From the NCBI RefSeq assembly GCF_020526085.1, contig NZ_CP084874.1, positions 2,976,001 to 3,040,000 of the forward strand: a stretch of DNA of 64,000 bases, in the 5' to 3' direction. Positions 1 through 64,000 of this stretch are shown here, piece after piece. The position numbers and the translations under genes are program-made. Numbering within the stretch: position 1 is the first letter of the stretch; each line of letters starts with the position of its first letter. The stretch comes from Klebsiella africana (GTDB taxonomy: Bacteria > Pseudomonadota > Gammaproteobacteria > Enterobacterales > Enterobacteriaceae). The notes under the pieces are model-generated. The model was not told where the DNA came from, did no database searches, and saw nothing but the letters and a program-made list of their open reading frames with translations.

Positions 1-227
1 ACGTACTGCAAAAAGCGCTGATCTCGCAGCAGCTCGCCTCGCGGATGGACGCGTACAAAGAGGCGCAGCAGATCCTCGCCCGCGAACTACCGGTCCTGCC
101 ACTGGCCTCATCGCTGCGGCTGCAGGCTTATCGCTACGATATGAAAGGCCTGGTGCTCAGCCCCTTCGGTAACGCTTCGTTCGCTGGCGTATCGCGGGAG
201 AAAACCGAAGAGGTGAAAAAACCATGA
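1..227 (+). CDS. sapA: SapA, peptide ABC transporter substrate-binding protein (3' end only)
   Basis: Only the last 74 codons are in the window; the reading frame is open from base 3 to the TGA at 225-227. SapA is the periplasmic solute-binding subunit of the Sap transporter, a member of the DppA/OppA peptide-binding family linked to antimicrobial-peptide resistance and, in E. coli, putrescine export. The visible part fits the C-terminal end of such a protein (run of REL-PVLPL and a basic tail). The stop overlaps the sapB start by four bases (ATGA). Identification rests mainly on the unmistakable sapBCDF genes that follow. Confidence 0.85.
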
Positions 228-1189
228 TTATTTTTACCCTGCGCCGTCTGCTGCTGTTGCTGGTCACCCTCTTTTTTCTGACCTTTGTCGGCTTCAGCCT
301 GAGCTATTTCACCCCTCATGCCCCGCTGCAGGGGGCCTCGCTGTGGAATGCCTGGCTGTTCTGGTTTGAAGGGGTGCTGCACTGGGATTTTGGCGTCTCC
401 AGCATTAACGGCCAACTGATTTCTGAGCAGCTGCGCGAGGTGTTCCCGGCGACCATGGAGCTGTGCATCCTCGCCTTTGGCTTTGCCCTGCTGATTGGCA
501 TTCCGGTGGGCATGATCGCCGGCGTAATGCGCAACAAATGGCCCGATACGCTGATCAGCGCCGTTGCGCTGGTCGGTTTCTCGATCCCGGTCTTCTGGCT
601 GGCGCTGCTGCTGACCCTCTTTTTCTCCCTGACCCTTGGTTGGTTTCCGGTCTCCGGCCGTTTCGATCTACTGTATGAGGTAAAAAACGTCACTGGTTTC
701 GCACTGATCGACGCCTGGCTCTCGGACTCGCCGTGGCGCCATGAGATGATCGTCAGCGCCGCCCGGCATATGGTGCTGCCGGTGCTGACCCTGGCGGTCG
801 CCCCCACCACTGAAGTGATCCGCCTGATGCGCATCAGCACCAGCGAGGTGTATGACACCAACTACGTAAAAGCGGCCGCCACCCGCGGCGTGTCGCGACG
901 CAAAATTCTACTGCGCCATGTACTGCATAACGCCCTGCCGCCGGTGATCCCGCGTCTCGGCCTGCAGTTTTCCACCATGCTCACCCTGGCGATGATCACC
1001 GAGATGGTGTTCAGCTGGCCCGGACTGGGCCGCTGGCTGATCAACGCCATCCGCCAGCAGGACTACGCGGCAATTTCCGCCGGCGTCATGGTCATTGGCG
1101 CGCTGGTTATTATTGTCAACGTGATTTCCGATATTCTCGGTGCCATGGCTAACCCGCTGAAACATAAGGAATGGTATGCCCTACGATAG
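224..1189 (+). CDS. sapB: SapB, ABC transporter permease
   Basis: 321-residue inner-membrane permease of the Sap importer, the same length as the E. coli protein. It has an N-terminal membrane anchor (about residues 9-30) followed by a five-helix permease core. The cytoplasmic EAA coupling loop, which contacts the ATPases, is visible near residues 207-240 ([19 protein letters not shown]). It starts inside the sapA stop codon and its 3' end overlaps sapC by 14 bases, so translation of the operon is coupled. It is expected to pair with SapC as the membrane channel. Confidence 0.95.
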
Positions 1190-2066
1190 CGTTTATCTGG
1201 AAAAGCGTCCGCCCGGTGCGCTGCGCACCGTATGGCGTAAGTTCTATGGCGACACCACGGCGATGATCGGCCTGTACGGCTGCGCGGGCCTGCTGCTGCT
1301 CTGCGTCTTCGGCGGCTGGTTCGCCCCCTACGGCATCGACCAGCAGTTTCTGGGCTACCAACTGTTGCCGCCGTCGTGGTCGCGCTACGGCGAAGTCTCC
1401 TTCTTCCTGGGGACCGATGACCTCGGCCGCGATGTGCTGAGCCGGCTGCTAAGCGGCGCGGCGCCCACCGTTGGCGGGGCTTTTGTCGTCACCCTTGGCG
1501 CTACGCTGTTTGGCCTGGTGCTGGGTGTGATTGCCGGTTCAACCCACGGCCTGCGCTCGGCAGTGATGAATCATATCCTCGATACCCTGCTCTCCATCCC
1601 CTCGCTGTTGCTGGCGATCATCGTCGTCGCCTTTGCCGGGCCGCATCTCAGCCATGCGATGTTCGCCGTCTGGCTGGCGCTGCTGCCGCGCATGGTGCGC
1701 TCCGTCTACAGCATGGTCCACGACGAGCTGGAGAAAGAGTACATCATCGCCGCCCGCCTCGACGGAGCCTCGACGCTGAATATTCTGCTGTTTGCCATTC
1801 TGCCCAATATCGCCTCCGGCCTGGTGACCGAGATCACCCGCGCCCTGTCGATGGCCATCCTGGATATCGCCGCCCTGGGCTTTCTTGACCTCGGCGCCCA
1901 GTTGCCTTCCCCGGAGTGGGGAGCGATGCTGGGCGATGCGCTGGAGCTTATCTATGTGGCGCCGTGGACCGTCATGCTGCCCGGGGCGGCGATCATGCTC
2001 AGCGTACTGCTGGTCAACCTGCTGGGCGACGGGATTCGCCGGGCGATCATTGCCGGGGTTCAATAA
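1176..2066 (+). CDS. sapC: SapC, ABC transporter permease
   Basis: 296-residue second permease of the Sap system, the full family length. It carries the DppC-type N-terminal region, with one helix around residues 33-52 and a periplasmic segment containing [14 protein letters not shown], a motif typical of DppC/OppC proteins. The EAA loop ([12 protein letters not shown]) lies near residue 188. The start lies within the end of sapB, and the TAA stop shares its last A with the ATG of sapD (TAATG), so the genes are translationally coupled. Confidence 0.95.
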
Positions 2067-3058
2067 TGCCGTTACTCGATATTCGTCACTTAACCATCGA
2101 ATTTAAAACCAACGAAGGCTGGGTAAAAGCCGTCGATCGTGTCAGCCTGACCCTGACCGAGGGCGAGATCCGCGGCCTGGTGGGCGAATCCGGTTCCGGG
2201 AAAAGCCTGATTGCCAAAGCTATCTGCGGCGTGACTAAAGACAACTGGCGGGTCACGGCCGACCGTATGCGGTTCGATGACATCGACCTGCTGCGACTGT
2301 CGAACCGCGAGCGCCGGAAACTTATCGGCCATAACGTGTCGATGATTTTTCAGGAGCCGCAGTCCTGTCTGGATCCCTCTGAGCGCATCGGCCAACAGCT
2401 GATTCAGAGTATCCCCGGCTGGACCTATAAGGGGCGCTGGTGGCAACGGCTGGGCTGGCGCAAACGCCGGGCCATTGAGCTGTTGCACCGGGTGGGCATT
2501 AAAGATCACAAAGACGCGATGCGCAGCTTCCCCTATCAGTTGACCGAGGGCGAGTGTCAGAAGGTGATGATTGCCATCGCCCTGGCGAACCAGCCGCGTC
2601 TGCTGATTGCCGACGAGCCGACCAACGCCATGGAGCCGACCACCCAGGCGCAGATTATTCGCCTGCTGACGCGGCTCAACCAGAACAACAACACCACCAT
2701 CTTGCTGATCAGCCATGATCTGCAAATGCTCAGCAAATGGGCGGATAAAATCAACGTCATGTACTGCGGGCAGACGGTAGAGAGCGGGCCCAGCGAGGAG
2801 CTAATCACCCTCCCGCATCATCCGTACACGCAGGCGTTAATCCGCGCGATCCCGGATTTTGGCAGCGCCATGCCGCATAAAAGTCGCCTCAACACCCTGC
2901 CTGGAGCGATCCCGCTGCTGGAGCAGTTGCCTATCGGCTGTCGGCTCGGGCCGCGCTGCCCGTACGCCCAGCGCGAGTGTATCGAAACGCCACGTCTTAC
3001 CGGGGCGCGTAACCATCTGTACGCCTGTCATTTCCCGTTGAACATGGAGAAAGAGTGA
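2066..3058 (+). CDS. sapD: SapD, ABC transporter ATP-binding protein
   Basis: 330-residue cytoplasmic ATPase of the Sap importer. The frame is open further upstream, but the ATG at 2066 restores the E. coli length and overlaps the sapC stop. Walker A is GESGSGKS at residues 40-47, Walker B is LLIADEPT, and the H-loop is [10 protein letters not shown]. The ABC signature is degenerate (LTEGECQK instead of LSGGQ), which I recall as normal for SapD. The C-terminus has the cysteine-rich OppD/DppD-type extension ([14 protein letters not shown]). In E. coli SapD also supports TrkH/TrkG potassium uptake. A single base separates it from sapF. Confidence 0.95.
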
Positions 3059-3059
3059 A

Positions 3060-3869
3060 ATGGTCGAAACATTGCTGGAAGTTCGCCAACTCAGTAAGAC
3101 CTTTCGCTACCGCACCGGCTGGTTTCACCGCCAGACTGTGGAGGCGGTTAAGCCGCTGAGCTTCACTTTGCGCGAACGGCAGACGCTGGCGATTATCGGC
3201 GAGAATGGCTCCGGGAAATCCACCCTCGCGAAGATGCTGGCGGGCATGGTGGAACCCACCAGCGGCGAACTGCTCATCGACGATCATCCGCTAACTTTCG
3301 GGGATTACTCCTACCGCAGCCAGAAGATTCGCATGATCTTTCAGGATCCGTCGACCTCGCTGAATCCGCGCCAGCGCATCTCGCAGATCCTCGATTTTCC
3401 GCTGCGCCTGAATACCGATCTCGACGCCGAGGCGCGGCAGAAACAGATTATCGACACCCTGCGCATGGTCGGTCTGCTACCGGACCACGTCAGCTACTAC
3501 CCCCATATGCTGGCGCCAGGTCAGAAGCAACGTCTCGGCCTCGCCAGGGCGCTGATCCTGCGCCCGAAGGTCATCGTCTGCGATGAAGCGCTGGCCTCGC
3601 TGGATATGTCGATGCGCTCCCAGCTCATTAACCTGATGCTGGAGCTACAGGAGAAACAAGGCATCTCCTATATCTATGTTACTCAGCACCTGGGAATGAT
3701 GAAGCACATCAGCGATCAGGTGCTGGTAATGCATAACGGCGAAGTGGTCGAGCGCGGCAGCACTGCCGATGTGCTGGCCTCACCGCTGCACGACCTGACC
3801 CGTCGCCTGATCGCCGGCCACTTCGGTGAAGCCCTCACTGCCGATGCCTGGCGTAAAGACGGGAAATAG
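3060..3869 (+). CDS. sapF: SapF, ABC transporter ATP-binding protein
   Basis: 269-residue second ATPase of the Sap importer and the last gene of the operon. Walker A is GENGSGKS at residues 47-54. The Q-loop lies in the MIFQDPSTSLNPRQR segment typical of DppF/OppF. The signature helix reads LAPGQKQR rather than LSGGQ, followed by Walker B (VIVCDEALASLD) and an H-loop histidine in YVTQHLGMM. It forms a heterodimer with SapD under the SapBC channel. A GC-rich stem-loop follows the stop. In E. coli ycjD and fabI come next; here a permease/HutD insertion separates sapF from fabI. Confidence 0.95.
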   Translation: MVETLLEVRQLSKTFRYRTGWFHRQTVEAVKPLSFTLRERQTLAIIGENGSGKSTLAKMLAGMVEPTSGELLIDDHPLTFGDYSYRSQKIRMIFQDPSTSLNPRQRISQILDFPLRLNTDLDAEARQKQIIDTLRMVGLLPDHVSYYPHMLAPGQKQRLGLARALILRPKVIVCDEALASLDMSMRSQLINLMLELQEKQGISYIYVTQHLGMMKHISDQVLVMHNGEVVERGSTADVLASPLHDLTRRLIAGHFGEALTADAWRKDGK

Positions 3870-3873
3870 CCCG

Positions 3874-3899
3874 CAGGGGCGACTCTCACGCCGCCCCTG
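3874..3899. terminator. Stem-loop between convergent sapF and the NCS1 permease gene
   Basis: Arms CAGGGGCG (3874-3881) and CGCCCCTG (3892-3899) form an 8-bp stem. It sits between the converging ends of sapF and the permease gene, so it could serve both. No strong T-run follows, so intrinsic termination is only probable. Confidence 0.5.
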
Positions 3900-3903
3900 T
3901 CAT

Positions 3904-5334
3904 TCAGGAGGAAGGGAAAAGACTCTGCGCCGGCAGCAACCGGCGGTCAAAGCGGCGCAGCGCGTAGTAAAGCCCCCCGGTACCAAACCAGCCAATCATC
4001 CATGACACATCATTACCGGCGAAGATCCACGTGAGTGAACCGTGGAACAACGGGTTCTCAATGAACGGCAGCTGGATCAGCACACCAACGATATACAGGC
4101 TAATCGCGTACAGGTTCCAGAAACCATAACGTTGATGCGGGTCGCTTAGCGCCGGAATATCGAGGGCGCCCTTCGAGATAAGATAGTAATCCGTCAGACA
4201 GATGGCGCTCCACGGCACAAAGAACGCCAGCAAAAACAGTAGAAAATGCGTGAAATGCTTTAAGAAAGCGGGCTCGCTAAGCAGCGCGATAATGCATGAA
4301 GCTGCCACCATCAGCACCACGAATGCAATGCGGCACGTTGGCGACAGCACAGTTTGCCGGCGGAAGGCGGAAACAATGGTGGTCAGCGACATAAAGCTGC
4401 CGTAGGCATTCAGGGTAGTGAAGGTAATTTTACCAAAGCAGATAGCGAAATAGATAATCATGGCCATTGCCTGGCTCTTTCCTAATCCCACCAGATAGCT
4501 CACCTCGTGACCAGGGAACGCGCTGCCGGCAATGGCCGCCGTGAGTACGCCCAGCGTCATCGACGTTTGGGTGCCCAACACGGTGCCGAAAAACACCGAG
4601 CAGCACGTTTTCATGGCGGAGACATCACGTGGCAGGTAGCGTGAATAGTCGGATACATAGGGGCAAAAAGCGATCTGCCACGATGAGGAGAGCGATACGG
4701 CTAACAAAAACGTCGGCAGCGAAAAATGGTTATTGTGCGCAAGCGCACTGAGATCGGCCGAAAGTAGCAGCGTGATGAACATATAAACGAAGGCCAGAAT
4801 CCCGACGATACTCGCCAGTTTGCCCAGCTTGTGGATCACCTTATAACCGAGGACGGCGATAACGATAATAATCGCACTGAATATCAGCATCCCCGCCACG
4901 TGGCAGATATTCAGTAGTTTGGCCATTGCCTGCCCGGCCAAGACGGTGCCGCTGGCAGAAAAACCGATATACATGATGCAAACCAGCACCAGCGGCACCA
5001 CCGCGCCAAAAACGCCAAACTGGGCGCGGCTAAGGATCATTTGCGGAAGTCCGAGTCGCGGTCCCTGCAGCGCATGTAGCGACATCACCGCGGCCCCCAG
5101 CATCTGACCGACCAGAAGCCCGACCAGCGACCACACGACGTCGCCGCCCAGCACAACGGCTAAAGCGCCGGTGACAATTGCCGTAATTTGCAGATTGCCG
5201 CCAAACCACAGAGTGAACTGGCTAAAAGGGTGTCCATGCCGTTCGCTTTCCGGGATGTAATCAATTGACCGCCTTTCACTCATCCCAGCATAATTACGCT
5301 TTGACTGCCCGCCTGTAGACGAAAACGAAGACAT
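3904..5334 (-). CDS. NCS1-family nucleobase/related-compound permease
   Basis: 476-residue inner-membrane transporter with about 12 hydrophobic segments. The N-terminal signature (SERHGHPFSQFTLWFGGNLQ) and the FGAVVP/LGxxVxSxHALQGPRLGLPQM region are those of the NCS1 family (cytosine, purine, allantoin, thiamine-type permeases). The ATG at 5334 has a good ribosome site (GAGGAA, 6 bases upstream). It is divergent from a HutD-family gene, and a CTTGTATATACAAG palindrome lies 46 bases upstream of its start. That context suggests a histidine/urocanate-type substrate, but the sequence alone does not fix the substrate; cytosine or purines remain possible. Confidence 0.8.
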   Translation of the reverse strand: MSSFSSTGGQSKRNYAGMSERRSIDYIPESERHGHPFSQFTLWFGGNLQITAIVTGALAVVLGGDVVWSLVGLLVGQMLGAAVMSLHALQGPRLGLPQMILSRAQFGVFGAVVPLVLVCIMYIGFSASGTVLAGQAMAKLLNICHVAGMLIFSAIIIVIAVLGYKVIHKLGKLASIVGILAFVYMFITLLLSADLSALAHNNHFSLPTFLLAVSLSSSWQIAFCPYVSDYSRYLPRDVSAMKTCCSVFFGTVLGTQTSMTLGVLTAAIAGSAFPGHEVSYLVGLGKSQAMAMIIYFAICFGKITFTTLNAYGSFMSLTTIVSAFRRQTVLSPTCRIAFVVLMVAASCIIALLSEPAFLKHFTHFLLFLLAFFVPWSAICLTDYYLISKGALDIPALSDPHQRYGFWNLYAISLYIVGVLIQLPFIENPLFHGSLTWIFAGNDVSWMIGWFGTGGLYYALRRFDRRLLPAQSLFPSS

Positions 5335-5379
5335 AGGTTCCTCACTTAAATTGTTTTAATATCACCTCACTCAATCGCT

Positions 5380-5393
5380 CTTGTATATACAAG
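5380..5393. promoter_or_regulatory. Palindromic operator of the HutC (TGTA-N2-TACA) type
   Basis: The perfect 14-bp palindrome CTTGTATATACAAG lies in the divergent region between the NCS1 permease and the HutD-family gene. Its core TGTA-TA-TACA is the motif I recall for HutC, the GntR-family urocanate-sensing repressor of histidine degradation. Its position 46-59 bases upstream of the permease start fits promoter control of that gene. No hutC is in the window, so the regulator would have to be encoded elsewhere. Assignment is an inference from motif plus context. Confidence 0.5.
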
Positions 5394-5531
5394 CATTGAC
5401 AACTTACCGCCTTGCATGCACTCTCATTTTGTGACGAATATGTAAAATATTTGTATTACAGAAAGTTACTAAACTAGTTCAAGGCGGCGCTTATCTTTGA
5501 CGCCGGAAGCAATTAACTAAGGTGTGCTCCC

Positions 5532-6080
5532 ATGATGGTCCCTTTTCACTTTTCGTCGCTTCCCGTCACGCCGTGGAAAAACGGCGGCGGAGAAACGCGC
5601 GAAATCATCCGCGTACCCGCTCCAGACCCAGACGCTCCCTTTCTCTGGCGAGCGAGCATCGCCACTCTGCAGGCGGATGGTCCTTTCTCCCCTTTCCCAG
5701 GCGTTGACCGGGTGATCACCCTGCTGGCGGGACAGCCGTTACGGCTGTGTGGCGAGAATATCAACCAGCCGCTGACGCTCTGGCAGCCGTGGGCGTTCCC
5801 CGGCGAATGGGCCCTGTCCAGCGTTGGGATCGTTGAGCCAGGGCTGGACTTTAATATCATGACCCAGCGCGGACGAGCATCGGCGACGGTGCAAATGGTG
5901 AGCACTGCACAACACCCGGCCAGCGAAGGGGTCGCTTATGTGCTGCAGGGCGAGTGGGATCTGTCAGGGCGGCGCTGCGCCGCCGGCAGCGGCCTCTGCT
6001 GGCGCGGTGGATCCCCGGGGGATCTGCATCCCCTGGGCAGCAATGGACGTCTGCTGCTGGCGGAGATCGCGCTCAAATAA
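5532..6080 (+). CDS. HutD/Ves family protein
   Basis: 182-residue cytoplasmic cupin-type protein. Near the N-terminus it has the family hallmark PWKNGGGETREI (residues 14-25), followed by WRASIA, FSPFPGVDRVITLL and DFNIMT, all characteristic of HutD/Ves proteins. HutD is encoded in hut operons of several proteobacteria and has been proposed to act as a governor limiting histidine-utilisation flux; Ves is the E. coli relative. The sequence resembles HutD (NGGGETRE) more than E. coli Ves (NAAGETRE). The start follows an AAGGTG ribosome site. It is divergent from the NCS1 permease, with a HutC-like palindrome between. Confidence 0.8.
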   Translation: MMVPFHFSSLPVTPWKNGGGETREIIRVPAPDPDAPFLWRASIATLQADGPFSPFPGVDRVITLLAGQPLRLCGENINQPLTLWQPWAFPGEWALSSVGIVEPGLDFNIMTQRGRASATVQMVSTAQHPASEGVAYVLQGEWDLSGRRCAAGSGLCWRGGSPGDLHPLGSNGRLLLAEIALK

Positions 6081-6279
6081 TCATCAGAAGAGAGAGTATA
6101 CTGGAGCTATCGCGATACGCTTTTGCCCCGCACGCCGCGGGCGCGGCTGAAAAATATCGTGACACAAGGGGTCGTCAGTGGGATATAATTCCCGGCTAAA
6201 TTTGAGTTATTTTGAAATAACAATGTTAAGGTTATGATTGTTAAAGTAAAAATAAGCAATAACGATAAGGATTAAAGCT

Positions 6280-7068
6280 ATGGGTTTTCTTTCCGGTAAG
6301 CGCATTTTGATCACTGGCGTCGCCAGCAAACTGTCCATCGCCTACGGTATTGCGCAGGCAATGCACCGTGAAGGCGCGGAACTGGCATTCACCTATCAGA
6401 ACGAAAAACTGAAAGGTCGCGTCGAAGAATTTGCTGCCGCGCTGGGTTCTGACATTGTGCTGCCGTGCGACGTTGCTGAAGATGAGAGCATCTCCGCGCT
6501 GTTCACCGAGCTGGAAAAAGTCTGGCCAAAATTCGATGGTTTCGTCCACTCTATCGGTTTTGCCCCGGCTGACCAGTTAGACGGCGACTACGTTGACGTT
6601 GTCACTCGCGAAGGTTTCAAAATCGCACACGACATCAGCGCCTACAGCTTTGTGGCGATGGCTAAGGCCTGCCGCACCATGCTGAACCCGGGTTCGGCTC
6701 TGCTGACGCTCTCCTACCTGGGCGCAGAGCGCGCCATCCCGAACTACAACGTGATGGGTCTGGCCAAAGCCTCTCTGGAAGCTAACGTCCGCTATATGGC
6801 CAACGCCATGGGTCCGGAAGGCGTTCGCGTCAACGCCATCTCTGCCGGCCCGATCCGTACGCTGGCTGCTTCTGGCATTAAAGATTTCCGTAAAATGCTG
6901 GCGCACTGCGAAGCGGTCACCCCGATCCGTCGCACCGTCACCATTGAAGATGTGGGTAACAGCGCAGCCTTCCTGTGCTCCAACCTGTCTGCGGGTATCT
7001 CCGGTGAAGTCGTTCACGTAGACGGCGGGTTCAATATCGCCGCCATGAACGAGCTGGAACTGAAATAA
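6280..7068 (+). CDS. fabI: Enoyl-[acyl-carrier-protein] reductase (NADH) FabI
   Basis: 262-residue SDR-fold enzyme that reduces trans-2-enoyl-ACP in each cycle of type II fatty acid synthesis; full length for the family. Active-site residues are in place: Tyr146 and Tyr156 with Lys163 in [19 protein letters not shown]. The triclosan-contact positions Gly93, Met159 and Phe203 are wild type, so no resistance substitution is seen there. The N-terminal dinucleotide motif is [11 protein letters not shown]. It is monocistronic, with about 200 bases of AT-rich promoter region upstream and a stem-loop after the stop. Confidence 0.97.
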
Positions 7069-7076
7069 GTTCCTTC

Positions 7077-7100
7077 CCCTCCTCACCCCGGTGAGGAGGG
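7077..7100 (+). terminator. Stem-loop downstream of fabI
   Basis: An 11-bp inverted repeat, CCCTCCTCACC and GGTGAGGAGGG, with a minimal loop lies 8 bases after the fabI stop. The following tgcttccttt is only moderately T-rich. Confidence 0.6.
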
Positions 7101-7257
7101 TGCTTCCTTTCCCACGCCTTGCGCTCCCCTTGTTATTCCAATCGGCTATTTGTTAGCACGTATCAATATTTTCTCCTGCTTCCGGGTTACGCCAGGATAG
7201 TTCTGCATAAACGATCCGCGGAACGGCGGTTCGCCACATACCGAACAAGGAAAGCCC

Positions 7258-8415
7258 ATGGAGCCACGCCGCGTGAATGGCAAAAACCACTGGTATCACG
7301 AAACCCAGTCAACAATCTGCCCGGTGGATGTTCTACCGCTTGTCCCTGAAGCCGCCCATGTTGAAGACCGCTTTTTGCTGGACCTGACGCTGCCGGAAGC
7401 CTGGCTGCACATCCACGCAGGCTGGCTACACCCCGCTCGCCAGTTGGCCGGACTGCTGTTTCCCGATCAGGTGACAATCAGCCGCCTGCAGACCTTTACT
7501 GCCTACGATCGCCTGAGCACCGCGCTGACTGTCGCCCAGGTCTTCGGCGTCCAGCGGTTGTGTAACCATTACGCCGCCCGCCTGGCCCCTCTGCCGGGGC
7601 CCGACTCTTCGCGCGAGAGCAACCGCCGCCTGGCGCAGATCACCCAATATGCTCGTCAGCTTGCTGGTTCCCCCTCCGTGATTAACGCCCTCTCCCGCAG
7701 CCAGTTGGATGAAGTCGGATTAACCAGCCGGGATATTATTCTGATCAACCAGATTATTGGTTTCGTCGGCTTCCAGGCCCGGGCAATTGCCGTCCTGCAG
7801 GCGGCGCTGGGCTTCCCGGTGCGCTGGATCCCCGGCATGCCTCAGCAAGAAGAGGCCCCCGCCGAACTGTTCACCGCGCCACCAGGAGAGTGGCAGAGCG
7901 ACCTTGAAGATCCCGATCTGCAGTACGCCGATGATGAGCGCCAGCATCGCATCGCCAGTTGGCAGTCGCTGCCCGGCCTTGGCGAGTTAGCCCCGCTGCT
8001 GGCCTGCGACCCGCCGTTGATCGCACCGCTGGAGACATTAATACGCCAGCTCAGCACTGACGATGCCTTTGTCCCGCAGGTCGCCTTACTCACAGCGCGG
8101 ACCAATGGCAGTGCTACCTGTTTTGATGCCTGGCTCAATCGTTGGCAAGGGGAAGAGGACTTCGCCAGCCATCTACGGCAAGGCGAGCATGCTCTCCATC
8201 GCTGGCTTGCCCGGCACCCTCAGTCGCGCGTGCTTGTCATCGCGGTCCAGTTATTAACCCGTTCCCCGGACCGGTTTAGCGCCGCACAGCTAACGCCCCT
8301 CGCGGAATATGGACTTTCCACAGCGCAGGCGATTGATCTGTTGACCTGGAGCGGGCTGTGCGGCTGGATGAATCGGCTGAAAATCGCCCTCGGCAATGTG
8401 CGTCAGCAGACGTAA
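7258..8415 (+). CDS. yciW: YciW, carboxymuconolactone decarboxylase/peroxidase-like protein
   Basis: 385 residues, slightly longer than I recall for E. coli YciW. It shares the opening (ME-R--GK-HWYHETQS) and the synteny fabI-yciW-rnb. Central residues 150-200 (SRSQLDEVGLTSRDIILINQIIGFVGFQARAIAVLQAALG) look like the AhpD/CMD-type helical core, but no CxxC peroxidatic motif is apparent. The E. coli gene has been reported as part of the CysB regulon and linked to cysteine/methionine metabolism; the reaction is unknown. The start follows AAGGAAAGCCC. Confidence 0.85.
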   Translation: MEPRRVNGKNHWYHETQSTICPVDVLPLVPEAAHVEDRFLLDLTLPEAWLHIHAGWLHPARQLAGLLFPDQVTISRLQTFTAYDRLSTALTVAQVFGVQRLCNHYAARLAPLPGPDSSRESNRRLAQITQYARQLAGSPSVINALSRSQLDEVGLTSRDIILINQIIGFVGFQARAIAVLQAALGFPVRWIPGMPQQEEAPAELFTAPPGEWQSDLEDPDLQYADDERQHRIASWQSLPGLGELAPLLACDPPLIAPLETLIRQLSTDDAFVPQVALLTARTNGSATCFDAWLNRWQGEEDFASHLRQGEHALHRWLARHPQSRVLVIAVQLLTRSPDRFSAAQLTPLAEYGLSTAQAIDLLTWSGLCGWMNRLKIALGNVRQQT

Positions 8416-8496
8416 ATTGCTGAAACAGCGCTTGCTGCGGCAGGCATATTCGCGTAAAAATGTCAGCCGCTCTTTTAGCCACGAAAATACCTAATT

Positions 8497-10431
8497 ATGT
8501 TTCAGGATAACCCGCTGCTAGCGCAGCTTAAACAGCAACTGCATTCCCAGACGCCGCGCGCGGAAGGGGTCGTTAAGGGCACGGAAAAGGGCTTTGGCTT
8601 CCTCGAAGTGGACGCTCAGAAGAGCTACTTCATTCCGCCGCCGCAGATGAAAAAAGTGATGCATGGCGACCGTATCGTCGCGGTGATCCATTCTGAAAAA
8701 GATCGCGAAAGCGCCGAACCAGAGACCCTGGTTGAGCCCTTCCTGACCCGTTTCGTCGGTAAAGTCCAGAAGAAAGACGATCGCCTCGCTATCGTTCCTG
8801 ACCATCCGCTGCTGAAAGACGCCATTCCCTGCCGCGCCGCCCGCGGCGTTGAGCACGATTTTAAACAAGGTGACTGGGCCGTCGCCGAGATGCGCCGTCA
8901 TCCATTAAAAGGCGACCGTGGGTTTTACGCGGAGCTGACCCAGTTTATCACCTTTAGTGACGATCACTTCGTCCCCTGGTGGGTAACGCTGGCGCGCCAT
9001 AATCTCGAAAAAGAAGCCCCGGACGGCGTCGCCACTGAGATGCTCGACGAAGGGTTGACCCGCCGTGACTTAACCGCTCTCGACTTTGTCACCATCGACA
9101 GCGCCAGCACCGAAGATATGGACGATGCGCTGTATGCTGAATCTAGCGCCGATGGCAAACTGCTGCTGACGGTCGCCATTGCCGACCCGACCGCCTGGAT
9201 TGCCGAAGGCAGCAAGCTGGATAACGCCGCAAAAGTGCGCGCCTTTACCAACTACCTGCCAGGTTTCAATATTCCGATGCTGCCACGCGAGCTGTCAGAC
9301 GACCTCTGCTCCCTGCGTGCCAACGAAGAGCGCCCGGTACTGGCCTGCCGGATGACTCTGGCAGCCGATGGCACCATCGAAGACAACATCGAATTCTTTG
9401 CCGCCACCATCGAATCAAAAGCCAAGCTGGCCTATGACGACGTTTCTGACTGGCTGGAAGGCCGCGGCAGCTGGCAGCCGGGCAGCGACGCGATCGCCCA
9501 GCAGATTACGCTGCTGAAGGACGTATGTCAGCGTCGTAGCGAATGGCGCCAGACCCATGCGCTGGTGTTCAAAGACCGTCCGGACTACCGTTTCGTTCTT
9601 GGTGAAAAAGGCGAAGTGCTGGACATCGTCGCGGAACCGCGTCGCATTGCCAACCGCATTGTTGAAGAGTCGATGATCGCCGCCAACATCTGTGCCGCAC
9701 GCGTTCTGCGCGACAAGCTCGGCTTCGGTGTTTATAACGTCCATACCGGCTTCGACCCGGCGAATACCGAACAGCTGGCCGCCCTGCTGAAAACCCACGA
9801 CATACATGTCGACCCGACGGAGGTTCTGACCCTGGAAGGGTTCTGCAAACTGCGCCGCGAACTGGACGCCCAGCCGACCGGATTCCTCGACAGCCGCATT
9901 CGCCGCTTCCAGTCGTTTGCGGAAATCAGCACCGAGCCGGGCCCGCACTTTGGTCTTGGGCTTGAAGCTTACGCCACCTGGACTTCGCCGATCCGTAAGT
10001 ATGGCGACATGATTAACCATCGTCTGCTGAAGGCCATCATCAAAGGTGAGACCATTGCGCGTCCGCAGGATGAAGCCACCGTGCAGATGGCGGAGCGCCG
10101 TCGTCTTAACCGCATGGCGGAACGCGATGTCGCTGACTGGCTGTATGCCCGTTTCCTCAACGACAAAGCCGGGACCGATACCCGCTTTGCGGCGGAGATT
10201 ATCGACGTCAGCCGCGGCGGGATGCGCGTACGTCTGGTGGACAATGGCGCGGTTGCCTTTATTCCGGCCCCATTCCTCCACGCCGTACGCGACGAACTGG
10301 TGTGCAGCCAGGAGAACGGCACCGTGCAGATCAAGGGCGAAGTGGTCTACAAAGTCACCGACGTTATCGATGTCACCATCGCCGAAGTCCGCATGGAAAC
10401 CCGCAGCATTATTGCGCGTCCGGCAGCCTGA
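8497..10431 (+). CDS. rnb: Exoribonuclease II (RNase II)
   Basis: 644-residue 3'-5' exoribonuclease of the RNR family, the same length as E. coli RNase II. The order is two N-terminal cold-shock domains, the RNB catalytic domain and a C-terminal S1 domain (about residues 560-640, [19 protein letters not shown]). The metal-binding aspartates are in [14 protein letters not shown] at roughly residues 199-212. The conserved Tyr/Arg patch [15 protein letters not shown] near residue 490 is present. It degrades unstructured RNA in the cytoplasm. A strong hairpin follows the stop. Confidence 0.97.
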
Positions 10432-10441
10432 CGTATCATCT

Positions 10442-10475
10442 CAGCGGTTCCTGCGGGAACCGCTGCTTCTTTCCT
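10442..10475 (+). terminator. rnb terminator
   Basis: A perfect 10-bp stem CAGCGGTTCC / GGAACCGCTG (10442-10451 and 10456-10465) with a TGCG loop is followed by a pyrimidine-rich cttctttcct tail. It lies 11 bases after the rnb stop. Confidence 0.8.
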
Positions 10476-10589
10476 CTCCATCCAGCTATTTCCGTCGCAC
10501 CGATTAAGGTTGTGCGTTTTTTTCGCTTCTCTTTTTCACTCTTTTTTAGCATCATTGATTTCATTCGTTTTTGTTACCAGGATAATGCC

Positions 10590-10769
10590 ATGTCAGATGT
10601 GAATGCCCACCTGCTCGCTCAACGTATCGATACCGTGCTGGATATTCTGGTTGCCGGTGATTATCACTCTGCAATCCATAATCTGGAGATCCTCAAAGCG
10701 GAGCTGCTGGCGCTGGCGGCGGACGACGCGGAGCAACAAAACCAGCCTAAGGCTCCCTGGGAAATCTGA
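10590..10769 (+). CDS. yciZ: YciZ, UPF0509 family small protein
   Basis: 59-residue protein; the E. coli homologue is about 57 residues. The frame is open further upstream, but the ATG at 10590 follows ccaggataatgcc with a recognisable AGGA ribosome site and gives the family length. The protein is acidic and largely helical ([20 protein letters not shown], then a heptad-like [15 protein letters not shown]). Function is unknown. In E. coli pdeR (gmr) lies between rnb and yciZ; here the two are adjacent. Confidence 0.8.
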
Positions 10770-10840
10770 TTATCACCTATTCCGCAACCGGCTATTCATT
10801 CCGGTTGCACGCCAAATAGCCCCCTAACAGTGATGTTGCT

Positions 10841-11590
10841 ATGAACGCCCGACAACAAAGTATTTTGCAAGTGGTCATCGATAAAGGCCGCATGAGCGTC
10901 GCCGATCTGGCGAAGATGACCGGTGTCTCAGAGGTCACTATTCGCCAGGACCTGAATCTGCTGGAGAAGCAGAGCTATCTGCGCCGCACCCATGGTTATG
11001 CCGTCCCGCTGGACAGCGAAGATGTCGAAACCCGCATGATGACTCATTTTGCCATTAAGCGTGAACTGGCCAGCCGGGCAGCGGCGCTGGTGAACGCTGG
11101 CGAAACCGTGTTTATCGAAAACGGTAGCAGCAACGCCCTGCTGGCGCGTACCCTGGCTGAACGGGGAGATATCACCATTATCACCGTCAGCAGCTATATT
11201 GCCCACCTGTTGAAAGAGACGCCAGGAGAGGTGATCCTGCTGGGCGGGATATACCAGAAACGCAGTGAGAGCATGGTGGGCCCCTTGACCCGCCAGTTCA
11301 TTCAGCAGGTACATTTTAGTAAAGCCTTCATCGGGATCGATGGCTGGCAAGCAGACACCGGCTTTACCGGCCGCGATATGATGCGTGCGGATGTAGTAAA
11401 CGCTGTGCTGGAAAAACATTGCGAGGCGATCATCCTCAGCGACAGCTCTAAATTCAGCGCGGTTCACCCCTATCCTCTGGGGCCTGCCGGCCGCTTTAAT
11501 CGCGTTATCACCGACGATCGGCTGCCGGGCGCGTGCCGCGATCAGCTTATCCGTAGTGGTCTCCTCGTCGATATCGTCCCTCACACCTGA
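10841..11590 (+). CDS. yciT: YciT, DeoR-family transcriptional regulator
   Basis: 249-residue repressor-type protein. The N-terminal DeoR helix-turn-helix (residues 5-45: [21 protein letters not shown] and [12 protein letters not shown]) is followed by a sugar-phosphate-sensing DeoRC domain with [21 protein letters not shown] and AFIGIDGW. It stands between yciZ and osmB as in E. coli. The E. coli protein has been connected with osmotic stress regulation, but the effector is unknown to me. A stem-loop follows. Confidence 0.9.
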
Positions 11591-11600
11591 CATTCTCTCG

Positions 11601-11635
11601 CCCCGCTCCACACCATAGCAGTGGACGGGGTGTTC
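11601..11635 (+). terminator. Hairpin downstream of yciT
   Basis: CCCCGCTCCAC (11601-11611) pairs with GTGGACGGGG (11621-11630) with one bulged base, followed by tgttct. Plausible but with a weak T-tract. Confidence 0.55.
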
Positions 11636-11643
11636 TGACGCTC

Positions 11644-11657
11644 TGAGAGTATTCCGA
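11644..11657. promoter_or_regulatory. RcsB-like box upstream of osmB
   Basis: TGAGAGTATTCCGA closely resembles the Rcs box (TaAGAATATTCcTA). osmB in E. coli is known to be activated by RcsB, which supports the call. It lies about 200 bases upstream of the osmB start. It is read from the motif only. Confidence 0.4.
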
Positions 11658-11809
11658 GCCGTTAATTAAGACTTTTTACCTGACGATAAATTTTAAAAAA
11701 AGTAAAATTATTATTAGCGATATAACAGGAAGTGACTATCACCTGCGTGATTTTCGTGACACCTGCGCACCCTAACTTCATGGTATTGCCCTAAAGCTGC
11801 TATTTCAGG

Positions 11810-11818
11810 CTATGCTTA
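11810..11818 (+). promoter_or_regulatory. Sigma-S-like -10 element of osmB
   Basis: CTATGCTTA matches the extended sigma-S -10 pattern (CTATACTTA) with one change. osmB in E. coli has a stationary-phase, RpoS-dependent promoter in the equivalent position, about 45 bases before the coding start. Confidence 0.5.
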
Positions 11819-11860
11819 AAGGAGCGTTGTATCCATGAATAGATTATTCAGGAGAAAAAA

Positions 11861-12082
11861 ATGATGACTTCAACGAGCAAAAAAATGGCTGCTGTCGTTC
11901 TGGCTGTCACTGTAGCAATGTCTCTGAGCGCTTGCTCTAACATGTCCAAACGCGATCGCAACACCGCAATCGGTGCTGGCGCGGGCGCCATCGGTGGGGC
12001 AGTGTTAACTGACGGTAGCGCGCTCGGTACCCTGGGCGGGGCAGCAGTCGGTGGTATTATTGGTCACCAGGTCGGCAAATAA
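11861..12082 (+). CDS. osmB: OsmB, osmotically inducible lipoprotein
   Basis: 73-residue outer-membrane lipoprotein precursor. A short hydrophobic signal peptide ends in a lipobox, LSAC, with the modified cysteine near residue 25. The mature part is a glycine-zipper segment (GAGAGAIGGAVL, GTLGGAAVGGIIGHQVG) typical of the family. Two adjacent ATG codons at 11861 and 11864 could both serve; the ribosome site is AGGAG. Regulation by osmolarity, RpoS and Rcs is known for E. coli osmB, and matching motifs lie upstream. Confidence 0.93.
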   Translation: MMTSTSKKMAAVVLAVTVAMSLSACSNMSKRDRNTAIGAGAGAIGGAVLTDGSALGTLGGAAVGGIIGHQVGK

Positions 12083-12146
12083 TATAATTACCTGACCAAA
12101 TAAAAGAATAATTCACACGAATTGACTTACGCACGTAAAATGATTC

Positions 12147-12177
12147 AAGGCCGCGGCATTCACCGCGGCCTTGTTAT
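12147..12177. terminator. Terminator between convergent osmB and yciH
   Basis: A perfect 10-bp stem AAGGCCGCGG / CCGCGGCCTT (12147-12156 and 12163-12172) is followed by ttgttattt on the plus strand. It separates osmB (plus) from yciH (minus). Confidence 0.8.
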
Positions 12178-12212
12178 TTGAGCAGAAGATTTAAATATTG
12201 CAGAAATAGTGC

Positions 12213-12539
12213 TCAACCGCCGGCTAACTTAACCTTCATCCCTTTCGCCTCAAGCAGCGATTTGAGTAAATCGCGTTTATCACCCTGGATTTCGATCACG
12301 CCATCTTTCACCGCGCCGCCACAACCACATTTCTTTTTCAGCTCTGCCGCCAGGGCCGTTAGCGCAGCATCATCGGCATCAATGCCGCTAATCAGGCAGA
12401 CGCCTTTGCCCTTGCGACCGCTGGTCTGACGCTGGATACGTACAATGCCGTCTCCTTTAGGGCGCACTGGCGCCGGTTTTGCCTCGTCGATACGCCCGGA
12501 TTCCGTGGAGTAAACCAGGCGGCTATTGGAATCGCTCAT
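12213..12539 (-). CDS. yciH: YciH, SUI1/eIF1-like translation factor
   Basis: 108-residue protein. The C-terminal two thirds form a SUI1 domain (VRIQRQTSGRKGKGVCLISG, followed by the lysine-rich LAAELKKKCGCGGAVKDG and IEIQGDKRDLLKSLLEAKGM). It resembles eukaryotic eIF1 and can affect initiation-codon fidelity with the 30S subunit in vitro. Its start overlaps the pyrF stop (TAATG), so it is the last gene of the lapA-lapB-pyrF-yciH series. Confidence 0.93.
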   Translation of the reverse strand: MSDSNSRLVYSTESGRIDEAKPAPVRPKGDGIVRIQRQTSGRKGKGVCLISGIDADDAALTALAAELKKKCGCGGAVKDGVIEIQGDKRDLLKSLLEAKGMKVKLAGG

Positions 12540-13276
12540 TATGCCTCCTTTGACAACGAGACGTTGATCGCCCGCAGCGTTGCGGCAGGATCGGCCGACT
12601 GCGTCACCGGACGACCAATCACCATATAATCCACCCCTGCTTGCTGGGCCTGCTCCGGGGTCATGATCCGCCGCTGATCGCCAGCGTCGCTGCCCTGCGG
12701 ACGGATCCCCGGGGTCACCAGTTTAAACGCCTGCCCCAGTTCCTGTTTGAAGCGCACTGCCTCCTGAGCTGAACACACCACCCCGTCCAGACCGCAGCGC
12801 TGAGTAAGCGCTGCCAGCTTCGCCGCATAATCCGCCGGGGATAAGGTAATGCCCAGATCCTGTAGGTCGCTGGATTCCATGCTGGTGAGCACGGTGACAG
12901 CGATGAGCAGCGGCGCATCTTTTCCAAACGGCAGCAGCGCTTCCCGCGCGGCGGTCATCATTCGCGCCCCGCCGGAGGCATGGACATTCACCATCCATAC
13001 GCCCAGCTCAGCCGCTGCGGCCACCGCACGGGCGGTAGTGTTAGGAATATCGTGAAACTTAAGGTCAAGGAATACCTCAAACCCGCGCTGGTGCAGCTCG
13101 CGTACGAACTGCGGCCCCAGCAGGGTGAACATCTCTTTACCCACCTTCAGACGGCAGTCGCGCGGGTCGATACGGTCGACAAAGGCCAGCGCTTTATCGC
13201 GATTGTCATAGTCGAGCGCAACCACTACGGGAGAGGAAGTGACAGCGCGGGAAGATGTGATAGCTGTAGACGTCAT
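12539..13276 (-). CDS. pyrF: Orotidine 5'-phosphate decarboxylase
   Basis: 245-residue TIM-barrel enzyme that converts OMP to UMP, the last step of de novo pyrimidine synthesis. Signature segments are present: [24 protein letters not shown] and the catalytic [10 protein letters not shown]. The phosphate-binding C-terminal part reads VTPGIRP and MVIGRPVT. It is translationally coupled to yciH. About 190 bases lie between it and lapB upstream. Confidence 0.97.
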
Positions 13277-13469
13277 GACCAGACCTTAGTGTTGATGGGC
13301 GCCTGAGCGGCGCAAAAAAGGTAAACGGGCAGCATTCTACCTGTGATGCTAACAAAATGACAGGCCGCTGTATTTGCCCTGGTCAAACGATGGCGCTGCC
13401 GGGGTCACCAATCATAAAGTCGAAAAACCAATGAGGATGTTGTAACTAATGAATACTTTTTTTTTGACT

Positions 13470-14639
13470 CTATTGGCCATCGAGGCCGCGAATCGGTTTG
13501 ATGGTTGCCCAGGAGCGGCAGGATGGGCAATGCCAGTAAAGAGTATGCGCCGTAAAGCCGCATTTCTGGCAGCGGTAACGCGGTTTGCTGCGCACCTGCT
13601 CACCAACCATGTTTCGCAGCACCCCAAGGCTTTCTTTCGCCCGCCCTTCTTCCGCTTCGTTGAGATGGTAGTCCATCAACTTATGGAAGACACGCATGGT
13701 CGGGTGGCGTTCCAGCTGGCGGGTCACATAATTTTGCGCCGCTTCGACCCCTTCCCGTTGCTCAAGAATTTGCGCCAGCATCAGTTCGGCAGTCGCCCCG
13801 GTGTTCTCTTCAACGCAGCGCCGCAGGAAAACTTCCCATTCATCGGCTTTACCGAGCTGCTGGTAGCAGGTCTGCAGCATCTCCAGCGTCTCGCCCACCA
13901 GCTCTTTATCCTGATCGATAACCCGCTCGAGGCTTTCCACCGCTTTGGCGTAATCACCCTTTTCCATCCACACCCGGCCCATCATGATCGACACCCGGGC
14001 GCTGGTGCGGTCAGCGGAGGCACCTTTTTTCAACAGGGCCATCGCTTTATCCAGATCGTTGGCCGCCATCTGCTGTAGGGCCAGCTCGCACCAGAAGTTG
14101 GCGATCTCGCCACGATGTTTCTCTTTACCCAGCTTCACCAGTCGTTCAGCCACTTCAATCGCCGACTGCCAGTCGCTCGTCGCCTGATAGATCTGCAGCA
14201 GTTGCTGCAGGGCGCCGAGACGAAAATCGGTCTCATCCACCAGCTGCTTAAACATGTCTTCCGCGCGATCGTACAACCCGGCGGCCATATAGTCGCGCCC
14301 CAGCTGCTGAACGGCCAGCAGGCGCTGATCGTAGGTTAACGATGCGCTTTCCATCAGGCTCTGGTGGATCCGAATCGCGCGGTCAACCTCGCCACGGGAA
14401 CGGAACAGGTTACCGAGCGTCAGGTGCGCCTCGACGGTGCCGGTATCCTCTTTCAGCATATCAAGGAACAGGTCGACGGCCTTATCCTGCTGGTTACTGA
14501 GCAGGAAGTTTACCCCCGCCACGTAATCCCGTGACAGGCGGCTCGCATCGTCCTGTTTGGACTGTTGTGCACTTCTGCGGCCCATATACCAGCCGTAAGC
14601 GGCGGCAACGGGTAAAAGCAGAAACAACAACTCCAGCAT
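13470..14639 (-). CDS. lapB: LapB (YciM), LPS assembly regulator
   Basis: 389-residue inner-membrane-anchored protein. A single N-terminal helix (residues 2-18) is followed by tetratricopeptide repeats over about residues 35-330. The C-terminal rubredoxin-type zinc/iron knuckle has paired CxxC motifs (CQKCGF and CPSCRSW). LapB, with YejM and FtsH, controls LpxC degradation and so LPS synthesis. It lies 6 bases after lapA, forming the lapAB operon. Confidence 0.96.
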   Translation of the reverse strand: MLELLFLLLPVAAAYGWYMGRRSAQQSKQDDASRLSRDYVAGVNFLLSNQQDKAVDLFLDMLKEDTGTVEAHLTLGNLFRSRGEVDRAIRIHQSLMESASLTYDQRLLAVQQLGRDYMAAGLYDRAEDMFKQLVDETDFRLGALQQLLQIYQATSDWQSAIEVAERLVKLGKEKHRGEIANFWCELALQQMAANDLDKAMALLKKGASADRTSARVSIMMGRVWMEKGDYAKAVESLERVIDQDKELVGETLEMLQTCYQQLGKADEWEVFLRRCVEENTGATAELMLAQILEQREGVEAAQNYVTRQLERHPTMRVFHKLMDYHLNEAEEGRAKESLGVLRNMVGEQVRSKPRYRCQKCGFTAHTLYWHCPSCRSWATIKPIRGLDGQ

Positions 14640-14645
14640 AAGAGG

Positions 14646-14954
14646 TTATTCCTTCACGGCAGGCACGCCTGCGTCGGCAGCGGCCGGACTGACGGGGGCA
14701 ATCTGATGCTCAAGACGCTTAATTTTACGCTCCGCGCGCGCTAGTGAGACACGCACCCGCAGCCAGAACAGGCCACAGATCAGCCAGCCGATGGCAAAGC
14801 CCGCGGCAAACAGCACCGCCAGCAGCGTCGATATGCGGAATTCACCCTGAGCGAGTAAATAGTTGAAAGTGACCTGTTGGTCATTCTGCGCCCCCAGCGT
14901 TACTGAAATGACGAAGATTGCTAACACCAGTAAGAAAATGAGTAAATATTTCAC
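14646..14954 (-). CDS. lapA: LapA (YciS), LPS assembly inner-membrane protein
   Basis: 102-residue DUF1049 protein with two membrane segments (about residues 3-21 and 40-63) and a basic cytoplasmic helix (LRVRVSLARAERKIKRLEHQ). Together with LapB it forms a scaffold for LPS assembly and control of LpxC. First gene of the lapAB pair; heat-shock control is known in E. coli. Confidence 0.93.
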   Translation of the reverse strand: MKYLLIFLLVLAIFVISVTLGAQNDQQVTFNYLLAQGEFRISTLLAVLFAAGFAIGWLICGLFWLRVRVSLARAERKIKRLEHQIAPVSPAAADAGVPAVKE

Positions 14955-15089
14955 ATGACTTCCCGTTATGTGGGTTGCGCGAAAAAAGCCCGCTTTCAGC
15001 CCTATAAAGTATCATTTTCGCCGCAGCGGTGGAATGAAAAAGCATGGCAACTCGTCAGGATATGCGGTCGGATGCCGCTAAAATCAACA

Positions 15090-15857
15090 TTACTCTGCTT
15101 CGGTTGTCCGTTTTTTAATATCCTGCGCCTCTTCCCCGGGCGGTGAGAGCGGTCCGCAGAGACGCTGCGTCAGCCAGCAGGCCACGGTGACCAACAGCCA
15201 GGAGATCAGCGTAGCGACGATGAGATCCAGCGGCCAGTGCATGCCCAGCGCCAGGCGACTGCCCATCACCGCCGTCGCCCACACCAGCAGCACCGCGATC
15301 GTGCCCCAGCGCCGACGCGGCCACAGCAGCCCGGCGGCGAGCAACGCCCAGCTGGCGGCGAACATCGTGTGACCAGACGGGAAGGCAAACCCGGTCTCCT
15401 TCTGCCAGTGCTTGCGTAAAAAGGGCGGGATATCCTGCGCCTGTGCCAGCTGTTCATGCACCAGTTTAGCGCGTTCTTTGCGCTTCAACGCATAGAATTG
15501 CGTCACCGGCACCTGGCGTGTGTTTTCCAGCCAGATGACAAAGGGTCTCGGCTCCTGGACTCGCGCCTTGACCCAGGATTTCGCCCCCTGTCCCACCAGG
15601 ATGGCGGCGGCGAGGATAAGGAACAGGATCAGCGCCGCGCGCAGGCGAAAGCGCAGACACCAGAGAAACCAGGCGCACAGCACAACATGCGTGATGATCC
15701 CCCATGGCTGGGTCACGGTTTCTGTCACCCACCACAGTATTTTCAGCCAGGCGACCGGCAGCCCTGGCTGCCACAGCCAGCCAGACAGCCAGACGGCAAG
15801 GGGCATGATCAGCAGCAGCGCCGCCGCGAGAGCGGTTCGTCGGGCAATTAACAGCAT
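15090..15857 (-). CDS. pgpB: Phosphatidylglycerophosphatase B / undecaprenyl-pyrophosphate phosphatase
   Basis: 255-residue PAP2-family membrane phosphatase. The frame opens upstream to 15989, but the ATG at 15857 has a strong AAGGAGAAGGAGAG ribosome site and gives the E. coli length. The three PAP2 motifs are present: KARVQEPRP, FPSGH and SRLALGMHWPLD. Six hydrophobic segments are expected. It dephosphorylates phosphatidylglycerophosphate, phosphatidic acid and C55-PP at the periplasmic face. It is divergent from ribA. Confidence 0.95.
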   Translation of the reverse strand: MLLIARRTALAAALLLIMPLAVWLSGWLWQPGLPVAWLKILWWVTETVTQPWGIITHVVLCAWFLWCLRFRLRAALILFLILAAAILVGQGAKSWVKARVQEPRPFVIWLENTRQVPVTQFYALKRKERAKLVHEQLAQAQDIPPFLRKHWQKETGFAFPSGHTMFAASWALLAAGLLWPRRRWGTIAVLLVWATAVMGSRLALGMHWPLDLIVATLISWLLVTVACWLTQRLCGPLSPPGEEAQDIKKRTTEAE

Positions 15858-16020
15858 TTTCTCTCCTTCTCCTTGTAGATGAACATCATAGCGGAAACTG
15901 GTTCGTTTGTGCGCTTTCCACGCGGCTAACCGTTCGCGATTAGGAGAACGTCCCGGCCTTGTGGCAAAATAGCGGTAAACAGAAAGCACATTCAGGTGCT
16001 GACAGAATCTGGAGAATCAC

Positions 16021-16623
16021 ATGCAGCTTAAACGTGTGGCAGAAGCCAAACTGCCAACCCCCTGGGGCGATTTCCTGATGGTGGGTTTTGAAGAACTGGC
16101 AACCGGACAGGATCATGTCGCGCTGGTTTATGGCGATATTTCAGGGCAGACGCCCGTTCTGGCCCGAGTACATTCAGAATGCCTGACCGGCGATGCCCTG
16201 TTTAGCCTGCGCTGTGATTGCGGCTTTCAACTGGAGGCGGCCCTGTCGCATATCGCTGAAGAGGGCCGGGGGATCCTGCTCTATCATCGCCAGGAAGGAC
16301 GTAACATCGGGTTATTGAATAAAATTCGCGCCTATGCGCTGCAGGACCAGGGCTATGACACCGTCGAGGCGAACCATCAGCTTGGCTTCGCCGCCGATGA
16401 GCGCGACTTCACCCTGTGCGCCGATATGTTCAAACTGCTCAACGTTGAGCAAGTGCGGTTATTAACCAATAACCCGAAAAAAGTGGAAATTCTTACCGAA
16501 GCCGGGATCAACATCGTGGAGCGCGTGCCGCTGATTGTCGGGCGCAACCCGAAAAACGCCCACTATCTGGACACCAAAGCCGCCAAGATGGGTCATCTGC
16601 TGAACAGCAAGCCGGCGGAATAA
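16021..16623 (+). CDS. ribA: GTP cyclohydrolase II
   Basis: 200-residue enzyme that opens GTP to the first riboflavin intermediate. The zinc site is visible as [15 protein letters not shown] (three cysteines). The catalytic/GTP-binding stretch [22 protein letters not shown] and the C-terminal [17 protein letters not shown] are typical. It is a stand-alone RibA without a RibB domain. It converges on acnA, with a strong stem-loop between the two. Confidence 0.97.
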
Positions 16624-16641
16624 ATCAGCGTAACCAAAGAG

Positions 16642-16666
16642 AAAGGGCCAGCGATGCTGGCCCTTT
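16642..16666. terminator. Bidirectional hairpin between ribA and acnA
   Basis: A perfect 11-bp stem AAAGGGCCAGC / GCTGGCCCTTT with loop GAT. It lies between the convergent ends of ribA and acnA. Confidence 0.75.
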
Positions 16667-16669
16667 GCT

Positions 16670-19342
16670 TTACAGCATATTACGGATGACGTAGTGCAGG
16701 ATGCCATCGTTGCGGTAGTAGGTCAGCTCGGTCGCAGTGTCGATACGGCACCGACACGGGATCACGTCCTGCGTGCCGTCAGCCCGCGTAACCGTGACCG
16801 GCACCGTCGCGCCAGGCTGAAGCGACTCCAGGTTGCTGATATCAATCCGCTCCTCCCCGGTCAACTGCAGCGTTTTACGGGTCACACCTTGCGGGAACTC
16901 CAGCGGCAAAATGCCCATTCCGATCAGGTTGGAACGATGGATACGTTCGAAGGATTCGGCGATCACCACCCGGATCCCCAGCAGGCGCGGCCCCTTGGCC
17001 GCCCAGTCACGGCTGGAACCTGACCCATACTCCTTGCCGGCGATCACCGCCAGCGGTATGCCTTCGGCTTTATACCGCATCGCCGCATCGTAAATCGCCA
17101 CCGGTTCGCTATCCGGTAGATGGCGGGTCATCCCTCCTTCCACGCCCGGCACCATTTCGTTGCGAATGCGGATATTGGCGAAGGTGCCACGCATCATCAC
17201 CTCATGGTTACCGCGACGGGAACCGTAGGAGTTAAAGTCACGCCGGGCAACCCCATGCTCCTGCAGATAGCGGCCTGCCGGACTATCGGCTTTGATACTC
17301 CCCGCCGGCGAAATGTGGTCAGTAGTTACTGAATCGCCCAGCATAGCGAGGATCCGTGCGCCGTGAATATCCTCCACCGGCTGCGGCTCGACGTCCATCT
17401 CGTCAAAGAACGGCGACAAGCGAATATAGGTGGAGTCCTCCTGCCAGTCATAAGTATCTGACGCGTCCACTTTGATTGCTTTCCACTCATCAGTACCGGA
17501 AAACACTTCCGCGTACTCTTTGCGGAACATCTCGGTGGAGACCTGTTCCACCGCGCGGGCAATCTCCTCCCCGCTCGGCCAGATATCTTTAAGATAAACC
17601 GGCTCGCCATTCTTACCCTGCCCCAACGGCTCGCGGGTGAGGTCGATATTCATGTTCCCCGCCAGGGCGTAAGCGACGACCAGCGGCGGGGAGGCCAGCC
17701 AGTTGGTTTTCACCAGCGGATGGATACGCCCTTCGAAGTTACGGTTACCGGAGAGCACCGCCCCAACGGTCAGATCGCCCTTTTTGATCGCCTCTTCGAT
17801 CGGTTCCGGCAACGGACCGGAGTTACCGATACAGGTGGTACAGCCATATCCCACCAGATTAAAGCCGAGCTGGTCGAGGTAAGGCGTCAGGCCGGCATGA
17901 GCCAGATAATCTGACACGACTTTCGAGCCTGGAGCCAGAGACGCTTTTACCCACGGCTGCGGCTGCAGGCCACGTTCCACGGCTTTTTTCGCCAGCAGAC
18001 CAGCGGCCATCAGCACGCTGGGGTTGGAGGTGTTCGTGCAGGAGGTGATGGCCGCAATGGCTACGGCGCCATCCGGCAGCGAGTAATGATGCCCGTTCAG
18101 CGTATAGTCTACCGGCTGACGCTGACGCTGAAGGTGGTTAACCTCCAGCTCGCCGCTGGCGGCAAAGGCTTTCGGCACATCGCCCAGCGCCACGCGATCT
18201 TGCGGCCGCTTCGGCCCGGCGAGGCTCGCCTCAACGCTGCCCATATCCAGTGCCAGGGTGCTGGTAAAGACCGGCTCATCGCCAGGCTGGCGCCACATGC
18301 CCTGCGCTTTGGCATAAGCTTCCACCAACGCGACCTGCTCTTCGCTACGGCCGCTGAGACGCATATAGCTGAGCGTCACGTCATCGATCGGGAAGAAGCC
18401 GCAGGTGGCGCCATACTCCGGCGCCATATTGGCGATGGTGGCGCGGTCGGCCAGGGGTAAGGTATCCAGCCCGTCGCCGTAAAATTCAACAAATTTGCCG
18501 ACGACACCGTGCTGGCGCAGCATCTGGGTAACGGTCAGTACCAGATCAGTGGCGGTGATACCTTCACGCAGTTTACCGCTGAGTTTAAAGCCCACCACAT
18601 CCGGGATCAGCATCGACACCGGCTGGCCCAGCATGGCGGCTTCCGCCTCAATCCCACCCACGCCCCAGCCAAGCACGCCGAGACCATTAATCATGGTGGT
18701 ATGGGAGTCCGTACCTACCAGAGTATCCGGCCACGCCATCCACTTCCCATTCACCTCTTCGCTCCAGACGGCCCGACCGAGGTATTCGAGGTTGACCTGG
18801 TGACAAATACCGGTGCCCGGCGGCACGACGCTGAAGCGGCTGAAGGCCTGCTGTCCCCAGCGCAGGAAAGCATAGCGCTCGTGGTTACGCTCCATTTCCA
18901 GACGGACGTTATCTTCGAAGGCTTCGTCATCGCCGAAGCGGTCGACGGTCACCGAGTGGTCGATCACCAGGTCAACCGGCGACAGCGGATTCACTTTCGC
19001 GGTATCGCCGCCCAGGCGTTTCACCGCCTCGCGCATCGCGGCCAGATCCACCACCGCCGGCACGCCGGTAAAGTCCTGCATCAGGACGCGAGCCGGACGA
19101 TAGGCAATCTCCCGGTCGGCATGGGCCTGTTGCAGCCAGCCGGCCAGGGCACGAATATCTTCTTCAGTTACCGAGTCACCGTCCTGCCAGCGCAGCAGGT
19201 TTTCCATCAGCACCTTCAGCGATTTGGGCAGCCGACTGATATCACCCAGCTCTTTTTCCGCTAACGGCAGACTGTAGTAGTGCCAGGTTTTCTCGTTGAC
19301 CTGTAGCGTGTCCTTACTGGCTTCTCGTAGGGTTGACGACAT
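16670..19342 (-). CDS. acnA: Aconitate hydratase A
   Basis: 890-residue TCA-cycle enzyme interconverting citrate and isocitrate through cis-aconitate. The three [4Fe-4S] cysteines lie in [12 protein letters not shown] and [14 protein letters not shown]. The C-terminal swivel domain has [20 protein letters not shown] and the substrate-binding [17 protein letters not shown]. The start follows a strong AGGAGGAGC ribosome site. In E. coli AcnA is the stationary-phase, oxidative-stress-resistant form, activated by SoxRS and by iron availability. Confidence 0.97.
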
Positions 19343-19557
19343 AGCTCCTCCTTTATCTCAGGGATGGCATACCCTGATTCTCCTCAGGGTCTCCATTAAA
19401 GATAACACATACTGAGCATAACACTTTGATAACAACCCAAATTGCTAAATGCCGGGAGGGCGCAGGTCCTGGAACGGGAATTATCTTAATACCGGCGAAA
19501 AGGCACCAAAATAGTGCAACGAGGTGGTTAAAGGCGATATTGTATTAGTACATGAGG

Positions 19558-19601
19558 ACAAAAAAAGAGCTAATCTGTCAGCGAGGGATGATTAGCTCTT
19601 A
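19558..19601 (-). terminator. Intrinsic terminator upstream of acnA, after ymiA
   Basis: On the minus strand AAGAGCTAATC pairs with GATTAGCTCTT and is followed directly by a run of seven T. This is a classic Rho-independent terminator for the transcript coming from ymiA, keeping it out of acnA. Confidence 0.8.
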
Positions 19602-19696
19602 TGAGTGGTTTCTGGTTGGATAAATCCCGCGGCAAAATATATTCTCCCTGTATTGCCGGTCACTAATTTTATATTACAGTTTCCTTTCACTGTCAT
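19592..19696 (-). CDS. Possible micro-protein of 34 residues between ymiA and acnA
   Basis: The minus-strand frame starts at ATG 19694-19696 and encodes 34 residues beginning MTVKGNCNIKLV and ending in ETTHKS, with the stop inside the terminator stem. In E. coli a second very short gene (ymiC/yciX) occupies this interval next to ymiA, which is the only reason to list it. The ribosome site is poor, and I do not recognise the protein. It may not be translated. Confidence 0.2.
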   Translation of the reverse strand: MTVKGNCNIKLVTGNTGRIYFAAGFIQPETTHKS

Positions 19697-19732
19697 AAAA
19701 ATGACATGTATCTACAACGATGACCTACAGCT

Positions 19733-19900
19733 TTAGCTGACAATCCAGATGTTGCAGATGGTGAGCGCGATGATGCTCCAGAACATCGCCAGCCCTACCA
19801 ACACTACGCCCCATACGCGACTACGCAGAACGGGATCGATTTCGGTTTTGTCATTCTCGTATGACATCGCCAGTTTCATGTAATCGATATTACTTATCAT
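19733..19900 (-). CDS. ymiA: YmiA-family small membrane protein
   Basis: 55-residue protein encoded between acnA and cysB, the location of ymiA in E. coli. The polar N-terminus contains KLAMSYENDKTEIDPVLRSRVW, broken by a charged stretch, and is followed by one hydrophobic helix (about residues 31-54: GVVLVGLAMFWSIIALTICN). The E. coli protein has the same plan (a short basic region, then FW and a hydrophobic helix). The GGTGGTG motif 5 bases before ATG serves as ribosome site. Function is unknown; a single-pass inner-membrane micro-protein. Confidence 0.7.
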   Translation of the reverse strand: MISNIDYMKLAMSYENDKTEIDPVLRSRVWGVVLVGLAMFWSIIALTICNIWIVS

Positions 19901-20104
19901 ATTGTCACCACCAATTGCTCAAATCATCAGGTACAGATAAATCTTAATTATGGATAAAAGATTAATCCAGTGAATTTAGGCTTGATGGAATATATTTAAC
20001 CGGTTATTTGATCGCGGCGGGCATAATGGCAAACGTGTTACCAGAATTTATTAATTTTGTGATTGGTTCGAGGTTTACGTCGTTAAATAAGGGCCATGAT
20101 AGTT

Positions 20105-20138
20105 AATGGCACTCCCACAAGGAATGCCATTATTTTTA
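20105..20138. terminator. Hairpin just downstream of cysB
   Basis: AATGGCA (20105-20111) pairs with TGCCATT (20125-20131), a few bases beyond the cysB stop. The T-rich side (atttttat) is on the plus strand, so minus-strand termination for cysB would be weaker. Listed as a probable cysB 3' structure. Confidence 0.45.
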
Positions 20139-20144
20139 TCAGGG

Positions 20145-21326
<1,182 letters not shown>

Positions 21327-21390
21327 CTAACGAAAAATAATATAGGTGGTTATAAGGGGCAAAAAACCCATGCGGAAGGGAGAAACGACA

Positions 21391-21417
21391 CGGCAGAGAT
21401 ATCCGCTATCTCTGCCG
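21391..21417 (-). terminator. Stem-loop 1 downstream of topA
   Basis: A perfect 11-bp stem CGGCAGAGATA / TATCTCTGCCG with a 5-base loop, about 50 bases after the topA stop. The minus-strand continuation is only moderately T-rich. Confidence 0.5.
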
Positions 21418-21426
21418 GTCGGAGGA

Positions 21427-21450
21427 GCAGGAAAAGCGTGCTTTTCCTGC
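21427..21450 (-). terminator. Stem-loop 2 downstream of topA
   Basis: A perfect 11-bp stem GCAGGAAAAGC / GCTTTTCCTGC with a 2-base spacer, immediately after the topA stop. It forms a tandem with the next hairpin (21391-21417); together they probably end or protect the topA transcript. Confidence 0.5.
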
Positions 21451-21464
21451 CCGAACGAACGCCA

Positions 21465-24062
21465 TTATTTTTTAGCTTCCGTCCATTTACCGTCGATAAA
21501 GAAGGCTGACCAGCCGGTCGCTTTACCCTCTTTTTCGGAGGCAACATACTGCTGCTTCGTTTTACGGCTAAAACGTACCAGTGTTTTATTGCCTTCCGGA
21601 TCCTGCTGCGGCGCATCGGCAAGATAGCGCAGTTTTTCCGGCAGACGATCGCGGAAGCGGTAAAGCTCCTCCACCAGCGGCGCACGCGTTTCCCGTGATT
21701 TCGGGAAGGTGTTGGCCGCCAGGAAGACACCCGCCGCCCCGTCACGCAGGACGAAATAAGCGTCAGACTTCTCGCACGGCAGCTCCGGCAGCGGGACCGG
21801 ATCTTCCTTCGGCGGAGCCACTTCGCCATTGCGCAGGATCTTACGCGTGTTTTTACATTCGTCGTTGGTACAGGCCATGTACTTACCGAAACGCCCCATT
21901 TTCAGGTGCATTTCAGAACCGCACTTCTCGCACTCCACCACCGGGCCGTCATAGCCCTTGATGCGGAACTCGCCCTCTTCAATCTCATAGCCGTCGCAGG
22001 TCGGGTTATTACCACAGACGTGCAGTTTACGCTTGGGATCGATAAGGTAGCTGTCCATCGCCGTCCCGCACTTCTGGCAGCGACGTTTAGCACGCAGGGC
22101 GTTAGTTTCCGCGTCATCGCCTTCCAGTACGTTGAGGACTTCGTTTTCCGGCACCAGGTTGATGGTGGTTTTGCACCGCTCTTTCGGCGGCAGGGCATAA
22201 CCCGAACAGCCGAGGAAAACGCCGGTGCTGGCGGTACGGATCCCCATTTTACGACCGCAGGTTGGGCAGTCGATGCTGGTAAGCACCATCGGGTTCGGCT
22301 GCATGCCGCCCTCTTCTGGATCTTTCTCTGCCGTCTCCAGCTGGGTGGTGAAATCGCCAAAGAAGTGGTTCAGCACCTCTTTCCACTCGGCCTGGTGGTT
22401 GGCCACCTGGTCGAGACGATCTTCCATCTGTGCGGTGAAGTCGTAGTTCATCAGATCGCGGAAGTTTTCTTCCAGCCGGTCGGTGACGATCTCGCCCATT
22501 TTCTCTGCGTAAAAACGCCGGTTTTCTACCCGCACGTAGCCACGATCCTGAATGGTCGAGATGATCGACGCGTAGGTCGACGGACGGCCGATGCCGCGTT
22601 TTTCCAGCTCTTTCACTAGCGAGGCTTCGCTGAAGCGCGCCGGCGGCTTGGTAAAGTGCTGCGCAGGCGTCAGCTCCACCAGGCTCAGGCGGTCGCCCTG
22701 TTTGACCACCGGCAGCGTCCGGTCTTCATCGCCCTTGCGCAGAGCCGGCATGACTTTTGTCCAGCCGTCGAAACGTAAGGTGCGACCGCGCGCTTTCAGT
22801 TTGAAATCACCCGCTGCCACGGTCAGCGTGGTGGAGTCGTATTGCGCCGGCGTCATCTGACAGGCGACAAACTGGCGCCAGATCAGCTGATAGAGCTTCT
22901 GCGCATCCGCTTCCATATCTTTCAGCGTTTCGGCCAGGACGTTCACGTCAGAAGGACGAATCGCTTCGTGCGCTTCCTGCGAGTTTTCTTTGCTGGCGTA
23001 CTGGTTAGCGCTCTCCGGCAGATATTTTTTGCCAAAGTTGTCGCTGATATAGCCGCGAACCATGTTCAGCGCGTCCTGACTCAGGTTAGTAGAGTCCGTA
23101 CGCATATAGGTAATGTGCCCCGCCTCATAGAGACGTTGAGCCATCATCATGGTCTTTTTCACGCCGAAACCGAGACGGGTGCTGGCCGCCTGCTGCAGCG
23201 TGGAGGTGATAAACGGCGCGCCCGGCTTGCTGCTGGTCGGTTTGTCTTCCCGCTCCAGCACGCTGTAGCTGGCTTTTTCCAGCAGCGATACCGCCGCCAT
23301 GGTTTCATCACGGCTGACCGGACGGAACGGCTTATCGTCTTTATGGGTCACCTGCAGAGGCAGCGCGTCGCCGCCTGGCGTGGTGGTGCTGGCATCAACT
23401 TCCCAGTACTCTTCCGGGACGAACGCTTTAATTTCACGCTCACGCTCCACCACCAGGCGGACCGCAACGGACTGCACGCGCCCGGCAGAAAGACCACGGG
23501 CAATTTTCTTCCACAGCAGCGGCGAGACCATATAGCCCACCACGCGGTCCATAAAGCGGCGCGCCTGCTGGGCGTTAACCCGATCGATATTCAGTTCGCC
23601 CGGCTTTTCGAAGGCCTGACGAATCGCGTTTTTGGTGATCTCATTGAACACCACGCGGCTGTAACGCTGTTCATCGCCGCCGATCACTTCCCGCAGGTGC
23701 CAGGCAATGGCTTCCCCTTCGCGGTCAAGGTCGGTTGCGAGATATATGTGGTCAGCTTTTTCCGCCAACTGTTTGAGTTCTGAAACTACCTTTTCTTTAC
23801 CCGGAAGTACTTCATAGTGCGCATTCCAGTCATGCCATGGGTCCACGCCCATGCGGTTAACCAGAGCGCCGCGTTCGTCCTTTTTAGGCTTTTTAGCCCC
23901 TTTGGTGGCGGTAGAGTCGGCGCTCTTTTTGGAAGCTGATCCACTGGTCGGCAAATCGCGGATATGACCGACGCTGGATTTCACCACGTAGTCATTACCC
24001 AGATACTTATTGATCGTTTTGGCTTTTGCCGGGGACTCAACGATAACGAGAGCTTTACCCAT
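21465..24062 (-). CDS. topA: DNA topoisomerase I
   Basis: 865-residue type IA topoisomerase that relaxes negative supercoils. The ATG at 24062 ([18 protein letters not shown]) is preferred over the GTG two codons upstream because of the AAAGGT ribosome site and the E. coli length. It has an N-terminal TOPRIM domain with the acidic [16 protein letters not shown] motif and the active-site tyrosine in [12 protein letters not shown] (near residue 319). The C-terminal zinc ribbons are [18 protein letters not shown] and CEKCGSEMH. The start region is divergent from yciN. Confidence 0.97.
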
Positions 24063-24068
24063 ATTCAC

Positions 24069-24468
24069 CTTTACCTAATTTGATTCATCCAGGAATACAT
24101 CGCACATTCATACACCCTCCACTGGCGACTGCCTCATATGTTGCGGCACCGTCGGTGAATATCAACCCTGAACACCCGTTTCATTTCCGTAAAACCAGGC
24201 GCTTGAGTTTGCTGACTTTTTCTCGTCAGGTGACATAGCACGAAGAATTTTTGGCCGAATGTCAAGCAAATCTGTTGCCAGATCGCCGAAAGCGTCACAC
24301 TGTACCTGATAAAATTCGTTACGCAACTTTATTAGCATGCAAAAGCAAATCCCGCCAGTAAACGGCTGTTTCTCCACTGGTTACGATTACCCCTGTTTTG
24401 TCCATGGAAAATTTGCCCCACGCCGCTGCGCGGCGTACACTACGCGCGGAGAAAAAGAGGAGTCCGTT
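24069..24468. other. Divergent regulatory region between topA and yciN
   Basis: 400 bases without a convincing gene. It must contain the topA promoters (several in E. coli, including heat-shock and supercoiling-sensitive ones) and the yciN promoter. A 71-codon minus-strand frame (24162-24377) is present but has no recognisable homology or ribosome site. Confidence 0.5.
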
Positions 24469-24720
24469 ATGCAAGGTACAACCCAACCAATCGATCGCCA
24501 GACGCTGCTCGAAAAAGCCAACAAACTTATTCGTGAACATGAGGATACGTTAGCCGGTATCGAAGCCACCGACGTCGTTCAGCGCAACAATGTCCTGGTG
24601 TTTAGCGGTGAGTTTTATCTTGATGAGCAGGGACTACCGACGCCGAAGAGTACAGCGGTATTTAACATGTTTAAGTATCTCGCTCACGAGCTGTCGGACA
24701 AGTACCACCTGGTCGATTAA
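24469..24720 (+). CDS. yciN: YciN family protein
   Basis: 83-residue cytoplasmic protein, the same length as E. coli YciN. The ATG at 24469 follows AGAGGAG, and the longer upstream frame is rejected. The sequence is acidic, with a helical N-terminus ([24 protein letters not shown]), a beta segment ([17 protein letters not shown]) and a C-terminal helix. Its function is unknown. It lies between divergent topA and convergent sohB, as in E. coli. Confidence 0.88.
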
Positions 24721-24767
24721 GACCGGTGAAAACAATAACGCGAGGCCCTGGCCTCGCGTTATGCTAT

Positions 24768-25814
24768 TTACATCAGCGGTTTCTGACCGCGCTGCCACCA
24801 GCGCAGCAGAAGTCGATCGGCGCTCTCCGCCGCGCTGCCGGTGAAGCGGTCGAGCATTTTCTTGCGCTGTTGATAGCGCACTCCAATCACTTCGTGACTC
24901 TCCATGAGCCCCAGCAGCAGCTCATCGCTGGTTTCAACCGCATCCACCAGCCCTTTTTCCAGCGCCTGCACCCCGTACCAGTGCTCGCCGGTAGCTACCT
25001 GCTCGATATCAAGTCCCGGGCGCATCCGATGAACGAAATCCTTGAACAAATGGTGCGTCTCATTGAGATCCTCACGGAACTTGCGCCGCCCTTCTTCGGT
25101 ATTTTCTCCGAGCATCGTGAGCGTCCGTTTGTACTGCCCGGCGGTATGCAGTTCGATATCAATATCTTTGTTCTTCAGGAAGCGGTGCAGGTTCGGGATC
25201 TGCGCCACCACGCCAATTGACCCAAGAATCGCAAACGGCGCCGAGACAATCTTGTTCGCCACGCAGGCCATCATATAGCCGCCGCTAGCCGCTACTTTAT
25301 CGACCGCCACCGTCAGCGGGATCTGTTTGTCACGCAAGCGCTGCAGTTGAGAAGCCGCCAGCCCGTAGCCGTGCACCACTCCGCCGGGGCTTTCCAGACG
25401 AATAACTACCTGATCGCGCGCTTTCGCCGCCGCCAGCACCGCAGTGATCTCTTCCCGCAGGCTATTGACCTCATGGGCATCCATACTGCCTTTGAAATCC
25501 AGCACCCAGGCGCGCGGCTTGCCTTCCGGCTCGGTATTACCCAGCTTCGCCCGCGCTTTGGCAGCCTTCGCCTCTTGTTTTTGCTTTTTCTTCTGCGCCT
25601 TATGCCACTGCTTCTGCTGCGGGCCGTCCAGCAGCGCCACCGTCAGCGATTCCTTCATCTCTTTATAATGCTCGCTAAGATTGGTCACCCGCAGCTCGCC
25701 GCGCTGCTTCTTGCGCTGAGCGAGGTTGACGATAATAGCGGCAATCACCGCGATGGCGACAACAACGGTCGCGATCTTGGCTAAAAATAAGCCGTACTGA
25801 GCAAGTAATTCCAC
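24768..25814 (-). CDS. sohB: SohB, inner-membrane S49-family protease
   Basis: 348-residue signal-peptide-peptidase-A-like serine protease. The GTG at 25812-25814 is chosen as start: it has AAGGTG 6 bases upstream and gives the E. coli sequence (xELL-YGLFLAKI); the open frame reaching 25985 is rejected. Residues 10-30 form a membrane anchor, followed by a lysine-rich cytoplasmic/periplasmic linker. The S49 core has the nucleophile serine in KVAASGGYMMA and the catalytic region VIRLESPGGVVHGYG. The exact physiological role is unclear; multicopy sohB suppresses degP defects in E. coli. Confidence 0.93.
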   Translation of the reverse strand: MELLAQYGLFLAKIATVVVAIAVIAAIIVNLAQRKKQRGELRVTNLSEHYKEMKESLTVALLDGPQQKQWHKAQKKKQKQEAKAAKARAKLGNTEPEGKPRAWVLDFKGSMDAHEVNSLREEITAVLAAAKARDQVVIRLESPGGVVHGYGLAASQLQRLRDKQIPLTVAVDKVAASGGYMMACVANKIVSAPFAILGSIGVVAQIPNLHRFLKNKDIDIELHTAGQYKRTLTMLGENTEEGRRKFREDLNETHHLFKDFVHRMRPGLDIEQVATGEHWYGVQALEKGLVDAVETSDELLLGLMESHEVIGVRYQQRKKMLDRFTGSAAESADRLLLRWWQRGQKPLM

Positions 25815-26070
25815 GTTTTCACCTTGTGTAAAGCACTGACGTTGCTGCACAGTGTACCTCAGCCGCTGGCGAGAAGTCTTTGTGCTTTGTGTCCTCTGCG
25901 TAGCCGATTCCAGTTTTTTTTCAGCGAGACTGAAATCGTTGCAAGATATTAATTTTGTGAATACTTTCCGCTTCGCCGATTGCAATGGCGGACGCTTTCA
26001 GGCATAACAGCGCAAAAGTGAGATACCAAAGATGAAGCGCGATCGGCAGCCGATCGCCAAAGGAGTCGCC

Positions 26071-26832
26071 GTGCATTATCAACCGCAACGCCACTTGCTG
26101 AAAGATCGCATCATTCTGGTCACCGGGGCCAGCGACGGAATTGGTCGTGAAGCGGCCCTGACCTACGCCCGCTATAGCGCCAGTGTGATTCTGCTGGGTC
26201 GCAACGACGATAAACTGCGCATTGTCGCCCAGGAGATTGAGCGCGAGGGCGGCATTCCCCCTCGCTGGTTTACCCTCGACTTGCTCACCTGTACGCCGCA
26301 GGCGTGCCAGCAGCTGGCACAGCAGATCAGCATGCACTATCCCCGCCTTGACGGCGTGCTGCACAACGCCGGCCTGCTCGGCGACATCTGCCCCATGGAC
26401 GAGCAGAAGCCGGAGGTCTGGCAGCAGGTGATGCAGGTGAACGTCAACGGCACCTTTATGCTGACCCAGGCGCTTCTTCCTTTATTACTTCGTTCGGAAT
26501 CGGGCTCGCTGGTCTTCACCTCTTCCAGCGTCGGTCGTCAGGGCCGCGCCAACTGGGGCGCCTATGCCGTTTCCAAATTCGCCACCGAAGGCATGATGCA
26601 GGTGCTGGCCGACGAGTATCAAAGCCGCCACCTGCGAGTAAATTGTATCAACCCCGGCGGCACTCGCACCGGGATGCGCGCCAGCGCATTCCCGACGGAA
26701 GATCCGCTAAAACTGAAAACCCCCGCTGACATTATGCCCGTCTATCTGTGGCTGATGGGTGACGACAGTCGTCGCAAGACGGGAATGACCTTTGACGCCC
26801 AACCGGGCCGTAAGCCAGGAATTGCCCAATGA
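26071..26832 (+). CDS. yciK: YciK, SDR-family oxidoreductase
   Basis: 253-residue short-chain dehydrogenase. The GTG at 26071 preceded by AAAGGAG is the start; it matches E. coli YciK (xHYQP--LL-DRIILVTGA). The cofactor motif is TGASDGIG (residues 18-25), the catalytic serine lies in FTSSSVGRQ, and YAVSK is the Tyr-x3-Lys pair. The substrate is unknown. The TGA overlaps the btuR start by four bases (ATGA), suggesting a two-gene operon. Confidence 0.92.
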   Translation: MHYQPQRHLLKDRIILVTGASDGIGREAALTYARYSASVILLGRNDDKLRIVAQEIEREGGIPPRWFTLDLLTCTPQACQQLAQQISMHYPRLDGVLHNAGLLGDICPMDEQKPEVWQQVMQVNVNGTFMLTQALLPLLLRSESGSLVFTSSSVGRQGRANWGAYAVSKFATEGMMQVLADEYQSRHLRVNCINPGGTRTGMRASAFPTEDPLKLKTPADIMPVYLWLMGDDSRRKTGMTFDAQPGRKPGIAQ

Positions 26833-27419
26833 GTGATGAACGCTACCGCGAACGCCAGCAGCGGCTGAAAGATAAAGTTGACGCCCGGGTGGCGGCAGCC
26901 CAGGACGAACGCGGCATTGTGATGGTCTTTACCGGCAACGGTAAAGGTAAAACCACCGCCGCCTTTGGCACCGCAACCCGCGCCGTCGGCCACGGCAAAA
27001 AAGTCGGCGTGATCCAGTTTATCAAGGGGACCTGGCCTAACGGCGAGCGCAACTTGCTGGAACCCCACGGCGTCGAATTTCAGGTGATGGCCACCGGCTT
27101 CACCTGGAACACCCAGGATCGCGACAGCGACACCGCCGCCTGTCTGGCGGTCTGGGAGCATGCCCGCCGTATGCTCGCTGACGATCAGCTCGATCTGGTG
27201 CTGCTGGACGAGCTGACCTACATGGTGGCGTACGATTACCTGCCGCTGGAGTCGGTGCTGAGCGCCCTGCGTGAGCGTCCTGCCCATCAGTCGGTGATCA
27301 TCACCGGCCGCGGCTGCCATCGCGATATTATTGAACTGGCCGATACAGTCAGCGAACTACGCCCGGTCAAGCATGCGTTTGATGCCGGGATTAAAGCGCA
27401 GATGGGGATTGACTACTGA
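26829..27419 (+). CDS. btuR: Corrinoid (cob(I)yrinic acid a,c-diamide) adenosyltransferase
   Basis: 196-residue CobA/BtuR-type ATP:corrinoid adenosyltransferase. The P-loop is FTGNGKGKTTAAFG (about residues 35-48), and the conserved LLDELTYMVAYDYL lies near residue 125. It attaches the adenosyl group to cobalamin precursors; it serves salvage as well as de novo synthesis. It overlaps yciK by four bases and is followed by a hairpin and the convergent rluB. Confidence 0.96.
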   Translation: MSDERYRERQQRLKDKVDARVAAAQDERGIVMVFTGNGKGKTTAAFGTATRAVGHGKKVGVIQFIKGTWPNGERNLLEPHGVEFQVMATGFTWNTQDRDSDTAACLAVWEHARRMLADDQLDLVLLDELTYMVAYDYLPLESVLSALRERPAHQSVIITGRGCHRDIIELADTVSELRPVKHAFDAGIKAQMGIDY

Positions 27420-27447
27420 GGGCCTGATAGCGCGAAAGGAAGTACAC

Positions 27448-27471
27448 GTTCCGGCGGCAAGCCACCGGAAC
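27448..27471. terminator. Hairpin between convergent btuR and rluB
   Basis: GTTCCGG (27448-27454) pairs with CCGGAAC (27465-27471). It is in the 60-base gap between the ends of btuR and rluB and may act on both transcripts. Confidence 0.55.
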
Positions 27472-27479
27472 ACATAATA

Positions 27480-28382
27480 TTAACCGTTAGTCTTATTGCG
27501 AGTACTGGAACGACGGTTGCTGTTGTTACCCTGGCGCGGATTAGCGCTGGTCTGGCTGTGACGCTTCACCGCCCGACGGATCTGATTGGCTTTCAACCGC
27601 CGACGGTCTTTCTCAACGGCAACCTTAGAGCTGGTTTCCGGCGTGAGCTCCACCAGCTCGCGCAGGTAGTTGGTCTGCGCCAGGTCCAGTTCGGTATAGC
27701 CACCGCGCGGCAGACCTTTCGGCAGCAGAATATCGCCGTAGCGCACGCGGATAAGACGGCTGACCTGCACGCCGACCGCTTCCCACAGACGACGCACTTC
27801 GCGGTTACGCCCTTCGGTCAGGGTGACGTTGTACCACTGGTTAATCCCTTCACCGCCGGTGAATTTGATGGTTTTAAACGCTGCCGGACCATCTTCTAAC
27901 TGTACGCCGCGCGACAGCTGGCGCAGTTTATCATCGTCCACCTGGCCGAAAACGCGAACGGCGTACTCACGCTCGACTTCACGGCTCGGGTGCATCAGGC
28001 GGTTGGCCAGTTCGCCATCGGTAGTGAACAGCAGCAGGCCGCAGGTGTTCACGTCCAGACGACCAACGGCAATCCAGCGCGCGCCGCGCAGTTTAGGCAG
28101 ACGATCAAACACCGTCGGGCGCCCTTCCGGATCGTTACGGGTACACAGCTCGCCTTCCGGCTTATAGTAAGCCAGCACGCGACAGATCTGCTCGGCAGAC
28201 TCTTTCACCGAGATCAGATGACCATCGATACGAATTTTTAAACCGGGGACGATTTCCACACGATCGCCGAGGGTGGCGATTTTACCGTCGACGCTGACGC
28301 GGCCAGCTTCGATTTTCGCTTCAATTTCACGGCGGGAGCCGTGGCCGGCGCGGGCCAGCACTTTTTGCAGTTTCTCGCTCAT
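27480..28382 (-). CDS. rluB: 23S rRNA pseudouridine(2605) synthase
   Basis: 300-residue enzyme, slightly longer than I recall for E. coli RluB owing to the C-terminal tail. An N-terminal S4 RNA-binding domain ([30 protein letters not shown]) precedes the RsuA/RluB catalytic domain with the active aspartate in [17 protein letters not shown]. The C-terminus is a long basic and asparagine-rich tail ([15 protein letters not shown] and beyond), likely disordered and RNA-contacting. Confidence 0.95.
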
Positions 28383-28641
28383 TGAGCTTCCTTAAGGTGT
28401 CGCCTTCCCAGGCGTCTGGTATGCTTTATGAAACAATGAGGCCAAAAGCACAACTCATTGTTACCTATATACTTTTAACGTAAAGTCTCGTCGGCGCATT
28501 CAGCACATTCACCGCGAGCCCGTATTCGTGGCCGAACATACTACACTAACTTCGTCGGGAAAGCTTCTGTTCGCCGCACCGCGCCTTGAGTATGGAACAG
28601 ATTTTCCTTATTCTCCTGTGCGCATTCACGCATAGGGGTCT

Positions 28642-29559
28642 TTACCGGACCGTGCCCCACTCATTACGCGCCCTGCTCAGCAACGGCCGGGGCTGGTTGA
28701 GCAGCCAGTCGCGAAAACAGCGATTAGCAGGCGCCAGCAGCGCGGTCTCGTGGTAAACCAGATGATAGGCCAGCGGACAGGCGATGGGCTGCGCCAAAGG
28801 ATCAATCAGCCGGCCCTGCGCCAGCGCAGCCTCTATGAATGAGCGTCGCAGTAATGCCATTCCCATACCGGCAAACGCCGCCTCCATCACGCCGTTGCAA
28901 TCAATGAACACCGGCCCACGCCGCGCGGAATGCGCCTCCAGCCCTACGGCCTCGCACCACAGCGCCCAGTCTTCACGGTGCTCATCATGCAGCAGAGGAA
29001 AGCGCAGAAGTTCGCTCGCCTCGGTGAGGGTCCGGCGCGGAGCGATCAGCTGTGGGCTACAGACCGGCATCAGATCGTCATCCAGCAGGCGGTAAGCCTG
29101 CAGTTCCGGCCAGCCGCCAACACCATGACGTACGGCAAAATCGATCCCTTCACTCAGCAAATCCACTCGCCGGTTGGTGGTGCCGATCTGGATCTCTATC
29201 TGCGGATAGCGTCGTTCAAAATCAGCCAGCCGCGGCAGCAGCCACTGAATGGCGAAGCCGCTGGTACAGCTGATAGTCACCTTTTCTGGCTCCGGGGGCA
29301 CCTGCAGGCGCTGGGTGGCGGCGGCTATCTGGAGAAACGCGGGCTGAATAGCCCGCAGGTAGATCGCCCCCACAGCCGTTAACTGTAACTGTCGGGGAGT
29401 ACGAATAAAAAGCGGGGTATTTAGCGCTTCCTCCAGGCGGGCAATCTGTTGACTGACGGCGCTGGGCGTTACGCAAAGCTCACTGGCGGCCAGCTTCAGG
29501 CTGAGCAGCCGTGCCGCCGCCTCAAAGCAACGCAACGCATTCAGCGGCGGGAGTTTCAT
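28642..29559 (-). CDS. LysR-type (GcvA-like) transcriptional regulator
   Basis: 305-residue LysR-type regulator. The N-terminal helix-turn-helix (residues 1-60, MKLPPLNALRCFEAAARLLS and LCVTPSAVSQQIARLE) has the wording of the GcvA subgroup. The effector domain contains FAVRHGVGGWPELQAYRLLDDDLMPVCS. It is divergent from the EamA transporter gene, with an inverted repeat between them, so it most likely regulates that gene. The pair is absent from this position in E. coli. The effector is unknown. Confidence 0.88.
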   Translation of the reverse strand: MKLPPLNALRCFEAAARLLSLKLAASELCVTPSAVSQQIARLEEALNTPLFIRTPRQLQLTAVGAIYLRAIQPAFLQIAAATQRLQVPPEPEKVTISCTSGFAIQWLLPRLADFERRYPQIEIQIGTTNRRVDLLSEGIDFAVRHGVGGWPELQAYRLLDDDLMPVCSPQLIAPRRTLTEASELLRFPLLHDEHREDWALWCEAVGLEAHSARRGPVFIDCNGVMEAAFAGMGMALLRRSFIEAALAQGRLIDPLAQPIACPLAYHLVYHETALLAPANRCFRDWLLNQPRPLLSRARNEWGTVR

Positions 29560-29575
29560 GGGTATGGAACCTCAG

Positions 29576-29590
29576 TTAAGAAAAACTTAA
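29576..29590. promoter_or_regulatory. Candidate LysR-type operator
   Basis: TTAAG-AAAAA-CTTAA is a 15-base interrupted palindrome of the T-N11-A type that LysR proteins bind. It lies 17 bases before the LysR start and 81 bases before the EamA start in their shared promoter region. Confidence 0.5.
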
Positions 29591-29670
29591 TCATGTAAGC
29601 ATAACGCGTTTGTCGGACGCTGCACGGGAGTTCTACAGTTGATTTCCTTCGTGACTACAAGGAGTCAATC

Positions 29671-30579
29671 ATGCGTGTTATCGACTATGGCCGCCTGCTG
29701 TTACTCGCCGCTCTCTGGGGCGCCAGCTTTTTGTTTATGCGCATCACCACCCCGGCCTTCGGGGCGATGAACAGCGCTTTTCTTCGCGTACTGTTCGCCG
29801 CTATCGCGCTCGGGCTGTTACTCGGCGTGCAGGGTAAATGGGGCGGTTATCAGGGAAAACTCATATTCACTCTACAGCTAGGGGTCATTAATTCAGGCCT
29901 TCCTTTTCTGATGTACTGCCTGGCCGCGCAGTGGCTGCCGGCAGGGTACTCTGCCACACTGAACGCCACGGCACCGATGATGGGGGTGCTGATCGGCGCG
30001 TTATGCTTTGCAGAACCGTTAACCGTGCGTAAAGGTGGCGGCGCGATACTGGGCGCCATTGGCGTGGCGGTGATCGCGCGCCCGACATCTGGCCTTAGCG
30101 CCGCCCTGCTGCTGCCGGGGATAGGCGCCTGCCTGACCGCGACCGCCTGTTACGGTCTGGCCGGCTTTCTGACCCGCCGCTGGATCCAGCAGCGAGGCGG
30201 CCTTGAGGCGGAGCGCGTCGCGCTGGGTAGCCAGGTCGGCGCCACGCTGTTTCTGTTTCCTTTCTTTCTCTGGTCCTGCTGGCATGGGCCAGCGGTAGAC
30301 TGGCGGCAGAGTCTGCCGTGGATAGCGATAGTCATGCTGGGCGTGGTCTGCACGGCGGCAGGGTATATTCTCTATTTCCGCCTGATTGCTGATATAGGAC
30401 CGCTGCGTTCGCTGTCGGTGACCTTTTTGATCCCACCTTTTGCGGCGCTGTGGGGCTATCTGTGCCTCGGAGAGACCGTGGAGGAAGGACTGATTCTCGG
30501 CGCGCTGCTGGTCTGTGTAGCGCTATGGATGATTGTCGTGCCGTCGGGGAAAAAACGCGGGATACCGGACGGCGCATGA
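29671..30579 (+). CDS. EamA/DMT-superfamily transporter
   Basis: 302-residue inner-membrane protein with about ten hydrophobic helices in two EamA repeats (roughly residues 8-140 and 150-292). The hallmark AALWGASFLFMRI is near the N-terminus, and the second repeat ends GLILGALLVCVALWMIV. Such proteins export amino acids or other metabolites; the substrate cannot be read from the sequence. The ribosome site is AAGGAG. It is likely controlled by the divergent LysR. Confidence 0.87.
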   Translation: MRVIDYGRLLLLAALWGASFLFMRITTPAFGAMNSAFLRVLFAAIALGLLLGVQGKWGGYQGKLIFTLQLGVINSGLPFLMYCLAAQWLPAGYSATLNATAPMMGVLIGALCFAEPLTVRKGGGAILGAIGVAVIARPTSGLSAALLLPGIGACLTATACYGLAGFLTRRWIQQRGGLEAERVALGSQVGATLFLFPFFLWSCWHGPAVDWRQSLPWIAIVMLGVVCTAAGYILYFRLIADIGPLRSLSVTFLIPPFAALWGYLCLGETVEEGLILGALLVCVALWMIVVPSGKKRGIPDGA

Positions 30580-30600
30580 TGCCCCGCCCGGCAGTTAGTC

Positions 30601-31221
30601 TTAGAGAAACGGCTTCACGTCGCCGACGCCTTCGCGCAGCACCACCGGGGTATCTTCCGTCAGGTCGATAACCGTGGTCGGCTGCTGTCCAAGGAAACCG
30701 CCGTGAATGATGAGGTCCACGACTTTCTCCAGACGATCTTTGATCTCTTCCGGATCGGACTCGGTAAAGTCGCTGCCGGGCAGCATCAGCGACGTGGAGA
30801 GCATCGGTTCGCCTAAAGTCTCAAGCAGCGCCTGAGCAATAGGGTTAGACGGGACGCGCATGCCGATGGTTTTACGCTTCTCCTGCAGCAGCCGGCGCGG
30901 CACTTCTTTAGTCCCCTTAAGGATAAAGGTGTAGTTGCCCGGGGTGTTGTTTTTCATCAGGCGAAACGCCACGTTGTCGACAAAGGCATAGGTCGACAGC
31001 TCGGAAAGATCACGGCACATCAGGGTGAAGTTGTGGCCGTCCGGCAGCTGACGAATGCGGCAGATCCGCTCCATCGCGCCCTTGTCTTCAATTTTGCAGC
31101 CCAGCGCGTAGCCGGAGTCGGTCGGATAAACGATCACCCCGCCCTTACGCACAATCTCCACCGCCTGATTAATCAACCGCGCCTGCGGGTTATCCGGATG
31201 GATATAAAAAAACTGGCTCAT
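30601..31221 (-). CDS. yciO: YciO, YrdC/Sua5-domain RNA-binding protein
   Basis: 206-residue YrdC-like protein of the threonylcarbamoyl-AMP synthase superfamily. The motif VYPTDSGYALGCKI near residue 32 and the basic, RNA-binding pocket (KRKTIGMRVPSNPIAQALL) are present. The E. coli homologue binds double-stranded RNA but does not replace TsaC for t6A. It follows rnm by 16 bases and was probably transcribed with it. Confidence 0.93.
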   Translation of the reverse strand: MSQFFYIHPDNPQARLINQAVEIVRKGGVIVYPTDSGYALGCKIEDKGAMERICRIRQLPDGHNFTLMCRDLSELSTYAFVDNVAFRLMKNNTPGNYTFILKGTKEVPRRLLQEKRKTIGMRVPSNPIAQALLETLGEPMLSTSLMLPGSDFTESDPEEIKDRLEKVVDLIIHGGFLGQQPTTVIDLTEDTPVVLREGVGDVKPFL

Positions 31222-31237
31222 ACTTCCCTCTCAATTT

Positions 31238-32101
31238 TTATTCGGCGGCCGCTTCCCAGCTGTGCCAGACACCTTCCACGCCGGCAGGGAGCCAGAGCTT
31301 ACGGCCAAGCTCGATCCACGCGCAGGGCTGATGAAAATCGGAACCCTGCGACGCCAGAAGACCAAACTGCACGGCCAGGGCGGCCAGCTGGGCACGCTCA
31401 TGGGGCGCCTGCTGACACTGGGCCACTTCCATGGCGTCACCGCCCTGCTCGCTAAAGTGGGCCAACAGCCGCTTCAGCCACTTGGCGGAGAGATCGTAGC
31501 GCCCGGGATGGGCTATCACCGCCTTGCCGCCAGAATGATGAATGACATCAATCGCTTGTTTTATTGTACACCACTGCGGCGGCACGTAACCGGTTTTCCC
31601 ACGAGCAAGGTATTTTTTGAAGACTTCCGCCATGTTTTTCGCATGGCCAGCCTCTACCAGAAAACGGGCAAAATGGCCGCGGGTGACGGCGCCACCGTCC
31701 GCCAGGCGCAGCGCACCTTCCCAGGCCCCAGGGATCCGCGCCTTCTCCAGACGCTCGGCAATCATCTGACCGCGCTGCTGGCGCCGCGCTTTCTGCTCCT
31801 CCAGCAGGGCGGTCATCGTCGGGTGCGCAATATCAATATTCAGACCCACGATATGTATTTCGTGATTCTCCCAGAGCGTCGAAATCTCGACGCCGTTCAC
31901 CAGCGTTAAGGGTAATCCGGCGCGGGCGATCTCTTCCCGGGCGGCCGGGATCGCCGCCACGCTGTCATGGTCGGTGATCGCCAGCGTACCAACGCGCATC
32001 TCATGGGCGCGATGGACCAGTTCCTGCGGAGTCAGCCGCCCATCAGAGGCGGTGGTGTGGCTGTGCAGATCGTAAATCACTGCGTATTGGCTGTCGCTCA
32101 A
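31238..32101 (-). CDS. rnm: RNase AM (Rnm/YciV), PHP-family 5'-3' exoribonuclease
   Basis: 287-residue PHP-domain phosphoesterase. Metal ligands are visible in YDLHSHTTASDGRL and ITDHDSVA at the N-terminus and in AHPGRYD and SQGSDFHQP toward the C-terminus. In E. coli this protein (earlier YciV or TrpH) matures the 5' ends of 5S, 16S and 23S rRNA and also hydrolyses 3',5'-nucleotide bisphosphates. It is divergent from the trp operon, with the trp promoter/operator in the gap. Confidence 0.93.
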   Translation of the reverse strand: MSDSQYAVIYDLHSHTTASDGRLTPQELVHRAHEMRVGTLAITDHDSVAAIPAAREEIARAGLPLTLVNGVEISTLWENHEIHIVGLNIDIAHPTMTALLEEQKARRQQRGQMIAERLEKARIPGAWEGALRLADGGAVTRGHFARFLVEAGHAKNMAEVFKKYLARGKTGYVPPQWCTIKQAIDVIHHSGGKAVIAHPGRYDLSAKWLKRLLAHFSEQGGDAMEVAQCQQAPHERAQLAALAVQFGLLASQGSDFHQPCAWIELGRKLWLPAGVEGVWHSWEAAAE

Positions 32102-32176
32102 AAGGACTCCTGCTGGACATCAAGGTAAATAAGCGCATTATCATACCGACAGGCAGAGAAAATCTGCAAACAAGGG

Positions 32177-32211
32177 TTGACTTTATTCCATCGAACTAGT
32201 TAACTAGTACG
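32177..32211 (+). promoter_or_regulatory. trp promoter with TrpR operator
   Basis: The -35 TTGACT (32177-32182) and -10 TTAACT (32200-32205) are spaced by 17 bases. The -10 lies inside the near-perfect palindrome GAACTAGTTAACTAGTAC (32193-32210), identical to my recollection of the E. coli trp operator. TrpR with tryptophan would block RNA polymerase here. Confidence 0.92.
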
Positions 32212-32236
32212 CAAGTTCACATGAAGGGGTATCACG

Positions 32237-32284
32237 ATGAAAAAGCACGTTATCACTCTGCACAGCTGGTGGCGCACCTCCTGA
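32237..32284 (+). CDS. trpL: trp operon leader peptide
   Basis: A 15-codon leader, MKKHVITLHSWWRTS, with the tandem Trp-Trp codons that sense charged tRNA-Trp. It is followed by the attenuator hairpin. The WWRTS ending is the same as in E. coli, while the N-terminal part differs. Ribosome stalling at the Trp codons favours the antiterminator and permits trpE transcription. Confidence 0.9.
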   Translation: MKKHVITLHSWWRTS

Positions 32285-32330
32285 CAACGGGCGGCGTGAT
32301 CGCGTTTTGCATTTAGCATACAGATACCCG

Positions 32331-32355
32331 GCCCGCCAATGAGCGGGCTTTTTAT
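32331..32355 (+). terminator. trp attenuator
   Basis: GCCCGC (32331-32336) pairs with GCGGGC (32343-32348) and is followed by a T-rich tract (tttttatt). It lies between trpL and trpE, in the position of the 3:4 terminator hairpin of the trp leader. Confidence 0.88.
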
Positions 32356-32389
32356 TGGACAAAAATAATACGAACAGGCGAGAACCATA

Positions 32390-33952
32390 ATGCAAACATC
32401 TAAACCGGCACTCGAGCTTCTCACCAGCGACGCCATCTACCGGGAGAACCCGACGGCGTTATTCCACCAACTGTGCGGCGCCCGTCCGGCTACGCTGCTG
32501 CTGGAATCCGCTGACATCGACAGCAAAGATGACTTAAAAAGCCTGCTGCTGGTCGACAGCGCGCTGCGCATCACCGCTCTTGGTGACACTGTCACTATTC
32601 AGGCACTTTCCGCTAACGGCGCCGCGCTGCTGGAACTGCTGGACGGCGCGCTGCCCTCCGGGATCGCCAATCAGCGCCAGCCCAACGGCCGCATCCTGAC
32701 CTTCCCCGCGGTCAGCACCCTGCTCGATGAAGACGCGCGTCTCTGCTCGCTGTCGGTGTTTGACGCCTTCCGTCTCCTGCAGGAGCTGGTGACCGTCCCC
32801 GCCAACGAGCGTGAAGCGATGTTCTTCGGCGGCCTGTTCGCCTATGACCTGGTGGCCGGTTTTGAAGATCTCCCGCAGTTGCAAAGCGACACCGCCTGCC
32901 CGGACTACTGCTTCTATCTGGCGGAGACCCTGCTGGTCATTGACCATCAGACCAAGCATACCCGCATTCAGGCCAGCCTCTTCACCCCGCTGGAGAGTGA
33001 AAAACAGCGCCTGGAGCAGCGCCTGAGCCAGCTGCGTCAGCAGCTGAACGAGCCGCCGGCGCCGCTACCGGTCACCACCGTGGCCGAAATGCGCTGCGAC
33101 GTCGACCAGAGCGATGAAGAGTACGGCGCGGTGGTGCGTAAAATGCAGCGTGCGATCCGCGCCGGGGAAATCTTTCAGGTAGTCCCGTCCCGCCGCTTCT
33201 CGCTGCCCTGCCCGTCGCCGCTGGCCGCTTATGATGTGCTGAAGAAGAGCAACCCCAGCCCGTACATGTTCTTTATGCAGGACAATGATTTCACCCTGTT
33301 CGGCGCCTCGCCGGAAAGCTCGCTGAAGTATGATGCCGTTAGCCGTCAGATTGAGATCTACCCCATCGCCGGCACGCGGCCACGCGGCCGCCGCGCCGAC
33401 GGCTCGCTGGATCGCGATCTCGACAGCCGCATCGAGCTGGAAATGCGCACCGACCATAAAGAGCTTTCCGAACACCTGATGCTGGTGGACCTGGCGCGTA
33501 ATGACCTGGCGCGCATCTGCACCCCGGGCAGCCGCTATGTCGCCGATTTAACCAAGGTTGACCGCTACTCCTTCGTGATGCATCTGGTCTCCCGTGTAGT
33601 AGGCGAATTGCGTCAGGATCTCGACGTCCTCCACGCCTATCGCGCCTGCATGAATATGGGCACCCTCAGCGGCGCACCGAAGGTCCGCGCCATGCAGCTG
33701 ATTGCCGCCGCCGAAGGTAAACGCCGCGGCAGCTACGGCGGCGCGGTGGGCTATTTCACCGCCCACGGCGACCTCGACACCTGCATCGTCATCCGTTCCG
33801 CCTATGTTCAGGAGGGTATCGCTACCGTCCAGGCCGGCGCCGGCATTGTGCTCGACTCGGTTCCCCAGTCGGAAGCGGATGAGACCCGAAATAAAGCCCG
33901 CGCGGTGCTGCGCGCCATTGCCCAGGCCCATCACGCGAAGGAGATTTTCTGA
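32390..33952 (+). CDS. trpE: Anthranilate synthase component I
   Basis: 520-residue chorismate-using subunit of anthranilate synthase, full length for enterobacteria. The feedback-inhibition region [18 protein letters not shown] (residues 35-52) is near the N-terminus. The catalytic domain has [30 protein letters not shown] and [11 protein letters not shown]. With TrpD it makes anthranilate from chorismate and glutamine. The stop overlaps trpD (TGATG), which couples translation of the two subunits. Confidence 0.98.
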
Positions 33953-35547
33953 TGGCTGACATTCTGCTGCTCGATAATATCGATTCCTTTACCTATAACC
34001 TGGCAGACCAGCTGCGGGCCAACGGCCATAACGTAGTGATTTATCGCAACTCCGTCCCGGCTCAGGCGCTGATTGAGCGTCTGGGCACCATGGACAACCC
34101 GGTGCTGATGCTCTCCCCGGGCCCGGGTACGCCGAGCGAAGCTGGCTGCATGCCGGAACTGCTGACCCGTATGCGCGGCAAGCTGCCGATCATCGGCATC
34201 TGCCTCGGCCACCAGGCCATTGTCGAAGCCTACGGCGGCTATGTCGGCCAGGCGGGCGAGATCCTCCATGGCAAAGCCTCCAGCATTGAGCACGACGGCC
34301 TGGCGATGTTTGCCGGTCTGGCTAACCCGCTACCGGTCGCGCGCTATCACTCGCTGGTCGGCAGCAATATACCCGCCGGGCTGACGATTAATGCCAATTT
34401 CAACGGTATGGTGATGGCCGTGCGTCACGATGCGGATCGGGTGTGCGGCTTCCAGTTCCACCCGGAATCGATCCTCACCACTCAGGGCGCGCGACTGCTG
34501 GAGCAGACTCTGGCCTGGGCGCTGCAGAAGCTGGAGCATACCAACACCCTCCAGCCGATCCTCGAGAAGCTGTACCAGGCGGAAACCCTGAGCCAGCAGG
34601 AGAGCCACCAGCTGTTCTCCGCCGTCGTGCGCGGCGAAGTGAAGCCTGAGCAACTGGCCGCCGCGCTGGTCAGTATGAAAGTGCGCGGCGAGCAGCCGCA
34701 GGAAATTGCCGGCGCCGCCACCGCGCTGCTGGAAAACGCCGCGCCGTTCCCGCGCCCGGACTACCTGTTTGCCGATATCGTCGGCACCGGTGGCGACGGC
34801 AGCAACAGCATCAATATCTCCACCGCCAGCGCCTTTGTCGCTGCCGCCTGCGGGTTAAAAGTGGCAAAACACGGCAACCGCAGCGTCTCCAGTAAATCAG
34901 GCTCTTCTGACCTGCTGGCGGCCTTCGGCATTAATCTCGATATGAACGCCGATAAATCCCGCGCCGCGCTCGATGAGCTGGGGGTGTGCTTCCTGTTCGC
35001 GCCGAAATACCACACTGGTTTCCGCCATGCGATGCCGGTCCGCCAGCAGCTGAAGACCCGCACCCTGTTCAACGTGCTGGGGCCGCTGATCAACCCGGCG
35101 CATCCGCCGCTGGCGCTGATTGGCGTCTACAGCCCGGAACTGGTGCTGCCGATCGCCGAGACCCTGCGCGTGCTGGGTTATCAGCGCGCGGCGGTGGTGC
35201 ACAGCGGTGGGATGGATGAAGTCTCGCTGCATGCGCCTACGGTGGTGGCCGAACTGCATAACGGGGAAATTAAAAGCTATCAGCTAACCGCCGACGACTT
35301 CGGCCTGACGCCTTACCATCAGGCGCAGCTGGCGGGCGGCACCCCGGAAGAAAACCGTGACATTCTGACGCGCTTGCTACAAGGTAAAGGTGAAGCCGCT
35401 CACGAAGCCGCCGTCGCCGCCAACGTCGCCATGTTGATGCGTTTACACGGGCATGAAGATCTGAAAGCTAACGCTCAGCAGGTACTGGATGTGCTGCACA
35501 GCGGCGCGGCCTATGACAGAGTGACCGCCTTAGCGGCAAGAGGGTAA
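33952..35547 (+). CDS. trpD: Bifunctional anthranilate synthase component II / anthranilate phosphoribosyltransferase
   Basis: 531-residue TrpG-TrpD fusion, as in E. coli. Residues 1-195 are the class I glutamine amidotransferase, with Cys84 in GICLGHQAI and the His/Glu pair in FQFHPESIL. Residues from about 200 form the phosphoribosyltransferase with [31 protein letters not shown] and [14 protein letters not shown]. It supplies ammonia to TrpE and then transfers phosphoribose onto anthranilate. Confidence 0.98.
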
Positions 35548-35550
35548 AGA

Positions 35551-36909
35551 ATGCAAACCGTTTTAGCAAAAATCGTTGCCGACAAAGCGATTTGGGTGGA
35601 AGCCCGCAAACAACAACAACCGTTAGCCAGTTTTCAGAATGAGGTCGTTCCGACGCAGCGCAATTTCTATGACGCACTGGCTGGCACCCGCACCGCGTTT
35701 ATTCTCGAGTGCAAAAAGGCCTCGCCGTCGAAGGGGTTGATTCGCGAGGATTTCGATCCGGCAGCGATCGCCAGTATCTACAAGCACTACGCCTCGGCGA
35801 TCTCGGTGCTGTGTGATGAGAAATATTTCCAGGGCAGTTTCGATTTTCTGCCGATCGTCAGCAAGGTCGCGCCGCAGCCGATCCTGTGTAAGGACTTCAC
35901 CATCGACCCTTACCAGATTTACCTGGCGCGCTACTATCAGGCCGACGCCTGCCTGCTGATGCTCTCGGTGCTCGACGATGAACAATATCGCCAGCTCTCC
36001 GCGGTGGCGCACAGCCTGAATATGGGCGTGCTGACCGAAGTCAGCAATGAAGAGGAGCTGGAGCGCGCCATCGCCCTGAAGGCGAAGGTGGTGGGCATTA
36101 ACAACCGCGACCTGCGCGATATGTCGATTGACCTTAACCGCACCCGTCAGCTGGCGGCGCGTCTCGGCCCGGATGTCACGGTGATCAGCGAATCCGGCAT
36201 CCATACCTATGCTGAAGTGCGCGAGCTGAGCCACTTCGCCAACGGCTTCCTGATCGGCTCCGCCCTGATGGAACAGGCTGATCTGGAAGCAGCGGTTAAA
36301 CGCGTGCTGCTCGGCGAGAACAAAGTGTGCGGCCTGACGCGCCCGCAGGATGCCCAGGTGGCCTGGGAGTCCGGCGCCATCTACGGTGGCCTGATTTTCG
36401 TCCCGACTTCGCCGCGGGCGGTGAATGACGCCCAGGCCAAAGCGGTGATCGCCGCTGCGCCGTTGCAGTACGTCGGCGTGTTTCGCAATGCGCCGCTGGA
36501 CGAGGTGGTCGCCCGCGCCCAGGCTCTGGGGCTGGCCGCCGTACAGCTGCACGGTGATGAAGACCAGGCCTATATCGACGCGCTGCGCGACGCCCTCGCG
36601 GACAACGTCCGCATCTGGAAAGCGCTGAGCGTCGGCGAAACCTTCCCGGCCCGTACGCTCCGCCATGTCGACAAATACCTGCTCGACAACGGCCAGGGCG
36701 GCAGCGGCCAGCGCTTTGACTGGAGCCTGCTGCAGGGCCAGGATCTGCGCAACGTCATGCTGGCGGGCGGCCTGGGGGCGGATAACTGTGTGGAAGCGGC
36801 CAAAAGCGGCTGTGCCGGACTCGATTTCAATTCAGGCGTAGAGTCGCAACCCGGGATAAAAGACGCCAGCAAGCTGGCCTCCGTATTCCAGACGCTGCGC
36901 GCATATTAA
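35551..36909 (+). CDS. trpC: Bifunctional indole-3-glycerol-phosphate synthase / phosphoribosylanthranilate isomerase
   Basis: 452-residue TrpC-TrpF fusion. Residues 1-255 are the indole-glycerol-phosphate synthase barrel, with FILECKKASPSKGLI, CKDFTIDPYQI and VISESGIHTYAEV. Residues 256-452 are the isomerase barrel, with KVCGLTRPQDAQ (catalytic Cys), VQLHGDEDQ and MLAGGLGADNC. Only 3 bases separate it from trpD. Confidence 0.98.
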   Translation: MQTVLAKIVADKAIWVEARKQQQPLASFQNEVVPTQRNFYDALAGTRTAFILECKKASPSKGLIREDFDPAAIASIYKHYASAISVLCDEKYFQGSFDFLPIVSKVAPQPILCKDFTIDPYQIYLARYYQADACLLMLSVLDDEQYRQLSAVAHSLNMGVLTEVSNEEELERAIALKAKVVGINNRDLRDMSIDLNRTRQLAARLGPDVTVISESGIHTYAEVRELSHFANGFLIGSALMEQADLEAAVKRVLLGENKVCGLTRPQDAQVAWESGAIYGGLIFVPTSPRAVNDAQAKAVIAAAPLQYVGVFRNAPLDEVVARAQALGLAAVQLHGDEDQAYIDALRDALADNVRIWKALSVGETFPARTLRHVDKYLLDNGQGGSGQRFDWSLLQGQDLRNVMLAGGLGADNCVEAAKSGCAGLDFNSGVESQPGIKDASKLASVFQTLRAY

Positions 36910-36918
36910 GGAGCAATA

Positions 36919-38112
36919 ATGAGCACTTTACTGAACCCCTACTTCGGCGAATTCGGCGGCATGTATGTGCCGCAGATCCTGATGCCCGCCCTGCGCCAGC
37001 TGGAAGAAGCCTTTGTCAGCGCGCAGAAGGACCCGGCCTTTCAGGCGGAATTCACCGACCTGCTGAAAAACTACGCCGGTCGTCCGACGGCCCTGACCAA
37101 ATGCCGGAATCTGACCGAAGGCACCCGCACCACCCTGTACCTGAAACGCGAAGATCTGCTGCACGGCGGCGCGCACAAAACCAACCAGGTGCTGGGCCAG
37201 GCTCTGCTGGCCAAACGGATGGGCAAAACCGAGATTATCGCCGAGACCGGCGCCGGCCAGCACGGCGTCGCCTCAGCGCTGGCCAGCGCCCTGCTCGGCC
37301 TGAAATGCCGTATCTACATGGGCGCCAAGGACGTCGAGCGCCAGTCGCCGAACGTCTTCCGTATGCGCCTGATGGGTGCCGAGGTGATCCCGGTGCACAG
37401 CGGCTCCGCCACGCTGAAAGATGCCTGTAACGAGGCGCTGCGCGACTGGTCCGGCAGCTACGAAAAGGCGCACTATATGCTGGGCACCGCTGCCGGTCCG
37501 CACCCGTTCCCGACCATTGTGCGTGAATTCCAGCGCATGATTGGCGAAGAAACCAAAGCGCAGATCCTCGAAAAAGAGGGCCGCCTGCCGGACGCGGTGA
37601 TCGCCTGCGTCGGCGGCGGGTCAAACGCCATCGGCATGTTTGCTGATTTTATCGAGGAAACCAACGTCGGCCTGATCGGCGTGGAACCGGCCGGGCACGG
37701 TATCGAAAGCGGGGAACATGGCGCGCCGCTGAAGCATGGCCGCGTGGGGATCTACTTCGGCATGAAGTCGCCGATGATGCAGACCGCCGACGGCCAGATC
37801 GAGGAATCTTACTCCATTTCCGCCGGGCTGGACTTCCCGTCCGTTGGGCCGCAGCACGCGTTTCTGAACAGCACCGGTCGCGCCGACTATGTGTCGATCA
37901 CCGACGACGAAGCGCTGGACGCGTTTAAAGCGCTCTCGCGCCACGAAGGGATCATCCCGGCGCTGGAGTCCTCTCACGCTCTGGCCCACGCGCTGAAGAT
38001 GATGCGCGAGAACCCCGAAAAAGAACAGCTGCTGGTGGTTAACCTCTCCGGCCGCGGCGACAAAGACATTTTCACCGTACATGACATCCTGAAAGCGCGA
38101 GGGGAAATCTGA
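36919..38112 (+). CDS. trpB: Tryptophan synthase beta chain
   Basis: 397-residue pyridoxal-phosphate enzyme that joins indole with serine. Lys87 in [15 protein letters not shown] binds the cofactor, and the phosphate loop is [10 protein letters not shown] (near residue 232). Full length for the family. The stop shares bases with the trpA start (TGATG), so the two subunits are co-translated. Confidence 0.98.
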
Positions 38113-38921
38113 TGGAACGCTATGAAACGCTGTTTGCCCAACTGAAAAATCGCCAGGAAGGCGCCTTCGTTCCCTTTGTCACCCTTGGCGATCCGGGACC
38201 GGAGCAGTCGCTGAAAATTATCGATGCGCTGATCGAAGGCGGCGCCGATGCCCTTGAGCTGGGGATCCCTTTCTCCGACCCGCTGGCGGACGGCCCGACC
38301 ATCCAGGGCGCGGCCCTGCGCGCCTTCGCCGCGGGGGTAACCCCGGCGCAGTGCTTTGAGATGCTGGCGGCGATCCGCCAGAAGCATCCAACCATCCCAA
38401 TCGGCCTGCTGATGTACGCCAATCTTGTCTTCAGCCCGGGCATCGATGCGTTCTATGCCCAGTGCGAACGCGTCGGCGTCGACTCGGTGCTGGTGGCCGA
38501 CGTGCCGGTGGAAGAGTCCGCCCCGTTCCGCCAGGCGGCGATGCGTCATAATATCGCGCCGATTTTCATCTGCCCGCCCAATGCGGATGACGATTTACTG
38601 CGCCAGATTGCCTCTTATGGCCGCGGCTACACCTATCTGCTGTCGCGTGCCGGGGTGACGGGTGCGGAAAATCGCGCCGCGCTACCGCTGCACCACCTGG
38701 TGGAGAAGCTGGCGGAATATCACGCCGCACCGCCGCTGCAGGGCTTTGGTATCTCCGCGCCGGAGCAGGTGAGCGCCGCCATTGACGCCGGGGCCGCCGG
38801 GGCTATCTCCGGTTCCGCCATCGTCAAAATCATCGAACGCCACCTCGATGAGCCGCAGATCATGCTCGACGAACTGAAAGCCTTCGTCCAGAGTCTGAAG
38901 GCGGCGACCAAAACCGCCTGA
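38112..38921 (+). CDS. trpA: Tryptophan synthase alpha chain
   Basis: 269-residue TIM-barrel subunit that cleaves indole-glycerol phosphate and channels indole to TrpB. Catalytic Glu49 and Asp60 lie in [20 protein letters not shown]. The C-terminal phosphate-binding loop is [10 protein letters not shown] and GAISGSAIV. It is the last gene of the operon and is followed by a strong hairpin. Confidence 0.98.
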
Positions 38922-38927
38922 CCATCA

Positions 38928-38960
38928 GCCGCCTGGCATCGCGCCAGGCGGCGATTTCCT
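38928..38960 (+). terminator. trp operon terminator
   Basis: A perfect 10-bp stem GCCGCCTGGC / GCCAGGCGGC with a 5-base loop, followed by gatttcctc. It lies 6 bases after the trpA stop. Confidence 0.75.
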
Positions 38961-39136
38961 CGCGTTACCTCCCCCCATGTCATCTTGCACGCCAGCACAT
39001 CAGACGGACCGATGCTCGGCACCTCGACGCCAGGCGATGCGCTTTAGCGTGGAAAGGGATGGCGGGCGGATACCGAAGATTTGAACAATATTGGAAGGGA
39101 AAATATCGCTCTCCCTGGCACAGGAGAGCGATACGG

Positions 39137-40396
39137 TCAGGCAATCAATATTGCCCGAATATCATTGACGTTGGTTAACGTCGGGCCGGTGATCAGCAAA
39201 TCATTAAGCGCATGAAAATAGCAGTAACTATCATGGCCATCCAGATATTGCACTGCGTTAAGACCGCTCAGCTTGCCGCGCGCAAGGGTGTCCGGGAAGA
39301 CTATCGCGCCTGCGGCATCTTCTGTGCCATCAATACCATCGCTGTCTCCCGCCATGGCCCAGATACCGTGTTCCCCCTGTAGCGCACAGGCCAGACTGAG
39401 TAAAAACTCGGTATTGCGCCCCCCTTTTCCAGGCTGAGTGTGGTTTACTGTCACCGTGGTTTCGCCACCTGACAACAGTACAGCAGGCCCAGAAACCGGG
39501 TGACCATACTGCTTCGCCGATTTCGCCATACCGGCCATGACCACCGCCACTTCCCTGCTTTCACCTTCTATCGCATCCCCCAAAATAAGAGGGGTGAGTC
39601 CATGTTGTCGTGCGGCCAGAGCCGCCGCCGCTAACGCCATCGCTGGCGTGGCGATAAGCCTGACCTCGCCTGTCGCGGCGTTTTCCACCGGGCCGGCCGG
39701 CTGGTTTAGCCGTTCGCTAACGGACTTCGGGATCGCAATGCCATACCGCTGCAGTACCCGGAGCGCATCACGTGGTGCGCTGTTATCGGCAACGGTAGGG
39801 CCAGACGCTACGTCCGTCGGATCATCGCCAGGCACATCGCTGATAATCAGTGATACGATGCGCGCCGGTTGCGCCATGGTCGCCAGCTTTCCGCCTTTCA
39901 CCGCTGAGAGATGACGACGTACCAGATTCATCTCTTTGATGCTGGCCCCGCTATGGAGCAGGGCCCGGGTGATGGTCTGCTTATCTGCCAGCGTTAACCC
40001 CGGGGCGGGCAGCGCCATCAGCGCCGATCCTCCTCCTGAAATCAAGGCCAGCACCAGATCATCAGCAGTTAAACCGCGCAGCGTCTCCACAATCAGCATT
40101 GCGGCAACCTCGCTCATGGCATCTGATACGGGATGTGCCGCCTCAATAATGCGGATGCGGCCCGCAGGAACCGCGTAACCGTAACGCGTCACCACCACGC
40201 CCGACACCGCCACATCCGGCCAGGCCGCATCCACGGCAGCCGCCATTGCCGCGGACGCTTTACCCGCACCGATCACCACACAACGGCCGCGAGGTTTTTC
40301 CGGCAGATTAGCCAGGGTCACCGGCCCGGCGCGGGCGCTGTTGACCGCATGTTGAAAAATATCCTGCAGGATCTCTGCAGCCTGTTCGTTATTCAT
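39137..40396 (-). CDS. ttuD: Glycerate 2-kinase / TtuD-type (hydroxypyruvate reductase-annotated) protein
   Basis: 419-residue MOFRL/DUF4147-family protein. Typical segments are VVIGAGKASAAMA, ISGGGSALMALPAPGLTL, IISDVPGDDPTDVASGPT and the C-terminal MAGDSDGIDGTEDAAGAIV. Family members phosphorylate D-glycerate to 2-phosphoglycerate; in tartrate-utilisation clusters the gene has been called ttuD and annotated as hydroxypyruvate reductase. It follows ttuC by 2 bases, so both are in one operon. It is an accessory gene between trpA and ompW. Confidence 0.85.
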   Translation of the reverse strand: MNNEQAAEILQDIFQHAVNSARAGPVTLANLPEKPRGRCVVIGAGKASAAMAAAVDAAWPDVAVSGVVVTRYGYAVPAGRIRIIEAAHPVSDAMSEVAAMLIVETLRGLTADDLVLALISGGGSALMALPAPGLTLADKQTITRALLHSGASIKEMNLVRRHLSAVKGGKLATMAQPARIVSLIISDVPGDDPTDVASGPTVADNSAPRDALRVLQRYGIAIPKSVSERLNQPAGPVENAATGEVRLIATPAMALAAAALAARQHGLTPLILGDAIEGESREVAVVMAGMAKSAKQYGHPVSGPAVLLSGGETTVTVNHTQPGKGGRNTEFLLSLACALQGEHGIWAMAGDSDGIDGTEDAAGAIVFPDTLARGKLSGLNAVQYLDGHDSYCYFHALNDLLITGPTLTNVNDIRAILIA

Positions 40397-40398
40397 GG

Positions 40399-41487
40399 TT
40401 ATGCAGTCTCGGCAATGTTAGCTTTGGCATCAATGTAGTGCACCACGGCGCGTGTCACCTCCGCGGTATTGGCTGAGCCACCGACATCTGGCGTCAGAAT
40501 GCCTTTTTCACATACATGCTCAATGCTCTCCATAATCAGCGCAGCGGCATGGCGTTCGCCCAAATGTTCAAGCATCTGTACTGCGGTCCAGAACGTAGCG
40601 ATGGGGTTCGCAATCCCTTTGCCGGTGATATCGAATGCGGAACCATGGATCGGTTCGAACATGGAAGGGAAGCGGCGTTCAGGATCAATATTCGCCGTCG
40701 GCGCTACGCCCAGGCTACCCGCCAGCGCGCCGGCCAGGTCGGAAAGGATATCGGCGTGCAGATTGGTGGCAACGATGGTATCCAGGGTCTGGGGGTGCAA
40801 CGTCATACGGTGTGTCATGGCATCGACTAACATTTTGTCCCACTGCACATCCGGGAATTCCTGCGCCACTTCGGCGGCAATCTCATCCCACATCACCATA
40901 CCATGGCGCTGGGCGTTGGATTTGGTCACCACGGTCAGCAGTTTACGTGGACGAGACTGCGCCAGTCTGAAGGCATAGCGCATAATGCGCGTCACCCCAA
41001 CACGGGTGAAGATTGCCACTTCGGTACCGACTTCTTCAGGTAAACCGCGGTGCGCACGGCCGCCGTTACCAGAATATTCACCTTCGGAGTTTTCACGCAC
41101 GATGACCCAGTCAAGATCGCCCGACCCGCGGTTGCGCAGCGGTGAAGTGACGCCCGGCAGAATTTTGGTGGGTCGCACATTGGCGTACTGGTCAAAGCCC
41201 TGGCAAATCGGCAGGCGCAGGCCCCAGAGGGTGATGTGATCAGGGACATCCGGCGCGCCCACCGCGCCGAAGTAAATGGCATCGAATGCTTTCAGCGTGT
41301 TCAGCCCTTCTTCCGGCATCATCACGCCATGTTTTTTGTAATAGTCTGACCCCCAGTCAAAGGTTTCTACATCAAATTTCAGTTGCGGATCGTGGCGCGT
41401 CAGCGCGTGCAAGACTTCAATACCTGCCGAAATGACTTCCGGTCCGATACCGTCCGCAGGGATAGCAGCAATTTTGTAGTGACGCAT
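40399..41487 (-). CDS. ttuC: Tartrate dehydrogenase/decarboxylase (D-malate dehydrogenase family)
   Basis: 362-residue NAD-dependent beta-decarboxylating dehydrogenase, in the IMDH/ICDH superfamily. The N-terminus IAAIPADGIGPEV, the substrate loop VIVRENSEGEYSGNGGRAHRG, the lysine/tyrosine region (TRIMRYAFRLAQSRPRK) and the metal-binding ATNLHADILSDLAGAL are all in place. It closely follows the TtuC/DmlA type. It would convert tartrate toward oxaloglycolate/glycerate or act on D-malate. It lies between ttuB and ttuD, which supports the tartrate assignment. Confidence 0.88.
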   Translation of the reverse strand: MRHYKIAAIPADGIGPEVISAGIEVLHALTRHDPQLKFDVETFDWGSDYYKKHGVMMPEEGLNTLKAFDAIYFGAVGAPDVPDHITLWGLRLPICQGFDQYANVRPTKILPGVTSPLRNRGSGDLDWVIVRENSEGEYSGNGGRAHRGLPEEVGTEVAIFTRVGVTRIMRYAFRLAQSRPRKLLTVVTKSNAQRHGMVMWDEIAAEVAQEFPDVQWDKMLVDAMTHRMTLHPQTLDTIVATNLHADILSDLAGALAGSLGVAPTANIDPERRFPSMFEPIHGSAFDITGKGIANPIATFWTAVQMLEHLGERHAAALIMESIEHVCEKGILTPDVGGSANTAEVTRAVVHYIDAKANIAETA

Positions 41488-41501
41488 CGTTATTTCTCCA
41501 G

Positions 41502-42812
41502 TTAATGAGTATGAGGATGTGGAAGCTCTGCTGTCGGCGATTTGTTCGCTCTGGCAGAGAGAATCACGACCACGAGGGCCGAGAGCGCCAGCAATCCGGC
41601 GACAAAGTACAGGCCCCAGCTGTAGCTACCGGTTTGCTCGCGGATCACGCCAATCATCATCGGCCCGACGAAACCACCGAGATTGCCGATGGAGTTGATA
41701 GCGGCAATGCCAGCGGCCGCAGCCGGGCCGCTGAGGAACAGGGTTGGCATGCTCCACAGCGGGGGTTTTGATGCGCTAATCCCCACGGTGACCAGCGTTA
41801 AGGCAACCATTACGGTAAACAATGTGTTGACGTTACCGGCGTATATCAGCCCGGCTGCCGCCAGCAGGCAGGCGCCAATGACATGCCAGCTGCGCTCTTT
41901 GGTTCGATCGGAATGACGCGCCCAGAGGATCATGGCGATGACGCCGATCACCGCCGGAAAGGCGTTCAGGAAACCAATCTCCAGCGAAGAAGCACCGAAA
42001 CTGCGAATGATTTGCGGGGACCAGATGCCAAGCGTATACAGCCCGGCTGAGGTTCCGAAATAGACCAGCGCCAGCGCCAGGACGCGTATATCCGCTAGCC
42101 CTCGCCATGCACTGGAATGGCTCTGTTTTGCCGCCCGTGCCCGCTCCTCGTCTTGCATGGCGTTTTCCAGCCAGGCACGCTCTTGATCAGTTAGCCATTT
42201 GGCTTTGGCCGGACGATCCGTCAGGAAGAACAGAACCACAACACCGAGCACCAGCGCCGGGAACGCTTCCAGTACAAACATCCACTGCCAGCCGGCGTAG
42301 CCGAGGAAGCCATGCATCTCGAGCAGTGCGGCCGAAATGGGCGATCCCAGTGCTGTCGACAGGGGGGCTGCGGCCATAAAGATGGCAGTGACCTGCGCAC
42401 GCCTGGCGGCAGGAAACCAGTAGCTGAGATAGAGAATGATCCCCGGGAAGAAACCGGCTTCCGCCACACCGAGCAGAAAACGCAGAATGTAGAAGCTCGT
42501 CGTGCCCTGCACAAAAGCCATGCAGCCCGAGACGAATCCCCAGGTGATCATGACGCGGGCGATCCAGATGCGGGCGCCCACTTTATGGAGAATTAAGTTT
42601 GACGGTACCTCAAACAGAAAGTAACCCAAGAAGAAAATGCCGGCGCCCAGCCCAAAAACAGTGGGTGAAAATCCCAGATCCTGATTCATGGTCAGGGCGG
42701 CAAAGCCAATATTGACGCGGTCAAGGAAGGCAATGAAGTACAGCAGCATGATGAAAGGAATAATGCGCAGGGTAACCTTACGCATCACCTTCTTTTCGAG
42801 GTCGTTTTTCAT
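41502..42812 (-). CDS. ttuB: MFS transporter of the tartrate/anion:cation symporter type
   Basis: 436-residue major facilitator with about 12 transmembrane helices. It opens with the ACS-family pattern RKVTLRIIPFIMLLYFIAFLDRVNIGFAALTM. The frame begins 5 codons earlier, but the ATG at 42812 has GGAG 8 bases upstream and is preferred. It is the first gene of the ttuB-ttuC-ttuD operon (15 bases to ttuC) and is likely the tartrate uptake permease. Related proteins carry other hydroxy acids, so substrate is inferred from context. Confidence 0.83.
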   Translation of the reverse strand: MKNDLEKKVMRKVTLRIIPFIMLLYFIAFLDRVNIGFAALTMNQDLGFSPTVFGLGAGIFFLGYFLFEVPSNLILHKVGARIWIARVMITWGFVSGCMAFVQGTTSFYILRFLLGVAEAGFFPGIILYLSYWFPAARRAQVTAIFMAAAPLSTALGSPISAALLEMHGFLGYAGWQWMFVLEAFPALVLGVVVLFFLTDRPAKAKWLTDQERAWLENAMQDEERARAAKQSHSSAWRGLADIRVLALALVYFGTSAGLYTLGIWSPQIIRSFGASSLEIGFLNAFPAVIGVIAMILWARHSDRTKERSWHVIGACLLAAAGLIYAGNVNTLFTVMVALTLVTVGISASKPPLWSMPTLFLSGPAAAAGIAAINSIGNLGGFVGPMMIGVIREQTGSYSWGLYFVAGLLALSALVVVILSARANKSPTAELPHPHTH

Positions 42813-42940
42813 GACGGGATGCTCCATAGTGATGTAGGGTTGTTATCGTTTTGTAATAAACCCAGTATGAAGTTTTGAACCGCTTTATCATCGGCACGGC
42901 TTTATATAAATAATTTGCATAATCAGCTTTTGGTGAAAAA

Positions 42941-43849
42941 ATGGATATAAATCAGCTACGTTGCTTTGTGGTATTAGGTGATGAGCTTCACTTTGGCCGG
43001 GCTGCCCGTAAACTCGAAATGATGCCTGCGTCACTGAGTCGCTTTATCAAACTACTGGAGGATGATTTGGGGATCAGGCTACTGAATCGATCGACACGCA
43101 ACGTGTCGCTAACGCCTGAAGGCGCCGCCTTTTTAAATGAGGCCAAAACGGTCATTGCTGATTTCGATGCGCTACGGCAGCGATTCCGGAAAAATAGCCT
43201 GTTGCAGAAAAGAACGTTGCGGATCGGGGCTATCGACAGCGCAGCCAAAGGATTACTTCCTGAATTGCTTAATCTTTTCGTCAGGCGTTTTCCTGAAGCA
43301 GATATTCATCTTACGGAAGATAAATCTCACAAACTTATCCCCCGACTCATTTCAGGATGGCTGGATGTGGTTTTTGTGCGCCCGCCGGAACACATTGATG
43401 CCACGCTGACAACGCGTTTTATCGCCAATGAAACCTGCGTGCTCGCCGTGCCCGCTAACCACCGGCTGGTCAGTTATGATGAAGTCAGTATCGATGACTT
43501 TCGGCACGAGCCGGTTATCTTGCCGGAAAGACGCACCCGGCGTCACAGCCATGACCTGACAATGAATATTTTCAAGGAAGGTGGCAGCATGCCTGTTATC
43601 GCGCAGTATGCTGAAGAGAAGCAGACTATCCTGAGTTTTGTTGCCGCTGGACTCGGTATTGCTCTGGTGCCTGCGTCCTATAAAGACATGAATGCGGACG
43701 GCGTGAAATACCTTGCGCTCACGCCCAAAAAACATATCGAAGGCCTTCCCCTCAGCGCGATGTGGCATCAGGGAAATAACAATATCTATGTGCGATCCCT
43801 GCTGGAGATACTTTCCGACAACATCGACGAGCTGACCCGTGATTTGTGA
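42941..43849 (+). CDS. LysR-type regulator, divergent from the ttu operon
   Basis: 302-residue LysR-type protein. The N-terminal HTH (MDINQLRCFVVLGDELHFGRAARKLEM, then SRFIKLLEDDLG) is of the BenM/CatR-like subgroup, with LHFGRAA. The effector domain begins near residue 90 (RTLRIGAIDSAAKGLLPELL). It is transcribed away from ttuB, separated by about 130 bases, and is the natural candidate regulator of tartrate use. The codon use is somewhat more AT-rich than its neighbours. TtuA of Agrobacterium plays this role in the vitis ttu cluster, but orthology is not established here. Confidence 0.85.
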   Translation: MDINQLRCFVVLGDELHFGRAARKLEMMPASLSRFIKLLEDDLGIRLLNRSTRNVSLTPEGAAFLNEAKTVIADFDALRQRFRKNSLLQKRTLRIGAIDSAAKGLLPELLNLFVRRFPEADIHLTEDKSHKLIPRLISGWLDVVFVRPPEHIDATLTTRFIANETCVLAVPANHRLVSYDEVSIDDFRHEPVILPERRTRRHSHDLTMNIFKEGGSMPVIAQYAEEKQTILSFVAAGLGIALVPASYKDMNADGVKYLALTPKKHIEGLPLSAMWHQGNNNIYVRSLLEILSDNIDELTRDL

Positions 43850-43892
43850 CGAACAAGATGATTGTTGCGCCAGGGCGGCAGCACGCGAGAAT

Positions 43893-44351
43893 TTAGCTCG
43901 GTTGCTGCAGACTGTCGGCGTATTTGCGCGTTAAGCGAAACAGCGCTTGCACCTCCTCTTCCGGCCACTGCGCCAGCACCTGATTCATTAACCGCCGCCG
44001 CGCTAGCGCAATACTGTCGATCATCCGTTGTCCCTTGGCGCTAAGCGTCACTTCACTGATCCGTCGGTCATGACGGTTAGGTTGCTTACAGGCGAGTCCC
44101 TGGGCTTCCAGTTTTTTCACCTGGCGGCTGACGGTGGTGTAATCGCGCCCTAAATGATCCGCCAGCTCAACCACCCCTACCGGGCCATGGCGCCCTACCG
44201 CCACCAGCAGCGGAAACAGCATCTGTTCCAGCTGGACGCCGGCCGCCTGGAGGATCTGCTCGTCGCGCAGCGGCTGGTTCATCACGCTGATGATATCCAG
44301 CAGCGCGCCGTGAAAATCGGTAATGTCGTAGTCATTATGTGCATCTTGCAT
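43893..44351 (-). CDS. MarR-family transcriptional regulator
   Basis: 152-residue winged helix-turn-helix repressor. The recognition region is VVELADHLGRDYTTVSRQVKKLEAQGLA and the wing is KQPNRHDRRISEVTLSAKGQRM (residues 60-110). It is divergent from an MDR oxidoreductase, with a perfect TATGTGTA inverted repeat in the shared promoter. It probably represses that gene and itself, responding to a small ligand such as a quinone or phenolic compound, which is inference. Confidence 0.88.
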   Translation of the reverse strand: MQDAHNDYDITDFHGALLDIISVMNQPLRDEQILQAAGVQLEQMLFPLLVAVGRHGPVGVVELADHLGRDYTTVSRQVKKLEAQGLACKQPNRHDRRISEVTLSAKGQRMIDSIALARRRLMNQVLAQWPEEEVQALFRLTRKYADSLQQPS

Positions 44352-44385
44352 GTATTAATTTTCCGCGTATAGTGCTGCAAAACAA

Positions 44386-44404
44386 TATGTGTATTTTACA
44401 CATA
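44386..44404. promoter_or_regulatory. MarR-type operator between regulator and oxidoreductase
   Basis: TATGTGTA-TTT-TACACATA is a perfect inverted repeat with 8-bp arms. It lies 34 bases from the MarR start and 21 bases before the oxidoreductase start, an ideal place for repression of both promoters. Confidence 0.65.
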
Positions 44405-44425
44405 ATCCCCGACAGGAGATAATTT

Positions 44426-45373
44426 ATGAAAGCAGCCGTGGTTTTTGACCTTGCAGAAGGCCCGGTTTGGGCCGATTTTATCGAGCCGCAGCCTGCGCCG
44501 GGCCAGACGCTCATTGACATCCGCGCCGCCGCGATGAGCCATGTGGTCAAGGCCCGGGCGTCTGGAAGCCATTACAGCTTCGATGGCAATCTGCCCTTTG
44601 TGCCCGGTATCGATGGCGTCGGCACATTACCCAATGGCCAGCGCGTCTACTTCGCCTTCCCCACCGCCCCCTTCGGCAGTATGGCGCAGCGGGCGCCGGT
44701 TGCCCTGCAGAATTGCCTGCCGGTGCCGGATGCGCTCGATGATGTTAGCGCGGCGGCGATGGCCAATCCCGGCATGTCCGCATGGGCATCGCTGGTGACA
44801 CGCGCCCAGCTCCAGGCCGGTGAAACGGTGCTGATTAACGGCGCCACCGGCAGCGCCGGTCAACTGGCGGTGCAGATTGCCCGCTATCTGGGGACAAAAA
44901 AAATCATTGCGACCGGGCGTAATGCGCAGGCGCTGGCGGCGCTGGACGCCGATGTGTGCATTCAGTTAAACGCTGATGATAAAACAGTGACTGAACAGTT
45001 TTCAGTGGCCAGCGCCGCACAGATTGATGTGGTTATCGATTATCTGTGGGGGCGCAGCGCGGAATTGTTATTGCCGGCGCTGGCGAAATATACCCCTGCC
45101 GGCAGTCCGGTGCGCTATGTGCAGGTGGGATCCCTGGCTGGCGCCGATATCGCGTTAAATGGCGCAGTGCTGCGTTCCGCCCCACTCCTGCTGATGGGCA
45201 GCGGTATCGGTAGCCTGACGATGCCGCAACTGCTGGCGGCGACGGGTGAAATGCTGCAGGCGGCGGTGCCGGGTAAATTGACCATCGCCACTACCCCGCG
45301 GCCGCTGCAGGAGATCGCGGCGGCCTGGCCGCAGGACGACAGCCAGAAGCGCACGGTCTTTACCCTCGGATAA
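44426..45373 (+). CDS. Zinc-independent MDR (quinone oxidoreductase-like) alcohol dehydrogenase family protein
   Basis: 315-residue medium-chain dehydrogenase/reductase. The N-terminal GroES-like domain (residues 1-125) lacks the zinc cysteines of classical alcohol dehydrogenases. The nucleotide-binding domain has VLINGATGSAGQLAVQIARYLG (from about residue 133). It is probably an NADPH-dependent quinone or enone reductase. Expression is likely controlled by the divergent MarR protein. A RyhB-family RNA gene starts about 65 bases beyond its stop. Confidence 0.82.
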   Translation: MKAAVVFDLAEGPVWADFIEPQPAPGQTLIDIRAAAMSHVVKARASGSHYSFDGNLPFVPGIDGVGTLPNGQRVYFAFPTAPFGSMAQRAPVALQNCLPVPDALDDVSAAAMANPGMSAWASLVTRAQLQAGETVLINGATGSAGQLAVQIARYLGTKKIIATGRNAQALAALDADVCIQLNADDKTVTEQFSVASAAQIDVVIDYLWGRSAELLLPALAKYTPAGSPVRYVQVGSLAGADIALNGAVLRSAPLLLMGSGIGSLTMPQLLAATGEMLQAAVPGKLTIATTPRPLQEIAAAWPQDDSQKRTVFTLG

Positions 45374-45401
45374 AAAAATCGCTTCCGCACAAAAGATGGG
45401 G

Positions 45402-45437
45402 TTGATATCTTAAATGAGAAATATTATCTTTCTCATT
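45402..45437 (+). promoter_or_regulatory. Promoter with Fur-like box for the RyhB-family RNA
   Basis: A -35 TTGATA (45402-45407) and -10 TATCTT (45425-45430) are 17 bases apart. The -10 lies within a perfect 9-bp inverted repeat, AATGAGAAA (45413-45421) and TTTCTCATT (45429-45437), resembling a Fur box. A start about 45438 matches the 5' end of the first RNA hairpin. Fur repression of ryhB is known; this site is read from sequence only. Confidence 0.6.
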
Positions 45438-45532
45438 ACTGAATAGTTGAGTAAATAACTCAGGTATTCAGTACGACATTGCTCACATTGCTTCCAGTAT
45501 TTTTGCCCGCACGTGTGCGGGCTTTTTTTTAC
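45438..45532 (+). ncRNA. ryhB: RyhB-family iron-responsive small RNA
   Basis: About 95 nt long. Bases 45474-45491 read CGACATTGCTCACATTGC, followed by TTCCAGTATT, the invariant core by which RyhB pairs with sodB, sdh and other iron-protein mRNAs. A 5' hairpin (CTGAATA/TATTCAG with inner TGAGT/ACTCA, 45440-45471) precedes the core as in E. coli RyhB. A Rho-independent terminator follows: GCCCGCAC-GTGCGGGC and eight T (45505-45530), giving an Hfq-binding tail. Total architecture and length match the 90-nt E. coli RNA. ryhB in E. coli is at yhhX-yhhY, so this is probably a second copy, analogous to RyhB-2 of Salmonella. Neighbouring fiu suggests iron control of the whole locus. Confidence 0.88.
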
Positions 45533-45805
45533 TCGCAACACACCTCACGCACCAGCTGCCGCCGCCAGCGGTGGCCCGGCGCCTGCTCCAGACGACATAC
45601 GGCGCGGCATCGTTCTCCGTCACGCAGCGAGAGAACGCTCGCTGGTCATCACCCCGACCACGCGGTCGCGGTACAGAGCCTGCAGAGGGATCGGTGGTCC
45701 CCTATTTTTCATTACACCAATTTCCAGAACGGCGTCCTCCTCGCGCAGAAGGAGGGCATCTTTTATGCCAAAAGCCACGAAGCGCTGGGTTAACCCTCGC
45801 GCCTG
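45529..45805 (-). pseudogene. Possible decayed coding remnant, minus strand, family unknown
   Basis: On the minus strand a stop-free frame of 61 codons (45620-45805, containing IKDALLLREEDAVLEI and RVVGVM) ends in TGA. The sequence then reads on sensibly in another frame (LRDGERCRAVCRLEQAP...) to a TAA at 45529-45531, inside the RyhB terminator. This looks like a gene 3' fragment with a frameshift and no start codon at a normal place. I do not recognise the family, so it may be chance in GC-rich DNA. Confidence 0.3.
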
Positions 45806-46075
45806 TCACTTCGCAGCGCGGCCTGTCTCCGGCCTCTTTCAGCCGCCCTTTCGCTCCAATACCACCCTTTTCGTTCAAAATTTGTGAATTATGTAAATTG
45901 CGATGAAGAAATAAGTTTAAACGTCAACTTTTCTATGTAAATATTAAGAAGAATGATAACTATTCTTTTTATCATTTATGAAGTCACACCGGGTCAGCGC
46001 AAGCCAGACGACGAATAACGTCGCTTTTGCGCGGTGTGAGATGTGCTAATAACTAAAAATAAGCCTGCATTTATC
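45533..46075. other. Interval between ryhB-like gene and fiu
   Basis: 540 bases with no intact gene. The left 350 bases are GC-rich and contain the possible coding remnant described at 45529-45805. The right 190 bases are AT-rich and hold the fiu promoter and Fur-like box. Confidence 0.6.
45952..45976. promoter_or_regulatory. Fur-like box upstream of fiu
   Basis: AATGATAA (45952-45959) and TTATCATT (45969-45976) are inverted arms around a 9-base AT-rich spacer. Each arm matches half of the Fur consensus (GATAATGATAATCATTATC). It is about 100 bases upstream of fiu and fits iron repression of a siderophore receptor. Confidence 0.6.
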
Positions 46076-48361
46076 ATGGAAAAAAACGCTTCTCTGCCTT
46101 TCGGCAGTTTCAACTCATTGGCATTGTTTACGGGTCTGTGTCTGGGTGCCTCACCGGCAACGGGCATCGCAGCGGAAAAATCGGTCAAAAATAGTGAAGA
46201 GACGCTGGTGGTGGAAGCCAGCCCACCTTCACTTTATTCTCCCGGCGCCTCTGCCGATCCGAAATTCAATAAACCGCTGGTCGATACCACCCGCACCATC
46301 ACCGTGATCCCGGAACAGGTGATTAAAGATCAGGGCGTCACCAACCTGACTGACGCCCTCAAAAACGTCCCCGGCGTCGGGGCGTTTTATGCCGGGGAGA
46401 ATGGCAGCTCAACCACCGGAGATGCCATCTACATGCGCGGCGTGGATACCTCTAACAGCATCTATGTGGACGGCATTCGCGACATCGGCAGCGTGACGCG
46501 CGATACCTTCAATACCCAGCAGGTGGAAGTCATCAAAGGGCCCGCCGGCACGGACTATGGCCGCAGCGCGCCCTCCGGCTCGATCAATATGATCAGCAAG
46601 CAGCCGCGCCTTGACTCCGGGATCGACGGTTCAGCCAGCATCGGCAGCGCCTGGTCGCGCCGGGGCACTCTCGACCTTAACCAGGCGTTTAGCGATAACG
46701 CTGCGTTCCGTCTGAACCTGATGGGGGAAAAAACCCATGACGCCGGTCGGGACCGCATTGAAAACGAACGCTATGGCATCGCACCGTCGCTGGCCTTCGG
46801 ACTCGATACCCCAACTCGTCTGTATCTGAACTATCTGCACGTCCGGCAGAACAACACCCCGGATGGCGGGATCCCCACCGTCGGCCTGCCGGGCTATTCG
46901 GCGCCTTCGCCGAAATATGCCGCGCTCAACTCCGCCGGCAAGGTCGATACCAACAATTTCTATGGCACCGACTCCGATTATGATAAATCCACCACCGACA
47001 GCGGCACCCTGCGCTTCGAACATGATCTGACGGACAATACCACCGTGCGCAATACCACCCGTTGGTCGCGGGTGAAACAGGAGTATCTTCTGACCGCGGT
47101 GATGGGCGGCGCGAGCAATATCACCGCTCCTGATATCAATGACGTCAACACCTGGAGCTGGTCGCGTCTGGTTAATACCAAAGATGTCAGCAACCGCATT
47201 CTGACCAACCAGACCAATATCACCTCGACGTTCAATACCGGCTCGATAGGCCATGACATCAGCGCTGGCGTGGAGTTCACCCGGGAAAACCAGACCAACT
47301 ATGGCGTTAACGCCCTGACCGCGCCGGCGGTGAATCTCTACCATCCGGTGAGTCACCTGTCGATTGGCGGGCTGGACAGAAACGGGGCGAACGCCAACGG
47401 CCAGACCGATACCTTCGGGATTTATGCCTTCGATACGCTGGCGCTGACCGAGCGGATTGAGGTCAACGGCGGACTGCGTCTCGACAATTACCATACCAAA
47501 TATGACAGCGCCACCGCCTGCGGCGGTAGCGGACGCGGGGCTATCGCCTGCCCGCCTGGCCAGTCGACCGGCAGCCCGGTCACCACCGTCGACACCGCCA
47601 AATCCGGCAATCTGGTTAACTGGAAAGCCGGGGCGCTGTACCACTTAACCGAGCAGGGCAATGTCTACGTCAACTACGCTATCTCACAGCAGCCGCCGGG
47701 GGGCAGCAGCTTCGCCCTGGCCGCCAGCGGCAGCGGCAACAGCGCTAACCGCACCGACTTTAAGCCGCAGAAGGCAAAATCCAGCGAGCTGGGCACCAAG
47801 TGGCAAATCTTCGACAAACGTCTGCTGCTCAGCGCGGCGTTATTCCGTACGGATATTGAAAACGAAGTGGCCGCCAACGATGACGGGACCTGGTCGCAGT
47901 ATGGCAAAAAGCGCGTGGAGGGGTATGAGCTCTCCGCGACCGGAAACCTGACCGCGGACTGGACGATCATCGCGGGCTACACTCAGCAGCATGCGACAGT
48001 GACAGAGGGGCAGAATGTGGCGCAGGATGGATCTTCCGCCCTGGCCTACACCCCGAAACATGCCTTTACGCTATGGACGCAGTATCAAGCCACCAGCGAT
48101 CTGTCCGTCGGCGGCGGTGTGCGCTATGTCGGGAGCCTGCGCCGGGGCAGCGATGGCGCGGTCGGTACCCCGGATCACACCGAGGGCTACTGGGTCGCCG
48201 ATGCCAAACTGGGCTATCGGGTCAACAGCAACCTCGATCTGCAGCTCAATATGTACAACCTGTTTGATACCGATTACGTGGCCTCCATCAACAAGAGCGG
48301 CTATCGCTATCATCCGGGCGAGCCCCGTACCTTTATGCTGACGGCGAACGTCCATTTCTGA
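46076..48361 (+). CDS. fiu: Fiu, catecholate siderophore TonB-dependent receptor
   Basis: 761-residue outer-membrane receptor, close to the 760 of E. coli Fiu. The ATG at 46076 (MEKNASLPFGSFNSLALF) is chosen over a GTG at 46043 because it aligns with the E. coli start. A signal peptide of about 32 residues ends near GIAA, followed by a TonB box (ETLVVEAS), a plug domain and a 22-strand barrel ending in the aromatic TANVHF. Distinctive Fiu blocks include DPKFNKPLVDTTRTITV, NVPGVGAFYAGENG and NKSGYRYHPGEPRTF. It takes up monomeric catecholate-iron and catechol-cephalosporins. It is followed by piuC; the pair is Fur-type controlled. Confidence 0.95.
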   Translation: MEKNASLPFGSFNSLALFTGLCLGASPATGIAAEKSVKNSEETLVVEASPPSLYSPGASADPKFNKPLVDTTRTITVIPEQVIKDQGVTNLTDALKNVPGVGAFYAGENGSSTTGDAIYMRGVDTSNSIYVDGIRDIGSVTRDTFNTQQVEVIKGPAGTDYGRSAPSGSINMISKQPRLDSGIDGSASIGSAWSRRGTLDLNQAFSDNAAFRLNLMGEKTHDAGRDRIENERYGIAPSLAFGLDTPTRLYLNYLHVRQNNTPDGGIPTVGLPGYSAPSPKYAALNSAGKVDTNNFYGTDSDYDKSTTDSGTLRFEHDLTDNTTVRNTTRWSRVKQEYLLTAVMGGASNITAPDINDVNTWSWSRLVNTKDVSNRILTNQTNITSTFNTGSIGHDISAGVEFTRENQTNYGVNALTAPAVNLYHPVSHLSIGGLDRNGANANGQTDTFGIYAFDTLALTERIEVNGGLRLDNYHTKYDSATACGGSGRGAIACPPGQSTGSPVTTVDTAKSGNLVNWKAGALYHLTEQGNVYVNYAISQQPPGGSSFALAASGSGNSANRTDFKPQKAKSSELGTKWQIFDKRLLLSAALFRTDIENEVAANDDGTWSQYGKKRVEGYELSATGNLTADWTIIAGYTQQHATVTEGQNVAQDGSSALAYTPKHAFTLWTQYQATSDLSVGGGVRYVGSLRRGSDGAVGTPDHTEGYWVADAKLGYRVNSNLDLQLNMYNLFDTDYVASINKSGYRYHPGEPRTFMLTANVHF

Positions 48362-48409
48362 GTTTGTGCGTGGGGCCGTTGCGCCCCACCTTTTAGAGAG
48401 AACACCGCA

Positions 48410-49087
48410 ATGATGTATCACATTCCTGACGTGCTATCGACAGACCAGGTGGCGGAATTTACCCGACAGCTGGCGCAGGCCGAGTGGGTCGACGGGCGGG
48501 TTACGGTCGGCAGCCAGGGGGCGGCCGTCAAACAGAACCAGCAGATCGATACCCGAACGCCGCTGTATGCCCAGCTGCAGACCGCTGTGCTCGACGCGCT
48601 GCGCGGCCATCCGCAGTTTTTTTCCGCCGCGCTGCCGCGGACGATTTCCGCACCGTTGTTTAATCGCTATGGGCCAGGTGAGACCTATGGTTTTCATGTC
48701 GATGGCGCCGTTCGCCAGATCGGCGAGGCGGGCTGGATGCGCACTGACCTGTCGGCAACGCTATTTCTTTGCGATCCGGAGAGCTATGAGGGCGGTGAAC
48801 TGGTGATGGAAGACACCTATGGCCAGCACCGGGTGAAACTCCCGGCCGGGCATCTGGTGCTCTATCCCGCCAGCAGCCTGCACTGCGTCACCCCGGTCAC
48901 CCGCGGCGTACGTCAGGCCTCTTTTCTGTGGATCCAGTCGATGGTCCGCGACGATAAACAGCGCGCGATGCTCTACGACCTGGACCGTACCATCCAGTCT
49001 CTGAAGGCCCGCTTTGGCGACGGAGAAGAGGTCCTCTCCCTGCTCAATATGTATCACAACCTGCTGCGCCAGTGGACGGAAGTATGA
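48410..49087 (+). CDS. piuC: PiuC (YbiX), PKHD-type Fe(II)/2-oxoglutarate hydroxylase
   Basis: 225-residue cytoplasmic dioxygenase, the same length as E. coli YbiX. The iron-binding residues are His and Asp in [10 protein letters not shown] (about 94-103) and the distal His in [12 protein letters not shown] (about 160). Further conserved parts are [14 protein letters not shown] and [12 protein letters not shown]. It is encoded 48 bases after fiu as in E. coli, in a two-gene iron operon. It is thought to aid release or modification of siderophore iron, but the substrate is not established. Confidence 0.93.
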
Positions 49088-49155
49088 TCCGCTGATCGCA
49101 AGCAGGGAGGACGAGGCAATAGACTGGCCGTCCGCTGGCCAGTTTTCAACAGAGA

Positions 49156-49794
49156 TTAAAACCGATAGCCTGCGGAGAACATAAACACCCACGGATCCAG
49201 GCGGGTGCTGACTTTCTGGTCCACGCCGCCGGCTTTGAATTTCACATCGGTATCGATATCCATGTACCACACCGACATATTCAGCAGCCAGTCGCGGTTA
49301 ATCAGATAATCGAGGCCAACCTGCCCCGCCGCGCCCCAGGAGTCTTTGAGGCTCAGATCGGAAAGCCCGGCCGCCTTACCGGTGTCGTTAAAGTCTTCAT
49401 TAAAGAAGGTGGTGTAGTTGATACCGGCCCCCACGTACGGGCGCACCTTGCTTTGCGCATCGCCAAAGTACCACTGCGCCATCAGGGTGGGTGGCAGCTG
49501 ATGAACGGTGGCGATGGTCCCGGTTGGCCCGGTGCCGACCTTATGACGGAACGGCGTTGCCGCCAGTAATTCCACGCCAATGTTATCGGTCGCCATATAG
49601 GTAAAGGTTAAACCCAGCTGGGTGTTGTTACTGACGTTGAAACTGCCAAGGCTACCCAGCACATTGTCAGAGCCCTCCGTCGGACGGACGGTAGCGGTCC
49701 CGGCACGAATGAAAAATTCACCCGCCTCATGCGCCCAGACGCTGCCGGTAGAAAGCGTGCCAAGAATCAATGCCGCCGCTGCTAACTTCTTCAT
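49156..49794 (-). CDS. ompW: OmpW, outer membrane protein W
   Basis: 212-residue eight-stranded beta-barrel precursor. The ATG at 49794 (MKKLAAAALILGTLSTGSVWAHEAG) gives a clear signal peptide cleaved after VWA and the E. coli length; the upstream extension is rejected. Conserved features are FIRAGTATVRPTEGS, ATPFRHKVG and the C-terminal SAGYRF, which BAM recognises. It forms a narrow hydrophobic channel, acts as colicin S4 receptor in E. coli, and is regulated by FNR and stress signals. Confidence 0.95.
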   Translation of the reverse strand: MKKLAAAALILGTLSTGSVWAHEAGEFFIRAGTATVRPTEGSDNVLGSLGSFNVSNNTQLGLTFTYMATDNIGVELLAATPFRHKVGTGPTGTIATVHQLPPTLMAQWYFGDAQSKVRPYVGAGINYTTFFNEDFNDTGKAAGLSDLSLKDSWGAAGQVGLDYLINRDWLLNMSVWYMDIDTDVKFKAGGVDQKVSTRLDPWVFMFSAGYRF

Positions 49795-49853
49795 ATCCAC
49801 TTCCTCATTATGGTTTTTCAGCGCGGCCAAATATACCTATAACGAGTTACGTT

Positions 49854-49910
49854 TGATCTGTTTTAGATCACACTAAATCCTTAGATTTAACATTTATTGA
49901 TCCAGATTAA
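49854..49910. promoter_or_regulatory. Inverted repeat and FNR-like site upstream of ompW
   Basis: TGATCT-GTTTT-AGATCA (49854-49870) is an interrupted palindrome. TTGAT-CCAG-ATTAA (49897-49910) resembles the FNR box TTGAT-N4-ATCAA with one mismatch. ompW in E. coli is FNR regulated. Factor assignment is inference. Confidence 0.35.
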
Positions 49911-50063
49911 TTTTTGCAACCGATCGCAATGTGCTGATTCCTTTTCACATCAATTTTCACTATTCGAACAAAAAATTATTTCTGCCCCTCTTGCCGCCGC
50001 TGAGGCGGCTGGATAAGTTAACTGCCGACAATCTGTGTTGATGCGTTTTTTTCAGGTGTAATT

Positions 50064-50477
50064 ATGAGTGAAATCAACCCGTGCATGACGTGCGGTGCCT
50101 GTTGTGCGTATTTTCGAGTCTCTTTCTACTGGGCGGAAGCCGACGACGCGGGTGGCCTGGTCCCCTCTGCGCTGACCGAGCCGCTGACCCCCTTCCTGCG
50201 CTGCATGAGCGGCACTAACCAACGCCAGAGCCGCTGCGCAGCGTTGTCTGGCAACATTGGTGAGGCCGTCCACTGCACTATCTATGAAAACCGGCCCTCA
50301 CCGTGCCGCGAATTCGCCATGTCCGGGGAAAATGGCGAGGAAAACGATGCCTGCAACCGGGCACGGGCGCGCTACGGCCTGCCACCATTGCGGCCTCTTT
50401 ACAAAGATATACCTGCCCTGACCGGCGCAGAGAGTGCTACGACGCAACGATTTGCGGTACAATCGCCGGCTAGTTAA
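50064..50477 (+). CDS. YkgJ-type cysteine-cluster (UPF0153) protein
   Basis: 137-residue small cytoplasmic protein. The N-terminal cysteine motif is [13 protein letters not shown], followed by a second half [14 protein letters not shown] (about residue 72) and CNRAR; this is the zinc/iron-chelating pattern of the YkgJ/UPF0153 family. The start follows a weak AGGTG ribosome site. Function is unknown. Its end lies 25 bases before yciC. E. coli has different genes (yciE/F/G) beside ompW, so this is a local difference. Confidence 0.8.
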
Positions 50478-50502
50478 CACCTGCGACACTCAAGGAGAAT
50501 GC

Positions 50503-51246
50503 ATGTCTATCACGGCGAAGTCCGTCTACCGTGACACCGGGAATTTTTTTCGTAATCAGTTCATTACCATTTTGCTGATTGCGCTGTTGTGCGCGTTCAT
50601 CACGGTAGTACTTGGCCATGCCTTTTCACCCAGCGACGAGCAGCTGTCGATCCTCAGCGAAGGGGATAACCTCGCCGGTAGCGCCGGCCTGTTCGAGCTG
50701 GTGCAGAACATGACGCCGGAGCAGCAGCAGGTTCTGCTGCGCGCCTCGGCGGCATCGACCTTTTCAGGTCTGGTGGGTAATGCGATCCTTGTCGGCGGCA
50801 TCCTGCTGCTGATCCAGCTGGTCTCTGCCGGTCATCGTGTCAGCGCCCTGCGTGCCATCGGCGCCTCGGCGCCGGTGCTGCCGAAGCTGCTGCTGCTGAT
50901 CCTGTTCACCACCTTCCTGGTGCAAATGGGGATGATGTTAGTGCTGGTGCCCGGCGTGCTGCTGGCCATCGTGCTGGCCTTTGCGCCGATCATGCTGGTA
51001 CAGGACAAAATGGGCATCCTCAGCGCCATGCGCAGCAGCATGCGCCTGGCGTGGGCCAACCTGCGGCTGGTGGCGCCAGCCATTATTGGCTGGCTGGCGG
51101 CAAAAACCCTGCTGTTACTGCTCGCTTCCAGTTTTGCCGTCCTGACGCCGAATGTAGGGGCAGTGGTCATCAACACCATCAGCAACCTGATTTCCGCCCT
51201 GTTGCTGATCTATTTATTCCGCGTATATATGCTTATCCGCAGCTAA
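50503..51246 (+). CDS. yciC: YciC, UPF0259 inner-membrane protein
   Basis: 247-residue polytopic membrane protein with about six hydrophobic segments. The ATG at 50503 follows AAGGAGAAT and matches the E. coli opening [19 protein letters not shown]. The upstream open frame from 50434 overlaps the preceding gene and is rejected. It precedes yciB by 54 bases as in E. coli. Function is not known. Confidence 0.93.
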
Positions 51247-51300
51247 TTTTAACCAGGATCGGGGGCATCCCCGGTCCGTCCTGAAAGACGGGATCGATGT

Positions 51301-51840
51301 ATGAAGCAGTTTCTGGATTTTTTACCGCTGGTGGTCTTCTTTGCCTTCTATAAGCTTTACGATATCTATGCCGCCACCACGGCGCTGATTGTGGCGACCG
51401 CCATCGTGCTGATCTACAGCTGGGTGCGCTATCGTAAAGTCGAAAAAATGGCGCTGGTCACCTTTGTGCTGGTGGCCGTCTTTGGCGGGTTAACCATCTT
51501 CTTCCACAATGATGAGTTTATTAAATGGAAGGTGACGGTGATTTATGCCCTGTTCGCCGGCGCGCTGCTGTTCAGCCAGTGGGTGATGAAAAAGCCGCTG
51601 ATCCAGCGCATGCTGGGCAAAGAGCTGACCCTGCCGCAGCAGGTCTGGTCGCGGCTTAACCTGGCCTGGGCAGTATTCTTTATCCTCTGTGGGCTGGCCA
51701 ATATCTATATCGCGTTCTGGCTGCCGCAAAATATCTGGGTCAACTTCAAGGTCTTTGGCTTAACCGCCCTCACGCTGGTCTTTACGCTGCTGAGCGGGAT
51801 CTACATCTACCGTCATATGCCCCAGGACGACCACCACTAA
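51301..51840 (+). CDS. yciB: YciB (IspZ), inner-membrane intracellular septation protein A
   Basis: 179-residue membrane protein with five hydrophobic helices, the same length as the E. coli protein. It begins [30 protein letters not shown], and [26 protein letters not shown] is characteristic. In E. coli YciB interacts with cell-elongation and division proteins and with DcrB in envelope lipid homeostasis. Confidence 0.95.
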
Positions 51841-52045
51841 TTGCTCCGCCGGCGCGCCAACGCGCGCCGCGCTCACCCCGGACGATCTCACTGCGCTGGC
51901 AACCGTTCCCTGCAATCACAACTTCCGCACATAACCTGACAGCGTTTCCGCCACAATACGCAAGTTCCCTACATGATTTCTCTCAACAGCATAAAAAATT
52001 GCGGTAATTGTGAGGATTTTATGGAGATTCATTTCCTTACATTGT

Positions 52046-52064
52046 AATGATAATGGTTATCATT
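52046..52064. promoter_or_regulatory. Fur box upstream of the IroN-like receptor
   Basis: AATGATAA-TGG-TTATCATT is a perfect inverted repeat and matches the 19-bp Fur consensus at nearly all positions. It lies 45 bases before the receptor start, in the promoter. Iron-Fur repression is strongly expected. Confidence 0.85.
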
Positions 52065-52108
52065 AATATTCTCGATCTCATTTTATTGGCTTTGAAAAGG
52101 ATATTTAT

Positions 52109-54292
52109 ATGAGATCGCTGCAATATTATGCTCCAACGACCCTGGCGCTGGTCATATCCAGTCTGCTCGTCCCGAACGCCTTTGCTGAAGAGTCAGAACA
52201 AGATACCGAAACGATGATTGTGCGCAGTACGGCGGAAGAGGCGCTTAAGCAACAGCCCGGGGTGTCGATTATCACGGCAGAGGATATTGCTAAGCAGCCG
52301 CCGGTCAACGATCTCTCAGACATCATCCGTAAAATGCCCGGGGTGAATTTGACCGGCAACAGCGCCAGCGGCAGTCGGGGCAACAACCGCCAGATTGATA
52401 TTCGCGGCATGGGGCCGGAGAACACCCTGATCCTGATAGATGGGGTACCGGTCACGTCACGTAACGCGGTTCGCTATAGCTGGCGCGGCGAACGCGATAC
52501 CCGGGGCGACAGCAACTGGGTACCTGCCGAAATGGTCGAGCGAATTGAAGTTCTCCGCGGTCCGGCTGCCGCACGCTATGGTTCCGGCGCGGCGGGGGGA
52601 GTGGTCAACATCATTACCAAACGCCCGACCAACAACTGGCACGGTTCGCTCTCTTTCTTCACCAATCAGCCGGAAAACAACAAGGAAGGCACGACTAATC
52701 GCGCTAATTTCAATCTCAGCGGCCCACTGGCCGGCGAGGCGCTGACCATGCGCCTGTATGGCAATATCAATAAAACGGAACCCGACGCCTGGGACATTAA
52801 CCATGCGCAAAACGGCTCTTACGCTGCGGGACGTGAAGGGGTCCGCAATAAAGACATTAACGCCCTACTGTCATGGAAAATGACCCCGCAACAAATTCTC
52901 GATTTCAGCTACGCCTACAGCCGTCAGGGGAATATCTATGCCGGTGATACTCAATACAGCAACGGCAATCTTAGCCCGAACGGGCTGGTAGACTCCCTGT
53001 ACGGCCACGAAACTAATCGCCTCTATCGCCAGTCCTGGGGACTGACCTACAACGGTCTATGGGATTGGGGTCAGTCCAAAGCCGGTGTTTACTACGAGAA
53101 AACCAACAATACCCGACTGCAGGAAGGCTCTACCGGCCGCGTCGAAGGTATGATCAACAGTGAAGATTATGCCACCAGCCGTCTGGAATCCTGGCGTACT
53201 ACCTCGGAATTCAATGTGCCTTTTTACTGGCTGGCAGACCAGACGCTGACGCTGGGAATGGAATGGAATCATGATAAGCTCGACGACCCGGCATCGATGC
53301 AGGCCACTAACAGCAACGGCGAGACTATCCCCGGAACGTCGGGCGATCCTGCGCAACGGAGTACCAAAAACAGCGCCACTCTCACCGGGATCTATCTGGA
53401 GGATAATATCGAAGCCGTACCCGGCACCAACCTGATCCCCGGCATTCGCTTTGATTATCATAATCAGTTTGGTAGCAACTGGAGTCCAAGCCTCAACGTG
53501 TCTCAAGCGCTGGGCGATATGTTCACGCTGAAGGCCGGTATCGCGCGCGTGTTTAAAGCGCCTAACCTCTATCAATCTAGTGAGGGCTATTTGCTCTCCA
53601 CCCGCGGCAACGGTTGTCCGAACACGATCGCCGAAGGCAGCTGCTATCTGCTGGGCAACCCTGACCTCGATCCGGAAATCAGTATTAACAAAGAGATCGG
53701 TATCGAATTTAACCTTAATGGTTACGCAGCCGGAGTCACCTGGTTTCGCAACGATTACAAAAACAAAATCGTCTCCGGAACCGAGGTGCTGGGCTATACC
53801 TCCAGCGGCAATAATATTCTGCAGTGGCAGAACGGCGGCAAAGCCGTGGTCGAGGGGCTGGAAGGAAATCTGCTGATCCCGGTGCTGGCTGATATCCTCA
53901 GCTGGCGGACCAATGCCACCTGGATGCTCAAATCTGAAAGTAAAGAGACAGGCAACCCGCTGTCGGTCATCCCGAAATATACCGTTAACACGATGCTCGA
54001 CTGGCAGGTAAACGACGCCCTGTCTGCGAATGTTAACTGGACGCTTTATGGCCGTCAGAAGCCGCGTCAGTATGCGGAGATCCGCAACGAAACCGGAACC
54101 CTTGCCACCACCGAGGTTGGCGCCTATTCCATCGTGGGTATTGGTACTCAGTATCAGCTAAACCGGGATATTCGCCTGAACGCCGGAATAAGTAATCTAT
54201 TTGATAAGCAACTGTATCGCGAAAATGCCGGCGCCTCGACCTACAATGAGCCTGGCCGCGCGTATTACGCCGGAGTGACCCTCTCCTTCTGA
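52109..54292 (+). CDS. iroN: IroN-like catecholate siderophore receptor (FepA family)
   Basis: 727-residue TonB-dependent outer-membrane receptor. A signal peptide ends near NAFA; the TonB box is ETMIVRST. The plug and barrel match my recollection of IroN more than FepA: LKQQPGVSIITAEDI, NDLSDIIRKMPGVNLTGNSASG, KRPTNNWHGSLSFFTNQPEN, and the end STYNEPGRAYYAGVTLSF. IroN imports salmochelin and enterobactin. No iroBCDE genes lie nearby, so this is a stand-alone chromosomal receptor. It is placed between yciB and yciA, where E. coli has none, and carries a strong Fur box. Confidence 0.85.
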   Translation: MRSLQYYAPTTLALVISSLLVPNAFAEESEQDTETMIVRSTAEEALKQQPGVSIITAEDIAKQPPVNDLSDIIRKMPGVNLTGNSASGSRGNNRQIDIRGMGPENTLILIDGVPVTSRNAVRYSWRGERDTRGDSNWVPAEMVERIEVLRGPAAARYGSGAAGGVVNIITKRPTNNWHGSLSFFTNQPENNKEGTTNRANFNLSGPLAGEALTMRLYGNINKTEPDAWDINHAQNGSYAAGREGVRNKDINALLSWKMTPQQILDFSYAYSRQGNIYAGDTQYSNGNLSPNGLVDSLYGHETNRLYRQSWGLTYNGLWDWGQSKAGVYYEKTNNTRLQEGSTGRVEGMINSEDYATSRLESWRTTSEFNVPFYWLADQTLTLGMEWNHDKLDDPASMQATNSNGETIPGTSGDPAQRSTKNSATLTGIYLEDNIEAVPGTNLIPGIRFDYHNQFGSNWSPSLNVSQALGDMFTLKAGIARVFKAPNLYQSSEGYLLSTRGNGCPNTIAEGSCYLLGNPDLDPEISINKEIGIEFNLNGYAAGVTWFRNDYKNKIVSGTEVLGYTSSGNNILQWQNGGKAVVEGLEGNLLIPVLADILSWRTNATWMLKSESKETGNPLSVIPKYTVNTMLDWQVNDALSANVNWTLYGRQKPRQYAEIRNETGTLATTEVGAYSIVGIGTQYQLNRDIRLNAGISNLFDKQLYRENAGASTYNEPGRAYYAGVTLSF

Positions 54293-54299
54293 ACCACCG

Positions 54300-54317
54300 C
54301 GCCCGCGCCAGCGGGCG
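54300..54317 (+). terminator. Hairpin downstream of iroN-like gene
   Basis: CGCCCGC (54300-54306) pairs with GCGGGCG (54311-54317), followed by tattcccct. It lies 8 bases after the stop. Confidence 0.55.
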
Positions 54318-54391
54318 TATTCCCCTATTCTCACTGAGCTATTTTCATAGTAGCATCCCGCTGATCGTCTTTGACCACAACAGAGTAGAGC

Positions 54392-54790
54392 ATGACAACA
54401 ACAGATCTCGCCCCAAAGGGCGAAATGGTTTTACGTACTCTTGCCATGCCGGCGGATACGAATGCCAATGGGGATATTTTTGGCGGCTGGCTGATGTCGC
54501 AGATGGATATTGGCGGCGCCATTATGGCCAAAGAGATCGCCCAAGGTCGCGTGGTGACCGTACGGGTGGATGGGATGACCTTTTTACGCCCGGTCGCCGT
54601 TGGCGACGTGGTGTGCTGCTACGCCCGCTGTGTGAAGCGCGGAAACACCTCGGTAACTATTAACATCGAAGTGTGGGTGAAAAAAGTCTCTTCAGAACCG
54701 ATTGGCCAACGCTACAAGGCGACGGAAGCGCTGTTTATCTACGTTGCCGTTGATAATCAGGGAAAACCACGTCCTCTGCCAGCGGAATAA
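54392..54790 (+). CDS. yciA: YciA, acyl-CoA thioesterase
   Basis: 132-residue hotdog-fold thioesterase, the E. coli length. Active-site region: TLAMPADTNANGDIFGGWLMSQMDIGGAIMA (residues 13-43, with the catalytic Asn/Asp). It hydrolyses a broad range of acyl-CoAs and is inhibited by CoA. In E. coli tonB follows; here yniB follows convergently, marking a synteny break. Confidence 0.95.
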   Translation: MTTTDLAPKGEMVLRTLAMPADTNANGDIFGGWLMSQMDIGGAIMAKEIAQGRVVTVRVDGMTFLRPVAVGDVVCCYARCVKRGNTSVTINIEVWVKKVSSEPIGQRYKATEALFIYVAVDNQGKPRPLPAE

Positions 54791-54792
54791 GA

Positions 54793-54816
54793 AGGTGCCC
54801 GGCTTGCCGGGCACCT
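54793..54816. terminator. Hairpin between convergent yciA and yniB
   Basis: A perfect 11-bp stem AGGTGCCCGGC / GCCGGGCACCT with a 2-base spacer. It lies directly after yciA and 4 bases beyond the yniB stop; it may serve both genes. Confidence 0.6.
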
Positions 54817-54819
54817 GAC

Positions 54820-55356
54820 TTACAGAAAGCCCAGCAGCGAAAAAAAGAAGTAACCGATGACAATCACGATCACCGGCAGCACGTACAGTGGGAAATACTG
54901 CACCAGGATAGTATGGCGCGGAACCACAATGCGTTCGGCGAGCTGCTCGCGGGTTAACCCATCTACGCCTTTGGCCTGCTCAAGGATCAGCTGGTCCTCA
55001 ATCCCCTCGCGGAGAAATTTCGCCTGCCGCGCCATCCGCGCGCCGGAAGCCTGCAGGGCCATGCCGACGAACACCAGAATGAAGATGATCCAGAAGCCGA
55101 TGTTCAGGCTATGGTGAAAATCCGGCAGCGGTGAGTTGTACCAGAAAAAGTTCAGGAACGGCGTGTTAAAGCGCATCATCTCAATCATCACGTGCGCAAA
55201 ATCCATCATTACCGCATCAATGCCGGGTTTCTTTTCACTGTGCTCATACATAAATTTGAGCACAGAAATCAGCGTCGACAGCACGGCGGGAATAAAGATA
55301 ACCCATCCTAAAATGCGTTTAATAACCGCTATGCGTCCAGCTTGTTGGTACGTCAT
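54820..55356 (-). CDS. yniB: YniB family membrane protein
   Basis: 178-residue inner-membrane protein with about four hydrophobic segments (residues 14-32, 85-105 and 148-175 clear). It begins MTYQQAGRIAVIKRILGWVIFIP as in E. coli YniB and precedes hxpB divergently as in that organism. Function is unknown. The ribosome site is AAGGGGAA. Confidence 0.9.
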   Translation of the reverse strand: MTYQQAGRIAVIKRILGWVIFIPAVLSTLISVLKFMYEHSEKKPGIDAVMMDFAHVMIEMMRFNTPFLNFFWYNSPLPDFHHSLNIGFWIIFILVFVGMALQASGARMARQAKFLREGIEDQLILEQAKGVDGLTREQLAERIVVPRHTILVQYFPLYVLPVIVIVIGYFFFSLLGFL

Positions 55357-55544
55357 GAGTTCCCCTTGTTAAAGACGCGTTGGTGGTTCGCCTGCTGCCA
55401 GTTGCGTGGCGCTGGCTTCCCTCGCTCCCCCGAGTATGTCGAGTATAAGTCTATCTGCCACGGCGAATTTCGCCCAATAATGCGCGGTATGATATACCAT
55501 GATTGCCGATTCGTTTATCTGATTACGCAACAGGAGAAGGACAT

Positions 55545-56213
55545 ATGTCAGCGAAGCGCCGCATTGAGGCCGCGATATTTGATATGGACGGGTTGCTGAT
55601 TGACTCGGAGCCGCTCTGGGATCAGGCGGAAGTCGAGGTCATGGAAAGTCTGGGGGTGGATACCCGTCGCCGCGATGAATTGCCCGACCTGCTCGGTCTG
55701 CGAATCGACCTGGTGGTGGATCTGTGGTACACGCAGCAGCCGTGGCACGGCGTAGATCGGGCGGAAGCTACCGCGCGCATTATCCGTCGCGCCATCGAGC
55801 TGGTGGAAGCTTCCCGTCCGCTGCTGCCGGGCGTGCGCGAAGCGGTGGCCCTGTGTAAAGCTCAGGGTTTGAAGGTGGGCCTGGCCTCGGCCTCGCCGCT
55901 GATGATGCTGGAAAAAGTGCTCGCTATGTTTGAACTGCGCGACCAGTTTGATGCGCTCGCCTCTGCGGAGCATTTACCCTGGAGCAAACCGCACCCGCAG
56001 GTTTACCTCAACTGCGCCGCTGCCCTGGGAGTCGACCCGCAGCGCTGCGTCGCGCTGGAAGATTCTGTCAACGGCATGATCGCCAGCAAAGCCGCGCGCA
56101 TGCGGGCTATCGTGGTGCCGGAAGCGGAGAATAGCCGCGACCCGCGCTTTGTGCTGGCGGACGTCAAGCTCCCGTCACTGCTGGCCCTCACTGCAGAGAA
56201 CTTGCTCGGCTAA
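55545..56213 (+). CDS. hxpB: HxpB (YniC), HAD-family hexitol/sugar phosphatase
   Basis: 222-residue HAD phosphatase, the E. coli length. The ATG at 55545 (MSAKRRIEAAIFDMDGLLIDSEP) is selected. HAD motifs: FDMDGLL (nucleophile Asp and acid Asp), LASASP, KPHPQVY and the acidic ALEDSVNGM. In E. coli it dephosphorylates 2-deoxyglucose-6-phosphate and hexitol phosphates in the cytoplasm. Confidence 0.95.
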   Translation: MSAKRRIEAAIFDMDGLLIDSEPLWDQAEVEVMESLGVDTRRRDELPDLLGLRIDLVVDLWYTQQPWHGVDRAEATARIIRRAIELVEASRPLLPGVREAVALCKAQGLKVGLASASPLMMLEKVLAMFELRDQFDALASAEHLPWSKPHPQVYLNCAAALGVDPQRCVALEDSVNGMIASKAARMRAIVVPEAENSRDPRFVLADVKLPSLLALTAENLLG

Positions 56214-56258
56214 GACCACTGGCGGGTGCAACAATCGCTGTCACGCCGCCAGAACTTA

Positions 56259-56278
56259 AATCAAAACACAGTTTCATT
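56259..56278. promoter_or_regulatory. KdgR-like operator upstream of kduD
   Basis: AATCAAA-N6-TTTCATT (56259-56265 and 56272-56278) resembles the KdgR box (AATGAAA-N6-TTTCATT) with one mismatch in 14. It lies 85 bases before kduD, whose product acts in the pathway KdgR controls. Confidence 0.5.
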
Positions 56279-56362
56279 TTAATTGTAATTTTGTTTCTCT
56301 GCCTCTATGCTGGGGACAGGTGGCGTCATGGTACGCCTGAAGATCAGCTGACAGAGGTGAAT

Positions 56363-57124
56363 ATGATACTGAACGCCTTCGACCTGACGGGTAAGGTCGC
56401 CATCGTGACCGGTTGCGATACCGGCCTGGGACAGGGAATGACGCTGGGCCTGGCGCAGGCCGGGTGCGATATCGTCGGCATTAACCGCAAGATCCCCCAT
56501 GATACGGCCGAACAGGTTCAGGCGCTGGGACGTCGGTTTCATGCCATACAGGCGGATCTCAGCCATCAGAGTGATATGACTGCCCTGGTTGACCAGGCCG
56601 TGGCGGCGATGGGTCGGGTCGATATTCTGGTCAACAACGCGGGAACTATTCGTCGCCATGATGCCCTGAATTTCCCGGAAAGCGACTGGGATGCGGTGAT
56701 TGACCTGAATCTTAAAGCCGTGTTTTTCCTTAGCCAGGCGGTCGCCAGACAGTTTATTCATCAGGGCGACGGCGGGAAAATCATCAACATTGCCTCGGTG
56801 CTCTCGTTTCAGGGCGGTATTCGCGTGCCCTCCTACACCGCCTCGAAAAGCGGCCTGCTCGGCCTCACCCGTCTGTTGGCCAACGAATGGGCCAGCCAGG
56901 GTATCAACGTCAACGCCATTGCGCCCGGCTATATGGCGACCAATAACACTCAGCCGCTGCGCGAAGACGAAGAGCGTAACCAGGCGATCCTCGAGCGCAT
57001 TCCCGCCGGGCGCTGGGGTGTGCCGGGCGATCTGCAGGGACCGGTGGTGTTTCTCGCCTCGTCTGCCGCCGACTATGTTAACGGCTACACGCTGGCCGTC
57101 GATGGCGGATGGCTGGCGCGCTAA
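56363..57124 (+). CDS. kduD: KduD, 2-dehydro-3-deoxy-D-gluconate 5-dehydrogenase
   Basis: 253-residue SDR oxidoreductase. The ATG at 56363 (MILNAFDLTGKVAIVTG) with the AGAGGTG ribosome site gives the family length. The cofactor motif is TGCDTGLGQG, and the active site is IASVLSFQGGIRVPSYTASKSG (Ser, Tyr, Lys). It interconverts 5-keto- and 2-keto-3-deoxygluconate in pectin/hexuronate catabolism. It sits alone between hxpB and ydjM, without kduI; E. coli has no gene here. A KdgR-like box is upstream. It may be a second kduD copy in the genome. Confidence 0.88.
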   Translation: MILNAFDLTGKVAIVTGCDTGLGQGMTLGLAQAGCDIVGINRKIPHDTAEQVQALGRRFHAIQADLSHQSDMTALVDQAVAAMGRVDILVNNAGTIRRHDALNFPESDWDAVIDLNLKAVFFLSQAVARQFIHQGDGGKIINIASVLSFQGGIRVPSYTASKSGLLGLTRLLANEWASQGINVNAIAPGYMATNNTQPLREDEERNQAILERIPAGRWGVPGDLQGPVVFLASSAADYVNGYTLAVDGGWLAR

Positions 57125-57163
57125 GAGTTTGTGACAAAGAGTTACACCGTCACCTCTTCCGTA

Positions 57164-57201
57164 CACTGTATAAAAACCCTATACTGTATGAATCGACAGT
57201 T
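57164..57201. promoter_or_regulatory. LexA (SOS) boxes upstream of ydjM
   Basis: TACTGTATGAATCGACAGTT (57182-57201) matches the LexA box with CTG-N10-CAG. An adjacent weaker site begins CACTGTATAAAAACC (57164) with a degenerate right half. Both lie 15-50 bases before ydjM, which is SOS-induced in E. coli. Confidence 0.8.
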
Positions 57202-57215
57202 TAGGGTGTATGATC

Positions 57216-57806
57216 ATGACGGCGGAAGGCCATCTCTTCTTTTCAATCGCCTGCGCAGTATTTGCCAAAAACGCAGAGTTAACGCCGGTGCTGGCGCAGG
57301 GCGACTGGTGGCATATTGTGCCCTCTGCGGTCCTGACCTGCCTGCTGCCGGACATCGATCACCCTAAGTCTTTTCTTGGCCAACGGCTGAGCTGGATCTC
57401 AAAGCCCGTGGCGCGGGCTTTTGGCCACCGCGGCTTTACCCACAGCCTGCTGGCGGTGTTTGGCGCGCTGACGCTGTTCTATCTGAAAGTGCCTGACAGC
57501 TGGATTATCCCGGCGGATGCCCTTCAGGGCCTGGTGCTGGGCTATCTTAGCCACATTCTCGCCGATATGCTCACCCCCGCCGGTGTGCCGCTACTGTGGC
57601 CTTGCCGGTGGCGCTTCCGGTTGCCGATCCTCGCGCCGCGCAAAGGCAATCAGCTCGAACGCGCCTTGTGTATGGCGCTGTTCGTCTATGCCGTCTGGAT
57701 GCCGCAGACGCTGGCGGATAACAGCGCGATACGCTGGTCATCCGGGGTAATCAATTCCCTGCAAATTACCTTCAATCGCTTCATTAGTCACCAGAGTGGG
57801 CGATAA
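57216..57806 (+). CDS. ydjM: YdjM, SOS-inducible inner-membrane metal-dependent hydrolase-like protein
   Basis: 196-residue YdjM/LexA-binding inner-membrane-associated hydrolase family protein. The ATG at 57216 (MTAEGHLFFSIACAVFAKN) matches E. coli; two ATG codons lie just upstream. Metal-binding-type motifs are LLPDIDHPKS, FGHRGFTHSLL and SHILADMLTPAGVPLLWP. Two or three hydrophobic segments are present. LexA boxes upstream indicate DNA-damage control. The biochemical role is unknown. Confidence 0.93.
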   Translation: MTAEGHLFFSIACAVFAKNAELTPVLAQGDWWHIVPSAVLTCLLPDIDHPKSFLGQRLSWISKPVARAFGHRGFTHSLLAVFGALTLFYLKVPDSWIIPADALQGLVLGYLSHILADMLTPAGVPLLWPCRWRFRLPILAPRKGNQLERALCMALFVYAVWMPQTLADNSAIRWSSGVINSLQITFNRFISHQSGR

Positions 57807-57941
57807 AGCGGCGGAAAACACCGTTTGGTTATAACCCATTCCATTTGAATATAAGTCCTTGATAACGCCTTCTGCTAATCTTGCGGTCATAAGAGCTGGT
57901 TATCCACCAGCCCAGGTTATAAAAATATCAGGAGAACGGGG

Positions 57942-59333
57942 ATGAACTTTCCATTAATAGCGAACGTAGTCGTGTTCGCCGTATTACTGTTTGCGCTGGG
58001 GCAAACACGCCATAAACAGTGGAGCCTGGCCAGAAAAGTGCTGGTCGGTCTGGCGACTGGCGTGGTCTTTGGTCTGGCGCTGCAGCTGATCTACGGGTCT
58101 GACAGCCAGGTGCTGAAGGATTCCATCCAGTGGTTCAATATCGTCGGCAACGGTTATGTTCAGCTGCTGCAAATGATTGTTATGCCGCTGGTCTTCGCCT
58201 CCATCCTTAGCGCGGTGGCCCGCCTGCACAATGCCTCGCAGCTGGGGAAAATCAGCTTCCTGAGCATCGGTACTCTGCTGTTCACCACCCTGATCGCCGC
58301 CCTGGTTGGCGTGCTGGTGACTAATATGTTCGGCCTCACCGCCGAGGGACTGGTCCAGGGCAGCGCGGAGACCGCCCGTCTGAACGCCATCCAGAGCAAC
58401 TATGTGGGGAAAGTGGCCGATCTCAGCGTCCCGCAGCTGATCCTTTCCTTCGTGCCGAAGAACCCGTTTGCTGACCTGACCGGGGCTAATCCGACCTCCA
58501 TCATCAGCATCGTTATTTTCTCGGCATTCCTCGGCGTCGCAGCGCTTAAGCTGCTGAAAGAGGATGTGGAAAAAGGCCAGCGCGTGCTGACCGCCATCGA
58601 TACCCTGCAGGGCTGGGTAATGAAGCTGGTTCGTCTGGTAATGCTGCTGACCCCTTACGGCGTGCTGGCCCTGATGACCAAAGTGGTTGCAGGGTCGAAT
58701 CTGCAGGACATCATCAAGCTTGGCGGCTTCGTAGTAGCCTCGTACATTGCGCTGGGTATTATGTTTGTCGTCCACGGCCTGCTGCTGGCGATTAACGGCG
58801 TCAGCCCGCTGAAGTACTTCCGTAAAGTTTGGCCGGTGATCACCTTCGCCTTTACCAGCCGCTCCAGCGCCGCCTCCATTCCGCTGAACGTTGAGGCGCA
58901 GACTCGTCGTCTCGGCGTGCCGGAGTCGATTGCCAGCTTCTCTGCCTCTTTTGGCGCCACCATCGGCCAGAACGGCTGCGCCGGTATCTATCCGGCCATG
59001 CTGGCGGTGATGGTCGCGCCGACCGTGGGCATCAACCCGCTGGATCCGATGTGGATTGCCACCCTCGTGGGCATCGTCACCGTCAGCTCGGCGGGTGTTG
59101 CCGGGGTGGGCGGCGGCGCGACCTTCGCCGCGCTGATCGTCCTGCCGGCGATGGGCCTGCCGGTGACGCTGGTAGCGCTGCTGATCTCCGTCGAACCGCT
59201 GATCGACATGGGGCGTACCGCGCTGAACGTTAACGGCTCAATGACCGCCGGCACCCTGACCAGCCAGTGGCTGCGCCAGACCGATAAGTCGATCTTCGAT
59301 AGCGAAGAAGAGGCCGAACTGGCGCATCGCTAA
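57942..59333 (+). CDS. tcyP: TcyP (YdjN), L-cystine sodium:dicarboxylate-type symporter
   Basis: 463-residue member of the DAACS (dicarboxylate/amino acid:cation symporter) family with about 9 hydrophobic segments. Conserved elements are [37 protein letters not shown] (substrate hairpin) and [20 protein letters not shown]. It imports L-cystine and related sulfur amino acids; in E. coli it is CysB-activated. The ribosome site is AGGAGAA. It is followed by a strong terminator. Confidence 0.93.
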
Positions 59334-59350
59334 ACGGCAAGCACAAAAAT

Positions 59351-59377
59351 ACCGCTGATCATTCAGCGGTTTTTTTA
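59351..59377 (+). terminator. tcyP terminator
   Basis: ACCGCTGA (59351-59358) pairs with TCAGCGGT (59363-59370) and is followed by a run of T. Classic Rho-independent terminator. Confidence 0.88.
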
Positions 59378-59391
59378 TTTCTGCAGTTGAC

Positions 59392-59631
59392 TCAGGCTTC
59401 TATCTCACCTTCCTGACGCACCTGGTTAGCCCAGCGCTGCGCCGATTCCGGCACGCTGAACGCCGGTGAACGACGGAAATGCTCCCCCATCAGCAGAAAA
59501 GCGACATACTTCCCGCGCAAAATCCAGACATCGCGAAAATGGTCCATTTTCACGGCATGTTCCGGAGGCGCAGGCTCCACGCGCGGCACGTAGCTAATGA
59601 CAGGGCGATTTTGTTGGCGCAATGGTTTCAT
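59392..59631 (-). CDS. cedA: CedA, cell division activator
   Basis: 79-residue basic DNA-binding protein; E. coli CedA has 80. The ATG at 59631 (MKPLRQQNRPVISYVPR) is chosen; the open frame to 59724 extends into the promoter region. Highly conserved parts are PPEHAVKMDHFRDVWILRGKYVAFLLM and SAQRWANQVRQEGE. Known to suppress division inhibition from over-replication in dnaAcos cells and to bind RNA polymerase. It lies between tcyP and katE. Confidence 0.92.
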   Translation of the reverse strand: MKPLRQQNRPVISYVPRVEPAPPEHAVKMDHFRDVWILRGKYVAFLLMGEHFRRSPAFSVPESAQRWANQVRQEGEIEA

Positions 59632-59772
59632 AACAAATGGATTCACTAAACAGAGCGGGAAACAGAAACCTCTATCATAGCCGATTGTGGACCCGTTCGT
59701 CGCCCCCCTGCCGCCGATGCGCATTTTAGGATAACTCCCTGCCCCCTCGCCGGGCGCAGACAGCGTAATGTT

Positions 59773-59781
59773 CTATAGTTA
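59773..59781 (+). promoter_or_regulatory. Sigma-S-like -10 element of katE
   Basis: CTATAGTTA matches the RpoS -10 pattern CTATACTTA with one change and lies 56 bases before katE. katE is strictly RpoS-dependent in E. coli. Confidence 0.55.
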
Positions 59782-59836
59782 GAAGGGTTTTGGTCTATCA
59801 ACGACCACTTTTAGCAATGAAAGCAGGAGACGAGTA

Positions 59837-62095
59837 ATGTCTGATAAGCACCCGAACCCTCACCACCAACAGGCACCGGTCCATGACAGCGAGGAAGCGC
59901 AGCCGGGTCTCGACTCGCTGGCGCCGGACGATCGGGAGTGGCGCCCGACGCCGAAACCCACCGCCCCAGGCGCCGAACCGACAGCCCCCGGCAGCCTGAA
60001 AGCGCCGGAAACCCACAGCAGCAAACTTGACGCCCTCGAACCGCAGCGCAAAGGCGGAGAAGACGTTCCGCTGACCACCAACCAGGGCGTACGTATTGCC
60101 GACGATCAGAATTCACTACGCGCTGGCACCCGCGGCCCAACGCTGCTGGAAGATTTCATTCTGCGCGAGAAGATCACCCACTTTGACCATGAGCGTATTC
60201 CGGAGCGGATCGTTCATGCCCGCGGCTCTGCCGCCCACGGTTACTTTCAACCCTACAAAAGCCTGGCGGCATTGACCAAAGCCGATTTTCTCTCGGCTGC
60301 CGATAAGATCACTCCGGTCTTTGTGCGCTTTTCCACCGTGCAGGGCGGCGCGGGGTCGGCGGACACTGTGCGCGATATTCGCGGCTTCGCCACCAAGTTT
60401 TATACCGACGAGGGAGTTTTTGACCTGGTGGGCAACAACACCCCAGTCTTCTTTATCCAGGATGCGCTGAAGTTCCCCGACTTCGTCCACGCCGTGAAGC
60501 CTGAACCCCACTGGGCCATCCCTCAGGGGCAGAGCGCCCACGATACTTTCTGGGACTATGTCTCCCTGCAACCGGAAACGCTGCACAATGTGATGTGGGC
60601 GATGTCCGACCGCGGCATCCCGCGCAGCTACCGTACCATGGAAGGATTTGGTATTCACACCTTCCGTCTGATTAACGCCGAGGGCAAAGCCACCTTCGTT
60701 CGCTTCCACTGGAAACCGGTCGCCGGCAAGGCGTCGCTGGTGTGGGATGAAGCGCAGAAGCTGACCGGTCGCGACCCCGATTTTCATCGCCGCGATCTAT
60801 GGGAGGCCATCGAAGCCGGGGACTACCCGGAATTTGAGCTTGGCCTGCAATTGATCCCCGAAGAGAATGAATTTGATTTTGACTTCGACCTGCTAGATCC
60901 CACCAAGCTCATCCCCGAGGCGCTGGTGCCGGTGCAGCGGGTTGGCAGAATGGTCCTCAACCGCAACCCGGATAACTTCTTTGCCGAAAATGAACAGGCG
61001 GCCTTCCATCCCGGACATATCGTCCCGGGCATTGATTTCAGCAACGATCCGCTGCTGCAGGGGCGCCTCTTCTCTTACACCGATACGCAAATTAGCCGCC
61101 TGGGTGGGCCGAACTTCCATGAAATCCCCATCAACCGTCCGACCTGCCCGTATCACAATTTCCAGCGTGACGGGATGCACCGGATGGATATTGACACCAA
61201 TCCGGCCAACTACGAGCCCAACTCAATTAACGACAACTGGCCGCGTGAAACGCCGCCAGCCGCCAAACGCGGCGGCTTTGAGTCCCTCGCCGAGCGCGTC
61301 GACGGCGAAAAAATCCGCCAGCGCAGCCCTTCGTTCGGCGAATATTACGCTCAGCCCCGTCTGTTCTGGCTGAGCCAGACGCCGATTGAGCAGCAGCATA
61401 TTATCGATGGTTTCAGCTTCGAGCTCAGCAAAGTGGTCCGCACCTGGATCCGCGAGCGGGTGGTCGATCACCTGGCCCATATCGATACCCGGCTTGCGGA
61501 AGCGGTCGGGGCGAATTTAGGTATCGAACTGAGCGACGATCAGCGCAACCTTACCCTGCCCGCCCCGGTCAATGGCGTGGAGAAAGACCCCAGCCTCAGC
61601 CTCTACGCCGACGCCGAAGGAGATGTGAAAGGTCGGGTGGTGGCCGTCCTGCTCAATGAACGCACCTCAGCGCAGGATCTGGTTCAGCTCCTGCAGGCGC
61701 TGCAGGCCCAGGGCGTGCACAGTAAGCTGCTTTACTCACGGATGGGCGAAGTCATCGCCGATGATGGCTCTCCGCTGCCGATCGCCGGCACTTTCGCCGG
61801 TTCTCCATCGCTAACGGTGGATGCCGTGGTGGTGCCTGGCGGCGATCTCAGCGCCCTGAGCCAGAGCGGCGATGCGCGCTATTACCTGCTGGAAGCCTAT
61901 AAGCATCTGAAGCCGATTCTGCTGGCAGGTGATGCCCGGCAGCTGACGTCTGTTCTGCAGGTTCCGCCCCAGGGGGAAGAAGGGGTTATCGTCACCGATG
62001 CGCTCGACACGCCAGCGGCGGACAAACTGCTCGCCCTGATGACGGCCCACCGTGTGTGGTCGAGAAGCCCGAAAATCGCCGCTATTCCGGCATAG
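59837..62095 (+). CDS. katE: Catalase HPII
   Basis: 752-residue large-subunit monofunctional catalase, with an N-terminal extension and a C-terminal flavodoxin-like domain (from about residue 600, [13 protein letters not shown]). The distal haem His127 lies in [14 protein letters not shown], Asn200 in [15 protein letters not shown], and the proximal Tyr near residue 414 in [17 protein letters not shown]. It removes hydrogen peroxide in stationary phase. A sigma-S-like -10 sequence is upstream and a hairpin terminator downstream. Confidence 0.97.
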
Positions 62096-62099
62096 CAAA

Positions 62100-62124
62100 A
62101 AGCCCGGCACACGGTGCCGGGCTT
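62100..62124. terminator. Terminator between convergent katE and chbG
   Basis: A perfect 11-bp stem AAGCCCGGCAC / GTGCCGGGCTT with loop ACG, just after the katE stop; the plus-strand tail is gattcactttccc. It may stop chbG transcription as well, since the minus strand follows with tttttgc. Confidence 0.8.
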
Positions 62125-62152
62125 GATTCACTTTCCCTTTCCACCACCGGGC

Positions 62153-62911
62153 TTACACGTCGCGGTAAGTTCCCAGACGATAGCCCCGGTCGGCCACTGC
62201 CGCTTTCAGCGAGGCAGATGTCAGCACATCAAGCTCATCCAGTCGTGGATAGCAGTAGGCGCTGTCCATAATGATCCGATCGACATAAGCCGGATGACAC
62301 ATCACCTCCAGGGAGCGCTCCCCGCGGGCGATTGAGGCATCCAGCGTCTGCAGAAACAGTTCCTCAGAGACCGCTTCACCGTAAAACTCGCTGCTGAAGC
62401 CTGCGCTGCTGCGCGCCGCCTGTTGATCGAGCCCACCCTGCGCCGCCACCAGGCGGTCAATGCGTAACGCAATCCCCTTCTCACGGGCAAAGGCCGCCAC
62501 GATAGGATAGATCTGAGCGAACATATGCACATGGTGGTGGCTGTCGATATGCGTCGGTTCATGGCCGAAGAGTTCGACAAAACGGCGGTACTGACACGCC
62601 AGCTCGTGGGCAATCTCCTCCAGCGGCAAGCTTCCTTCTTCCGCCTGCTGCCAGATCCATTTGCCCAGCCGACCATCGCGGGTTAATCCCGGCATGGCCG
62701 ACAGCGGCTCGCCCAGCGTCAGTACAAAGTGCATCCCGACCGCCAGCTCCGGGGTACTGCGGCTCAGCTGGGCGGCGTGGTCAATGGCCGCGCCGTTGAC
62801 CAGCGCGGTGGTCGATGTCACCACGCCGTTACGGCAGGCTTCGATAATGCCGTAGTTCTGCCCTTTACTAAGGCCGAAGTCGTCGGCATTGACGATCAAT
62901 ACGCGTTCCAT
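62153..62911 (-). CDS. chbG: ChbG, chitooligosaccharide (chitobiose) deacetylase
   Basis: 252-residue YdjC-fold deacetylase. Metal/catalytic motifs are [16 protein letters not shown] (Asp pair), [12 protein letters not shown] and [11 protein letters not shown]. It removes one acetyl group from chitobiose-6-phosphate and chitotriose-6-phosphate, which allows the chb operon inducer and ChbF hydrolysis. It is the last gene of the chb operon, 12 bases after chbF, as in E. coli (chbBCARFG). Confidence 0.95.
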
Positions 62912-62923
62912 TAGCCGCTCCCG

Positions 62924-64000
62924 TTACGATTTGAGTTTTTCGATAGTCGCCGCAAAGTTTGGCAGCCATTTCTCATGCGCCAGAATCATCTCCCGCGCCA
63001 GCTGCTCGGCGTCCCGATCGGAATGGATCAGCGGGCTTAAGTTCAGCGCCAGCAGGACATCGTTCAGCTCACCGCTGATCGCCGCCTGGCTGGCCGCCAC
63101 TTCGAACCCCTTGATGGTGTAGATAAGCCCTAACACCTTCTCATCGAAATGTGTAATGCGCGGCGTTGGCTTCGCGCCGTCGCGACCTAAGGTACAGCTC
63201 ATCTCTACCGCCCAGTCCGCCGGGATATTATCGACATGGCCATGATGCGGGATATTTACATAGTGCTCAGTCTGCTTGTCGTTATAGATAGCGTTAATCA
63301 CTTCGCAAGCGGCATCGGAGTAATAGGCCCCGCCGCGCTGCTCCAGCTCCTTCGGCTTGACGTTAAGATCCGGGTTTTTATATAGCTCGAACAGTTGTTT
63401 CTCCACCTTCTGCACCACCTGGGCGCGCGCGCCGCCTTTGTAGTACTCGCCCATCTCAATCGCCAGCATTTCTTTTGGCTTAAAGTAGTAGAGCAGGTAG
63501 GAGCATGGGATCAGGCGCAGGGAACGGATCAGCCCTTCGCTAAACGGCAGGTCGAAGATGTTTTTCACCGAGTTCGCGGTCAGGCGGCCAGAGGCCACGC
63601 CGTCCAGCAGTTCGTCGAAGCGCGAGACACCGTTAACCAGCACATCGCGGACGAACACCAGGTGGTTCAGACCGAACAGGTCGATATTTAGCTCATCGCT
63701 CGGGCTCAGCTGCAGCACGTCGGTGATGAACATCTTCATGCCAATAGGAATGTTGCACACGCCGATAAAGCGTTTGAAATTGGTGTGGCGATAAACCGCC
63801 TCGGTGACCATGCCCGCCGGGTTGGTGAAATTGATGATCCATGCGTCGGGGCAAATCTCCTGCACATCTTTCACGATGTCGAAAATCACCGGGATGGTGC
63901 GCAGCCCTTTAAACAGCCCGCCTGCCCCGTTGGTTTCCTGGCCCAGGTAGCCGTGGCTCAGCGGGATGCGCTCATCTTTTTCACGCGCCTTCAGCTGGCC
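62924..64000 (-). CDS. chbF: ChbF, 6-phospho-beta-glucosidase/chitobiase, GH4 (5' end outside window)
   Basis: The C-terminal 358 codons are present; the frame is open to the right edge, so the N-terminal NAD-binding part is cut off. It is a glycoside hydrolase family 4 enzyme needing NAD and a divalent metal. Visible parts: WIINFTNPAGMVTEAVYRH, FIGVCNIPIGMK, GLNHLVFVRDV and YVNIPHHGHVDNIPADWAVEM (metal-associated residues). It hydrolyses deacetylated chitobiose-6-phosphate in the cytoplasm. It is followed by chbG. Confidence 0.95.
   Translation of the reverse strand, partial: GQLKAREKDERIPLSHGYLGQETNGAGGLFKGLRTIPVIFDIVKDVQEICPDAWIINFTNPAGMVTEAVYRHTNFKRFIGVCNIPIGMKMFITDVLQLSPSDELNIDLFGLNHLVFVRDVLVNGVSRFDELLDGVASGRLTANSVKNIFDLPFSEGLIRSLRLIPCSYLLYYFKPKEMLAIEMGEYYKGGARAQVVQKVEKQLFELYKNPDLNVKPKELEQRGGAYYSDAACEVINAIYNDKQTEHYVNIPHHGHVDNIPADWAVEMSCTLGRDGAKPTPRITHFDEKVLGLIYTIKGFEVAASQAAISGELNDVLLALNLSPLIHSDRDAEQLAREMILAHEKWLPNFAATIEKLKS

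Follow-up and report, generated by a model that had tools for sequence, protein, structure and literature searches.

Why does Klebsiella africana carry a RyhB-type small RNA gene between trpA and ompW, and to which RyhB lineage does this gene belong? The window considered here is the whole analysed stretch of DNA, 64,000 nucleotides in length. According to our analysis, the gene is very probably an orthologue, by sequence, of Salmonella RyhB-2 at another address: it is the ryhB-2 of a Klebsiella close to the K. pneumoniae complex and would act as a Fur-repressed, Hfq-dependent iron saver.

The Rfam RyhB model RF00057 matched the plus strand over its full length at window positions 45467-45530 (74.9 bits, E 3.3e-12; gathering score 55 bits), and the RyhB pairing core CGACATTGCTCACATTGCTTCCAGTATT is present in exact form at 45474-45501 (+), as recognized from the sequence and from RF00057. 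The preliminary description had placed the RNA in the RyhB family, with a search by the Rfam model as a check, and had noted a RyhB-like architecture of core, 5' hairpin and strong terminator with a U tail; the model match and the exact core bear this out, and hairpin and terminator are both predicted to form. The ryhB-2 gene spans 45438-45530 (+), its 5' end being placed by promoter spacing. It opens with a predicted RyhB-2-type 5' hairpin (45438-45472, +) consisting of an 8-bp outer stem, an inner stem and an A/T-rich loop, and ends in an intrinsic terminator (45505-45530, +) with a stem-loop at 45505-45522 followed by eight T, a putative Hfq site. A pattern scan placed a sigma70-like promoter at 45402-45430 (+), with TTGATA at 45402-45407, a 17-nt spacer and TATCTT at 45425-45430. 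Promoter-like pairs of this kind occurred three times in the 801 scanned bases against 0.7 expected, and the promoter looks alike, by eye, in the ryhB-2 loci of relatives. For the 95-nt RNA, the predicted folding energy is -31.5 kcal/mol, with a z of -4.3 relative to shuffles, and in this structure the core is open save for two base pairs. For RyhB-1 of G001, the closest genome compared, taken at a similar length, the predicted fold has a partly paired core and a z of -1.5. Promoter, 9-bp inverted repeat and 5' hairpin of ryhB-2 all lie outside what RF00057 models. An antisense or coding use of the region was also considered and, for the opposite strand, rejected, since only two ORFs there, of 43 and 46 codons, lie over the sRNA, neither an evident match to the Salmonella opposite-strand gene STM1273 (PMC2515195, as far as described there). 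The plus-strand ORFs that start inside the sRNA have 104 and 124 codons.

The gene is a second copy, as had been proposed beforehand. RyhB matches number two per genome in all 20 genomes examined of the closest genus. G001, which shares 38% of sampled 31-mers with the window, has one copy about 230 bases from a yhhX homologue and another (L032) in the gene order of the window. All 12 second copies that were fetched from the 20 genomes have the class 5' part described below, and in all 12 at least two of trpA, the MarR gene, the dehydrogenase gene and ompW flank the sRNA. Loci of the same type include those of K. pneumoniae ATCC 13883, K. oxytoca and Raoultella. In K. pneumoniae MGH 78578, a ryhB-2 separate from the yhhX-yhhY copy was named by Kim et al. 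(2012), according to whom it is backed by a transcription start and by expression profiling in exponential phase (PMC3415461). Judged by the two-copy count and by K. pneumoniae loci L074 and L113, we infer that the window locus corresponds to this ryhB-2. The gene as such is thus already known, K. pneumoniae ryhB-2 having been named in 2012. A study of RyhB function in K. pneumoniae concerns the yhhY-adjacent copy, and the accessible parts of that article hold no mention of a second one (PMC3423075). Likewise, no statement of orthology between the Klebsiella and Salmonella RyhB-2 was found in the accessible literature on RyhB in Klebsiella and on RyhB-2, which takes in few subscription journals.

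The evidence for this kinship lies in the 5' part. In an ungapped comparison of the 36 nt before the core, the window matches Salmonella RyhB-2 (L168) at 26 of 36 positions, which not one letter shuffle in 5000 attains; for an Enterobacter copy the figure is 31 of 36. The matches to RyhB-1 are at chance level, with 9/36 for G001 and 7/36 for Salmonella. The promoter agrees with that of Salmonella RyhB-2 at 34 of 49 positions. In Proteus mirabilis (L114), two copies, at 3299 and 5059 and so about 1.8 kb from each other, agree with the window 5' block at 24 and 23 of 36 positions. The low values of G125b (9/36) and G133 (12/36) arise because these are shifted by one base. We recognized the G301 match at 1352860-1352961 as Salmonella RyhB-2 because it lies near the published ryhB-2, reported between STM1273 and yeaQ at 1352987-1352875 (PMC2515195), and because its core carries the ending TATTATTT given in the consulted part of PMC7944605. 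The same source describes a large 5' stem-loop for Salmonella RyhB-2, as is seen in the window copy. Thus, the 5' hairpin was rightly said to be unlike that of E. coli RyhB. Judged by its sequence, however, the 5' part is not specific to this genome; it is a signature of the RyhB-2 class including Salmonella RyhB-2, and by hairpin and promoter the window copy appears as a member of the RyhB-2 / RfrB / IsrE class. Core, terminator design and putative Fur-type control are shared with RyhB-1 of Klebsiella and E. coli RyhB (PMC3423075, as far as covered), which differ in an unrelated 5' part and in their yhhX-yhhY locus. Yersinia RyhB2 is likened to the window copy by being a second, distal RyhB with the same core, according to the relevant part of PMC4211561.

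The 5' stem covaries across the class. In an alignment of 52 RNAs (A1), the two helices, 5' stem and terminator, pair in 93.8% of cells, and double changes are seen in 67 cells, where shuffles give 20.7 (sd 7.3). For the 5' stem by itself, another alignment (A2) shows pairing in 93.1% of cells and 21 doubly changed cells, where shuffles give 8.1 (sd 2.6). Of five measures, one did not separate A2 from shuffles, namely how many pairs show a double change at all (4 against 3.0, 147/500 as good). Compensatory changes are found at pairs 2/34, 3/33 and 4/32 in both alignments, of which A2 has 30 rows (29 distinct) taken from A1, Rfam or hits of class model R1, itself trained on A1, and shares nine rows with A1 (window, L033, L034, L036, L037, L048, L112 and two of L114). 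Left out of A2 were L143, L146, L148 and L149, the one-base-shifted L147 and second L145 copy, and repeat rows. Columns 10-14, TTGAG, are invariant in the 30 A2 rows, including four Salmonella-type rows with a varying 3' arm, and are missing in four R1 hits of 80-92 bits outside A2 (L143, L146, L148, L149).

A search by the class 5' pattern recovered 60 loci, of which 53 have the full core, six have none and one (L104) has a partial core. Since all 60 were recruited by the exact pattern, invariant 5' positions among them are partly so by construction. In L104 and L144 (CP025776.1, Enterobacter sp. EA-1), the class RyhB-2 core is 9 nt shorter, the missing bases lying between the two halves of a short repeat. 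The neighbours of the 53 full-core loci are trpA/MarR/dehydrogenase/ompW in 23 cases, yeaQ/yoaK in 21 and neither in nine (L080, L085, L086, L089, L090, L091, L092, L100 and L102, the L091 stretch being too short to show its neighbours). The yeaQ group consists of Enterobacter, Lelliottia, Leclercia and Silvania, and the trpA-ompW group includes four records titled Enterobacter sp. (L078, L087, L099, L106). In Kosakonia- and Phytobacter-type genomes, the sRNA stands beside genes that we take, from their translations, to be YncE-like or SpoIIE-phosphatase-like. Some genomes (G139, G309) hold two class copies. Salmonella RyhB-2 is found at yeaQ (the Salmonella-type copy L150 adjoins YeaQ as well) and the window copy at trpA-ompW. 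Because the 5' part is common to copies at both addresses, we take the yeaQ address as a lineage trait and not a defining one. Homology between the window and an Enterobacter roggenkampii copy is confined to 45397-45530 (85.3%), that is, promoter to terminator, and the several addresses would mean either that this unit of about 134 bp has moved or that ancient multiple copies were lost. Among the 178 GTDB-family genomes, 34 score at least 73 bits on class model R1, a count that includes training genomes and, in L149, a hit sharing fold rather than sequence; Salmonella-type RyhB-1 scores 51.8-58.3 on this model. As far as sequence comparison goes, RyhB-2 is a wide class spread over many Enterobacterales genera and several addresses, and not a Salmonella island gene. 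Its description as Salmonella-specific or as located on a Salmonella-specific island, as worded in the relevant parts of PMC4228915 and PMC4211561, does not hold for the class as a whole.

In E. coli, 5374 of 5426 genomes match a 151-base query and none covers 80% of it; the 10 matches listed cover query bases 81-141. Phage-borne copies were considered and rejected. A phage collection gave four records that match bases 81-141 only, two of them Salmonella contigs. Nine viral contigs contain the core, all with the class 5' part; L117 and L120 carry yeaQ-side genes by tblastn, six others resemble them on visual inspection, and L123 could not be placed. Five IMG/VR viral-labelled contigs (L115, L116, L118, L119, L121) start about 220 bases before an Enterobacter/Leclercia-type ryhB-2 core, as if the viral calls ended near ryhB-2. 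An E. roggenkampii circular 'plasmid' (L112, NZ_CP045066.1, 10,944 bp) bears yeaQ-ryhB-2 genes, a tyrosine integrase and IS903B and is perhaps an excised circle. In G125 (L145), two class RyhB copies lie about 1 kb apart. Besides its yeaQ-side RyhB-2, G177 holds another RyhB, differing in its 5' part, about 10 kb away (L137 13972) and a third match elsewhere.

In the window, the sRNA is preceded by trpA (38112-38921, +), a MarR-family regulator with weak family matches (43893-44351, -), both so named in the K. pneumoniae record, and a quinone oxidoreductase / zinc-type dehydrogenase family gene below curated cut-offs (44426-45373, +). It is followed by fiu, encoding a catecholate siderophore receptor (46076-48361, +; NF007349, 1398 bits, profile from residue 12 of the ORF), by ybiX/piuC for a PKHD-type hydroxylase (48410-49087, +; profile match) and by ompW (49156-49830, -; profile from residue 13 of the listed ORF). 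One stretch of K. pneumoniae record CP125156.1 (L113) likewise holds trpBA, the sRNA and ompW. The position next to fiu, given in the preliminary description, is correct for the window and does not extend to the locus in general. Among 25 sRNA-bearing stretches that reach ompW, some from genomes fetched twice, fiu lies between in five (window, L032, L033, L049, L113) and is lacking in 20, so that it is no anchor of the locus; the L074 stretch, which ends before ompW, has Fiu too. The anchors of the ryhB-2 locus are trpA and ompW, and fiu is incidental. K. pneumoniae L049, L074 and L113 have an SDR-family gene between ryhB-2 and fiu; the corresponding part of the window (45532-45950) gave no match to it. 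A tryptophan operon leader (RF00513, 81.9 bits) is present at 32261-32356 (+). Record CP125156.1, labelled a K. pneumoniae plasmid, has the size (5.37 Mb) and genes of a chromosome.

Regulation of fiu by the core was considered and rejected. The predicted pairing in the window amounts to -18.8 kcal/mol, which 44 leader shuffles in 500 equal or better, and for L032, L033, L049 and L074, the last two being the same K. pneumoniae contig, 53, 165, 131 and 137 of 500 shuffles are as good. These leader shuffles took the ATG at 46076 as the fiu start, and the neighbour screen used the listed GTG. No pairing with core or 5' block was found for the five other neighbour genes.

A perfect 9-bp inverted repeat, AATGAGAAA at 45413-45421 and TTTCTCATT at 45429-45437, overlaps the TTGATA-17-TATCTT promoter, just as had been described, and lies in a probable Fur operator at 45410-45437 (+). 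The best Fur-like 19-mer, at 45416, agrees at 14 of 19 positions with what we take to be the Fur consensus, a score that shuffling the promoter letters reached 6 times in 2000. Seven window positions score at least 14/19, including 45416; the others are 45955 upstream of fiu, 52043 and 52049 upstream of a FepA-like receptor gene, and three inside genes. Fourteen RyhB promoters from 12 other loci, one of them a RyhB-1, score 14-17/19. The imperfect site (14/19) and the three of seven such positions inside genes would weaken the case for Fur control of Klebsiella RyhB-2. Fur-like stretches are also present at 45949-45973 (fiu) and 52043-52073 (FepA-like receptor), the latter with 16/19 being the best of the window.

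We regard the following mode of action as the most likely. When iron is plentiful, Fur-Fe2+ would sit on the palindrome over the promoter and block it; under iron shortage, a RyhB-2 RNA of about 93 nt would be made by sigma70 RNA polymerase, and Hfq would bind to its 3' U-tail. The open core would then pair with the translation start regions of mRNAs that encode iron-using proteins, presumably sodB among them, which would stop translation, lead to mRNA decay and thereby spare iron. Against the sodB start of G001, the core is predicted to pair at -20.0 kcal/mol, and 4 of 1000 letter shuffles are as low. The separate 5' hairpin would leave the core accessible and might also stabilize the RNA or widen its range of targets.

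The alternative that survives best is that RyhB-2 is mainly a stationary-phase and stress version under RpoS, with iron secondary, as for Salmonella RyhB-2. In Salmonella, both RyhBs are reported to be iron-repressed via Fur, and RpoS is said to outweigh iron limitation for RyhB-2/RfrB (PMC4211561, in the part consulted), so that the main signal for RyhB-2 may be something other than iron. For Klebsiella, we consider this analogy possible though doubtful, as the palindrome overlaps the promoter and PMC3415461 reports detection of the K. pneumoniae ryhB-2 in exponentially growing cells. Both signals may act on RyhB-2.

Far less can be said for the idea that Klebsiella RyhB-1 was recently duplicated and that the new copy settled next to fiu as part of an iron island. 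The core and general design common to RyhB-1 and the iron-related neighbours, fiu and the FepA-like receptor, would fit such an origin, but the 5' block agrees with RyhB-1 at chance level (9/36) and with Salmonella RyhB-2 at 26/36, the ryhB-2 class occurs in many genera and in Proteus, and 20 of the 25 sRNA-bearing stretches reaching ompW are without fiu, which together make it very unlikely. That the gene is a decayed or silent RyhB relic is hardly credible given its intact promoter, hairpin, core and terminator, the two RyhB matches in 20/20 genus genomes, the compensatory changes in the 5' stem and the expression of K. pneumoniae ryhB-2 reported in PMC3415461.

Within the preferred reading, that of a ryhB-2 orthologous to Salmonella RyhB-2, we followed one lead on the 5' domain, a weak candidate for the partly different target set that the preliminary description had considered possible. 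The conserved 5' arm (AAUAGUUGAG and the following loop) might be a second pairing site absent from RyhB-1, binding the rpsA start at about codons 4-9 of the mRNA for ribosomal protein S1; we regard both this binding and the proposed site as improbable. The complement of the arm, CTCAACTATT, is not enriched in six Klebsiella genomes (53 occurrences against 46 for a reversed control, 5-14 per genome), six of the 53 being ryhB-2 itself, and rpsA is a candidate selected on inspection of 40 among the remaining 47 hits. The complement occurs at the rpsA start in four of the six genomes (G006, G002, G018, G011); G001 and G015 have CTCAACTGTT there. In G018, RyhB-2 and rpsA form 17 contiguous pairs with G-U allowed (15 consecutive Watson-Crick), and in G001 16 pairs including several G-U (7 consecutive Watson-Crick). 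Runs of 16-17 nt were reached by none of 12,000 control windows, and the duplex energies were equalled in 13 (G001) and 12 (G018) of 12,000. For the 28 of 53 rpsA starts that were paired with a RyhB-2 block, at most 7 of 450 other start regions bind the block as well as rpsA in 23 genomes, and pairing is poor in five (G115, G088 (Salmonella-type), G085, G142, G125). Opening the 5' hairpin would cost a predicted 14.4 kcal/mol, a near-identical rpsA site is found also in genomes with no class RyhB-2 hit (the exact 10-mer in G146), and rpsA starts are conserved for coding reasons, which argues against the lead. No link between RyhB and rpsA was found in the accessible literature on RyhB with rpsA. 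If true, the pairing would tie iron starvation to the control of translation capacity, and the complementarity offers one direct test of the role of the 5' domain.

For Klebsiella, these results would mean that K. pneumoniae work on 'RyhB' which removes the yhhY-side copy alone leaves RyhB-2 in place. Beyond the genus, they assign a known gene to a broad RyhB-2 class that occupies several loci and has a conserved 5' domain. The Salmonella RyhBs are reported to have shared and private targets, with their differing 5' ends suggested as the cause of the private ones (PMC4211561, in the part consulted), and it is the 5' domain, not the shared core, where the purpose of the second copy is to be sought.
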